From the NCBI RefSeq assembly GCF_009389715.1, contig NC_052405.1:10209194-10273193 (forward strand): 64,000 nt of DNA. The letters run 5' to 3'. The position numbers and the translations under genes are program-made. This document shows positions 1 through 64,000 of this stretch, in pieces. The notes beneath the pieces are model-generated. The model was given only the letters and a program-made list of their open reading frames with translations, was not told the origin of the DNA and did not search any database. This DNA is from Phoenix dactylifera. Its lineage: Eukaryota; Streptophyta; Magnoliopsida; Arecales; Arecaceae. How positions within the stretch are numbered: position 1 is the first letter of the stretch; the number at the start of each line of letters is the position of its first letter.

Positions 1-2852
1 TGAAAACACTTGAAAGTTGGCTGATGACCTAGTAATCTAGTAATTGATTAACTGCTTCATATGATGACAACAATATAAACAAGGAGTAGTACAGTTTGAC
101 TAGGATAAAAGTCGCAACAATGATGCGAAGTGAGTGCTGAAGATTTTATGTTATGCTGTCCGTATCAACATCAACTGGAAAAATTTCCACCGTAACTGCT
201 AGAAACCTTTCTTCAAACGAGCACTGTATTAATAAGCCAGGCTGTTATGAGGAGCCTAATCTGCCTTCATCCGTGCATGGTCAACTCTTTTTTTGCTTTA
301 AATGACCAGAATTATGCATTGCTCTCAGCTTCTTATTCGAGTTTTTCATTGACACTTCTTCCATGATCACTGATTCTCTCATCTGTTTTCATTATATCCG
401 ACATGCTCTTTTGTTGCATTCCATTCTTTATTGGCTTCTTTCTGAGTTTATTTATGTATTGATCTCTAACTATCACTTCTAGTCCTTCAATTCTCTACTC
501 TGCTTTCCTAACTTCTACATATACCATACATTTCGCCTTTATTTCCCATGTGGTGCATACATCTATAAATTTATCATCTCATTTTTTCCTCCTTTGGTGA
601 TGGCATTTTTTTTGCACCTTATACCATCTCATTATTGGCATTGGACTGTTACCATAGAGAAGCTCCTCTACCTGCTAGATCTCTGTATTGCGAACTCAAC
701 TTCTTTCAGTAAGAAATTTTAATTTAGAGGACGTTGACACTAAGGTCCTAAGCTTCTATTGTTTGAAGGGAGTTGTCAGGGTCAATATTCCTTTATTAGA
801 TTGCACATCGAAGACAGCCTGGATGTTAGAGGCCAGAGTCAGTGACACCGGGAAGAAGCTCAAATCCTCTCCAGTTATTTATGAACGGAATCCCACCTTG
901 TACCGAAAGCAGATGGGAAGAGCTCCATCTGAAAAGCCTGAGCCTCTCCAGTTATTTATGGACAGAATCCCACCTGAACCATCTTTAAGCTTCCATCATG
1001 CATCTGTCAATTAGCAGATTGTTCAGCCCCTTCGCCAAGATCTCATTTCATCTGGTGGTACAAATTGAGGCAAGGAGAGAGCCTAGTATGTGCAAGCCAT
1101 CATTTTAATTCTAAGGGCCTAAAACCATGCTTGAATTCAACCAGACTTCTTAGACAAGTAAGGATAGTTCCAGATCTCTTCTGATGGTGATTTAAAATGC
1201 TACCAGCATGAAACTCCTAATGATTGGCAAATCCAGAGGTATGTAGTTATCTCTAAATCATTGTGGTGGGCAGAGACCATCCATCAAAGCAATTAAATTG
1301 TTCTTGGTGGTCAGTCAGGTACAGATGATAGAAATAGATGTGGGGGAGTGAGGACAGATGACACCCCAACAGTGAAGCTTTGTCCAACCATGTGGCAGTG
1401 CTATGCCATGTGAGGCCATGTTCTATGCTTTATGAGGACCATGAGGATTGGGCCCCTTTATATGTAAATATAAAATTTGATTCCACAATACCCAAGAATT
1501 ATATAGTTTTTTTTTCCCACTCCATAGATTTCCTTTTCTGTTAAACCTTCCACCCAATAGATCTCAAAAGCTAATAAAGCCTCGGCCTTTTCAGGTTTGA
1601 ATTTCCTGTTGGTAATTGACAAAGTAGAAATAAGGTAATGTTTAACTTGTTTAATAAAATGATCAGATTCGTGTCTGAATTTTTGACCCGTTTGATAGGA
1701 GACCTTCCTATCTGACTTTCGCACGAGGCCCATATTAGTAATCAATCAAAAAAAACTTTGTGCAGTACTATCTTTGATAACAACCACCAGAGCATTCATG
1801 GCAAATTGGAAAGTAGAGTTCGAGAATTCATTAGAATGTAAGGGAGCACAGGAAGCTGGCATGATGTTGCAGAGATTCTGATAATTCCTTGCAAACAAAT
1901 ACAGGTGAACTGAATGTTGAACTGGGAACCAAGGTAAAAAGTAAGTAATATGTATCTGGAGGGCATATTCAAAAAGGCATTATGCACTTTAAGGTTAAAT
2001 CCCAAGCTTACATGATGGGAAGAAACCGCTTGATTATAACATAATACGGAGGTCAAAATATGCTTATATAAAAGATATGTTTATCCATAGTTAACCTAGT
2101 TTTCAAGGTTCTCATTATTTTGATGAATGCCATACAGCTTATTTCTACCTCCAACTATAAAGCAGCAGCAGCAGCAGAAGAAACAACTTCAATAAATTTG
2201 AAGAAAGAACCTTTTCACCTTCCATGCAAATTCAATAGATTGTTAAACATCCAGGAGCTATAATTTCATTGGAAGCTAACCAATTTACTAAAGGCAAAGG
2301 TAAAACTCAGGGAACCAACAGCGGTATAATCAAAGTGAACACTTTTCCTGCATATAAAGATGGTGTAATGCTTTTGAGAGTATCTGGCTCTAAATACTTT
2401 CTAGAGCAAATCAATTAAAAATATAACAAAATAAAAATCAACACCTTTAATTATGATATGTAATAAATAAAATAAAATAAAAACCATAAATTTTTGAAAC
2501 CTTTTACTCATACATTTAATTAAAATAAAATTTGATAATTTAAATGGTATAATATCATTTTTTAATTTAATCTGCAACTCAGAAACATCCAAATTAGCCA
2601 AATTTTAATCCTCTAACATATTTAGATCAAGGTCCATTATCTGAAAAAGTAAATTAAATACTTTAGCACACCACTTATATTTCCATTGTTCATTTTTTGC
2701 CGACTAAATGTGTAGGCAAGAGGGTTCCAAAATAAACAATATTTTGTTCCTAAGTATTTTACACATTGTATACCATATGACCATTGGTGTTGGATTTCAT
2801 TTTGCAAGGCCCTTTATTAATTTCCACTTTTTAGAACCAAACGATCTCGGAA

Positions 2853-2900
<48 letters not shown>

Positions 2901-3515
2901 ACACTTTTGGCAAATAAGAAAATTATATGCTCAAAATTCCAATCTGCCACAGTTGCATATGGATGCCATTATTCAAGTATTCAAGATGTACAATACATAC
3001 ATGCATGTCCTTAATAACACTAGTTTGCAATTAATTCAGTAACAAGATTGCTTTCACAGTTTCATGTCATTTTGAATGTCTGGCACAAGGCTTGCGACAG
3101 GAAAAGCCTCAGAATTTGTGTAAATGCCAATAAAAACTAATACGTTACTCCAAATGAACATTAGTAGATTTAGAAGGCAATAAAACCAGTACTGAAATTC
3201 ACCCTCAAAAGCTCTTCAAAAAGAAATTCACCGACATTGAACTTGCTTACAAAGAAAAAGATAAGTTGCAATACCTGGAAGTGAATAATCATCCTTGATA
3301 AAGAGAAGAAAAGGAACATCAATCTATGAGATACTAAACTAGTTTAAAGAATCATATTTGAGATACCAGAGACCAGAGTGTCAGTTGTGCAAACACTATA
3401 GACTGCGCAACTCAGAGGCTGTCCAAGCACATTGACTGAGATGTATCCCTTGAAACTCTTGATAACTGATGGTTTTCCTTCCAAATAGCATGCAACAGAA
3501 CTTCAGACCATTGAT
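1..3515. other. intergenic / 3' flank, no gene recognised
   Basis: AT-rich sequence with only short open frames, none of which I recognise. The frame at about 688-1014 (plus) contains a short internal duplication: a 'cctctccagttatttatg' block occurs near 876 and again near 945. That argues for repeat-derived rather than coding sequence. A CAG run at 2161-2176 and a CT microsatellite are the only other obvious structures. Confidence 0.5.
2856..2897. repeat. (CT)n microsatellite
   Basis: About 21 uninterrupted CT dinucleotides in intergenic DNA. Confidence 0.95.
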
Positions 3516-3815
3516 CAAATAGCCAAGAAACAAATCACAGGTCCTGAAGTAGTAGAAAAGGTCTGCCAAAGGAAGCACTCTATTAGATAAGCTACAAACG
3601 TTTGCTCATAAAATGAAAATTTCCCATTACAGTCTGTTAACAGTAAATAGACACCAATAATCAAGCTAAGAAAGAAATCACAGGTCCTGAAGCAGTAGAA
3701 AATGTCTGCCAAAAGGACACACTCTAGTAGACTAGCTAAGAAATGTTTGATCATAAACAGAAAATTACCCATTGCAGTAATGTTAACATTAAATAGACAC
3801 CAAAAATCAACAAGG
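3516..3815. repeat. direct tandem duplication, period about 143 bp
   Basis: Two diverged copies, about 3521-3663 and 3664-3811. Both start near 'aagaaa.aaatcacaggtcc' and both end near 'aaatagacacca'. The pair lies 150-450 bp beyond the ALFIN-LIKE stop codon, so it may fall in the 3' UTR or just beyond it. Short open frames here are repeats of each other and are not taken as genes. Confidence 0.8.
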
Positions 3816-3962
3816 ATATGTCCAATATGACTACATTTAGTCTAAACTGAGATCAAGACTCCAGCACGCAGGTTTGTTCACTGCTGCATCCAAAATGGTT
3901 CTCCCCCTCGTATTTCTGACGCCCCTATCTCTAAAACATCAACCACAAGCTTTCTAGTTCCA

Positions 3963-6900
3963 TCATGCTCTGGCTCTCTTGTTGCTGCAAGCAGGGCATT
4001 TGTACTGCTTGATGTGCTCAGCTCTGGCAGGAGTGATCCTGACACACTTACCGTGGAACCATCTCTCGCAAATGTCACAGCAAATCCAGAATTCATCATT
4101 GGCGTAGTTGTCCCCGCATGCACCACACAGAGTATTTCCATGCTCTTCTTCATCCTCATCTTCTCTTTCACTCTCTTCTTCATCTTTCGGGGGAGGCATC
4201 TTTGAGGCCTTTATATGAGACTCAGACGGACGTGATGGCTGAAAGCAGGATAAAGAACAAAGATGCCAAAAAGGAGGAAAAATAAATTGAGATTGTTTTG
4301 ACAAATTGACGACAGTGGTGCAAGACATTCATATTCACCTTTGAGCCAGACTTGTTGCTCTTGCTGCTGCTGTTGGTGGTTTTCTCTTTTGACTGCTTTT
4401 TGGCCGTTCCTGTCACAACCTCGTATATGGTAGGGAGACCATTCATCATATGGAAGAGTCGCTTCCTGTAATTTCAGCGCCATAAGAAAATTATCAAGCA
4501 CCAGCAATTTCCATCATAATTTGGAGTTGCACCGTTTAAAATAGATGTATCATTTTTTAAAAAATAATGCTCTGAAACTAAAAGAGAGCATCATATGCAG
4601 CTGAGCATAATAGGGCTTCCTTCAGCAGAAAATACAAAGTATGCATGGTACTTTCTATGAAAGATCGAAATCTGCAATCAGCAGTCCCTTGTGAGCCCAA
4701 TTCCATAAGCTCATGAATAGAGTCAGACTTGAGAAGAAGTAACCCCTAGAGTGATGTGAAGCATGGGCAGAAGGACTTTGTTCAGAGGTCGGTGCAAGGT
4801 AAAATCTAACACCTGCACAGAGATTTCTGCACACGTGTCTCAAAGATAGCTTTGTTGTTCAGCAATCTATATACTATAAACCACCAATATCACGTGCAAG
4901 TCATAACAGAGAACTCCAGCAGTTTGTATACTGTGAAGCAATATTATTTGATGCAACAGTTCAAACAGAGTTTCATCAGTCTGCCCTGATGATAATAAAT
5001 ACAATGCACCAAAACATGACCATAATAGGGTATAATGAATAGATGACACAAGCGAAGACCAGGAAACCGTAAGTGCTATTCGCCAACATAAAAATCATTG
5101 TTGGAAGCTGAAGACTGTTCAAAAGAACAGAAGAACACAAAGGTGGAAGGACTTTATCAAGATTTAAAAGGTTTAATCTGACAGCACAACAGTGGTTTTA
5201 TGCCATAATAGGAAGCAACAATAGGAAGTGGGCCAGGTGGCATGATAAGGATGTCAGGATTAGAAAATACAAGGACACCAAACATACCACAAACTAGACA
5301 TTATTATTAATCGGATGGTGAAGAAAAATTTCTATCAAACTCCAACTGGAGACAATCTATAATCCACTTTTGGAAGGAAAATGAAAATCACTAAATGGAA
5401 AGTTTGATTTGATTTTCCAGAAGTGTGAGCACATAGCAATTGAGAATGATGGTAGGTAAAGAACCAGTTGGGAAATAGAAGAAAAGGGCGCCAGCTGTCA
5501 GAGCAGACACCTCTATAATAAATCTGATAGATGCAAGAGTCCAGGAGACAAGAACCTTATTCAGACAATGAATGTTGGACCTAGACAGATGGAACAGTAA
5601 AGAGTTTTTTATCCAAAACATTTTTGACTCATTCAACTAACCCAGGCTTGTGCTTGAAGTCCAAAGTGGTGCAAATTCAGTGGTTCTTGAAATGAAATTG
5701 AAGGATTATAGGGATTCTACAGCATTCAGAACTTTCGGTTAATGATGATAAACAGAACGGATAAGGTTTTAGTGGCTTGCTGTTCTGCAGCATCAATAAG
5801 ATAGTATAATTAATAGACACCAGATTCTGATAGATAAACAAATTAATAGCCCAGGTTCTAATGTACATCACATATTAATCCTTCAAGGTTCCTGTGCTTA
5901 GACAACACTTTCGAACATTGCACTGTAGCATTGTACATTTAAACAATATCAGAAACATTTTACCCAAAAAAAAATATATATCAGAAAGAGAGAGCAAAAC
6001 AAAGCAGTTGCCTCCTTAACCCTCCTTTTCCTGTTCCTTTCCTCATTTTTCAGGATGGGTGAAATTAAGTCCTAAAGACATGATGGTCTAAAGAATGAAG
6101 CAAATCTAGAATCACCTCTTCCTTCTCCTCTAGGTATACTAACAATAACTAAGGCATTTAAATCCTCCATCCTTTCAAGTAGCTCTGCAAAAAAAGTGAC
6201 AAGTAATCCTCCCTCAAATTACTAAAAGTCCTTCCAAGTTTTGCTCCTATAAGCAAAACTCATCTTCAAAAATGACCAATTCCAGGTCATGCTTCAGCTG
6301 CCTTCTTCACTCTAGAAAGGAGCTCTTTAAGAAGTCTCCCATATCCTTCTCAAGTTGTTCCACTTTATTACTTTGCCTCTCATTTACAATCTCCTAAAAT
6401 ATTTTATGGTGGACACAAATAAATATATTCAAAAGCAGAGAGTAGAGGATACAAAACCACTGGTTTTTGTGGAAAAGAATCAGCAATAATGTTAATAGAG
6501 TAAGATTGAAGAGGTTTAATTAATCCATAGGTCAACAAAAAGTATCATAGTGGAATCAAGATTCAATTTGAGAGAACCAGCAGTGTAGTTAAACAAAGAA
6601 AGGTTCATCAAAGGGCATGGTATTTTCCCAAGAAAATGACAATAAAAAGCTAAGAACAGTAGATTTTTTACTCCTTGAGAACGGAAACTATGTAGATAGA
6701 AATGTGAATCATTGAGTAAACAATTAGAAAACCTATCAGAAAGACCTTCAATAGTTCAGTGGAGAGGAAGAATTGGTGATACGGAGAAATTCTACAAGGG
6801 GATTTGGCATCCATTGGAGTAAAATGGGTTTCTATAACGTACCATAAGCACAACGGAAGGTGGGACCTAAAAAGTCATCTAAGAAGCCAGTTTCACAATC

Positions 6901-9900
6901 ATGTCTCTTAAAAGTCATGCGAACTTCCATCTGGCAGAAAAATACAGGAATATATGCATGTACACACACATGTAAATACAATTTCACAATCATGTCTTAA
7001 AAGTCATGTGAACTTCATCAGACAGAAAAATACACATGCACAAATATATGCACATATGTATGCATTTATACATGTAAGTACATATGTATGTACTTACATA
7101 TGTATGAATGTATGTGCATACGTACGCATTTATATATGAATGTATACAGGGGACACGTATAGAATCCTTATATAACTAATTTGGTTCCCAGAAGAATAGC
7201 AAATTTTTGTATTGAAAGTGACGATTTGAAGTTCGAGGACACCCAAACTTTACAATCCTGGCAACCAGGAGGTTCGTCGGTAGGTTCGAGTGTTTACTAC
7301 CTAGAGTTTAGGAAACATCAAATCAACCATTTGGAGGTTGTAACAGCTCCTTAGCCAAATATTGAAACATAGAAGTTACTCAAATGTTCTATATTACCAA
7401 AATGTTGGCTGTATGCAAGATCATAAAAATAGAAGACAGGCCATTGGAGGGCAGACATATAGCGTGCATGTTAGATTTCTCATCAGATTAAGGAAGGCAC
7501 GTAATGTATGAAGATAAATTTTACATAAGCAAAGCATTGCCATGACCTGTCAGTCAAGAGTTTGTCCTGAGCAATGCATCCTCCCACAATCACACCAAGG
7601 GTTTTTAAAAAAATTAATTAATAATGCTTTTAGTTCGCATATCACAAGTTCTTTCACACCAAGTACCAAATCATTTCACTGTATGTACAATCACATATGC
7701 ACCATAAAATATACAATCCTTTACAGTTCCAAAAAATCTACAAACACATTACAAATCAAAGACTGTATCAGCACATCACATCGTCGACCAGATTCATTGA
7801 CCATGATTTATTATAGACTCGGCATCATCCCTAACTTTGATAGATTGAATCAGGAAAACTAATTTACTTTGCAAAATCCAAACTCATGCCCCCTGAAACA
7901 CCTGAAACACTTTAAACCTCTCTCCTCAACATTTCTAATGTAATCCACAACAACTATGTCTCCTTTCTCAGGAAAAAAAAAGAAGTCTCTTCTTACCAAA
8001 GCTAATGCATCCATCACATAAGCTTTCACTGGAACTGTGTTCATCCAAGCCTAAATTTGCATCAGCCCAATATCAAGTTGTATCCCAGTCCACTGGAAAA
8101 AAAGTCTTGTCACAAAACTTCTGCTAGTATGTGAGATTTGATATCTCTCTTATTCAACTATTTTTCATCCACATCGCTTATATTCCTCAGATCTCAACAA
8201 TCTAAACTTCCTCAATTTTTGTTAGGGTGCATTGTATCTAGTGCCCTAGTGCCAAAGCTCAAAGCAGCCACATCACCCATTTTCAAAAAAGCCTGTCCAT
8301 AGTTGCAGCATCAAAGCAGTTATACTGGAATTGTCAGTCAGCAAGCTACCATCACTTGGTTGAATTCCTTGGCAATCATATTTCTAATAATGTTCTACGG
8401 ACATTCAAATAACTGAAACTCTTGAGCATATAAAATGGAAACTCTTGAGCATCCATCAATCTCGGTTGTACGTTCCATGGTTTCCTCAAGTGATAAGCAT
8501 GTGACGAAGAAAATTTCTCTCTTTAATTTCTTTCTCAGAGTACCCACATAACTTGATCAAATATCTTTTTCTTAAAGAGTCCAAATATGGAAGGCTAATT
8601 GATATTCTTAATATATATATATATATAGTCACTACAAAGTATGAACATCTCCCAAATCCCCATATGGGTCAGAAAGAAGTCAAATCTCAGAAGCCTCTCT
8701 CTCATCCTCTTATAAAAATCTGTATTTTCAAAATAAATAAAAGAATTTTGATCACAGCTGTCAACGTGTATTGCACATGTCGCAATTTATTATCCTAAAC
8801 CCAAGCCATTGTGCATCTTAATCAACCATCCGACAAAAGAATGGTTAATTCATAGAGATCACATGGTATGAAAAATTTTAAACAACTCAACTCAACTCAA
8901 CTAAGCCTTAATCCCAAACTAATTAAAGTCGGCTAAGGGAATCCTTTTCCTTCATTCCACTTTGTTTAGGGCCACATTTTTGAAAGATGTAAAAATATCA
9001 AACCTTTCCTTGCTACTTCATCCAATGTGATTGCCGTCTACTAGACACCTCTTTCCTTCTACAATTATTAGATCACTCTTTCATACCAGTACATCACTCG
9101 GCCTAAGTTGTACGTTTCCAAAACTTATAAGCTGTCCTCTCAATTTGTCCTCAATTGGTGCTACATCTATCTTTTTATGAATGACCTCACTTCTTATTTT
9201 ATCTTCTTTTTTTTGTATTACCACATGAAAGATTTTAAACAGGGGCAATCTTATCCATTTAATTACAAATGTCAATTGCATGATGATTTGATCATTTGAT
9301 TGATACATGTACTTCTATCCAATAATCACTACACAAGTTTTCAAGAGTCTAAAGAACCACATTTCATAAAGTAGCCAATCAACAGGAGTTTTCAAGTGAT
9401 TACATGACTCTTTTATTCAGCATGAGACCATGGATTTTGTGAGTTATTTGTAGGACTCCAAGTTTGAGCACGTACAGTGCCAAAAAGTTCATTTCAGTTA
9501 CAAGTTGGTTAAGTCCCAGAATCATTTTGATCAATTACAAAGTGGTTTAAGTGTCGGGGAATCTAAACTGTTACCAAAAAATACTCTCTATAACAGAGAA
9601 CCTATTAAGTTGAAGTATTACTAGAGGTCACCAAGCAATCAGGCTTTCTTCTTTTTGTTCTTCAAAAAAATAAGGGTACCTACTTGTTATAGGATTCCGA
9701 CCAGATGGTGTTATACAGGCCTACATATATAAGGTCATCCTTGTAAATCATACAAAATAACCGATTCTGCAAACAGATTTCACAAGAGTTTCCTCCCTTC
9801 TGAATAAGGTGAAGCTTTATTCCTCTCTTGGTGATGGCTCCATAAGAGCCATCAGGTGGATGAATTTCAAGATATGGCAGAAGTAACAATTACTCAGATA

Positions 9901-12900
9901 TCCACCAAACCTATCCTTCTGTTTTACATCAAAACCTCAGATCCTCTTGCCATACCCTACCAAAACTTCTAGGTTCTCTTCTGCTTTACAGTTCAAACTT
10001 TAATTTACAAGTTCTCAAAAAAATCTAGAAAAGCATGTACCAGTCTCTTTCTTAAAGCCCTACTTATCCCAATGATCACTTGATCATCATCGCTTTCCCA
10101 AAACCATGTCCCAAAATCAGCAAATTGATAACCTTTCCAGAACGATATTTTTCTTTTTTAAGAATGAGCTATCAAAACCCCTTCTCTAAAACCAAATCAT
10201 CAGAAAACCATATCCACTACCTTATCACTAAAAGAATTAACACATGAAAGTTCTAAACAACCTCCCCTGATCAGCTTGAAACTTTTAAAAGCACAGAACG
10301 AAAAGTGCCTACTTTAAGATCTTGAAAAATCTAAAAGAAATCATAACTCAAGTATTCAGAAATAGTGAAGTCTAAGCCCATTAAATTAACTAACAGAAAA
10401 AGATAACCCCATATCCATTATAAATTAAATGCACTTTTACTTTATAATTTATATAGAATAGCAAGAAGATAAAAAATTAGCGAGTCAATCTAAATTGTCC
10501 AATCAAAAAGAATATGTTTAAAACATAATAAGTATACAAATCTAGAACATGCCACACTACATATAATGTCAAAGCAAGACCTTATAGAATATGACAAAAG
10601 AAGGTACAACAAACTTGGTATATTGACATTTAATTAAAAGATACGTGTATGAGGTCATATACTATGGAGTTGGCTTAGGTCATGCTCTGGGAAACAATGA
10701 ATCGACACAACACTTATATCAGGTGTGTGGATTGAAATTTGAAAGAAATGTGTCCATAATATGTAACAATATAATAGCTACATGAGATTAATAATAAAAA
10801 GCATATTAACTTGATCGATAACACTTGAGAATGGAGGCATAATAGTATTGCAATTATCCTACGAGAACATGGAGTCTGTCACATATAAGGACTTTCTTTT
10901 TCACAAAGAACACCATATATTCAAATCATAAAACCTATCAATTTAGAATATGTGAAAGTGACGCTGGGGAGGTGTTGAACTTGGGCTAAAAACTTGAAAT
11001 AGGAAGGGTAAGTCACTAGAAGCAATTGATTGTGGCGAGGTAGAACTTAGCAACAAGTTCAAATGCTTTTGCTCCACTGGGAACATCAGATAGCTTTATG
11101 ATAGATCCTTCTTCCTCGTCACTAGCATCCAGATGTGCGCAATGTTCTGCAGCTACTTGAAGCATCAGCAGTGCATAGGGAACATATCTCTCAAAATGCT
11201 CACCGATTCCAACGGCAATATCACCAAAGCATGAGAATATAGAAGGTTTGACAAACTGATGGAGCATAGAATTAGAGAATTTCTTCAGAAGTTGACTCCT
11301 GATACCATCACAAAAAGGAAGACCCTTTTCATCCAAGGTATGGCAAATGTCACCAACCACACCAACTAAGATAGAGCAGACTTGATAATCCTCTATAAAT
11401 TGATCTATATCAGCCAGTTGGTTTGATGGTGATGTTAAAATTCTAGCGCCATCCAAATTGAACACCATCAAAGGCATAGATGAGCCGACACTATGTTGCA
11501 ATGATGGCATTGAAATCACATCTCCAGGAGCATGTGTGGACAGAAATGAGTGTGCCAGGCTCGGAGAGGGGCCTGAGGTGTTTGCAGTTGTTAAACTGTT
11601 GACTAGACCATGGATGATATAGACATTCTCCTTGTGTACATAAGCTAGCAGTGGGCCACGGTAGTCTAACATGAATAATCTCTTTTATTAAAGTGCCTCT
11701 TGCATTGTCATCATTCCCTTTATTTCCCGTTCAATTAGTTCTTCAGTGATCCCTAATTCCGATAGGCCATAAACTTTAGGATCAAATTTACTAACTATTG
11801 GAAGTTCCTGACCATGTGAAGTGCACTTGGTGTGGAAGATATTGTGACATAACCAGTTTGCATCATCAGCTATCATGGTCGCATTCAAGTTGCAATCGAC
11901 CACCAAAGCTTCACCTTGATCAGCATGCACAAGCTCTTCCTTGCTCAGGCCTTCCTCATCCCACTTGCCTAGTTAATCTTCTTGTTCTTTTTTCTTCTTC
12001 GCAAGCTTCTTCCTCTACCAAAGATATGATCTTGCAGTTTGGGCAATCAGCTGCACTTTAACCTTGACACTTGAAGCACTTGTGGGGGTTGGTATAATTG
12101 GGATTGCTAAGGATGCCCTTGTCCTTCTTATGAGATGGTTCGGAGGCGCTGGCTTTGAAGGAAGCCGCCGTCGACATGAAACTCTCCCAATTGGATGCTC
12201 TATCTCTATACTTCAGAAAGCGTGAATTACTTGTTTCCGACTTTTGTTGCAATCGTATCACGTCATTCAACGTCCAATAGGGTTGGAGTTGCACAACTTG
12301 CTCAATTTTAGGCTTCAGTCCACCAAGATATCATGCCATAGGTTGCTCTTTGGGTTTTTTTATGTCGCATGTCATGAGAAGTTAGTCTAATTCCATTGTA
12401 TACACTTCTACGGCCATGTTGCACTGCCTAAGATTGTGGAGCTTAAGAAATTTATTCTAGCAATAATCTTCAAGTAGGAATTTATGTTTGAGTTCATAAC
12501 GCATCTTATCCCATGTTCGGATCTTACCACATCCTTCATGCTCATGTCGTTGCTTGAGATTTTCTCACCAAATTGATGCTTACTTCTTAAGCTTGATGGC
12601 AACGCTTCACACGTCGATTGTCGAAAACTTTGTTAAGCTCGAAAATTCATTGAATGGTGTACAACCAATCAACGAACTCGTCATATTGTAGGCATCCTTC
12701 AATGTCCGAGATATCTATTTAGATGCCAAAGTAATGATGGTTACGATGTGGTCTTCGTTCATATTGGTGATGGGTATCTTCTTTGCTTGATGAAGATGCT
12801 TTTCTGTTGTACAATGGATTAAAATCTTCCACTTCTTCATTGGAGCGCTCGCTTTCATCATCAAATAGCTCTGTTAAAGTCATGATTGAAACCCTGAAGA

Positions 12901-15822
12901 TGATGGCATTCATGTTACTCTTGTTGTTGTTGAAATCGTTGATTTTCTTCTTAAAGTTGTTCGAGTTGGTGGCACAATTCAACTAATTCGATGTCTCACA
13001 GATCTCATATGCATTCAACATGTTCTTCGACGTTGCGGCAGCAAGGAGGCATCTTGAAACCGTGCTCTGATACCAATTGGCTCTCCCATCAACAACTTAA
13101 TCAAAGTTATCCTATTTAGTTCTTGATTCTAAATACCACTCCATCTTTTTAAACGATACGCAAGCCTTGGAGCATCAGAATATTTATCCAGAATGTGCTA
13201 ATAAATATACACTAAAGCCTCATAAACAACCCAAAATTAAAATGAGATGTTTTTACACTTATGAGAGTCCATGCTATGTAATAGCAAAACTTAAAGATAC
13301 GGCCAAACAGGCTCGAAACAAACAATTCTTAAAACAACTGATCACTAAACCTTCCTCTAACAAACCAATCTTAGTCCTTAAGCAAACTTCAGGTGTCAAC
13401 TAATAAAAGAAACAAATGGCACCTCCTTTGACTCAAAAATCAACTTCTAATCGCTACTCAAGAAGAAACCTTTGATATTCAAATTTTAAGACTTCCACCA
13501 TGAGCCCCTCTTTGGTACATACTAGGGCTGTGTTGCATCAGTTCAGTGATTCATAATATGTTGATCAACTAACCAAATATATTGCTGCTCAGAATAAGAA
13601 TGCAACCTCGCACAATGTTACGAAACTTTACCAAGTACAGAAAAAAGAAGACAGCTACAGATAATCATTTTTCAAAAGCAGCATACCGCATATGAATAAC
13701 ATCAATGCAATCAAAAACTAGATATGTGCATCTATACCCAACCGCATATTCAAATCATGACAATCAAGAATTCCCAAAGAGAACACATGAAGAAATGCTT
13801 CAATTCTATTTAAAATCTGTAAGAAACATTAATTATGGCGTCTAGGCTGCCAAAATGTTCATCCTCCTTTTATCTTCAATAACATTTCATTTTCTCACAC
13901 CAAATAATCAATTAAATCTTTATATCAAATTAAATATGAAACTACCTTATACTTGGTAGTCATATTTTTTTCACTCAATGAATAATGTATATCCCTTCAT
14001 CCAAAAAAAGGATTCTTATTGACAGGTAGCAAAATGTCGAGCTTCCAGAGTGCAACAAATACTATAGCTGCACAGGATGAATGCAGTGCAATTTTCATAG
14101 CAATACATGCATATATAAGCAACTCCATCAAACATGACAATCATTTAATCAAGATCGACTACATCCAAAGAATAAGGATGAAGAGATGCAAATATATAAT
14201 TCTATAGACCAAAACATAACAAACATGAACATCTTAACAAAGAAACAAGAACACTAGGGAATATGATGAAACTTCTTAGTCATTCTGAAACATCTAGGAC
14301 TTTTGAATCGGTTCAATTTACTGCATCCACAAAACATGAAACTTGAAACAAGAACTACGTTTAGCTACTAAAATTCTCCATTGAATGTATCCTAGAACTA
14401 AAAAAATCAACCCACTTCTTGCGCTTTTTCTGTAAATCATCGATGCATAATGTAGTAAAAGCCAAAAGTAAATATGCTTTCAAAGTAGCTACTATCTCCA
14501 AATGTCAACAACAAACAATCAAAACAGGTACAAGAAAAAGATACGAAAAGAAAATGACTACCTGGCTTCTTTATCAAACCCAAAACGTGCACCAAAATAG
14601 AAGGCAACAGCCAATAACCACGCATCACTGTGGACTGCAACAAGTGACAACCAATCCTTCTCATCCATTCCATCTCGAGCAAAATTAATTCCTAATGCTG
14701 GTTCCGGAAGTTCAGGAGGAACTTCCTCAGCAGGCAAGGTTACTTCCCATGTTTCATTTGGAAGACCATATAAGCATAAATTCTCCTTGTCTGTACATGC
14801 AACAGCATCACCGCATTACTATGAAATATTCAACCCAGATTATTAGCCATGAAGCCAACAGATAAGCTGTTCAACAATTTATTTGACAGCCCTTTCCCCC
14901 CCCACCCCACCCCCCGGCGCATGCGCGGGAAAAAAGAAAAAGAAAAAAAAGAAACAAATGAATCCTCAAGGCTCAAAGTACTTAAATATTGCAACTGTTA
15001 AAAAAAATCATAATACAGCCAACAAAATAGCTTGCCGGAAAAAAAATAACGTCCGCTTAGTTTGTACGCTTTGAATCAACTCAAAAGGCAGAAAAACAAA
15101 GACGAAGTATTTATCTTAAGACTATAAAATAATAGTCCAACTAAAGGCAAGCCCTTCTAAGTTGCCCCAACATTAATGAAAGTTGTGCAGCTATTACCTA
15201 ATAAAGAACTCAAATGCATAAGACATCAATATATTGTACGATAAAAAAAAATATCCCTCTGAAATTCCTGAGAACACCCAAAAAATTAAGCAAAATCCAA
15301 GGAAAGCAAAAGGAATCCAACAAAAAGAAACGAATAAGCATACGTTCCTCGGAAAGCCGGAAAAAAATTTAAAAAAAATCTTTCATTTTGCTTCTTTCTT
15401 CTCTGCCGCAACAAATCTCCACAGAAACAAACCAAAAGCCAGGGAAAAACCGTTTAGATTCCCAAAATGGAAGAATACACCCAACAAAACCCTAAAAGCT
15501 AGCAACCCTGGCATCAGCGAATCAAACACAAGAGTCTGAACCTCACCGGGATCGCACTGCTGATAGAATTTCTCCACGTCTGCGACACCAGAAAAAGAAA
15601 CAAAAAAAACGCAATAATCAAGAAGTACAATTAGGATTAGCCAAAAAGGGTAAAAATACCCAATTCTTCCAACAATCGAATAAGAGAGTGATAGAAAGAG
15701 AGAGAAAGGGAGAGAACAGAACCGGTAGTGAGGGCTTTGATCATTCCAGCCCGGCGGCCTCGAAAATCCCGGAAGACCTCCTCCGGCGTCCGCGGATTGT
15801 ACGCCCCCACGCCCCCTTCCAT
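3963..15822 (-). CDS. ALFIN-LIKE PHD-finger protein, 5 exons, 254 aa
   Basis: This is a nuclear chromatin reader of the plant Alfin-like family, whose C-terminal PHD finger binds histone H3 methylated at lysine 4. Exons in transcript order are 15822-15723, 15579-15547, 14790-14562, 4465-4339 and 4238-3963. All junctions are GT-AG and phases agree, giving 765 nt, or 254 aa plus stop; about 250 aa is normal for the family. The protein starts [20 protein letters not shown]. The N-terminal Alfin domain (about 10-140) includes [24 protein letters not shown] and [21 protein letters not shown] Ser/Lys-rich linker follows, then an acidic stretch. The PHD finger lies at about 195-250: [26 protein letters not shown]. 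The C-terminus is basic. The ATG gives the conserved family N-terminus. Intron 3 (14561-4466) is unusually long, about 10 kb, and holds transposon debris. Family assignment is firm; which AL paralogue it is cannot be told. Confidence 0.96.
6890..7035. repeat. tandem duplication, period about 91 bp
   Basis: The block 'tttcacaatcatgtct', followed by an 'aaaagtcatg.gaactt' match and 'cagaaaaataca', occurs at about 6891-6947 and again at about 6982-7033. It lies inside intron 3 of the ALFIN-LIKE gene. Confidence 0.75.
7074..7097. repeat. perfect inverted repeat, 11-bp arms
   Basis: Arms GTAAGTACATA and TATGTACTTAC are separated by TG, within a longer ATGTATGT-rich stretch (7035-7140). It is capable of forming a hairpin or cruciform; most likely simple-sequence drift. 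Confidence 0.8.
8884..9205 (-). mobile_element. 5'-truncated RTE-type LINE, 3' end
   Basis: On the minus strand the translation includes [12 protein letters not shown], then QLRPSDVLV, then [11 protein letters not shown] and GIKA. This is the familiar C-terminal tail of plant RTE-clade reverse transcriptases, where the usual forms are 'VAPIEDK-RE-RLRWFGH' and 'RRPSDAPV'. It contains stops and is degenerate. The 3' end reads into 'gggattaaggcttag' and a TTGAG-repeat tail (8884-8902 on the plus strand), typical of these elements. Only about 320 bp survive. It is intronic to the ALFIN-LIKE gene. Confidence 0.82.
11046..11105 (-). pseudogene. captured BTB/NPH3-type fragment
   Basis: After the importin piece the same frame continues [23 protein letters not shown]3/RPT2-like BTB proteins have '[17 protein letters not shown]' at this point. 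The match is only about 20 residues, so this is the weakest of the four assignments. The frame then ends within nine residues at a stop (11016-11018). Confidence 0.6.
11112..11393 (-). pseudogene. captured importin subunit beta-1 fragment
   Basis: The frame reads [60 protein letters not shown] and [20 protein letters not shown]. Plant importin beta-1 has '[70 protein letters not shown]'. About 94 residues of HEAT-repeat sequence are present without a stop. It is surrounded by other gene fragments rather than importin exons, so it is not an importin gene. Confidence 0.9.
11391..11576 (-). pseudogene. captured LEUNIG / LEUNIG_HOMOLOG fragment
   Basis: The frame reads [25 protein letters not shown] and [17 protein letters not shown]. 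This corresponds to the stretch between the Q-rich region and the WD40 repeats of the plant Groucho/Tup1-type co-repressors LUG and LUH ('STHTPGDV-SMP-L-H', '[18 protein letters not shown]'). About 60 residues are kept with no stop. It ends at a D/EDYQ junction where it passes in frame into importin beta-1; FVED and the importin FEEYQ look alike here, so the junction may lie in microhomology. Confidence 0.82.
11628..11810 (-). pseudogene. captured lipoxygenase fragment
   Basis: The frame reads [30 protein letters not shown], then two consecutive in-frame TAA codons (11690-11685), then [18 protein letters not shown]. Plant 13-lipoxygenases have '[46 protein letters not shown]'. The match is collinear, and the two stops sit exactly where the family usually has Glu-Gln or similar. 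The fragment is about 60 residues from the middle of the catalytic domain and carries none of the iron ligands that I can see. It is fused upstream to retrotransposon sequence and downstream to a short unidentified linker. Confidence 0.85.
11811..11930 (-). pseudogene. retrotransposon pre-protease segment
   Basis: The open frame reads [15 protein letters not shown] and then [16 protein letters not shown]. Plant Ty3/gypsy polyproteins carry 'D-GE-LVVRR-L' and 'WLR-NIFHTRCTS-GKVC' immediately before the aspartic protease DGGS motif. Here the element sequence stops at CTSHG and continues in frame into lipoxygenase sequence, so the protease active site is absent. Confidence 0.75.
12058..12986 (-). 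pseudogene. retrotransposon gag remnant
   Basis: Broken across frames with several stops. Recognisable pieces are an N-terminal acidic segment ([16 protein letters not shown]) and the gag motif [14 protein letters not shown], which is very like the '[12 protein letters not shown]' of plant Ty3/gypsy gag proteins. A Ser/Lys segment and HKCFKCQG, the start of a CCHC knuckle, follow. It cannot make a full Gag as it stands. It follows the PBS directly, as expected. Confidence 0.75.
13064..13075 (-). other. retrotransposon primer-binding site (initiator tRNA-Met)
   Basis: The minus strand reads TGGTATCAGAGC, the canonical plant LTR-retrotransposon PBS complementary to the 3' end of initiator tRNA-Met. 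It lies about 80 bp before the first gag-like frame. Confidence 0.9.
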
Positions 15823-16250
15823 GACCTACGCTAGAAGAGAGAATGAAAGGAGACCTCGCGAGCTCGTTAATGGCGATGACGAGGTGGGATTTCGCCCGAG
15901 AAATCCGGGAGACTAGAACAGAGAGAGCGAACGAGAGAGGAAGACAGCGACTAGGGCTAGGGTTAGGGTTCGAATCCCTCCAAGAAAGAGGGGAAAGATG
16001 GAAGAGAAGCAAGACGAAGAGCGAGCGAGCGAGCGACAGAGAGAGAGAGAGGGAAGAGAGGAGGAGGAGAGAGGGTTTTGAAAGGTCCTCCACTTCTCTT
16101 CGTTGGTTTTGGGTTTTTTTTTTTCTTTTTTCCTCTTCAGCCTTCTCAACTTCGGTCTTCTCGTTCCAGTAGGTGGTCTGGTTTTTTAATTGGTGGTGGT
16201 GGGTGCGGTCGGGGCTTGGTTCTTTAATTTCTACTGGGCGGTTATGCGAC
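15823..16250 (-). promoter_or_regulatory. ALFIN-LIKE 5' leader and proximal promoter region
   Basis: The region upstream of the ATG has a long purine/pyrimidine-asymmetric stretch (GA-rich on the plus strand, about 15995-16075), common in plant 5' leaders. It also has a telo-box cluster at 15951-15972. No TATA box can be placed with confidence. Upstream open frames here are low-complexity and not counted as genes. Confidence 0.5.
15951..15972 (-). promoter_or_regulatory. telo-box cluster
   Basis: The minus strand reads CGAACCCTAACCCTAGCCCT, containing AACCCTAA-type telo-boxes about 130-150 bp before the ALFIN-LIKE start codon. In plants such motifs are found in leaders and promoters of growth-related genes and can bind TRB proteins. 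The role here is inference. Confidence 0.55.
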
Positions 16251-19200
16251 CGGAGGTGTTAAAGAGGACCCAAGAGAGTCTGAAATAACGGATGATATAA
16301 CGATTTTGTAGCCGACCGTTTCTGTCACCGCATGGAGACTGGTACCAATACAATATTTCACATGTTCTAAGGCGGTAATTTCAAATAAGTTTGCAATAAT
16401 TAGAAATGATAATATTTATATTGTTGAATGCAATTCAGTTTTAAGGCATTGTATTTTTATTTCTTAAGATAAATAAAGTACATCTATAAAAGTGATTATA
16501 CAGGGTAACCACTATTGCTCTTGCTGGAACTCTTTATTTATGTTGATAAATTTGCTCTCATAAAAAAAAATAAAAAAAAAATTATCTATTTCAAATAATA
16601 TCTTCGGCCTAGTAATTTCTATCATTAACATCATTTCTATTGATTCTAGCAATCTTTTGCTATTTTTGCGCTTCCTTACGAATGAATGTAGGATAGAATT
16701 TGATGAAAAATTATGATGCATCAAAGTTGTGGCCAATGCAACCAATCCTATTATAAGGATTTTTTTTTGCAATCAAATGAGAAGAAGAAACTAATGGGAC
16801 AAAAAATAGGGACTGATGTAGCAAAAAAAAAAAGATAAAAAAAGAAGGAAAGAAAATTTGGCCTATTATTTTCTTAGCGATTTAAATTCTTTATAGAGAA
16901 TGTTTTAACAAAAAAAAAATATATTTTTCAACAAATCAATCAGCTTTTTTTTTTTTTCTTCTCATCCACTTTTTCTTCTCTATCACTATTTTTTCTTCAT
17001 TTCGTTGGTATTGCTACTATCATTTTTTTCTTTCTCTCCCTTTTCTATTCTTATTCAAAAGAGAAGAAAAGAAAATCTGTCTCCAATTCTTAAAAAAATC
17101 TTTAATAAATTGTTTGCAATCTTCAATAAATCTATCCAATTGATTTTGCTTCCTTTTTTATCTCTATTTTTTTTCATCTCCTTATTGTTCATGCTCTCGT
17201 TCTTCCTTTATTTTCCTCTACTATTCTTATTCAAAAGAAAATCTCCCCTATTCTTTTTCTTCTTCTTATTTTTTGGTTGCAGAGAGCAAAGCCTCAACAT
17301 CATATAACTCATATCGTGCTCTAGTAACTACCGAAATAAAAAATATATATATCTGCTTATTATTGTTTTACTTTTTTATTTTTATTTATCTATAAACTAT
17401 TTCGAATATCAGAAAATCGATACTAAAGTCAGCATTTGTATGAAAATTATACTATTTTTTGTATTTTTTTCTGTTTTCATATTATTTAAAGACTTTGATT
17501 ACTTTACAAACAATGTCAACAAAAAATAATAAAAAAGATTAATCTAGTCTAGCTTGTCTTCTTCTTAAATTATTTCACAAATAAAAAACAAAAACAATGC
17601 CAAAGAGGCAAAGTAATATCTTTAAACTTTAATTTTGAATTAACTAAAAATTATTCATTGTTATAATAACTAAAAGCAAATAATACTGCTGTTATTCTAC
17701 TCGCAGATAACAGCTGTTACAGCAGTCAATATTTTTTTCCAAATAAACCCAAGCTGATATGCACACAAAAAAAAAAAAAAAAAAAAATCGATGTACGGCT
17801 GATAGGTGAACAACGGTCATAACGGTATCAGTGGGGTCTGCTATTATGAATAACGGCGTTACTTGAAACCTTGGGTCCGCTCACCGGGTACCGAGCTGAA
17901 GCTTTTGGATCTTTTCAGGGAGCGCGGTCTGCTCACCGCCCGACTTCGGCTAGTCCGTCTAGTTAATGTCAGTTTTTTTTTCATTTTATTTGTATCATTT
18001 ATTCTTTTATCATATTATTAGCATTGGTGCACCGATATCGAAACCCAAAAAGAAACATCAGGGAAAGCTATGATATGAAGTTGTGGGCCCCATAGACGGG
18101 GACCACTCACTGGATCCATGAGATCTAGGAACGAGGATGATCGATCATTGTTGGGAGCCCTAGGATTTAAGTCAAACATTAGAACTTGAGAACTCTTGAA
18201 GTGTTAAAAAAAAAAAAAAACAATATTATAAACAACACAACTTGAGGATATATGATGACAACTACGTGGAAACCCAGCTCCAAGATAAAATGAATATCAT
18301 AACTGTGGTAACTTTTACTTTTGAATTCTTGGGAAAGATTGAGAGAATTTTATCTTAGTATAATCTTCGTTTGCTTAAAGACATGGTATTCTCAAAAAAA
18401 ACAAAAACAAAATTGAAAAGTAGAACAAGAATATGGTACCACCAAATCTTCCTTAGAAGTTTCAACCCGGCTTGATGTTGATAAGGTAAAGTAAAAAAAA
18501 AAAAAAGACTGGAGAGATGCATCAGCACTTTAATTTATACTAAATCTGTGCATTTAGCATTAATGCTTTTGTTATGCCACTGACCGCTATCATGCCTCTA
18601 GATTCTCGCTATTACACCAAAAGTTTAGTAAATTTAAAAAAAAATTCCAGAAATATATTTCTCTCTTCAAAAGTTTGAATGAAGTTCACATTTCTTACTC
18701 ACAGAGATTAAAAATTAACAGAAAATTATTCAGATGCCTTGCTATGATGTTCTTGGGATATTATCTTACAAATAAATCTCTTCCCACATCCACATCCGAG
18801 AATCTATCCGAGGATGACTTTTGGTATCTCAATCTCCAAGATATCAAAATTTAGACATGACTTATGATAATATTAAAAATTGTGAGATATATAGAACTTT
18901 ATACCTTGCAATATTATTTAGAACAATGTCTAGGATACCATATAAATAAGGATGTTATCCAGGCATCTTGAAAGAGTGCATGAACTTAACCAGAAAAATG
19001 CGACATGGCTTATAGTTTCTGTGCACAAAAAATTTCTCTGACCATGACATGCAGGGAAATTGTTGAAATTCATAGGAATGATGCCATGCATGAGGATAAG
19101 TTGAATATAAACTTTCCAACCCAGTATTAGTGGGCTCAAGAAACTTTCCATGTAAAGCATTTTCCAGTTAATTAATGTGGGTTTACAGCAGTTTGCAATG

Positions 19201-19285
19201 TCACCTCATCCAAGAACAGTACCCAACAGAAGTGCCATCTTAGCATCAGCTTTTAGAAGTAGGGTTTCCAGATCTCACTACCAGG
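16251..19285. other. intergenic, AT-rich, transposon-like debris
   Basis: No gene seen. Homopolymer A and T runs and pyrimidine-rich tracts (about 16940-17280) create long low-complexity frames. Ends near 16270 ('acccaagagagtctgaaata') and 17878 (complement of 'acccaaggtttcaagtaacg') are loosely inverted and may bound an old TIR element. Confidence 0.45.
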
Positions 19286-19645
19286 AAAGAACACAAGCAA
19301 CTAAAAAACAATTCTCGGTGTGTGTGCAGGTACAGAACCTGCCTCCTCCAAGGTTACTCCAAACTTCATTTCTCATGACATTGGTTCAGTAAATTTTCCA
19401 ATTTCTTGGCCCAAGTTACAGTTGACACAAAGGGCAAGAATGGGACCCGTTGAGTGGCCCCCAACACACATGAAGACACTAGTAACTTGAAAGAACACAC
19501 AAACAACTAGCAAACGATTCAGGGGTGAGCAGGTACATATCCTGCCTCCTCCAAAGTTACTCTACATTTCATTTGCCATGAGATTGGTTCAGCAAATTTT
19601 CCGATTTCTTTGCCGACGTTTCAGTTAACACTGGCAAGGACAGCA
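19286..19645. repeat. direct tandem duplication, period about 204 bp
   Basis: Copy 1 (about 19287-19443) and copy 2 (about 19490-19645) share 'aaagaacaca', 'gcaggtaca', 'cctgcctcctccaa', 'gttactc' and 'attggttcag'. They are diverged by scattered substitutions. The repeat is intergenic, some 4 kb 3' of the first FRS gene. Confidence 0.8.
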
Positions 19646-21350
19646 CCGTAATGTACTATCACATAAAAATCATACTGTTCAACGCTGTGCCTGTTCGTCA
19701 TACTCTGCAGGAGGAAATATCAAGACTGACCCACAACCTTAGGCTTCCAAGGAAAATTTGAAAGGATTTTGCAGGAGGATTGGCCTCCCTATGCAATCTC
19801 ACATCTGTCTTATTCCAAAATAAAACAAAATCAGGATAAAAAAATACTTTCCAATACAACACATAAATGAAAAATAAATACTGAATTGTAATACCATCCT
19901 AGTTGAAAGGGGCATTATGCATTGGATATCAACGAGCGACTGACAGAAATTTGGGAAAAGTTCTTAAAGTACTTCGGCATCAGATTATCTTATCCATGTG
20001 AAAGTGCTGCTTGAGGCAGCCTAAATTCTTATATTACCAGATACACCTTGAATCCAACAAGCTCGACGGATCCATGCAGCAAAATGAAGCAATGGTTATC
20101 TTCTAGCCAACGAGCTTCATCACCACAAAATCTGACGAATTCCATTATTCAGATCAAGAGAGCTTACAATACCAGTCTATCAACTTTGCACAAGTTCAAA
20201 AGCAAACTAAAGGTCCAAACAAACAACATGATTGATAGATTGAGAAGCTGTTCCCCAGTTATATGTTATGTTAGGGCACATGTCATACTCTTTAGCATCC
20301 CCATCAGACATGAGAAACTGATGGCTCACTGCTTCTTGATAATAATAAGACATGGATTTTGCCAATTCACCAGATCCTTCAGCAGTCGCATGAAACTATT
20401 AATGTTTCAACAAGAGAATGCTAGACCTCTGCCTGAACCTGAAGGAGCATGATGTGATCAAAATTGAGGCTCCAAAGATTCAAGAACTACAGATTCTTCT
20501 GTGTCCTCAATGAATACCTCAAGCAACATACGCACCGAGGACCTCAAGCAAAATGGAAAGACAACAATGAATACCCGGCGTTCTCCCAGTGAAGTCAAAA
20601 GATGCTGCAGTAACAAGGCAACTTTAGCCAACACATCCATAATTGATATAAACTCAGAGAGGTCCATATTATTATGATAGACTAAGTTTGTAATATAAAA
20701 GCAAGATGCACTGGAATAAGTACAACTATCACTGTTCAGTAAAAATATGTGATGATGTCATGAAGATGCATTTGTCAAGAAAAAATCAGTCCTCCTAGTT
20801 TACTGCCCAGCTACTCCTGAACAAAGACCATATTATATTCAAGATAATATAGCCTATGATGCCACTAGTAGGGGTATAGCTGCACTAAATAGCAATAAAC
20901 AGGGGTACACGTGTGAATTTTCTAAGTGTACAATGTTACCCAATGCAGAGAGACATTTAGGAGGGTACGTGAAATACTTCAATTATTTAACTGTTTTAAT
21001 TGCAAGAGTGACAATACATTGTGGGTTCTGAACTTGCCAAGTCAATGTGACACATGCTAAAAGGCATTAGAGATAACAATTGCCACGAAAAAAGATTGAT
21101 GGCAACCATATATAAATATTATACCATGTAGCATAACTCACATGAGTTTTGCCAAATAATGGACCTAGAATATAAGATTAAGGACACAAATGCCCCAGAA
21201 CTATTATAAGTGCGATTTTGATATTAAAAAAAAGCCAATAAATAATTCAAACTATTTATTTTAAAACTGATTCCTACCAGCACCTTTTTTTACTGATATG
21301 GGTAAAATACCATCGGTTTTCATCATCTTCACAACCTACGTGATATGTAT
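19646..21350. other. intergenic or 3' region of FRS gene, nothing recognised
   Basis: Open frames at 20048-20452 (plus) and 20458-20667 (minus) have no family features that I recognise. The stretch could include 3' UTR exons of the FRS gene starting at 25720, but I cannot place them. Confidence 0.35.
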
Positions 21351-21815
21351 ATAAACCAATGTTTCAAATCACGTGAGACAGGGGTGTTCCGGTTTCTCCA
21401 TCAAATAAGATGCCATATTGTATTGTCCTATCCCAGGGGTGGTTCTGGTCAAGTATCCCGGTGGATACCCTTTCTTCTTTCCTTCATTTCTTTCTTTCTT
21501 TCTTTTCTACCTTCCTTTCTTTCCTCCTCCTTCTTTCTTTTCCTTATCCCTTCCATTCTTCTTTTTAACTTTTTCTTCTTCTTTCTCTTTCCCTTCTTCC
21601 TTCTGTCCTTTCTTTCATTTTCTTCTCCCTCCCTTCCTTTCTTTCCTTTCTCTTCTTCTTTCTTTCCTTCTTCATATTTCCTTCCTCTCTTTCTTTCCTC
21701 TTTCTTCTTCTCTCCTCATGTGGATGGATTTCGGTGTCCCAACCCCGTCCTGGTTCTCACAGGAATAGGACAGGATGGCTGGAATGCCCCCATCCCACCT
21801 GCACTTAAAACCTTG
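21351..21815. repeat. repeat with a long polypyrimidine core
   Basis: From 21471 to about 21715 the plus strand is almost pure C/T (CTTT/CCTT-rich). It is flanked by sequence with inverted character: 'ccaatgtttcaaatc' at the left, and a right end whose complement reads 'tcaaggttttaagtg'. The right flank 'cttg-ataaaac' and left flank 'tatataaacca' may hold a short target duplication. The long Phe/Ser-rich open frames across it are artefacts of composition. Confidence 0.55.
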
Positions 21816-23674
21816 ATAAAACACCTCACCACATACTACCTTCATAAAATCTTCAACTCTAGAGTATGTGTGTGTGTTTGTCCCCATGTCTCTCATTTTT
21901 TCGCCTCTTGCTGAATTAAACACTCAATTAAGCATCCAAGTACAGCGCTACTGTCTATGTCCATGAAACATTTACCAACTAGTGACATTTCAAAATGTTC
22001 CTAAATCAAAACAACTCGAGCTCTAACCTAGATGTTGTACGTTGATTCCTCTCCTTGATTACTACCAAAATGACTGAATATCAATTTGTAACTCTCTAGC
22101 TGAATCTATACCACTGTTCCACCACATTAGAATGTGCATAATGATTCATATAATCATAAGTTCAACTTTTCAAAATCATAAATCCATTGTGTGAATTTGT
22201 GTGTGTTTCAAACACATATAATTTTAGGTAGTAAAGTAGGTACTCGCAGTCAATTTAGTAATAATTTATCTTGCAAAAAACTGTTAAAACACAATAAAGA
22301 TTACTTCGAAGGATTTGATTTTCTTAGCAATATCATGTATCCTGATGCATCTCTTGTCCTGTCTCTTATCAATCCTTCTCCACCACATATAGTATGATAG
22401 AAAATATCCTTGGTTGCAAGCTAAGTACAGTCTGTCACAACAAAAAAGTGTTCAATATCTGCCTATTCAACCCCATCAATTTTTCTCAATGCCTTAACAA
22501 TCATCTAAATAATTTCAGCACGTCCTCAATTTAAACAGGGGTCATCATGTAGTGTGATAAAAATTACTTCAACGCCAGCTTCCCTGTACTTAGAATTCAA
22601 AGCTCATAACTTCTAAAGTGCGCCAATGTTTTGAGTTCATGTAGCTAACAAGGCTTTCCAAAGCTACATGCCCTGCAGCAAAGTGCATATGCTTACAGGT
22701 TTCCTATCGTTCACTTGCCTCCTCAACAAGCTCATAGCCCATATCTAAGTTGCTTATAAGTCAATTATTATTCTAATTGCGAAGTCAATTGTTTTTGCTT
22801 TCCTTTTCTTTCAACCGAGGCATAAGATTTGGCATGTGCAATACATCGAACTACATACCAATAAGGTTGCTTATTCATCAGTACATATTTACGACTTTAG
22901 CATGTGTTTTGCTGTTCATTACTAATTGCATTATCTCCTATAAATTAACATCCTCATAAATCATCAAGAAATGAATATATAACAAGTGATTAAATTCGAT
23001 AATCTTATCATGCAAGTATTAAAGTAAATAAATACATAATATATAGATGAAACCTTTACTCTTAGAAAGCAAATGCCTATTCACCTGAAAAGAAAGACGA
23101 TGACAAAATAAAAAGTTTGGAAGATAAACACACATGGAATAGAATTTTATACATGACTGGGTTAGAACTTAGATAAATTGGGGAAATTCTTACATTTTAC
23201 AACTGCTCCATGCGCCAATGTGGTATTCAAGTGTCTTCAAAAAATAATAAGACCACCTTTGGAGATTGTCTCTTTCTCAACATGAAAAAATGGCCTCGCC
23301 TACCTGAAGCAAATTTTTCAAAATGAACAAAATCAATGAGCATCCAGTTGACCATAACTTTCTGTACAAAACATCTGACACAGATGCGATAACTTCCAAC
23401 AACTATCTCATAACAGCCCCACCCATCAGCTGTTGGAGGGCTGCATCCAAAATTACTCATTGCTAACTTATTATATCCATTGCTTAAAAATTGAATCACA
23501 GACAAGCACATAAAGATTGTATGAACAGATTAAAACATGAAAAAATCTTAGCCTTTAAATACTGTTCACAAAAGGCAACAAAGGATAAATTTGAAATCAG
23601 TGACAACTTACCAGTTGGTAACAACAAATAAAAGAATATGATCTAAAATTGATCAAGCTGCAGTTAGTATCATT
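21816..23674. other. intergenic / possible 3' UTR of FRS gene
   Basis: No protein family recognised. The good splice donor at the FRS stop codon means that downstream exons could lie here, but none can be identified by eye. Confidence 0.4.
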
Positions 23675-25720
23675 TTACCTTGTTCCATTAAATGATGAAC
23701 CCCTTTTTGCAGCAAAAACCTCTGCAAAAGCCTTCTGCAATGCCCCCTTTGCAACTTTATAGATCATTGCAGATGTAGCCCCCTCTTCTGCAAATCTAAT
23801 GGCATCACGGCAGAGATCATTGCAACGCCATGTCACAGCTTTATGACAACTAGTTTGAAGCACACCACAATGATCATAAGACAAATTACTCTTGGCATTC
23901 CTGGTCCATCGCCTCAAGATGTAACCTTCTGGAAATGCAAGTATACCAACAACTATTGATACTCTGAACACATGCCTGCATAAAATACCTGAGAACTCAA
24001 ACTTGCAGCAGCTACAGCATATACTTTTTTCAGAAGCATTATAATTGACCATGTACACTTTACTAGCATCATTGATTTTTATCACACGGAACTTGCGAAC
24101 CACCCCATCCTCGATTTTTTCCATCAAGAAACCTGAAGACTCGACAAGTTCCTCCTGAAGAAAATCAAATATAGTTTTTGTGTATATTTCGGACGCTTGT
24201 TTCTCCAATGGAGATGGAGTCTTCAAGACTGGCCTGTTATGAATGGTAGCAAAGTCCGCTTGAATTTCCTTCTCATACTGCCCTGCCATGGCCTTATCAA
24301 ACTGAGTAACTAAATCACGCAAAGAGGTCGTCGTAATTGAGTGCCTCTGGAAGAATTTGTGCATGGTTTCCAACTTTGGAGCCCCAGACAGTTCAGCAAA
24401 GAACGTGCTTCTGGCATACACTGGAACCCATTTTTGACGCATATCATATAAAGATTGCAACCACATATTCTCCTTCAAATTGTACTGATCCATTATTAAC
24501 TTCCAGCATGACTCAAACTCTCCGATGCTTTCAGAATCACTTACGCATTTCTTGAACTCCGCTTTAAATGAAGGATGTGCCAAGTAGACATTGGACAGCT
24601 TCTCCTTGCACTTGTGAAAGATGTCTCTCTTGCAGAAGCGATGCTGGACATTGGGGAGCACATTTGAAGTGGCAGCACCCATGGCATCATTGTAAGCAGT
24701 AATAAGTGATACCGGCCGGCGTCCACTCATCAATGCAAGCCATGTCTCAAAAAGCCAAGTAAATGAAGCTTCACTCTCATCAGTCATGAAGGCACACCCG
24801 AACACGATGAGCTGCCTATGATGGTTCACACCAGTGAATGCGATAAATGGCACCACACGCTTGTTTTTCTTGCACGTCATGTCAACCATGATTGCATCAC
24901 CAAAGTAGCTGTAAGCCATCCTTGCCCTCGCGTCAGCCCAGAACACATTGGCCACGCAATTATTCTGGTCAACTTGAACTGCATAAAAGAATGCTGGATT
25001 ATCTGCCTGCATCCGTTTGAAGTATTCCAGGAGGCTCTGGGCTACGCCCCCTCCAGGCCCCAGCCCACTTTGCTGGGTTTCAGCAGGAGGGGTCACGAGG
25101 AGCTCCCATGGCTTCTTGGTGAGCTTCTTCTGGGCAGCAGGGGACGGCTTGGGGGCGATTCCGAGAGGGTGGCAGTGCTCAAGCACGCACCTTGATACCG
25201 CCCACATGCCATTCTCGCGGCGGTTGACCTGGAGCATGGACTTGCAGCCCTCACGTGACGATGCCCGGTTGCGGCGCTTCTTGGTGAGGTCAAAGGGGTC
25301 CTTTTTCGTCGGCCGGCCCTGCTTCGAGCACACGAACCGCCGCATGATCACGGTGTCATCAACCCGGGAAGTGAAGGACTTGCTGTTGCGAATCCGGAAG
25401 CCGACCCGCTCGGCGTAGGCCGAGAAGAAGGCCCGGGCAGCGTCGGGGGAGTCGAACTCCATCCCGAGGCGCGGCTCCTCGGAATCCCCAGAGTGCCCTG
25501 CCGAGGCTTCCAATCCTCCGGCGGCGGGCACCAACTCCCTCCCATCCCCTCCCGTCGGACCCTCCGGCGGGGCGGGGAGCAGCATGGCGCCGGAGTTGGG
25601 GACCATCGATTCGACGGCCATGGCTTCTCCTTGGGGTTGGATGGGGATCAGAGGTTCCATTTCCCCCTCGTGGGGGCTATCGAACCCCATCGACGGGGTT
25701 AGGGTTGTGATGTTCTCCAT
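23675..25720 (-). CDS. FAR1-RELATED SEQUENCE (FRS5-like) protein, 681 aa
   Basis: FHY3/FAR1 proteins are nuclear DNA-binding regulators domesticated from Mutator-like (MULE) transposases. The true ATG is at 25720 (MENITTLTPS); the frame is open a little further upstream but without ATG. An N-terminal Gly/Pro/Glu-rich tail is followed by the FAR1 zinc-finger domain at about 86-187, with C in RRFVC, C in REGC and the HCH pair. The MULE-transposase core follows at about 240-375 (MAYSYFGDAIMVDMTCKKNK, FAFTGVN-like block, FGCAFMTDE). A SWIM zinc finger lies at about 569-583 (CSC, then CRH). The second catalytic-position Asp of the MULE core is Ala here (ITAYNDAM for the usual ITD). The first 700 coding bases are strongly GC-rich, the rest is not. 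The ORF ends at a TAA that overlaps a good donor (AAG|GTAAAA), so the real C-terminus may continue in another exon. Confidence 0.93.
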   Translation of the reverse strand: MENITTLTPSMGFDSPHEGEMEPLIPIQPQGEAMAVESMVPNSGAMLLPAPPEGPTGGDGRELVPAAGGLEASAGHSGDSEEPRLGMEFDSPDAARAFFSAYAERVGFRIRNSKSFTSRVDDTVIMRRFVCSKQGRPTKKDPFDLTKKRRNRASSREGCKSMLQVNRRENGMWAVSRCVLEHCHPLGIAPKPSPAAQKKLTKKPWELLVTPPAETQQSGLGPGGGVAQSLLEYFKRMQADNPAFFYAVQVDQNNCVANVFWADARARMAYSYFGDAIMVDMTCKKNKRVVPFIAFTGVNHHRQLIVFGCAFMTDESEASFTWLFETWLALMSGRRPVSLITAYNDAMGAATSNVLPNVQHRFCKRDIFHKCKEKLSNVYLAHPSFKAEFKKCVSDSESIGEFESCWKLIMDQYNLKENMWLQSLYDMRQKWVPVYARSTFFAELSGAPKLETMHKFFQRHSITTTSLRDLVTQFDKAMAGQYEKEIQADFATIHNRPVLKTPSPLEKQASEIYTKTIFDFLQEELVESSGFLMEKIEDGVVRKFRVIKINDASKVYMVNYNASEKSICCSCCKFEFSGILCRHVFRVSIVVGILAFPEGYILRRWTRNAKSNLSYDHCGVLQTSCHKAVTWRCNDLCRDAIRFAEEGATSAMIYKVAKGALQKAFAEVFAAKRGSSFNGTR

Positions 25721-26420
25721 AAATCTCACCAAAAAAAAAAACCTTTCTTTCCTACAAATTCTTCTCTAGTGCTAAAGAATTCGAATCATCACCTCACCAG
25801 AATATTAAGCAAAATGGAACAGAAAAATCGAGAAAAATATGGAAAAAATGGTACCAATCGAGAGAAGAGAAACCCTAGGAATCGAATCTTGCCTCGCCTC
25901 CGAATCCAACGCTTTCTTCTCGATCTTTTCTCCAATAATTTTGGAAAAAGAATTACTCCGTCTCCGGTTGGGGGCTCGCGAGGTCCAACCCTAGCTCGCT
26001 GAGGCCGCCGCGATTCCTTGACCGCGTGATCCGCCTCCAGGAGTTAACTATCCAGCGCTGGCAACCATGGGACTACCCGATCCATCGACCTTAACCGTCC
26101 AATTGATGAGTCACACATTAGACGGTCCTGATTCCCAGATTTCGAATCGGTGCTTTGTTTGCCGATGACCGAAGGGTGTTGTTGTGGGGAGAAAGGAGTT
26201 CATGGAGATTGAGTTAATTTTTAAGCTTTGATGCTGACTTCGGATAGCTAAAGGGGCGGAGAGGGGCACAGGATTGTTGAATTTTAGAGCGGAAGTTGGT
26301 CGTTGCGAGGTGGCTCATTTCTGCCATCGGGTCATCTGGAGCCGTTCACTGGGAACGAAACAAATTTATGAAATAGATGGCCGGGATTGAACGCCTCTGC
26401 CCACCTAATTTCTCATTGAC
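25721..26420 (-). promoter_or_regulatory. upstream region of first FRS gene
   Basis: GC-richer flank with an AAACCCTAG-type motif at about 25870, typical of plant 5' leaders. It changes to AT-rich intergenic DNA with an AT microsatellite at about 26436-26452. Transcription start not determinable. Confidence 0.35.
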
Positions 26421-29344
26421 TCTAGATTTTTTTAATATATATATATATATATAAAATTTGCTATTTTGCCGACAATCACTTTATATATGACGCATATGAT
26501 CGAAAGAAAAAATAGATACAGATTTGCCTGTGAATTTGTGTACATCGAATCCACAAAATCGGGCTCATAATGCACTACACACGGAAAGTATAGTTTCCAA
26601 CATGAGAAATGGATGCACAAAATAATATCTATAATAAAGTCGAAGAAAAAAAAGATTTTTGATGCATCAAGAATCCAAAATGTAAATTAGCATATCGTGA
26701 CAAACAATAGATGTATAGAGTGCTTTGAAGTGGCTTGGGTAGAAAGAGCACTATTATGTCTAGTACTTTTATAGAAAATTGTAGAAGATTTATGATAGAT
26801 CAATGGCTGAAAGTTAAAAGTTGGTTTTCTAGTACTAGTTTTAATAACCAATAATCTTCTTGCCAAAAACTTCTTTATTACCAAATTTTATTGCTAAAAA
26901 AATTGAGTAATAAGAATTAGATGTTTAAGTTGGATGTTTCAATCAGTATAAAAATATGGCGAAGGCACTGCAAAAGAATATGAAAGTTTGGATAGACTAT
27001 TTTAGGTGGAGACTAATTTTTGTTCAAGAGAGGCAATAATATTAATTAATAATCCAAATATTATATTCTATAATTCTTTGAAGTTAATATTTTCCAAATT
27101 TTTCATCAAGAAGATGAATGAGTTTTATTATTGCAATTGTAATTAGAATCTAACAAGGTAATATAATTGCGAGTTATGTCATAAATGATGAATTAGCATG
27201 CAAATATGAGAGACATGTTTGATATGACTTGTATCCTGCTCATCAATATTAAGAAACCAATTTGGGCATAGAAAATATTTTCATTTATAAGAAAAAATAA
27301 TTACAGCAAAAGTAGATTAAAAATTTGTAAAAGTCCAAATTCAACATATATCAAGCTTTGCATCTAATGAGCACCTACTGAAATAGAGGGAAAAAATACA
27401 TATTTAAGAAAATGATGAAAAGGATTGTGTATCCTATTGAGAATGAACTTCATGTAAGTCTGTATTCTTTGCTGAAACTTTTCTTTCCTTTTTATTTTCT
27501 CTCGCCCTTACATCTGAATTTAGACCGACTTATACAAAAAGGAAGAGAAGTGGGTACTTCATGGAAAATGTTGAATCCTGGGGATAGCTCAAATAACAGG
27601 CTAGCTGGTCTTTTCTTGAATGATGAAATGGATCATTTTCTGAGAAGTTCTTTTTCAGAAAACTTAATCACCGAATGAACATGGATGGCTGTTTAGGTGA
27701 TGATAGAGATTCACGAGTTGATTAGTGCATATAGGTTTGACAATTCTCCTGATTTTAGAAGAGAGAGTTTATCCTAATTTGTAGGGGAGCAGTCTAAGTC
27801 TATAGCCGGCTGAAAACCCAGAAGTCAAGGGGGTAATTGCTCCTCCTTGTCCCCTTCAGCTTAACCTGGAATGACATGAACTGTGAGTGATATTATTTCT
27901 CCGCAGGAGGTCCAGACAGCAACAAAATGACTAATAAATCAACCATACTAAAATCTTTTGAAAGAACGAGGAATTATGGGAGGATCCTTAACCTTTGATG
28001 AGGAATATGGCAGTGATAGAAATGCTGTTATCGTTCGGGGGATGGTGCAGCCTAATAAGCTGAATTATAATAAAGAGAAAGGGTGAGCATCCACTTCAAA
28101 CTTGAACAAGTTATACGAAGGTAACCCTAATCTGACACCGGGGCGAGGAGAAAGTTTGAGATACATTATTTTCTGAAGAAATCAAACATTAGCAACAGTT
28201 TCAGAAAATAAAATTTTCAGCTCAGAGCTAGCTTCAGATTATATATTTGCATGCCTGAAAGTGATTTATATGTATACAAGGTACTGTAAAAATCATTAGT
28301 GATATATTTGCTAGCTTTCGAATAGTTTCAGATTATATATTTGCTTTCACCAAATATATACATATATATACTCTCCTTTGGGAGGAATACAGACTCTTCT
28401 TCAATATAATAAAGCATAAAGCTTTCATCTTTACAAGAACAACAAATACAACTTGACAACCTGAACCAATGATTTGATCTGCACCAAAGGCTAGCTTTTG
28501 ATTATTAAATAGGTTGACACAATAGAACCTCCCATGCATCCTTAACAATAGGATCCTAAACAAAACAACAATAATTGTGACAAAAAAAAAAAGGCGATAC
28601 AAAGATTTACAAGATTCAGATCTGAAAAAGTAGCCGGGCCAATGTCTGACCTTCAGGCATCTGCTTCCACATCCCTTCATTTCAGAGACAGAAAAGTAAC
28701 ACCTGAATTGTCTGGATCTTTGACGGCATGTTCGCGATGATCAACCTGAGGCATGCCCTACCAGAGTTTTTCTTCTTTTTTTAACCATGTGAAGCCCTAC
28801 TTGCCTGACACCTGGTGCTTGTTTGCAAGTTGCCCTCATCCCTTGACAAGTTCTGCATCACAAGTGCAACTCAAAGTTTGTCATCCCAGTCACAGCGTGA
28901 GATGCTAAGTTTATTCTCCAATGCAATTTATAGTACACTGTACACTTACGGGAACGTCTGCAGTATTGACAAGAAAATTTCTAACACGAAAAGTGAGGTC
29001 TTCTAATTTGTGAACTCCTTCCTTTTTTGTTCAGATGTTCTGTAGACTATTCTTTGTTATGTAAAGAAGTGCTTTGGAAGGGTAATTCATAGGTGGGAAC
29101 TAGTACAGAGGACGCCAGTGGATTGGCTACACACTGCAAACTGAAGCAAATCATAAAGCAGTAGCAAGTGCATTAAGTCTGGTGCCCAACATCTTAATTT
29201 TATTTTCATATAGGACCTGCATGGTTGCATGTCACTAGCTGGGGGCATCTCCAGTTACGACAACCGGTTGCATTCTAGTGTTTGTTTTTATTTTAACAGG
29301 CCAATTACATGTAATTGGAGCTACATAATCTGCTCTCCCTCGTA

Positions 29345-29570
29345 TAACACTGAGGGTACTCGCCCAAGGCGGGTTCCATTAGTTTAGCTAGTAAGGTAAG
29401 TCAGTACAGTCTAGGATGATGAAAGGAAGTCGAAGGTTCGTCCATCCAATTTAAATCTTCCTGTGGCAGACCTTACTCTACCCCATCGGATACCCCACCA
29501 GACAACTAAGGAATCTATGTAGATGGGCTACATACATGGACAAATAGAAAGGTAACTCCCAGATGCCGCA
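29345..29570 (+). repeat. possible tRNA-derived SINE
   Basis: 'tagtttagctagtaagg' resembles a pol III A box. About 55 bp later 'gaaggttcgtccatcc' resembles a B box (GGTTCGANNCC). The start 'gtactcgcccaaggcgggtt' is like plant SINE heads. No poly-A tail or target duplication was identified, so this is tentative. Confidence 0.3.
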
Positions 29571-30689
29571 AGCTTAAAGGTAAAAATAATGAAAGAGAAA
29601 ATAAAAGCATAAGTTCATATATTATAGTAAGAAGGCTGGAGTAGACAGCATGAATCATCATAACCACAGCAACAAGCATAGAAGTTTATCTTACTTCATG
29701 GAAAAAAATGAAATTTATGCTGACTAAATCTACAATTTCTTAAAATACTTCCTCATGCTACAAGAAGTGAATAATCTTCTGGAAGGGTTTACACATCAAG
29801 GGTTCACATTGGGTTAATCAAGGGTTCACATAGGTATTTCAGTTGACTCTGGCCAAGAATGACTTATGCATTATGGACTAGGAGCTCAAAAATTCAAATT
29901 AGCTCTGTAGCCACAGGTGAGCAGCAACATGTTGGATTGAGCCTGGTAATTTTGATTGTATGGTAGAACTGATTATTCACAAGCAAATCACCAGAGAATA
30001 TCATGAACTATAAGAACTATCATATTTTCATGACCAATTTATCCTTAACTACCATTACAGGATACTGGCTACATAAAAGCCTAGAATGTTGGCCATTGGT
30101 CAACTTAAACATGTGCAACTTAATTTCTATCTATCTCCCAAGAGAGGTGGTAATAGTCAGTAAGATACTGGTTAATCAAGGCTTGGTTGAAGTGATCAGC
30201 AAGGTTATTCAACTAATGGTTAAGAGAACAAAAGAAAAAGATTCTGTAAAGAAAAGTGGATGTATAGCTTGCTCAGGATTTGTCATGCTTTGATCTCCAC
30301 TTTAAATTCTTCACTTCTCTCTCACATTATTTGGATGCCCAACCCTTGATCTCTTCTCCTTGGTTAATTTGTTTTCATTCCTTAAGGTACATGACTGACA
30401 AATGAACCCCTATAAATGGACTGGTCATTTGGGTATGGGCCCGTAAAAAGAAAATGGGCTGGTTATGCATTTATTCTTCTCAATCTGATTATATATAGGT
30501 CAGCATTGATGAAGAGTTTCTTGACCAAACCTGACTGATTGCCACCCTTAAGAAGTAGAAGCTCCACGAAGACGGGGAAGTAATTAAGAAAAAAATGCAA
30601 TGACTCACCAAGCTGTGATACTAAAAGAGACGAACCTCGCCAAGTTGCAATACAATAAGAGATTAACTAAAGCAGGATTGAATGATAAA

Positions 30690-30751
30690 CAGTGGCGGCA
30701 TCACATATTTACAACTCAAACAGTGGCGGCATCACATATCCACAACTCAAT
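30690..30751. repeat. tandem duplication of 31 bp
   Basis: Two adjacent 31-bp copies starting 'cagtggcggcatcacatat', differing at three positions. Confidence 0.9.
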
Positions 30752-32663
30752 CAAAACGAGACAAATTATAAATGTGGTTTTTAATGAAAATTGAAAAAAG
30801 AACATTGAAAATGCCAACAACAAATACAAAAATACTGCATTCCATGAACTTCACAACTATAATGACTAAGATAAGAGTCAATCAGTGCTCATGCAGGTAT
30901 GCAATGACATATGTTTGGCTATTATAAACCCGTGCACTGCTTTGACATGAATATACAATTCCACTGACAAGGCCACATTGCATCATACAAAATTGGTTTT
31001 CACATGTTTAAAGTACAATAAATGACCAAAACAAATCAAAATGATTTTGTCTTGAATTAATGTTAGCATGATCTAATCTCTAATACACTCAAACATGCAT
31101 GCTTGCATGTATATGTGTTTGTATGTATACGCATGGCATGCACATCCATACATGTGGGTATATTTATAAATTTTATATATGTGACTTCAACCACACTCCA
31201 AACAGGAGGATTAGAACCTGAATCCTGCCAATTAAATACAAATACTGACTCATCCAAATTAAAAATCCACAGTTCATCATGATTGTTATTATTTAAAATG
31301 CCTACAGAGCAAAATCGACATCATATGAAAGTAAAATTAGTGCTAAGATGCAAAAATAGATAATGAGCTATATAGAGTTACAAACTATGAATCGACATTA
31401 CACAATTTATCATGGCATACGCATCTTAAACTACAAACAACAAAAACACAATCAGTCTGTGTACTTCTAAAACATAAATATAATTAATTCATTGCACTCT
31501 GCCATTAAACTTGTCCATTTTATAACAACTTAGTACATGATAAGACAACCTGAACAACTAATTAATACTTTTGTCCTAACTTTCTCTTGCTTGGTGCCTC
31601 TCTTCCGCCATCCACAACATCCTCTCTCTACCTCTCCACCCCCTAACAGCACTACATAGCAAATAATCCGATAGGCAAGTTCTTAACAACCTCTCCTTGT
31701 CATCCCTCACACTCTTACCTCATTATTTTATCATTAATAAAATAGGAAAGGTTATCATAATTAAGAAAAGGAAAATGTATCATCATTCAAGAAATTGAAG
31801 AACGAGAAGTTTTCAATCAAGGTAAGGTTTGTGATACTTCTCTTGATTTTCCAACTTTTTTTTGTATTTATAGATTTGCTTTCATGTTTACCACTTGTTT
31901 CATTTTTACATTCAGAAAGTGGCTCTAAACCCAACAACAAGTGCATTTTAGTTGTCCAGGTTACTTTTTATTTCATTTTTTCAATCGATAATATCAACTT
32001 TATACATAGTTTATCATGAGTTTAAATTCTGTTTTGTATTTCAATTTTGTAAGTATATTGATTTTTTTATCTTATTACTTAATTTTATTTTTTAGATTGA
32101 TATTTGCTCAATTCAGTTGATGTGTCCTGTATGAGTTTATCCATGTGCATTCCCATGCAAACTGATATAATTTTAATGAACAAGTAACTTGTCAACCAGC
32201 TCAGAATTAGATTAATTAAGAAAATAAACATTCATAAATAATAAGATTTTCTTTATATTTTTTTCAACAGGCATAGAAAATTTGGTTTTTCTTGTCTATA
32301 TTTCTGATGACACAAAATGTGAGAGTGAAATAATGAAGCAAAGAATTATACAAAGATTTACCTTGAGATACATCAGCATCTTTACAAAAAGATGCCTGAA
32401 GATTTTGTGGTGAATTGAAATGTGACTCTGTCTAAACAACTGCCCTAAGAGCAACTTAATGTGAACACTGAAACTGCCTTAAAAATTGAGTTTCTTGATC
32501 TCATCTTAATCCCCATTTAGAATGATAATTTCCATTCTCTATGGCAAATTCAACTATGCATTCAAAAATGTGATTTATTGAAGTGACATTAAAAAGAGAA
32601 CAGGGGGGAAAATAGTAACTTGAACAAATCATCAGCTTTGGGAGGAGATGGATAAGGCATCAT

Positions 32664-33605
32664 TAAGGCTGGAAATGGGCTTGAGCCGGGTTGCCTTCGG
32701 GCCGGGCTTTGGGCTAGGCCCGAAAGAGTTCATGCCGGGTTTGAGCTTAAATGTAGAGCTCATTGATTTTTCAGGTTGTGCTCGGGTATGCCGTTGGCCC
32801 AGCCTAAGCCTGAGCCCGAACAAGGCCCAACTTAGAGCCCAAATGCAGGCCCGAACCCATTGGGTTAGCATGGCCCAATTTATTTTTTGGCCCTTGCCTT
32901 TGGGTTAGCATGGCCTAACATGTCCTTTGAAAGTAATCTTTGCATTTGTGAATGGGTTAATGTCATATATTAATATTACCATGTAGTTCTCCCTCCCTCT
33001 CTTACAAAAAAAATAAGGGTATCTGCATTTCTCAGAAGTGCAGCAAAGGAGTCTAATTAATCCTCAGGTGAAGAAGCCGAATGCTGACACAAATTACATA
33101 TGCTAATGCTGAAGCATGTTTCCTTGCCAACAATGTCACCTCTGCCTTCTTTTTTATTCTTTTAGTAGTTGGAATCTTAACCAAATTGCCTGATCTCAAA
33201 GCAGTCACAGGTCATGGTAAATCTCTGGTTATGTGCAGTACCCACCCTATGTCTACTTGAAGTACAAAAAACATAGCTAGGAAGAGCTACCTGAAGTTCC
33301 GACTAGGCCAAAATGAGCCATGTTTCAAAAGCCTGATGCTAAGCTCAAAAATTGGGGATATATAGAAAAGCACGGTCCAACGCTTTTTTTGGCCCAAATG
33401 CGTAAATTTGGGCTAGGGCTCGGGCCGGACTTGGGCCGGGATGGACAGGATGTTATCAAGCTGGCCCAATTGGGCTTGGGTTGGGCTCGGGCCTGGGTTT
33501 TTGAAAGATTTTCGGGCATAGGCCCGGCCCGAAGCCCGGAAAAAAATTCGGGCCAGGCTCGGGTAGGGGTGTGACCCAGCCCGACCCAACCCATTTCCAG
33601 CTCTA
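32664..33605. mobile_element. non-autonomous hAT-type DNA transposon, 942 bp
   Basis: The left end reads TAAGGCTGGAAATGGG and the complement of the right end reads TAGAGCTGGAAATGGG, so terminal inverted repeats of about 16 bp differ at two positions. Immediately outside both ends is the identical 8-bp direct repeat GGCATCAT (32656-32663 and 33606-33613). An 8-bp target duplication with TA-starting, GG-rich TIRs fits the hAT superfamily. The interior near both ends is rich in GGGC/GGCCCG runs. No transposase frame is present, so it would have needed a helper. It lies just 3' of the second FRS gene. Confidence 0.85.
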
Positions 33606-33879
33606 GGCATCATACGTCCAAGTCACAAAAAAACCAGCAAACTTTATATGGTTATTAGTAATTTTTAAAATATTACAACATAGGTACATATCAAGTTTTG
33701 GTAGGGCAAATGGGGAGCGGCGATGGGGGTTCCCTTCCCATAGGGAATAAAGGTTATTTTAGGAATAAATGATAGTTTGGAAAGCATATAGCTGTTTTAT
33801 CCAAATACTGGAAATAGCTTATACTTGCCTCCTGATTAATTACTTCACAGACTTAAAATTTTATGTTTTAATACATTAC

Positions 33880-36009
33880 TCAGCCACAAAATTGATCCAG
33901 ATTCTTAGAGAGCACCAGGAACACCAAATAGAAAATCAAACAAACAATACCTGGTTTTGTTGACCACAAGGACTTTTTTGCAGAAACAACTTCATCAAAA
34001 GCCTTTTGCAGAGCATCTTTTGCAGCCTTATAAGTCACCAAAGATGTTGCCCCTTCTGCTGCATGTTTTAGAACATCTAAGAAAAGATCGTTGCATCGCT
34101 GAGTAAAAATATTTTGAGCATTTCCCTGAATGTTGGCACAATTTTCATATAAAACAGTGCCACTCTTGGCATTCTGTGTCCACCTTTTCAAAATGAGACC
34201 TTCTGGAAGCTTACAAAGACCAACCGCCTGAAAAGCCCTCAATATATGTCTGCATATGATGCCTGAGAACTCAAACTTTTGGCAACTACATCTTGCTCTT
34301 GTTTCAGAAGAATCAAAGGTGACGTCATATGTCATACGGGCACCCTCTGCATTAAGAGCCACATGGTATCTGCAGACAGAACCATCCTGGAATTTTTCCA
34401 CCGAATAACCCAAGGCCTGGACAAGCTCCTCCTGAAATATGGCAAATATGGTTTTTGTGTAGGTCTCTGATGCTTGCTTTTCTAATAATGATGAAGTTTT
34501 CAAAACAGGTCTAGTTATCATATTAGCAAAATCTGCCTGAACTTCCTTCTCATACTGTCCTGCAATGGCCTGATCAAACTTTGCAACAAATTCAAATAAG
34601 CTTGTCTTTGTTTCAAAATTTCTTTGAAAAAACTTGTTCATACTTTCAGATCTTTGAGTAGGAGACATTTCTGCGAAGAACTTATCCTTCAAGTATACTG
34701 TGGCCCACTGTTGGCGGACCTCATATAATGATTGAATCCATTCATTCTCCGTCAGATTATACTTAAGAAGGAATGCCTCCCATAATGACTCAAAGTCTTG
34801 AACCGTATCCGTCTCATCGATGCATTTCTTCATATCCCCTTTGAGAGAAGCTCGAGCTGCTTGTGTTGAACAGATATCAGGCAACTTCTCCTTGCATTTG
34901 CTCAAGATCCTCCACTTGCAAAAACGGTGATGGGTGCCATGGAATACCTTCATAACTGCTGCTGCTAAAACTTTGCAATGATCAGTAACGAATGAAACTG
35001 GAAGACGTCCACTCATAGCCACTAGAAATGTTTCAAACAGCCATATGTAAGAAGTTTCTGTCTCATCCAAGAGCACGGAACACCCAAACACAACAGGTTG
35101 CAAGTGACGATTTACCCCTGTAAACAGCACAAAGGGCATCATCAGCTTGTTTTTTTTATATGTTGTATCAAGAGCAACAACATCACCAAAGTAACTGTAT
35201 GCCATCCGAGCCTTTGCATTGGCCCAGAAAACATTCTTTAACTTGTTAGTTTCATCAACTTCAATTGAATAAAAAAATGCAGGATTCTTTGTTTGCATCT
35301 TTCTAAAGTATTGCAAGAGGCTAAAGGCCTCGCCTCCTCCCCAGACAGCATTTTGTCTTTCCTCAGCACCAAAGCCTTCTCCAAACAGTGAGCTCATCTC
35401 AACAGGGAAGGCTAGCGGTGCCCTCTTCTTCTTGGGCTTCGATGCTCTAATATTGACAACAAATGCATGGTTGTGTTCAATAATGAGCTTAGTTACTGCC
35501 CATCTGTCCTTATCCTTCCGAACCACCTCTAACATTGCCTTGCAACCTTCCCTTATTGAAGCACGCTTCCGCCTCTCCTTGCCATCATTCTTCCTCTTCT
35601 CGTTCTTCAGGTAGAATCCTTCCTTGCAGCACACGAACCGCCTCATGATGATGGAGTCATCACGCCTCGAGGTCCTAAACCTATTGTTGCGGACTCGGAA
35701 GCCCACATGCTCAGCATAGTCAAAGTAGAACTTCCTTGCAGACTCGAGCGAATCAAATTCCATGCCAACGTAGGGCTCGCTCGGTTCCATTTGAAGTTCC
35801 AGTTTCCCCTGTACACCTCCATCAAAAGGGAACTCTGTCCCCATGAACTGGCAGCTCATTTCAACCACTGGATTTTCTACATCTCCTTCCTCCTCCTCCT
35901 CCTCCTCTTCTTTTTCACCGACATTATCTTCAAGTAAAACTGAATCACCAGCGTCAACTTCAATCGACTCGGGATTGAAGTCCAGGCCCAATGCCGCTCC
36001 AACCTCCAT
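33880..36009 (-). CDS. FAR1-RELATED SEQUENCE (FRS5-like) protein, about 709 aa or longer
   Basis: This is a paralogue of the FRS gene about 10 kb away, same strand. The ATG is at 36009 (MEVGAALGLD). An acidic Glu run (about 33-43) precedes the FAR1 zinc finger at about 85-183, with C in RRFVC, C in REGC and HNH. The MULE core spans about 240-375 (MAYSYFGDVVALDTTYKKNK, FTGVNRHLQPVVFGC, FVTDHCKVL) and keeps both Asp residues of the ancestral catalytic set that I can see. A SWIM finger (CSCQKFEFSGIICRH) follows. The family acts in the nucleus as transcriptional regulators, for example in phytochrome A signalling for FHY3/FAR1; the role of this member is unknown. The frame reads through a good donor (CCAG|GTATTG, exon end 33951), so the last about 23 residues are probably intronic and the true C-terminus lies in an unplaced exon. 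Confidence 0.93.
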   Translation of the reverse strand: MEVGAALGLDFNPESIEVDAGDSVLLEDNVGEKEEEEEEEEGDVENPVVEMSCQFMGTEFPFDGGVQGKLELQMEPSEPYVGMEFDSLESARKFYFDYAEHVGFRVRNNRFRTSRRDDSIIMRRFVCCKEGFYLKNEKRKNDGKERRKRASIREGCKAMLEVVRKDKDRWAVTKLIIEHNHAFVVNIRASKPKKKRAPLAFPVEMSSLFGEGFGAEERQNAVWGGGEAFSLLQYFRKMQTKNPAFFYSIEVDETNKLKNVFWANAKARMAYSYFGDVVALDTTYKKNKLMMPFVLFTGVNRHLQPVVFGCSVLLDETETSYIWLFETFLVAMSGRLPVSFVTDHCKVLAAAVMKVFHGTHHRFCKWRILSKCKEKLPDICSTQAARASLKGDMKKCIDETDTVQDFESLWEAFLLKYNLTENEWIQSLYEVRQQWATVYLKDKFFAEMSPTQRSESMNKFFQRNFETKTSLFEFVAKFDQAIAGQYEKEVQADFANMITRPVLKTSSLLEKQASETYTKTIFAIFQEELVQALGYSVEKFQDGSVCRYHVALNAEGARMTYDVTFDSSETRARCSCQKFEFSGIICRHILRAFQAVGLCKLPEGLILKRWTQNAKSGTVLYENCANIQGNAQNIFTQRCNDLFLDVLKHAAEGATSLVTYKAAKDALQKAFDEVVSAKKSLWSTKPGIVCLIFYLVFLVLSKNLDQFCG

Positions 36010-36545
36010 CAAAGTTACAATTTTTACGGCTATAACACACGCGAAACCTATAAATCCTTGAAGATTTCAATCTGATATCATGCTTTTTGCCAGAATTTCC
36101 CAAAACTTCTAGAGATACGCCAATTATATGTGGATTTTCATGCATGAGACCTAATAACCACATCAAAAAGCCTACAACAAAGAAGAAATACACAAGAAAC
36201 GTACATCAGATCATGGAACGCGAGCATCTCACGCCGCCCATCAACAGTTGCCGTCTTGTCCCTATGCCGAAAATCTCCGTACTCGACTACAAGAAATGGC
36301 TCGAATCGCGGGCCCAAAACACTGTTCTTGAGCTCCCCAAGCCGAATAGGGAATCTAGTCACGGAGATAACCACAAACCCTACGCCACTAGCTGGTGCCC
36401 CGAACCCTCGACGCTGAGAGAGAAGTAAAACCCTAGAGAGGCCCCTTCTTTCCCAGGGAAAAACTTGGAGCCGTTCGTCACCTACGCCAGAGAGAGAGAA
36501 AGAGAGAGAGAGAGAGAGGGTGGGGAGGGCAGACGAAGCCGCCGT
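36010..36545 (-). promoter_or_regulatory. 5' leader of second FRS gene, probable leader intron
   Basis: A GA microsatellite (36490-36520) and an 'aaaccctag' motif at about 36427 mark a leader. A possible leader intron runs from a donor near 36200 (GAT|GTACGTTT on the minus strand) to an acceptor near 36030 (TTATAG|CC). The open frame at 36138-36623 on the minus strand is then leader plus intron, not a gene. Confidence 0.4.
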
Positions 36546-36659
36546 TTGATCCGGAATTGACCGTATTCTAACACCAATCATCTGATCTTGACCGAATGCT
36601 AATCTTACAGTTGCAGGCGTCATCTTACGATCGACGCTCCCGCATATTAAAAAATAAAA

Positions 36660-37425
36660 AAATGTATATCAAAGTGCCACGTAGGCACACGGAAGAATGC
36701 TTAGAATTCTATGCGGAAGTAAAGCCGCATAAAAAGATATATACGGACATCCTCATACCGCGCACGCCGACACGCATACAAAAGAATGCATAAACGTTCT
36801 GTGCGGATGTAAATCCGCATAACATATATATCAGGAAATTGTCATAAATTGACCCATAGAATGACGTCACGCATAGGAATGAACGCATAAAGTTTCTGCG
36901 GAAGTAAACGCGCATAAAATATATATGCGGACGTCCCCATAATTTCACTGCGGTGCACCTGCATACAAGAGAATGCATAAACGTTCTATGTGGAAGTAAA
37001 GCCACATAGAACGATATATGCGGCCGTCCTCATAATTATCCCAAGGACGACAATGCACTTGCGTACGAAAGAATGTGTAATAGTTCTGCGGGAAAAATTA
37101 ATCCGCATAAACAGACATATGAGGACATCCTCATATATTGCACCTACGGTGCACGTGCACACAAATAAATGCATAACAGTTCTCTGCGGAAGCAAATCCG
37201 CATAGAAACATATCTGCTGACATCTCATAAATTGCGCTGTCAGACAGCGACCTGCATACAAATGAACGCATAGATATTCTATGCGGAAGCAAATCCGCAT
37301 AAAACAATATATACGGCCAACCTCATAATTTTCCATTAAGAGCGCACACAAATCGAATGAACGCATAAATATGCTGTGCGGCCGTAAATCCGCATAACAA
37401 TATATATGCGGACGTCCTCATATGG
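36660..37425. repeat. hairpin-bearing tandem array, eight units of about 95 bp
   Basis: Units recur at 88-99 bp. Each contains a TGCGGA-loop-TCCGCA type inverted repeat, beginning near 36711, 36801, 36896, 36988, 37086, 37184, 37278 and 37375. Most also carry a second palindromic block such as 'tatatgcggacgtcctcata'. The unit at 37107-37137 has it as a near-perfect palindrome (ATATGAGGA-CA-TCCTCATAT). The array lies directly upstream of the second FRS gene. The open frames across it are short repeats of each other and not genes. Confidence 0.88.
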
Positions 37426-37946
37426 GATCCACATCGGGGAAAACGAGACACTATCCAGTGCGATCAACGCCTCTGCCCCTTCGGCGCCACCGCGACCAGC
37501 CTAAACTCCGGCGGCCACCGCCGACCACCCCAGTCTTAGGCCAAACGCCACTACCAACTCCGCCGACTCCGATGTCGCCGGCGGCTTCTTTGTCGTCCCA
37601 TTCCAGCGACCCCACCCCCACATCAAACGTTTCGAAGTGAGGGGTCGGGTCGTTTGACGGGGTGGCGACGCCGGCGAAGGGCGGGGTCGGAGTTAAGGAC
37701 GGTGGGCTCATGGGGCTGCGTTCCAAACTTCCAACAAACAAAACGAGATGGATGGATAGCATGAAAAAGAAAAAAACAAACACTTTCCACTATATTTGAA
37801 CCCTGCATCTTGGGAAAAACATCTCTCCATGAAGTCACTTGCTAAGATTATCTTGATTAGGAAATCAGAATCCAACATCTCCTCTTTCCAACTCACATGC
37901 CTCCAACAACTCTTCCAGGGAAATTTACAGAGCATCCTGTTGAGTC

Positions 37947-38005
<59 letters not shown>

Positions 38006-38239
38006 GTGCAATTTTGGGTCATAATTAGCTTAATTAATCCATATATATATATATATATATATATACATACATCCAAACAGCTAATATGAACAAAAATACA
38101 GAGAGAAGAGAGAGAGAGAGGAGAGAGTTTCTGATTTCTGGTACAATAGATCATATCAACCTGCATGCAAGGTTGGAGAAGATTTTCTATTGAAGTATAA
38201 GGTAGAGCTCGCATAAACTGTTAATAAGTGATCAAGTTC
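37426..38239. other. intergenic between array and FRO gene
   Basis: A GC-rich stretch at 37420-37720 gives overlapping frames on both strands without family motifs. Microsatellites (CA)n at 37951-37992, (TA)n at 37993-38005 and (AT)n at 38041-38064 follow, the last about 175 bp beyond the FRO stop codon. Confidence 0.5.
37951..38064. repeat. compound microsatellite (CA)n-(TA)n ... (AT)n
   Basis: 21 CA units pass into TA units; after 35 bp of unique sequence an AT run of 12 units follows. It lies just 3' of the FRO gene. Confidence 0.95.
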
Positions 38240-41200
38240 CTAGAGATCAAAGCTGTGGCTGTTGAAATGGAAGACTGCTTGATTCCAGCTGCCTCTGATG
38301 TTCTGTGACCTGATCTCCCTCGCAACACCAGACTGGAGGCCAGGTGGTCCACATACAATTACACCCACATCGGCACGGCCCACATTCTCCGAGAACGAAC
38401 TGAAAATGTCTGGGAGAACCAAAAAAAAAAATGCAGATTGAGTCACCTAGTTCAGTTTCAAACTAAAATACCACTGTCATGAGAAAGACACACTTAAACT
38501 TTTCTTTCTCCCTTGCCCTTTAACTTGTGGTTGTCATAAAATGTGAAAGAATATAAAAGACTGTTGGTGAAGACAAGGGGACTATTTTTTTGTTTTGGCA
38601 GGAAGATAAAGCTACTATTTGCAATGAAGTTGAGAGAACCTAGTTCTATATAGAAGTATGAGAATCAATGAGGCACTTCAGCCTTTTTTGTTATTATAAA
38701 GGCATCAATTTCCTAGTAGGATCCATCATAATTTAGCCTATGTGAAGTTGTGATTGTGCTTAAATGGATTTTGAATGTCTTAATCTAGCTGTGTCATGCT
38801 GTGGTTTTGCTATGTCTCTCCAACTGGTTTGCGAACTAGGCAAAAAACATGGTAGTTTGAATAAAGGTTGACAGACGATACGAGAAATTGGAATGAGCAC
38901 CGATCTCTGGAGACAGTGATCAAATAGAAGAACTCAGTGGATCAATGTCAAAAATCTTGCATCAAACTTTATCAAAGAATGAAAGTAGGTCAAGGCATCT
39001 GAAGCTTTAGTCTGTTGATGTATGTATTGTCAATCATTTGAGGATTTTGCAGGAAGGAACGATTTATTTGTGCCATATGAGCACGTGCAGTTGGAGCAAT
39101 CCAGTAGAAGTATGCTTTGATATTGTAACATGAAGCTAATGCGACATGGTAACGTGTCGGGTAATAAATTTTACATAATTTGTTGCAAGTCCTTATAAGA
39201 GTAAAGAAAGAGTGCTCATTACCTTGAAAATCAGGCCTGCATCCATACCGAGTCGTTTGCAGACTTGAAAGACTTGTCATACTCATCTCCCCATGGAGAC
39301 TTGGCTCCCTGCAATGCCCCAAGTTGCCTTTTGCAGCATCAACTGTCCACTTTTCATTGCGTGAGCTACATTTTTCCCATTGGTTCCAGAAGTAAACAAC
39401 AATACCCCCCAGAAAAATGACACCAGCAACCATGCATAAGGTAAACAAGAGCCCCCGGTACCACCAAGCAGATACTCCAAATGGTTTGATGTAATATACT
39501 TCCACAATACCGAATAATAGAATGAAACCAAGAGTAGATGCAACGACATAAATTCCAGACCAGATGTTATTCCCTGTGCCAACCAAACATGACATCATAC
39601 TACCATTTGTTGTGGAAAGAGAGGGAGACATCATGCTCACATCAACTTTACCCTCTTCCTGCAATGAAAACATTGAATAAGAGTCTAGCGGCTATTCAAC
39701 CCAAGGAACAAAAGAATGATGTTGATGTTGGGCATCTAGGCATACCAATGAAGGCTCTGATTCTTGAGTTACATAAGCTTGAATATCCAGATGCAATTTA
39801 TCGGAGAAAGATGAATATATGTGCTGTGCATCAACTGCTGAAAGGAGAGAAAGCTCCTTAGATTTTTTAACAGCCCAAACAACCAATACATTCTTTGGTA
39901 AACAAGGTTTTCCCTCCCTAATTCGGTGAAGGATGTCACTCAATATGGCCAGGAAGGGTGAAATACCAATGCCACCAGCTACCAGTATGAGATTTTCATA
40001 CCTGAGAACAGAAAGTGAGAGTTGAATCATGTGACTTAACGGCAAGCAATGACATGGGCTTCTAGTGCAAAAATGTCAGTACACACATTTCTCGCAAAAC
40101 AGCATATCAATGAAGTACTGGAAAAGTTAAAGTGATACAACTACTGTTTGCTTGTAACATTTCTTTTTCTGTTTTTTAGGGAAAAGAAGAGGACTGTGGT
40201 TTCCTGTAGTCAGATCAAATTACGGAAGAGAGGAGAGGCTCACATCAAGTGGTAGGGCGACTCATGTCCATATGGCCCTTCAACAGAGGCTGTTATACTA
40301 CTAGGTTGTGACTGAGAGTCCTTTTGAGGCTGGTCCGGAACATTAGTGATGATATCCCTCAGTTTCCCTGTCCATGTGCCAAGTACTTTTATTAAAATTG
40401 ACAGATGGTATCTACCATCCAAAGGACTGGAGGAAACACTGAATGGATGCCACTGCAACCATGGCAATTCTCGTACTTGAAGGAAAATAAAGCTGAGAGC
40501 ATTGTAACGAAGATCTGCATATTCGAACAAACTCATAGTTAGTATTAATTTCTATTTAAAAAGCTAGAACTTGAAATTTCTAGCTAATGAGAGATGGCAT
40601 CCCTCTGACGAGCATCTTGTTTACTTTATAACTATGACAAAAAAGGATTGATAATAGCTAATCAGTTCAAAAGAAATATTTTGATCTTAAAGAAAATGAT
40701 CAATAAGTCATACTTGCTGGCTTCGAAAGGATCAATTCCACGGTTCCACATGGGCGAGACACTGCTGAAATGATATCAACTGTAGTTCGAGACTGGCAGA
40801 ACCGCAGAAAACGATCAAGTATGAAAAGGAAAACTGCTCCAGCTGCCATGCTGAAGATGAAGTCTCCAACATGCAGCGCTAAGAACACAACAAAGATCAC
40901 ATACAATTGATGGGTGTAAAAGAAAAGCTCAAAATAGTTTTTCCGCACAGGATGCAATGATGTCACCCACATCAACAAACCCGCCAACAGGCTAATTACC
41001 CCAGGAAAATTAGCAACACCAATATTCTTCCACTCTCGAATCTGAAAAACAAAACCAAGTGTCAATTGATTGATTAAAGACAGAAATACCAATTCCAACA
41101 TGATCCTCAATCAAAATTTTGAAATTATTTACATATTGAAAATAGATCGCACAATATGGGTTTCAGATTCTGATTTTATGGAATCATTTATTGTTTATAG

Positions 41201-44200
41201 TAGTTTGTGGTACTGGTGTATACTGTCGCGTCCCAAGCACAGCATGCCACACCATACCATATCATTACTTGATACAGGAGGCGTGCCAAGTGTTGGTATG
41301 CAAAATTGATCCCCGTACCAGGCATGCCAATACTGATACTAATATGGTACCGGTATGGGGTCTGATACCAAGATTGCAAACCTTGGCGTATGCTATGGAG
41401 TTATTTAGTATTTGGTTTATTTGATACCTAAACTTCGAATCTATATAATTGATGATCCATCCAATTATCTCTAGTAGGATCTTGGAATAAAAGAAGTATT
41501 CAAATGCACAGCTGGACAAAGCTCTGATGCCAAGGATCAGGTTATGATCCTCCTTGATATCTTGAGGCACTTTTCAAGTTATAGGTTGTCTAGTAGATGA
41601 TCCGCACCAATGATCACTAGCAGCATCTTGGAATGAAAAAGTATTCAGAGACAGTTGGACAAAGCCATGATGCCAAGTATAGGGTTGTGGTCTTCCTTGA
41701 TATCTGTAGGTACTTTTCAGGTTAAGTTGTCCAATGATTTGGACCCACAAAGCTTCTTAACAATTTCCCCGGAAAAAAATTGCATGTATATTTGCATGTC
41801 TTTGTGTGTAGATTCATCATCCACACCACATGGCTTAAAAGTTCATAGAGAAATTATTTTTCTACATTTAAGAAAGGTTTAAAACCAAGTTGTCCCTGGA
41901 AAGAAGATAGGCTTTTAAATACAGAAGTTTTCTGCCTTTCCAGCATCAGTTATTCTTGTAATTGTAACTTTAAGTGAAAAATAAGTAACCAAATTACTCA
42001 TCCAAACTCACTTCTTGCTGGAGACGCCCCTGCAATGACCACGCAACAACATAACATATGCCGTGAAATGTGAAGAGAGCCATTGTAAGATGTCCAAGCC
42101 AGACATGGTATCTGGTGGCATGCTCAAATGGAATATCTATTAAACGAAGAAGAACTGAACCCCTTGCAACTGGCAGAAACAAGAATAGCATGCAAAATAG
42201 TCCAATTGAGCCTAACCGAAGCCCAATAAGTTCCAGCATGAAAGTACTGCAAGTTTGAAGTTAGAAACAAGTTAAGGCTCAACTAAAAAAGCAAGCTACA
42301 CATATCTAAGTCTAAATGAACTTCAAGAACTATTCTTTTTTGAGAAAAAGAACACCTGTTCTTAATATGTGCATCCCATCATACTATCTTAATTCAGGGC
42401 TAAGTTACTAGAAAGCATGACAATCAACAGATTGTGAAGTCATGAGATGTCAAATTTTGGAAATCTCAAGAGTATAAAAAAAAATCTCTGCAAAGTTCCC
42501 AAAGTAATTCACCTTGTCTAAACCTATTTTAGCGCACGTTGCATGACAGTCAAAAACGTCCTTTGCAGTGATACAACAACAGCAAACTGATATGATGTAA
42601 TTTCATTCTTATAAAATTACTAATAATTGCAAAAAAGTGGACAATTTTGAAGTTCATAATAATGCCTTCAGTTCATGGTTTCAGCATATGAAGATAACCT
42701 TGGCCATGATAATATGCACTCACAATATGTGTGTGTGTGTGTGTGTGTCTGTATACATATTTCTTTGGGGTTACTTCTGGACTCAATCAAAGATAATTTA
42801 ATCTTCAAAATAAACCAAACATAGGAATATTAGAGAAAGATCTGTGAATCCAATGAGAACAAAGAAACATATCAATTAGGAATTTGCAGAAGCTCCAATA
42901 TATGTTCGCATGTTTTCTCTCATGCTCTTAGGTACGAATGTTGTTGATGTAATTGTACTTGAACGCATACTCCACATTAAGCATGTAAGCAAATGATTTA
43001 ATTCAAGGTTCGTTAGGAATGGCTGCAATTTTTTAAGCTGAGCATCAAACATGTTACAGAGAGGAAGATATATACTTTATTGGTGGACACCATAAGAGCA
43101 TTTTGATGTAAAATTTTCCGTTAGCAGAAACACAAGCAGGAAAGCATCCGGAAGTCCATGATAATTATTTTTCTGGCCAATAACAACATTTAAAAGCATG
43201 GCAAGGCTGTGTCATGATAACAGAAGTATTCAATAAGAAATTTTAGAAAATTATTCTTTAATCTGACAATAAGTATGAGTCAAACAAGTCGATAGGTTGT
43301 TTCGTCAATGAATCTACCACATGTAAACAATGAATAGTTTCGTTTGTGGAGGTTCAGAGGAGGAACGAGTGCTCTAATAGAAATGATGAGGATAATACCA
43401 CGTTTTCAGGACTTTATGAAAGAATTAGTGGAAGGCAATCCCTGCACATACAGAAAAATTACATCTCTGATACAAGATATCTGCGACAAATGTTAAATGG
43501 AGACAGGCAACAGCTTTTATCAGGTTTTTGCGAGCCAAGCAATTTTCTAAGATGCTTATCTTGTTCAAAGTAATCAAAGTATGTCGTCCATGTCTTCAAA
43601 TGGCAGAGCATACGCATGAAAGAGAACTCTGTGGCCTCCACAGATATTTATTGACCAACTTGTGAAAAATTAAGAAACCTGATACCAGAGGCATTAAGAA
43701 AGACCAAATTGTAACCTAAAAGATTTAATGGAAAGACCACATCACTCAAAAAGCAAAACTATGAAAAGAAAGATGGCACCTTATCTATCAGGATTAAGTA
43801 CAGAATTGTCAAACAGACATTCAACTTTGTCATGAAAAGTTTCTGTGATTGGCTAGATTAAAGGGAGGAAGTATATGAGATACCTAGTTTCAAACTTTTT
43901 CTTAGAAAAAAAAAGTTCCTTTTACTGGAATAAGGGATGGAAAAAATAATTGCTTCTTCATACTTAGCATACCCTTTTTCTTTCGAAGGCAGTGGAAATT
44001 TCGAAATCAAGCTATCGGCTTGTATTGTATAAGCAGTAATCGACCAGAGAACATATACAGAAAAAAGGAGGATCCCGATAAATTCTGCAGCAGAGACAAC
44101 ACCAAATGGTCCATCAACTAGGACAGGGAATGTCCAGAGTCGAAACCTCGAAAATTTTGAATTCTTCTTCCTGTCGATGAAGTGAAGCCTAATGAGAAAA

Positions 44201-44724
44201 CCAAGTTTTCAAAAAACAAATAGGATAAACTGTAAATCATGATCATCTTATAAGAACAAAATCATGAAGCATCAAGAAATTGCATTGGTGCATACTCAAA
44301 ATGATCTCTGGGGAAGGCAGTTATGTATATAAATGCCAGAAATGCAATGATGAGAATCGGCGCACTGAATCCAAGAAATATGCTTCCTGCAGTTCACAAA
44401 GCCAGACATTACATTACTCACTAGTATTTGTCCACCTCTTATTTAACAAGAATTAACTTGAAAGAGAGAGAAAGGCTCATTTTATGACAGACCTGTAATC
44501 CCAAAAACAGAATTTTCGGTAATACTAATCCATCTCGATTGCAGACTCCTCACCAAGTCGGTAGGGTAGAAAAATATTGCAGCAACCCAAATTATGAAAA
44601 TGATCCACATCAAAGATTTTAGCACCCATTTAGCCAAAGAGCATGCAAAAGGCATGTGCTTGGAAGAGCCATGCTCAACCCCTCCATTGGACAGAAGGGG
44701 CTCGTGAACCGAGAGTTTGGCCAT
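38240..44724 (-). CDS. ferric reduction oxidase, FRO6/FRO7-like, 9 exons, 744 aa
   Basis: This is a membrane flavocytochrome that moves electrons from NAD(P)H through FAD and two b-type haems to reduce ferric iron. Exons are 44724-44493, 44386-44296, 44188-43973, 42246-42012, 41041-40714, 40514-40244, 40001-39746, 39658-39223 and 38409-38240. All are GT-AG with agreeing phases, 2235 nt, giving 744 aa, the FRO6/7 size. An N-terminal membrane segment (about 30-55) follows EPLLSNGG. The haem domain in exons 4-5 has [16 protein letters not shown] and [20 protein letters not shown]. The FAD motif [12 protein letters not shown] is in exon 6; the NAD(P)H motifs are [12 protein letters not shown] in exon 7 and VIVCGPPG in exon 9. 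Two further membrane segments lie in exon 8. The arrangement and N-terminus match FRO6 (plasma membrane) and FRO7 (chloroplast) rather than the root FRO2 type; the location cannot be decided by eye. Confidence 0.96.
41190..41400 (-). repeat. GGTACCGG-family dispersed repeat, copy 1
   Basis: In FRO intron 4. The minus strand starts CCAAGGTTTGCAATCTTGG and runs through ATACCGGTACCATATTAG and GGCATGCC. It shares style and end sequence with the copies at 56.7, 60.5 and 63.7 kb. Confidence 0.55.
41451..41750. repeat. direct tandem duplication, period about 160 bp
   Basis: Two diverged copies in FRO intron 4 share 'atcttggaat', 'agtattca', 'ggacaaagc', 'tgatgccaag', 'ccttgatatct' and 'acttttca'. 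Repeat-derived. Confidence 0.75.
42727..42749. repeat. (TG)n microsatellite
   Basis: About 11 TG units in FRO intron 3. Confidence 0.9.
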
Positions 44725-47266
44725 GGGAGAGGAGAGAGCACAAGGTTAGCTTTCAAACTGAACTACAATCAAGAATTTTGACGTACACCAATGCTCACAC
44801 CAACTTTCAAACGACCTACTTCCCTATGAATACCACAAGGCTGACAATATAGACAAAAAGAATCCGATAATCGGCCGCATTCCAATCAGTTTGTCTGTGA
44901 AATAATTATATGCAACGTATGGCCGACCGATCGACACATACGAGCTAATTTAGAGCTACATGCCAGCAGATGATGAGGAAATGTCCCTGAACCAACAAGC
45001 ATCACACATTCTTCTCATGGATCAACATCAGGAGTCAGAATAGATGAATGACCCAAAGAGCATCAATCTCCTAGACACCAGAAAAAAGAAAAAAAAAACA
45101 GAACGTAAATATAAGAAAGGGAGGATTATAAATGGCAAAGCATTTCAATCAATCACAAGATAGAATTTGACCTTTCATCCCAAATTTATGAAATCAATCG
45201 CACATAAATTCTGAACCTTGTTTTTTTTTTGATGAAAAGGAGGCTAAAAGCCACCCAATTTTATCGGAAAAGATGAATCAAATAGTACAAGGCCGTAGAG
45301 ATGGCTGAAAGGGTTCAGCTTATTACAAAACAACACCCAATTAACTGAAAACACAACAGAGAACGGCTTAAGTACTAAAATATCTATAACTCTTCTTTTT
45401 TAATTTCTTGCTTCTTACTCAATTTTCATTTCTAATGTCATGGGGCCAAACCAGCTGAAACCAAGTAAAAAAAAAAAGAAAAAAAAAACTACCATAGAAT
45501 TAAGGAAGGGGTAATCCTTTGAGCTGTATTTTTTTGACCTTTTAATTGTGACATGGTGATATCCATTGCTCAAATTTCAACAGCCCTTCAAAATTCAGTG
45601 GTGGCCAAGAGAGTTATCCTTTGGAAGTGTGTGGACCGAGTGGAAGCAATAAATAGAGCGGCAAGGAAGCAGGTAAAGCAAATGCCTGAAAGGGAGAGGG
45701 GCTTTATGTGGTGGTCGTAGTGGGGATCAATGGTGGTGGAATTGGGGACCGCATCGTTTCGTAGAGATTCCTGAGAAGCACTGCTGTGTGATTTTTCCAC
45801 ACAGTACTTTGTCATTGGGCTAAACATTGCTATCTTTCTTAATCATGGAAACAAGGAGAACAAATTCATGAAGAAACTGAGTGGCTTGGAGAGAATGGAG
45901 TGTCAACTGCGGCAGAACAAATAAGGCTGGCTCGAACAATACCGTTAACCATCGTAAACAAAACATATACAAGCGAACCGCACCGTTCAAAACTCGGAAT
46001 GCTGTAGATTTTGAGTCTTGGAACCAGGGGACGCACAAGTTTCATGTCGATATTGGATAAGAAATAGATAAAACAACAATAATAAATATCATAATTTACG
46101 AAAAAGATAAAATATTAAATTTAAATATTAAATAATATTAATAAAATCAATAAAAATATTTAAAATAGAAAATAGATTACAAGAAAAATAAGTTTGTTAC
46201 ATCGAGTGGGTGGCTAGAATAGCAGGGATGAGAATTTTGAGGCTTTAAAAAAAAAGGAGTGGGTTTGGTAATTTGAGTTTTTTTTTTTTCAAAACAATCT
46301 ATTTTGTTGATTATTATATAATATAATAAAGTTTTTGAATAGATTTCACCCATAGATAAATTTGAAAGACCCAGAAAACTCTCAATGACGTCTTTAATGT
46401 GATAGCCATTCATGTTTGTTTTCATGCGCATCACACACATTCAATGTTAGTTTTATTTTATCGACTTATATTTTAATGATAGAGCGAAGATATTACCTAC
46501 CTTAACTTATCTTATTAATAAATTTTTAAAAATAAATAATATAATAAAGGGCTCCGCACATGTCTTGCTCGGAAATGAGTCTGCTTCTCCTCGCAAGTAA
46601 CTAATTTTGATATCTATAAACTTGTATAGGTTTGATATCTTTTTGGCAGGAGATGATTTTTTTTTAAAGGAATGATGATGTCATTTGATTTTTCTTCTCC
46701 TTTTAATTACCCTCTTTCTTTGTAGGGTAAGAAAGTGTTTGAGCCTTTTGTTTATTTTGGAAACAAGACCATTTAATTTGCTCGTGGGGTCCTTGCGAAG
46801 TTCATACTAGTACTATCCATCTCACTCTAGTTGTGAAAATTGGATAATTTAAATAGCATAACAATATACCACTAGATGCATAGAATGGTGATTTTCAAAT
46901 TACATAATTTATTAACAATAAATAGTTTAGAGGTAATAGATTATATCCAATTATTCCTATGTTAGCACCTTATTTCGTACAAACTAGGTCACACTTAAAC
47001 CTAAGTCCTTTTAGCGTAAAGGATTCTAGGGCATCAGCCAACGTGGGCTCATCCCCTGAAAAATCCCCATGGACCATTTGTTGCTTTAGTGTTAGTAATT
47101 TGGAATGCTGACACAAATTCCAATTTGACTGGAATCACCTTATCTCCCGCAATAACTTCTCAGCTACATCGCTTTATTATTTATGGGAGCAGAGTCATGA
47201 TAACAAATTTAATGTACCAAATAAAAAAAAGATTTTATATTAAAGAATATAAAAGAAAAAAATAAT
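44725..47266. other. FRO upstream region and intergenic DNA
   Basis: No gene recognised. It includes the FRO promoter side (from 44725 upward), a LINE-like tail near 45222-45345, and short minus-strand frames at 45588-46038 without motifs. It becomes very AT-rich from about 46060. Confidence 0.45.
45221..45345 (-). mobile_element. L1-type LINE 3' end (tentative)
   Basis: The minus strand reads GGTGGCTTTTAGCCTCCTTT and then TTCATC followed by a run of A. This resembles the 3' UTR and poly-A tail of plant L1 LINEs ('GGCTTTTGCC-CCTTTTCATC-An'). It is very short and non-coding. Confidence 0.45.
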
Positions 47267-47587
47267 ATATTAAAATATTTGTAGAAGAAAAAAAATAAAA
47301 AAATAAAAAAATATTTTTCTATTCGATGCGTATTTGGTATATCTCAAAGGTTATATAAACTCATCTACATACTCCATATACGAAAAATAATACAGGCTCA
47401 TATAGAATCATACTAACAAAAAAAAATATTACTCGTTGATACAAGCTATTATGTGATCCCTAAAATCATTCTAACAAGATCATGCTAATAAAGAAAAACA
47501 ATGCTGATTGATACAGGATCACACTAATAAAGAAAAATATTATGGGTTGATACAGGTTGTTACGTGATCTTTATGATTATGCTAACA
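47267..47587 (-). repeat. 3' LTR of compact element
   Basis: Left-hand copy; being on the minus strand it is the 3' LTR, preceded by the polypurine tract at 47588-47597. Confidence 0.85.
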
Positions 47588-48656
47588 TCCTTCTCAAACT
47601 CAAGATGATACTATAGGTGCCAACTTAAGTTTGAAAATCTGATCACGAATATACCCATGTAATAGATCAAGCGCTGAAGTAGCAGCTCAGAAGCCGACTT
47701 GATAGACTAGGAGTTGATAGAGCAGCTCAAAGGCGGACGTAGTGGTAGATCAAGAGAGCACAGCACGAGATGTTATAGCAACTCAGAAGCTAATGTAGCA
47801 TATTAGGAGTTGACATAACAATGCAGAAGCAGATATGGCAGATTGATGTGTCAAGTTAATATAGCAATATAGAATTTGATATGGCATAACAGAAACTGAC
47901 ATAGCAACTTAGAAACTGATGCGGTAGATCAGAAAGCTAATGCAATATACTGATGTGTTTGACAATACTAATATAGCTAACTAGGTAAAATAATGTGTCC
48001 ACTGACATGACCGACTAACATAGCAAACTAGTGTGTCTGTTGATGTGTCTAACCGATGCGACAGACTACGCATTTGCCAGTGTGGTTGATTTGCTTATCT
48101 GATGATGTGGCAGCAAAAAGACAATAAAAGATGACACTAGCAGCGGGCACAAAGCTCAAAAGAAGGCAACAGAAGGTCGACAATCCTCATAGATGGAGGC
48201 ACTATGGAAGAGGAGCAAGAGACCACGAATTGGATGGTGAAAATGCTAGAAGCAGCAAATAAAATTGGAAATGGAGGAAAAGAGGCCAAGCAATAGTGAG
48301 AAGAGATTGTCGAAGATCTGAAGCTGGGGAGAAAAGAAGTAGAGCGGAGCTGCAGATCCATTAGAAAATAAAGGAACTTTGGATGTTAACCTACCGAAAG
48401 TAGAGGATATGCAGATCGACTTAGAAATATGAGATTTTCGAATATTGATTCACTAAAAAATAGAGGATCTATGGAAAAATAGAGGATTTGCGAATCCACT
48501 GAAAAATAGAGAATCTTCGAATATTGATTTACCGAGAAACATAGATTGATAGATCGGCAATAAAAGTCTTCAAAGCTTCTAGACATGGTAACGATGGCCA
48601 CAGTAAAGGAGGAAAAAATGATGGCGGCAGATTAGGTGATTAGTGGCTCTGATACT

Positions 48657-48978
48657 ATATTAAAATATTTGCAGAAGAAGAGAAAAACAAAAAAAAGAGA
48701 GAAAAATAATTTTATTTCGCTGCTCAATCACATTCAGTACATCTTAAGGATTATATATACTCAATATAAGAAAAATTATATATATACTGATATAGAATAA
48801 TGTTGACAAAGAAAAATATTACTCGCTAATACAAGTTGTTATGTGATCCCTAAAATCACTCTAACAAATATTATACTAACAAAGAAAAATAATACTGACC
48901 AATACATAATCACGCTAACAAAAAAAAATATTGTGAGCTCATACAGATTGTTACCTGACTTCTAAAATTATGCTAACA
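48657..48978 (-). repeat. 5' LTR of compact element
   Basis: Right-hand copy; the 5' LTR, followed on the minus strand by the primer-binding site at 48645-48655. Confidence 0.85.
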
Positions 48979-49713
48979 CAATACAATATATAATAAAATA
49001 TTGATTTGGGTTTATGTCATCTTGCTTTGCATACGAGTAAGGTCAAGGTAGAAGATGTACTTGCCAAATGCAGGTAGTGGCTGATTGAGAGGAAATCGTG
49101 CTAGAAACTACTTGAGTTTGGATTGGATGAAATTTCACACCAAGCAAAAACATGGATCAAACCTGACTTTATATTGAGTTGATGTCAAATTACCAACACA
49201 AACCTAAACTAATCATGTAATATAAGTCCTGATTATACACAAACTATTGTTAGATCCAACCATATTCAAGCTAAAGCGGCCAAGTTGCATCCATAAGTTT
49301 TACAATCACCAATACCAGTCATTTATTTTCTTTTTTTTTAAAAAAAAAGCAGGAACCAAGTGGATTATCATACATACTGCCCCAAGGAGACATTTTCTTT
49401 AGATATTGGCTTGCTCAACACTCTAATAAGCTTAATTTTTCGAAAATACGATGCCTATTCACCATCCTTCTGGTTTGAACATGAAATCCCCCATCTATGG
49501 AGAAGGGTGCCAATCGGCTAAACTAATAGCTATTGACATTACTCAAACTTAATTTGATCAATTGCAGTCTGACTTAAATCATACAAACATCAAGGGAAAA
49601 TAAGTCTTAGATTGTGCATGGACCACTCTTAACTAATTGGTTTCAAAGCTCCCATCTTTACCACTCACCAATAGTTGAATCCCCAACATACATATATAAG
49701 AATCGGCAATCCC
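48979..49713. other. intergenic, peroxidase 3' flank
   Basis: AT-rich, no gene seen. Confidence 0.55.
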
Positions 49714-50855
49714 TCAGTTAACAAGCCGGCAATCCCTCCTCACCTCTCCCTGGTCCCCTGTGAGTACCTCCACCAACCCCATCTTGCTCATCGCCTTGGC
49801 AAACTTCCTCGCCCATTTACTTCGGTCTGCCGCCATGCGTTCCACCACCGTCCTCGTCCTTCTCTCCGTCATCAGCACCTGGTCCGACGCGAGCAACCCC
49901 TTCCCCATCTGCATCTCCGCGTAGTAGGAGCCGTCGAGCGACGTCCCGGCCGCCGGAATAAAATTTACCTTCTGCGCCTCCAAAGCTTCCGCCGCCGTCG
50001 TCCTCGGATCCGGACACTTCGTCTTGAGGTACTCAGCGTGGACCGTCTCTATGGTTGGATCTTGTGGCAGGGCGGCCGTGTAGTTGTAGAGCCGGCCGCT
50101 GAATGAAGGGCAGTGAGCCCCTCCGATGGAGTGCGCACCGGAGAGAACGACCATCTCGCTCTGCGAGAATCCTTTCTTGGCGAAGTTTCTTGTGAGCTGC
50201 TCGACGGTGGCGAATGGCCCCGGGAGGTCGAGCGTTTCTACGGCACGGGAGACGGTACCGTCCCGGCGGCCGGAAGGAACCGGGTAGTGCTGGAGCCCGG
50301 CAAGGACCGCAGCATCACGAGCGGCGAAGGCGAGGATGTCGGCGCAGGAGACGGTCCCCGGGCAGAAACTCTCGATGATGCTTTTTATTGTGTCGATGAC
50401 TTCGATACCATGCAGCGTGTAGCCATTAGCCACCGACACCTTCTCGACAGGCTCGCCGGACGGCGTCTCATCGAGCAGGATGGATGCATCGCAACCCTAT
50501 AGGAGAAAAAGTCCAAATCTTGAAATCTCGTGCGAACCATGCAGGAAGAACGTTAGCTCAAAAATATGGAATCAAATCCATGCATGCATGCAAGTCTTTT
50601 CACCAAAACCAGGCCTGCGAACGTACGTCATGACAAACTTACTCGAACGAAACAGTCGTGGAAATGGAGGCGGATCAGGCCGGCAGCGATGGTCGGATCC
50701 AGGAAATGGCGGTTGCGGACAACATCATGCACAATCTGTTCAACATCCGGGCATGTAGAGTTGTAGAATCCAAGTTGGAGTTCTGACCTCCTTGTGTTCA
50801 AAGCATTTGCGGATTGCACGAAGATGAGGAAGAACAACAGGGTGGCCGGAGCCAT
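49714..50855 (-). CDS. class III (secretory) peroxidase, 2 exons, 331 aa
   Basis: This is a secreted haem peroxidase that oxidises phenolics with hydrogen peroxide in the wall or vacuole. Exon 1 is 50855-50643 and exon 2 is 50496-49714; the phase-0 junction joins CFVR to GCDAS. A signal peptide covers about residues 1-18 (MAPATLLFFLIFVQSANA). The distal haem-pocket motif is RLHFHDCF (Arg, Phe and catalytic His). The proximal His is in LSGAHSIGGAHC. All eight conserved cysteines are visible: STCPD, HDCF, GCDAS, SFCPG, SCADI, AHCPSF, TKCPD and RDCRLVN. The length is typical. Exon 2 is GC-rich against AT-rich surroundings, common for monocot peroxidases. The single retained intron is at one of the conserved family positions. 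The ATG is followed directly by the hydrophobic signal; a CCACCA repeat precedes it on the coding strand. Substrate cannot be inferred. Confidence 0.96.
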
Positions 50856-52194
50856 GGTGGTGGTGGTGGTGGTGTCACCCAGAATAATTGGAAGAGCACA
50901 AGAATTGGGAAGGAAAATGGATGAATTCTATTTTTAGAGGTTCGTTTGTCTCAATCACCCCGTTGACAGAATTATTGGCCGCGTTGAAGGGTCCTAGATT
51001 GGTATGTTCAAACGGTCAAACTGTTAAGATTGTCCTCCAAAAGTGTAAGGTCAAAGCAGCTTCGATGTTGCGAGGCTCCCATTCATGCACAAGAGAATTT
51101 TCTCTGAGAAAATTTGCTAAGACCAATTTGGACTATATTTATAAAGCAATGCTATGAGAAAATGCTATTTATGCGCATTGTCTTGTTGTCACATAGACTC
51201 AATATAAACCATGGTGCTATCAAGTTCACCGTGATATGTGTAGGATGAACCTTTTTTTCTGCTCATAATTGGCATTTTCTCAATTTATGGGGATTAGGAT
51301 ATAATTAGATATAACAATTGTTATTAACCTGGAATTAGAATATAGGTAGCTGTAACAATTGTTATTAACAGTTGCAACGAAAATTAGTGCACAATAAGCA
51401 TAATATAGTTGTAGCTCGAATTTCTATATACGAGATTAAAAATTTAAATTTATTTTTAATGATTATTATGCATATTTAAATTAAAATTATTTGTTAAATT
51501 TTATTATAAAGAATGAGAGAATGTAAAAGAATAATTATAGATTCAATATATCTCATCCATTGCAATGAGATTATTGCTAAATGCTGACCATTAATCAGTT
51601 CCTCATGAAATTTGTAAACCTCCTAAGTAGTGACCTTCCAAAAATATTTTAAATCAAGTAATGGCCAGCAAAAACTTTGGAATTTTGCCTTCTTGCCCCT
51701 TATACTTGGGGCTTAACTTTCCCAGCTCCTATTTTAATTTATCTAATTTTTTGATATATTTCTTTCTCTCACCTATGGCCTTAGTAGTAGTAACCTTTAT
51801 TACCACGAAGATAATTCAAGAATTTTGTCTATATATTATTACTTTTCCTTGTCATATTTGATGAATGTTTTACTTCAAAATGTTAAATGATTTTCATACT
51901 TTGTTTACTTTGTCATTGAACCAAGGACTAGCTTGTTTTGAAGTTTCTATGATCAATTAATATTTGAAACTATAGTCTCATAAGTTTATAAAGAAAATTC
52001 TCTATTCAATATCATTAATATATGCAAAAGAATTGCATATGCCACATAGTGGACCAGAATTATCAACTTCTTCCTCTTATGCCACACAATGATATATATA
52101 TTATTTTTTTAATCATTTTACAAATTTAAATATTATATTTAGTTGCCGCACAAGAACGTGTTAATTAATGTTTGTGTGCATTGAAGCCTATTTT
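50856..52194. other. peroxidase promoter region and AT-rich intergenic DNA
   Basis: A CTAAAAATAG stretch about 75 bp upstream of the peroxidase ATG (about 50929-50938) could serve as a TATA-like element. Beyond that nothing gene-like is seen. It contains the duplication at 51291-51370. Confidence 0.4.
51291..51370. repeat. tandem duplication of about 42 bp with palindromic core
   Basis: Two copies end in 'taacaattgttattaac'. Each copy holds the palindrome AACAATTGTT. Confidence 0.8.
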
Positions 52195-54640
52195 GTTTAT
52201 TTCTTTCTCTCTCTCTCTCTCCTTATGTACGATATTTTCTCAACTAGTGGTTCCTTAGGCCTTAAACAAGGATCCATAGAAATAGCCATGTGCCATCAGA
52301 TTAATCGATAGTTTTTATTGTGCAAGTCCTTTTGATGCCAAACTTGGTTTCTTATTTTCTTTCTGTAGTTATACAATGTAAGCTCTATAGGCAGTTTCAT
52401 TCATCTATCAACTAACCAATTGGCAAGTCAGTGTTTGAAGGCACAAGGGAGGAAGGGACATAGCATAGTTACTCGCTTAACCAAAGGAGTTGTTGTGGAA
52501 GAGGTGAGATTCAAAGGGTTGGTTTCTTCTGGACCGAGTTTATCAGCAATTTCAGAACTATCAAAAGGACCAATGGTATTCGATGAATTCCACACCAAAA
52601 ATATTGTGTTCCCTATACGCAAGGATAGTGCATTATTAAGTGGGAAAATTTTGTTCTAATCTCTTAGCAACATTTTAGAAGCCGATGAACCTTTAGTTTG
52701 CCTAGGAAGGGGAAGATAAGATTCTCTGCCTGCCATCTCATGTCATATTGTAAAATCCATCTGATTTCCTAGCAAAGAAGGCTATCTTTTCGGTGTTAGA
52801 TCTTGATATATGCAATGCATGTAAATGAAGCACCACTGCTTTCCATCCATATCTGATTGAAGAAAATGAAGAGTCGGCTAATATAATGTTTTTGAGATTT
52901 GGGAGTTAATTTTAAGATCCAATGTTTTACTTTAAAGAATTTTGACTTTTTCTTTTTTAATTTAATAGTGAAATTCCTAACCATTTAGTTTTTCTTTACT
53001 TAGTGCTAGTTGGAGTTTGTAACTGGAGTTGCATCAGCTCAAGTAGCAGGTCTAGTCTAGTTTACTTGTTTGGATGATTTCAACTTAAATTGCATAGTAA
53101 GTTGAGTTTCTTGTTGAGTTACAATTCAGAACTATTTTGCAGTAGGTTGACTTACGATCAAAATAGTTATGGGATTAGTTGCAATTGCTTGAATAGGTAT
53201 CGTAATAATAAAAAGAAATATTTTCTTTCCTTCTCCTTCCTTTTCTTTCTCCTCCCTACCTCATGCTTTCAAGTCTCTCCTCACCACCTTCAATGTCTCC
53301 ACCGGCCTCTACCACCCCCGAGAGCCCCATGATCTCCTCTTTTACCTCGATCTTCAATTCTTCACTGAAGAAGGCTTCTCATTTTTCCCTCTCTATTCTC
53401 CCCCACCCTACTATTGACTCCCTCCTAGTTTCTACCCTTGTTGTCGACGGTGGCACCTGTCACCTCTGGTAGGCCCTTGGCTGCATCCTTCATGTTGGGC
53501 TTCATTGCAGCACCCTCTTCCTCCACTCCACCTCCTCTTCCTCCACCTCTCATCCTTCACCTTCTTCTCTTTCCTCAAGACTTGCACCACCACTTGTTCC
53601 CTCCTAATGGATGCATAGGCTCTCTCCACCAACAGCTTCAACACCAACCTCTTCGTTTAGAAAATCTTCATCTCCATATATGTTGAGCACTCTCATCCGA
53701 TATACGTTTGCAAAGTGTTCGATAGAATGTATATTAAAGGCATACATCTTTTTCCCAAATTCTCCTCTAAACATAAGAAGTGAACTTCTTTTTGTAAATC
53801 AACTATTGTAGCTTAAGTTGTAATATGATTTGAGCATTCATTCAACTTCAACTACATGGCTCCAAACAACTCTTCTAGTATTACATGTGATGCACATGTA
53901 GCTGGTAGGGATAAAACATTGCAAATTGAAAACTTGATGGAAGTAGAGTCGGTCTAAAAGTAGTCATACTGAAGGAATTCTGTTACAATAGTAGAAAGAT
54001 AAAATTAAATTCACAATAGAAAAGTCCTACATTAATTAAGATTTCACCTCTATCTCCTTCACTACCATTTACATAAATGCATTACTAAATTAGTCATGCT
54101 AAAGCCAATGTAATGTCTCATTTTTGGGAATGTGCATTTTAAAATATGGGCAAGTTGGGAAGACTTTTCTAAGTAACAAATAGAGGTAAAAATTTTCAAT
54201 TATTGAAAAGTAAATGAATGAGAAGATCAATGGAATTGATTACATGGATGACCTAGCCATGAAAGTATTTAATTAAAAAATGATCAAGCATAAGAAATTC
54301 CATATTATTGCATGTAGAAATCTAACAATCCGCAAAGAAGACCATCAATATTAAGAAACCTTTCTAAGTATTTAATTGAGTAGAAAGTAAACTCTAACTA
54401 CCTAATTGAAATGTTGTATATTATGTCATATTTGTTACTAGTTAGCATTATCTCCATAGGATAGAAAACATAACTGACTTAAAGAACAATAGGGAGTAAT
54501 GTATTGTTTACTGGGATGGTGGTAAGATGAAGTAGTGATTGTGATTTTACAATTTACATATACAATTTTTTTTATACTCAAGGGAGTAATGTTTGGATGA
54601 TTGAGATCGTGGTGAGATAAAGTATAGATAGTTGTGATTC
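52195..54640 (+). repeat. diverged copy of CHIP intron-1 sequence
   Basis: Collinear blocks match the intron of the CHIP gene: 52253-52300 with about 55926-55970, 52322-52405 with about 55985-56080, 52500-52560 with about 56160-56215, 54135-54160 with about 56309-56330, 54275-54345 with about 56398-56465, and 54360-54460 with about 57500-57640. Each copy has its own insertion: about 52.8-54.1 kb here, about 56.5-57.4 kb in the other. No copy of the CHIP first exon is seen in front of it. Confidence 0.65.
53220..53690. other. CT-rich, GC-richer island, unidentified
   Basis: Sits in the part of the 52-54.6 kb block that has no counterpart in the CHIP intron. Frames are open on both strands (Pro/Ser-rich on plus, Arg/Lys-rich on minus) but I recognise no family. 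It could be a captured or inserted fragment. Confidence 0.35.
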
Positions 54641-55470
54641 TATCGTTAAAATATTTAATTATTTTGCTACTAAGTCTAGATTCTTAGGATGCACTATTCA
54701 GAATTGAACCATTGATTGCTAAGCAGAAAGGTGTAACCATTAAAGGTTGGAGCAAGCCTCGATTCATCTCTTAATCATAATAACAATTGAAAATAGTTAA
54801 TTTTATAGGGTTGTGATGTTAGAAAAAAAATAAAGAGTTTATTTGGCTAAAATAATGCTAAGATAGTATATTTTGTCCTCTTCATTTTATTTTTCTTTGG
54901 CATGTACCATAGGAAGACAACACTTTTGAGGATGTGTTCCATAATATGCCGTAACCTCCCTTTTTATTTTATCATGACATCTATGATTCTTTTTTCATTT
55001 ATGCATAATTTTTTCTCCAATATACTTTATATTATACATTCACAAATAACAAAGAGAATAAAAATTAAGAAAATAATTATCAGATCTATTATAAGACTTT
55101 TTGATTGATAGGATCATGGCCATTCATCAAGATGGCCCTTCTGTTCAAACACGTGCATGGCACGTGCTCCGTCCTTTATTCATATGCTAAAGGACATGTG
55201 TCGCACCGTAGCTTTCTTATTGATTCGGTTGCAAGAACGCAAAAGCTTCTCTCTCCATCTCTCTTCAATTCATTCTCTTCTTCCCCACAAAATTTCGACA
55301 ACCGTAGAAAGACAAGAAGGAAGAAAATCGAAACCCCAGAAGGAAGATTTAGAATATAAACAACGATCTCGTCTTCTTTTCTTCCCCTCCCTCTTCTCCC
55401 GCCAAGAAGGAGAAGCGAAGACGAGTAGAGAAGAAAGCAAGAAAGAAGGAGAGAGAAGAGGGAGAGGGCA

Positions 55471-58400
55471 ATGACTCTGCGCCCGGTGCCGGCGAGCGTC
55501 GCCAAGCAAGCAGAGCTCCGGAGGCTCGATGGAAACGCCTTCTTCAAGAAACAACGCATCGGCGCTGCCATTGATGCCTACACAGAGGTATACTCATACC
55601 CCAACCGCTTCTTTCCTCCTGTTTCTTCCGGTTCTTAATGATCCGGTTCTTGATTATTCTCTAGCAGCCTTCGATTTGATTTGGATGGTCTTGGGACTTC
55701 TTTTCTCTTACATTCAGTTTGTTCTTTGAGTCAGAGGGAGTCAAATCACGGTCTTTAGGACCAAGATGCTAGTTTTCTTTTCCAAATCGAGTTCTTGATC
55801 TCGTTGTTCGTCTTAAGTTTCGACCTTTATTTGTTCTCTGTTACCTGTTCTATTTCTTTGCTATTTGATTGGTTTCTTTTGGTGTTTTTTCTTAATTTTT
55901 CACATGAATTCTGAAGGTTCTATATTCTAGGCCTTGGATAAGGAAGCAAGAAATAGCTGTTCCCATCAGGTCAATACACTACACTACTTTCTAGGTTCTC
56001 GTGATGTCAAACTTGGTTTCTTGTTGCTCTCCGTGGTTAAGGAAGTTACACTCTTTAGGCATTTCCATTCATCTTCCAACTGATTGATAGACGATGCTAC
56101 AGTTCTAGATGGGGATAGGCAAGTCTACTTTTAAGGCAAGGCCTGGACGTATAGGGCTTGGAGCACCCAACTTGTTTTCTTCTGGATTAAGTTTACTGGT
56201 GATAAGTGTCAGTGATAGTTTATTGAATTAGTTAGTCAAATATTTATGAACCTTCCCTTGGTGTCTTTGTGAGGATAGAAAAAGGCTTAGGTACTATGTG
56301 AGCATTCTAAAATATCGGCAAGCTGCAAGGCTGCTATTAAGGAAACGGAGGCAAAACCTTCAGTTGAATGCATGATCTAAATATTGAAATATTTCTTTGA
56401 AAAATGATCAGAGACAAAAAAAATTTCACCATATTGCATGTAGAAATTTAGTAGTCTGCATAGAAGTCCTTTGTTTTATGATTTATATATAATATCTGGA
56501 AATTTAATTATTTCCTATAAATATCTGTACTCAATGTCGCTCACTCATGCCGATAAACGCTCTTATCTTGTTTTCAATTTAGGGTTTGCTAATGTTACCA
56601 ACTTACCCCTAGTTATTTCAATGCATACTAAATAACAAGTAGAGAACAAGATGAATATTCTTAGAAGTCAGAATAATTTAAGCAAACAATTATATTAAAA
56701 GTTTGTAGCAAGAACCAGTACCAGAGCTCGTATTGGCCAACAATCGATTTGGTATGGTACTAGTAAGTATCGTACTGAGCCAAGGTGTATCGGAGTTGAA
56801 AGCTTGGGAGAAGAGGAGGGGAGAGAGGAAGAAATCCTAACCCTGACCTTGACCCCTACCCTATCCCTCGAAGGAGGAGAACCAGGAGGAGAGAGAAGAT
56901 GAAAGGGGGAAGAGGGAGAAGGATAAGGGAGGGAGGGGGAGAGAGATGTACCAAGGGAGAGGCATTAGCATCGATGTTGATCTAGGGCTTGAGAACCATG
57001 CCAGATCGAGGGAAAAAAAGGGCGTCAGCATTGCATTGGCGTTGATCGAGAGGGAGATACCGTCTGAACTGTCAATCAGGGATAGAGAGAGCTGGAGAGA
57101 AGTTTCAAGAGGTCAATAGACAGAGATCGCTGGGAGAGAGATCATCGAAAGAGAGAGATTACAAAGAGAGAAGAATCTAGAGAGGGAGACCGGATAGAAG
57201 CTTCAAGAGACCCATCGAGCCATATATATATAAAAGAAGATTTAATTGAACGGTTGAACCGTGCTAGTTACCGATCGGTCTAGTTCGGTATGCCTCGAAT
57301 TACCTGGTTCGGCAGTCCATGGTTTGTAGGTTATTTAAAAGAAGAGTGATTTATTTAAAAGTCAAAGGTTTATATGGGGTTACCTTCATCATTAATTTAT
57401 GCCACTTTTGTTTGCTAATTTATGGTATAAGGCGCACGCTTATAGTTTTTTGGTCTTTATTGTACTTATAGTTCTATGGCATTTAAGCTCTCTAGAAAGT
57501 AATAAGTAGCTCGCACAATTAATTCCCAGGGGAAATTAAGAGTGCCATAAAAGCTAAACTGCATTGCAATCTTTTAAGTACTTTATTAAAATTCTGTGTA
57601 TTGTGCTACATGCACTGCTCAAAAGATTTAGCATCATCTCTCTATATATAATGCAAGAGCCTAAGGTGAAGATTTAGATTGATTGTGGTTCTCCTTGTAA
57701 AAGTGGCCTTTATTTAGTAATTATGTCCTATTAAATGCTTCCTTCCCTCTCTTTCTCTGTGTGTGTGAAAAGGGAACACAACTAATGAAACTTTGAAAAA
57801 GTTTAATGTCAAGAAAAAAATCTGATCCCCAATCTTTACATTGGTTGATGGAATCATGGGTGTCCATGAATACTTTCCTTTTTAATAAGTCCTATGTATG
57901 CTGTATATTCAGTAGTTAACATAAATGAATATTTAAATATTTAAGATTTATCATATGTTGAAGGAATCATGATGACCCATCAAATATCTCCTACATTGTA
58001 TCAACATTAGCTTGTTCTAGTGCTAGTGTGTGTGTATGCACACACAAATCGATCTATTGGTTCGATCTGCAAGAATGCTGCATATGATTTTTGCTAGTTA
58101 TTCTGGTAATATTCACTCTCCACACCTCACACCTTTATAGGTACTATGGATACTAATAGTAGCTCATCATGGTTCAGTTTTCTCTTATTGCTTTAGATAA
58201 ACAAGAAAAATTTACGAGCCAAAAGTAGGCATGCATTTACATGGTACATAATCAAATAATAATAGAAAAATCTTTTTTCAAATAAATCAAAGCCGTCCTG
58301 GATCCTCTGACATGCATTGCATTGCATGAGGCCAACACTTAGTGAATGTTGAAAGGACTGTATACAGTATATGCTATCATCCAATGCTAAAACTTGAAAT

Positions 58401-61400
58401 TAGCTTCAGCTGGTGTGTCCATAGCCCTATCACACTCCTCAACCTTAAAGCTACTTCCATTTTCTGAAAACACACTTAGTCCAGTTCTTACTCGGTGGGT
58501 GAGAAACAGATAAGTGGACCTCCCAAGAGAAGTTGGAGGGTATTTTTCAAGTTGCATAAATAATGAGAAATATTTTTAGGAAATCATACTTCCTATTAGG
58601 TGCCTTGCACGTGCCCAACACTAGTTTATTTAATGTTAGAAGGATAATAAGCCTTGAAATGTTCACAATCTGCTGTCAGCTGTACTAGTTAAAACCCGAA
58701 CTTTCATGTTCCTTGTTCTCTGCAGCAACTCCACCCCTCAACCCCACCCCCAAAAAATTATTTCTTGGTTTCTTTCTTCTTTGGAAGCTTTATCAGGAAC
58801 ATAAAAGAATGATAAAAATCTGAACCCTAGAAAGGAAATCAGGAAATATAGATGATCTTTTCTTCACTCCCTTCCTACCTCTAAGAAGAGAGAAGACAAG
58901 TGGAAGAGAGGAAGGAGAAGGTGGGGAGGGTGATGGCATTGGTGCTGGTAAGCATCGCTGGGAAAGCTAAGCTCTGGAGGCTTGATGGTAATGCCATTTT
59001 CAAGAAAGAATGCATTGGAGCTGCCATGGATGCCTACACCGAGGTGTCTGTAAACCTTAATCACTATTTGCCTTCCCCCCCTTCCAATTCTAATGATTAA
59101 TTTCTTGATTTCATGGCAGTCTTTTGACTTGATCTTTGGACTTGATTCGGATGGCCTTGATTCTTTATTTTTTTCTTCTATGTAGTTCATTTTCCAAGTC
59201 AAACGGTGTCAAACCATTGAATTCTTGTCACGTCAAATCACATTTTTTTCCCCTGATATATTGCTCATTATTATTAACATTATTTTTTCCTCCCCAAATG
59301 GAGTTCTTGATCGTATCCCCTAAAGTTTTGTTCTTTGTTCCTACTAAGCTGTTTCATATCTTTGATATCTCTTTGTTTCTTGATTCAATTGTTTGGGATT
59401 TCAGGCAATTACTTTGTGCCCAAATGTGGCAGTGTATTGGACAAACCGGGCACTCTGCTATCAGAAGCGGAAGTCTGCAAAAGCAATATATATCTCTTGT
59501 TCTCCTTTTTCAATAATTTCTCTTCATTATGTTGATGGGTTTTGCATTTCGTTGCTTGTTGCATTTGGTAGAGAGTGGACAAAAGTTGAAGAGGATTGCA
59601 GAAAAGCTCTCGAACTTGATAGCAATTCTGTTAAGGTAGGCACAATCTCACTATTTATATGCATATTAGTTGTTATGCTAAATTTATGTTTTAAAAGTGG
59701 AAGCCATGGCCTTCTTTGTTTTTACGATGTTTGCATATTGTTAGATGGTTTGAATGCTCTCAATTGATTGCTGCCCTACTAATTATAGTTGTGCTAGGTG
59801 ATTGCCTATTTTGGTTGATGATTTCCTATTTTGCTCAAAGAAATATCAATTGGATCTGTTTAGACCTTTTAGGCATGATTCATTTGTTGCAATCTGGAGT
59901 AAATAATTATGTTTACTCTGTTACGACTGCCATTTTACTGGGATTGTTGTATTTGGGCCATTCTTTGTAGTCTAAATGGCATTTTAGGTCTTTATATCTA
60001 CTTTTTGCTTTAGTTAATCTTGAGAGTGCATACGTGGCAGCCTGAAATCTGTCCAGAGGGACTAATTTGAGCTGCATGAGAGATGGTGTAAGGTGCGATG
60101 ATTGTATTATTCCAGGACTGCCTGCAAAATGCATATTTAAGCATGTTGACAAACATTCATGTATTCAGATACATATGCTCATACATACTCATGTTGGTAC
60201 CAGTTTTCTCATCTAAGGTAAATGTAAACTAGATTGATGGATAACATGTTGGATAAATCCAGGTAAGTGGTTATGGATCAGCTTAGGTTGTCTGCTTTGC
60301 AGATCCCCAACCATATATGAATAAATAATCTAAGAATCCTAAGATTTACATCAAATGCTATATGTATAACTGTTCTAGTAAGATGGTCGTAGTTACATGT
60401 ATATGGATAGGGAATTGGTTAATATGAAGGCGGTTCCAAACTGGACAGTTGGTTGAAATCATCTTGTATTGGTTAAAATGGAATCTTCCTGATTACAGAG
60501 ACCTATACAATCTAAGGTTCGCCATACTGGCTAGTACCGTACCGGTACCGGTACCGCACCGGTATGCAGTCTTTTACTGTACTAACACTTGGTACTTCTC
60601 ACCATCTTGTACCGTATCGTGTACCGACATTATAATAGGATGGTATTGGTTCGGGGTCTAGTCCGGAGACTCCTTGATACAATCTATTAGAGTTTTTTTA
60701 ATCATTGATAAAATTCATGGTGGACAAGAAGGTTGCTACAGTGATCAATTGGATCCGGAGCGGGCATGCCAGGACGGACTTGCACCCCCTAGTCCATGAT
60801 ATTTGCCACCTTATGGAGGAGTTTGGGTCTTTTCGCATTTTGCATATGTTTCGGGAGGCGAACAATGCAGCGGACTGGGTCGCCTCCTTTGCAGCATGCC
60901 ATCCTGGTGCCATCTCATGGGAGGCCTTGGAGCACGTGCTGCTGGCACTAGAGCATACTTTGTACTGTGATTATTCTGGGTGTACTCATGGCCACATGTA
61001 GTGAGATGCCGCTGCACAAAAAAAAAATACGTTTTAGTAAATAATCCATCTTGTATCCAAGCTATAAATGTTTTCAGTAAATTTTGAATGGACAGTCGAG
61101 CTAGGGCTATGTTGCTGTCAAGAGCTCAATTTCTTTCATAAATGTAGATTGTTCATTGTCTGAAGATGGTGTTAAAATTTGGTTACTAACTTACTATCCG
61201 GGATTGACATTAGGCCTCTTAGTCAGAGTTTTTCCTTTATTTTTTCCTTTGACATATAGCTTACACTCATGCTAGATGATGAGCATTCCTTGTTTACTGT
61301 CATTTGTTTTACTATCACGTGATTGGATAAGTTGGAATATTGTATCACTCTAGGTTTCAGATCTTCTGGATGCTTGGATTAGTTTTGAGAGAGTTGGTAC

Positions 61401-63500
61401 ATCAAAGTGGGGAGGGGTTTAAGTGGGCAATGAATATTATCAGTTTGAGCCAAATGGTCATGGAGACATCATAACGCTGATAGTGCCTGGTAATCTTTTT
61501 CTTAACTAAATTGTGTGGAATCTTCAGAGAAACATGTCAACAGTAACCACACTTGCTAGAATTGTTGACTTAAAGAATATAGACTCTCTATAGAAGTATG
61601 TTCCAGTGGTTTGGAGGGACTGTTAAAAGTTTTGGGAGGGCTTCTATTTGACTTTGTTTTGAGGTTGGGCTTGGTTTTCAAGTATTGGAGTACTGTATGG
61701 TTCTGGAAATTCTGTTATGATAGTTTGAACCGGGAACTTTTTGTGTTGGATGTGGGGGAAGGCAGGTTTGCAATTTAAGGTTCACAAGACATGCACAACC
61801 ACTATTGACTTCAATAATCAATCGATTATTGTTTTTGAGGTACATTCCTAGAACAACCGCTAATAAATGTCTCATTTATTATTACGGGGAAGAGATGGTA
61901 GCAAATTAGGTTATTCATTTTGAGTTAAGATGAGACTGAATGGTTCTTTTATATTTCTCTCAATAACTTGTCGATGTTAAAGTGTGTTTGAAAAAAGCAC
62001 CTAGAAGATAGGTTTAATTTGAAATAACTTACTTTCTGTGGGAGATTCTGAAGTTTTTAACAGGTTGGATATTTCAAAATGATGGTGATGTCTAGTTCTG
62101 TAGTTCTAGGGACAATAAACTATAATTTAACTATCATTGTGCTGGATAGAACGAAACAAACTTGACAATATCATGCAGAATTACGCCCATTTTGAAAATT
62201 ATTCTTAATAGACAATATGCATGTATACACATGCACACATGTGTGTCTGTCTTTCTGTGTTTGTATGCATCTAAGCAGATACACATATACATATCTTGTG
62301 TTCTTGTGCATGCATGCACATAAGGGACTTGTTTGGGGGTTGCTAAGATTTTGACATATTGTTGCTCACTTTTCTTTCTTTCTTGTTTTTTTTTTCTTTT
62401 TAATTTTTTAACACTTGCTGTGCTGCCTCCTGCTGCGGCATATTGTAGATCTTGTTTTCCACATTTTGATTGACACCGTATTCATATCTTGGGAATCAAA
62501 TTGGAAGATATCTCAGTTAGTATTCTTAAATTGGGAGCTTCTTTACGGTAGCAAATTGGAGACTATAAGTGCTTGCAAAGCCATGGGAAAGTCTACATGG
62601 AAGCTGGTTCTACGTGTGCCCATGTGTTTCCTTGTGCTTACTTTAATTATTTTCATGTCCATATATATGTGATGTATATGTAATATATTTGTATCTGTAT
62701 ATCTATTGTGCATAATTTTATTCTTCCCTCTTTGCCTTTATCTCTTTTCATAATTGTTTCTTGGATGACAGTCTTTTGTTTGTCCATATGCTCCTGAACT
62801 GATGTCCAATTTGCTTTAAGACATGTTGTGCCTTGAGTAGATATTGAAAGGATTATAAGTCTTTGTAACATGTACATAATTCTGGCTGTCACTGGAGCAC
62901 AATTACTTTACCTTGAATCTGTTTCAGTTTTGCCTCTTTAAATATGTCTTGCACATAGGGAAGACATACTTACATAAGTATTTGAGGCTTTTCTTGTTAC
63001 CTGCAATTTAATCAAATGAAGACACACAAGAAAATTAGTAAAATCTTGAAAATATTAAACTAAAAGAATATTAATGTATTTTGCATATCACAAGTCAATA
63101 TAGTTCTGTAGCAGCCCTGTGCTTTATCACTATTATGGTGTGATCTAAATATGTGGATGAGGTATTTTACCTTCTTGTTCCCTTTGCCTGTTTTGTGCCC
63201 TGCGACAAATATTGTGATGTAGCATCTGCCATGTCTTTTTAACAACCATTGATTCAAAAATTATTGTTACTAATATTGTGGTTATACAGTGGTTCTTCAT
63301 AATGAATATGATATACTGTCATGTCTTGCATGCAACTGCAATTTCTTTTCCCTTATGTACTGATTTGTTTAAATGATTTTCTATGTCTTGTGTCATAACC
63401 GACTGTACTTTCTCTGTTATATTGAAAGGCTCACTATATGCTAGGGCTTGCATTGATAGAAAGGCAAGAATTTGCTGGGGGAATCAAACAACTGCACAAG
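55471..63500 (+). CDS. CHIP: E3 ubiquitin ligase CHIP, N-terminal TPR part (runs off window)
   Basis: CHIP is a cytosolic co-chaperone E3 ligase: TPR repeats bind the C-termini of HSP70/HSP90 and a U-box ubiquitinates clients. Exons placed are 55471-55587, 59405-59472, 59572-59635 and 63429-63500, giving 107 codons in a consistent frame. The rest, including the U-box, lies beyond the right edge. Residues include LRRLDGNAFFKKQRIGAAID, AYTE, then AITLCPNVAVYWTNRALCYQ, KRKEWTKVEEDCRKALEL, then AHYMLGLALIERQEFAGGIK. These are collinear with plant CHIP ('GN-CFKKERFGAAIDAYTEAI', 'AYWTNRALCH-KRKDWTKVEEDCRKA', 'HYMLGLALLQKKEF--G'). The Asn of GN, the YWTNRAL block and the Lys in KRK belong to the carboxylate-clamp TPR. 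The exon 2 donor (AA|GTCTGC) is weak. A second copy of exon 1 lies at 58933-59043. Confidence 0.9.
56704..57330. repeat. GGTACCGG-family dispersed repeat, copy 2
   Basis: In CHIP intron 1. The left arm ('gaaccagtaccagagctcg', 'tggtatggtactag') and right arm ('gttaccgatcggtctagttc', 'ggtatgcctcgaattacctg') flank a GA-rich core of about 400 bp. The copy in the related block at 52-54.6 kb lacks it, so it inserted after the duplication. Confidence 0.55.
58933..59043 (+). pseudogene. duplicate first exon of CHIP (exon 1B)
   Basis: An intact 37-codon frame starts with ATG at 58933 (MALVLVSIAGKAKLWRLDGN) and ends AYTE at a GAG|GTGTCT donor, exactly like exon 1A. Changes include RRLDGN to WRLDGN and KKQRIGAAID to KKECIGAAMD. 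The matching 5' leader and start of intron are copied too: about 58750-59398 resembles about 55296-55885. It is nearer to exon 2 and could be an alternative first exon, or a decaying copy. Sequence alone cannot decide. Confidence 0.75.
60515..60690 (+). repeat. GGTACCGG-family dispersed repeat, copy 3
   Basis: Starts 'aggttcgccatactggctag' and contains 'accgtaccggtaccggtacc' and 'gcaccggtatgcag'. In CHIP intron 3. Confidence 0.65.
60700..61027 (+). mobile_element. 5'-truncated L1-type LINE, RNase H end
   Basis: An open frame encodes VDKKVATVINWIRSGHARTD, LHPLVHDI, FRILHMFREANNAADWVASF and YCDYSGCTHGHM, then stop, a short tail and a run of A (61018-61027). This is the C-terminal RNase H domain of plant L1-like LINEs ('HVFREANGAADWVAS', 'DFSGCTHVR'). 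The frame is intact but only about 95 residues. It is intronic to CHIP, same strand, and abuts a GGTACCGG-family repeat on its left. Confidence 0.85.
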
Positions 63501-63689
63501 GTTGGGTACTTGTAATAACCACTATAGTCCTTGCTCTCTTCCTTCTACATTTATATCACAATACTTGAGTCAAGCTCATATCTCTTTTTTTGCCTTTCCT
63601 TTCTTTCCATTTTTTATCATGACTCAAGACATTCAACTTGGCTTTCAACTAAAGATTTTGTGAGCTTTTATTTCTTTCATGTGCCTATG

Positions 63690-63805
63690 ATAGTCCGCTT
63701 GACCGGTACCGGGACTCGTACAGGTCAGCGGCTGGTTCGGTACGCTACGGTACCGACATACGGCATGCAGTGGCGTGCCTGTCGGAACCGACACACCATT
63801 TTTTT
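63690..63805 (+). repeat. GGTACCGG-family dispersed repeat, copy 4
   Basis: Contains 'gaccggtaccgggactcgta', 'tcggtacgctacggtaccga' and 'cggcatgcagtggcgtgcc'. In the CHIP gene just 3' of the last placed exon. Confidence 0.6.
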
Positions 63806-63920
63806 TCAATATTTTTAAGTTTGAATTAATGGTAATTAATATTTTTTTTATTTTTTTCAATGATTTTAAGTATAATTTGATGTTTCTTGATGTTTTTAAT
63901 GTTTCTATGATGTTTCTTGT

Positions 63921-64000
63921 CCTCCTCCTCCTCCTCTTCTTCTTTTGCTTCTTCTTCTTCTTCTGCTTTAGCTTCAGCTTCTTCTTCTTCTTCTGCCTCT
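63921..64000. repeat. (CTC)n/(CTT)n trinucleotide repeat at window edge
   Basis: 'ctcctcctcctcctcttctt' continuing as CTT/TCT triplets, interrupted by 'gcttcagctt'; runs off the window. Confidence 0.85.

Follow-up and report, generated by a model that had tools for sequence, protein, structure and literature searches.

A defective LTR retrotransposon of Phoenix dactylifera carries fragments of four unrelated host genes

A defective, non-autonomous LTR retrotransposon of Ty3/gypsy type carries pieces of four unrelated genes of its host, Phoenix dactylifera, as the original prediction had proposed. Pieces of a lipoxygenase (LOX) gene and an importin beta-1 (IMP) gene are recognised by Pfam, and those of a LEUNIG-like (LUH) gene and an NPH3-type gene by their genomic donors. 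The element lies in the window, a stretch of 64,000 nucleotides at C14:10209194-10273193 (C stands for contig), and the whole 773-Mb assembly of 2,391 contigs was searched. Relatives with other gene mixtures occur in the same genome; it therefore seems that a single old lineage took up host messages more than once.

Position and structure of the insertion

The host is an Alfin-like PHD gene, and the element occupies its intron 3 on the same strand as the gene, which agrees with the proposed sense location in an intron of a chromatin-reader gene. All features of the host gene and of the element described here are on the minus strand of the window. Exon 3, upstream of this intron, is located at 14563..14795 (Alfin, E 1.5e-41), and the region of exons 4 and 5 at 3965..4470, with the PHD finger (E 1.2e-10) in the last exon. 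The edges of both are approximate, and exon 4, which has no Pfam match, was assigned by eye. Elsewhere in the window, also on the minus strand, inspection by eye revealed two open frames of 696 and 728 codons with a FAR1-related look (at 25765 and 36066), a ferric-reductase-like frame or frames (39691-41110), and a class III peroxidase-like frame (50496).

The whole insertion extends over 10959..13081, with edges accurate to a few bases, as defined by the LTR and primer-site alignment of family members together with the collinear paralogous intron on C10. It runs from the primer binding site at its sense 5' end to the last LTR base at its sense 3' end. The core of the extent first proposed (11016..13080) is retained, and the last ~85 nt, which represent the 3' end of an LTR, had been overlooked. 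The pieces form one insertion rather than separate adjacent ones, since the gag-LOX-LUH-importin order recurs elsewhere, the donors are separate and intron-bearing, and the flanks are collinear with the element-free paralogous intron.

The primer site, the gag remnant and the pre-protease motif of the original prediction were all found. The primer binding site (PBS), TGGTATCAGAGC, stands at 13064..13075, aligns with the PBS of family members, and is presumably of the initiator tRNA-Met type. The gag capsid region (12310..12603) bears stop codons. With these read as X, it is assigned to the Ty3 type by Pfam, through Retrotrans_gag (E 7.2e-10) and through Ty3_capsid at an E value (3.5e-6) that falls short of that family's own cutoff. 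It is accompanied by a zinc-knuckle-like cysteine motif at 12034..12078, seen by eye in the translation. The pre-protease motif at 11805..11957 is the last element-derived part ahead of the captured pieces. It corresponds to query residues 1-51, for which the genome search found many matching gag loci.

At the other end, the LTR 3' end (10959..11045) is fused directly to the NPH3 piece and terminates in CA at 10959. It is 72-73% identical to the LTR ends that immediately precede the PBS in the C9 and C108 relatives, and its assignment is also based on an alignment of family members. Two LTRs and a polypurine tract were not found in the window copy, in which a single LTR is represented by its final ~85 nt. 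According to the family alignment, no LTR stands upstream of its PBS, whereas in C9, C108 and C7 the PBS directly follows the 5' LTR; in a further alignment, family LTRs look ~600-700 nt long. The LTRs had been considered missing, which is correct for the 5' side and incorrect for the 3' side. Pol was not seen in the window, C9 or C162 copies, and in one relative gag is followed by reverse transcriptase-like sequence (RVT_1, E 4.8e-5, short of Pfam's cutoff).

Captured fragments and their donors

The LOX fragment (11630..11812) consists of two joined exons, is recognised by Pfam (E 2.4e-13), and holds two adjacent TAA codons. Spliced alignment with its donor at C1:16061823 revealed that a donor GT-AG intron of 695 nt is absent at 11697/11696, in the window as well as in C9. 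The LUH fragment (11388..11622), also of two joined exons, is 82% identical over 210 nt to its genomic donor at C8:3718575, a locus that encodes WD40 repeats and that we take to be LEUNIG-like. Here, a donor GT-AG intron of 92 nt is absent at 11415/11414, again by spliced alignment in both the window and C9. The IMP fragment (11113..11393) matches TPR_IMB1 of Pfam (E 1.4e-23) and is 89% identical to its donor at C3:3773786, which has a close copy on C13; PDB sequences support the LOX and importin identities as well. The NPH3 fragment (11042..11121) is 91% identical over 80 nt to C1079 and C327. Its donor locus encodes an NPH3 domain (E 2.1e-48), and a further, weaker match was obtained on C11 in the genome search. 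In the element itself, the LUH and NPH3 pieces gave no match in the Pfam search. The overlaps of neighbouring pieces are stretches that match both donors.

All captured pieces tested lie in sense orientation. Mapping of the donors placed them on separate contigs of the same genome, where they keep introns that the element lacks. Since the donor GT-AG introns are cleanly absent from LOX and LUH, capture took place from spliced mRNA. The importin and NPH3 matches are uninformative in this respect because each falls inside a single open donor exon, and the claim that the pieces are intron-free is therefore borne out for LOX and LUH only.

Related insertions in the same genome

With a query of 2,065 bases, at least 49 genomic matches were obtained and, besides the window, two of those listed (C9 and C108) span gag through the captured part. 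Both have the gag-LOX-LUH-IMP order of the window between different flanks. They are 96% identical to each other, flanks included (K2P 0.014), and are therefore counted as one insertion, either a duplicate or a second haplotype. The search for other copies with the same junctions, suggested with the original prediction, showed that the order is shared through importin and that the next piece differs between insertions.

In C9, importin is followed by 76 nt of PEP carboxylase (PEPC; donor on C15) and then by 555 nt of an EDR2-like gene (donor on C18), so that five donors follow one another in this copy. Pfam recognised EDR2_C in three pieces of C9 (E 2.2e-4, 9.6e-8 and 7e-4), in two of them short of its cutoff. 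Five donor introns are absent from the EDR2-like piece, with clean GT-AG joins in three cases, a join one base off in another, and an imprecise one in the fifth. An EDR2 part occurs on C17 as well, together with a partial LTR and a polypurine-like tract recognised by eye; the sequence upstream of this part has a non-genic look, also by eye. The C162 insertion contains gag and ~600 nt of importin, followed by ~615 nt for which the spliced alignment with a gene on C6 falls into six blocks. A PDB sequence match (E 1.9e-5) identifies this gene as ATM, and no Pfam family was matched. Five donor introns are absent from the ATM piece, and four of the five joins are clean. The importin part of C162 may be a separate capture or the same one as in the window and C9. 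In total, seven donors were recognised, namely LOX, LUH, importin, NPH3, PEPC, EDR2-like and ATM. The matches listed, whose numbers are lower bounds, did not reveal any other copy of the element that carries NPH3, PEPC or ATM.

Additionally, gag relatives on C436, C205, C7, C11 and C2 have a common non-pol region after gag. Five peptides from it (C436, C205, C7) and one from C162 matched no Pfam family above cutoff. A genome search with the C7 post-gag region gave 36 matches, mostly family copies and short ones, among which no exon-structured donor was recognised. At C7:11361558-11370865, tandem LTR-gag-X units are arranged with a period of ~3.5 kb, in which X is not pol-like and is matched on C436, C205, C11, C29, C16, C5 and C2.

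Junctions between the pieces

Donor sequence is common to both sides at seven scored junctions, a set without gag-LOX and gag-importin: 9 nt at importin-NPH3, 8 at LUH-importin, 5 at importin-PEPC, 4 each at importin-ATM and at NPH3-LTR (scored with the C9 LTR as a stand-in), 3 at LOX-LUH, and 2 at PEPC-EDR2. Among 20,000 random donor pairs, at least 5 nt were shared in 2.25% and at least 8 nt in 0.035%. Three of the seven junctions thus share 5-9 nt, and the remaining four, with 4 nt or fewer, are near chance. Moreover, the importin pieces that precede NPH3 and PEPC break off at the same position. This would be explained most simply if element RNA already had an importin-PEPC junction and the NPH3 cDNA switched into it there.

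Ends, target site and proposed mechanism

The window copy ends within 6 nt of the PBS on one side and at the LTR terminus on the other. Alignment of the paralogous Alfin-like intron (C10:4347500-4358200) with window positions 4355 to 15198 gave 14 matching pieces. The similarity ends at 10959 and is taken up again at 13082; where the window has the element, the C10 intron has 1,987 bp of other sequence. Because this intron is collinear on both sides of the replacement, the element most likely replaced ~2 kb of target; alternatively, the 2 kb could have been acquired on C10, and nothing lost at the window site. A genome-wide search with 964 of the 1,987 bp found this stretch only at C10 and C354. 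By eye, no 5-bp target site duplication is present at the ends of the window copy.

The captured pieces with their missing introns, the donors, the junctions that insertions share or swap, the end points and the collinear paralogous site were observed directly. It is likely that they go back to a minus-strand cDNA that changed RNA templates, did not have normal ends, and became joined to the intron, where target DNA was lost. In this mechanism, a non-autonomous Ty3/gypsy-type lineage that kept gag would have taken up host sequence repeatedly during reverse transcription. The nascent minus-strand cDNA would switch from element RNA to co-packaged spliced host mRNAs and back, partly at short stretches of common sequence, yielding sense, intron-free internal fragments. 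An ancestor with gag-LOX-LUH-IMP would have transposed on two or more occasions. RNA of such an element is the most likely source of the window copy: tRNA-primed cDNA would have copied the last ~85 nt of the LTR, skipped the normal first-strand transfer, and jumped to an NPH3 mRNA. From there, it would have entered element RNA at the importin end, and copying of LUH, LOX and gag would have brought it to the primer site. The resulting cDNA, without complete LTRs, would then have been joined into the intron with the loss of ~2 kb of target.

Another history of the ends is rather improbable as a whole, although a later deletion would account for the NPH3-LTR join just as well. The window copy may once have been a full two-LTR element, from which later deletions took the 5' LTR and the stretch from NPH3 to the LTR end, with capture still at the RNA level. 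Such deletions fit the mere 4 nt shared at the NPH3-LTR junction, and normal 3' ends did exist in the lineage, since C17 keeps its polypurine-like tract and partial LTR next to the EDR2 part. However, the 5' end lies within 6 nt of the PBS, exactly where the paralogous intron resumes, and random loss of an LTR of 600-700 nt would seldom end at this point. The failed first-strand transfer is preferred for the window copy.

Age, selection and other explanations

In the importin tree (200 bootstraps), the element copies group with the C3 gene, apart from C13 (98%); the window, C9 and C108 form a group (92%) that C162 joins at 82%. The dS between C3 and C13 is 0.24. K2P between C10 and the window in the paralogous intron is 0.20-0.26 over the four stretches measured, and between the window and C9 it amounts to 0.16-0.21 for the captured pieces and 0.29 for gag. 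On these grounds, capture is old and probably took place not long after the C3/C13 duplication.

The fused frame could be thought to encode a working chimeric protein, as proposed for Bs1. All four pieces stand in one frame of 261 codons with two adjacent stops (gag has many), and the chance of four joins in one frame is ~1 in 81 by simple arithmetic. This argument is weakened by single-base gaps in the LUH piece and by the frame change between LOX and LUH in C9. Furthermore, changes at the three codon positions number 17/19/14 on the window branch and 17/18/16 on the C9 branch, against 11/12/25 in the donor-side class. Protein-level selection on the captured frame was rejected on account of this evenness. 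The two stops interrupt the frame as well, and a working protein appears very unlikely; judged from substitution patterns, the captured parts evolve neutrally and no function is indicated.

Even less probable is that separate LINE-type processed pseudogenes dropped successively into a gag relic. This would explain the absent introns, but the pieces are internal fragments of 76 to ~600 nt, all sense and joined end to end, and neither poly(A) nor target duplications were seen by eye at the junctions. Nested pseudogenes were rejected given the same order in a second insertion and the single orientation. Capture at the DNA level is known from Pack-MULE, Pack-CACTA and Helitron elements, which often carry gene pieces (PMC1947982). 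For the palm element, it is scarcely credible and was rejected: copies of genomic DNA would be expected to keep introns, whereas here introns are gone at GT-AG splice sites, and gag, PBS and an LTR end are present.

Comparison with known systems

Maize Bs1 is the classic example of an LTR element that has captured several genes. The comparison with it in the original prediction is apt, as several unrelated host gene pieces stand in a mobile LTR unit, with the intron-free LOX-LUH-IMP array at two sites. TR-GAG elements are non-autonomous and have gag without pol. The palm elements resemble them in this respect and differ in carrying identified host fragments after gag.

Host-gene capture by LTR elements as such is not rare: the sections of PMC13317346 drawn on here give figures of ~1,235 captured genes for rice and 1,343 sequences for sorghum. 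Multi-gene capture with traced donors does appear rare. Like Bs1 as portrayed in those sections, the palm element carries pieces of several unrelated host genes. Unlike Bs1, the palm lineage comprises several insertions with different gene sets and seven donors, and a single piece may lack as many as five introns. One of its copies is bounded by the PBS and an LTR end, and there is no sign of selection on protein.

Abnormal template switching is described for the plant LTR elements Veju and BARE-2 in portions of PMC13317346 and of Sabot and Schulman 2007 (PMC1950507). There, too, chimeras arose during reverse transcription, but in those accounts element RNAs or unknown sequence were joined, whereas the partners of the palm element are traced spliced host mRNAs. 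LTR-mediated retroposition likewise yields RNA-level, intron-less retrocopies, flanked by LTRs and attributed to LTR machinery (PMC8232201, in excerpt). The palm case differs from that description in its up to five donors in series (C9) and in a unit that moved again as an element. Among titles and the starts of abstracts in the open literature, with subscription papers mostly outside this scope, no palm case of this kind was found.

Because donors, lost introns, junctions, swapped cassettes and an element-free paralogous site are found in one genome, the steps of capture can be followed at nearly single-base resolution. It is tentatively suggested, with somewhat less than even confidence, that the palm lineage acquired spliced host mRNAs serially, from seven donors or more, and recombined cassettes between copies, and that the window copy reflects first-strand transfer to a host mRNA instead of its own R region, followed by end-joining. 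The idea of failed strand transfer in reverse transcription as a route to exon shuffling in plants thereby becomes testable. The kind of structure is already known from maize Bs1; what is new is the serial and swapped captures, together with the terminal structure.
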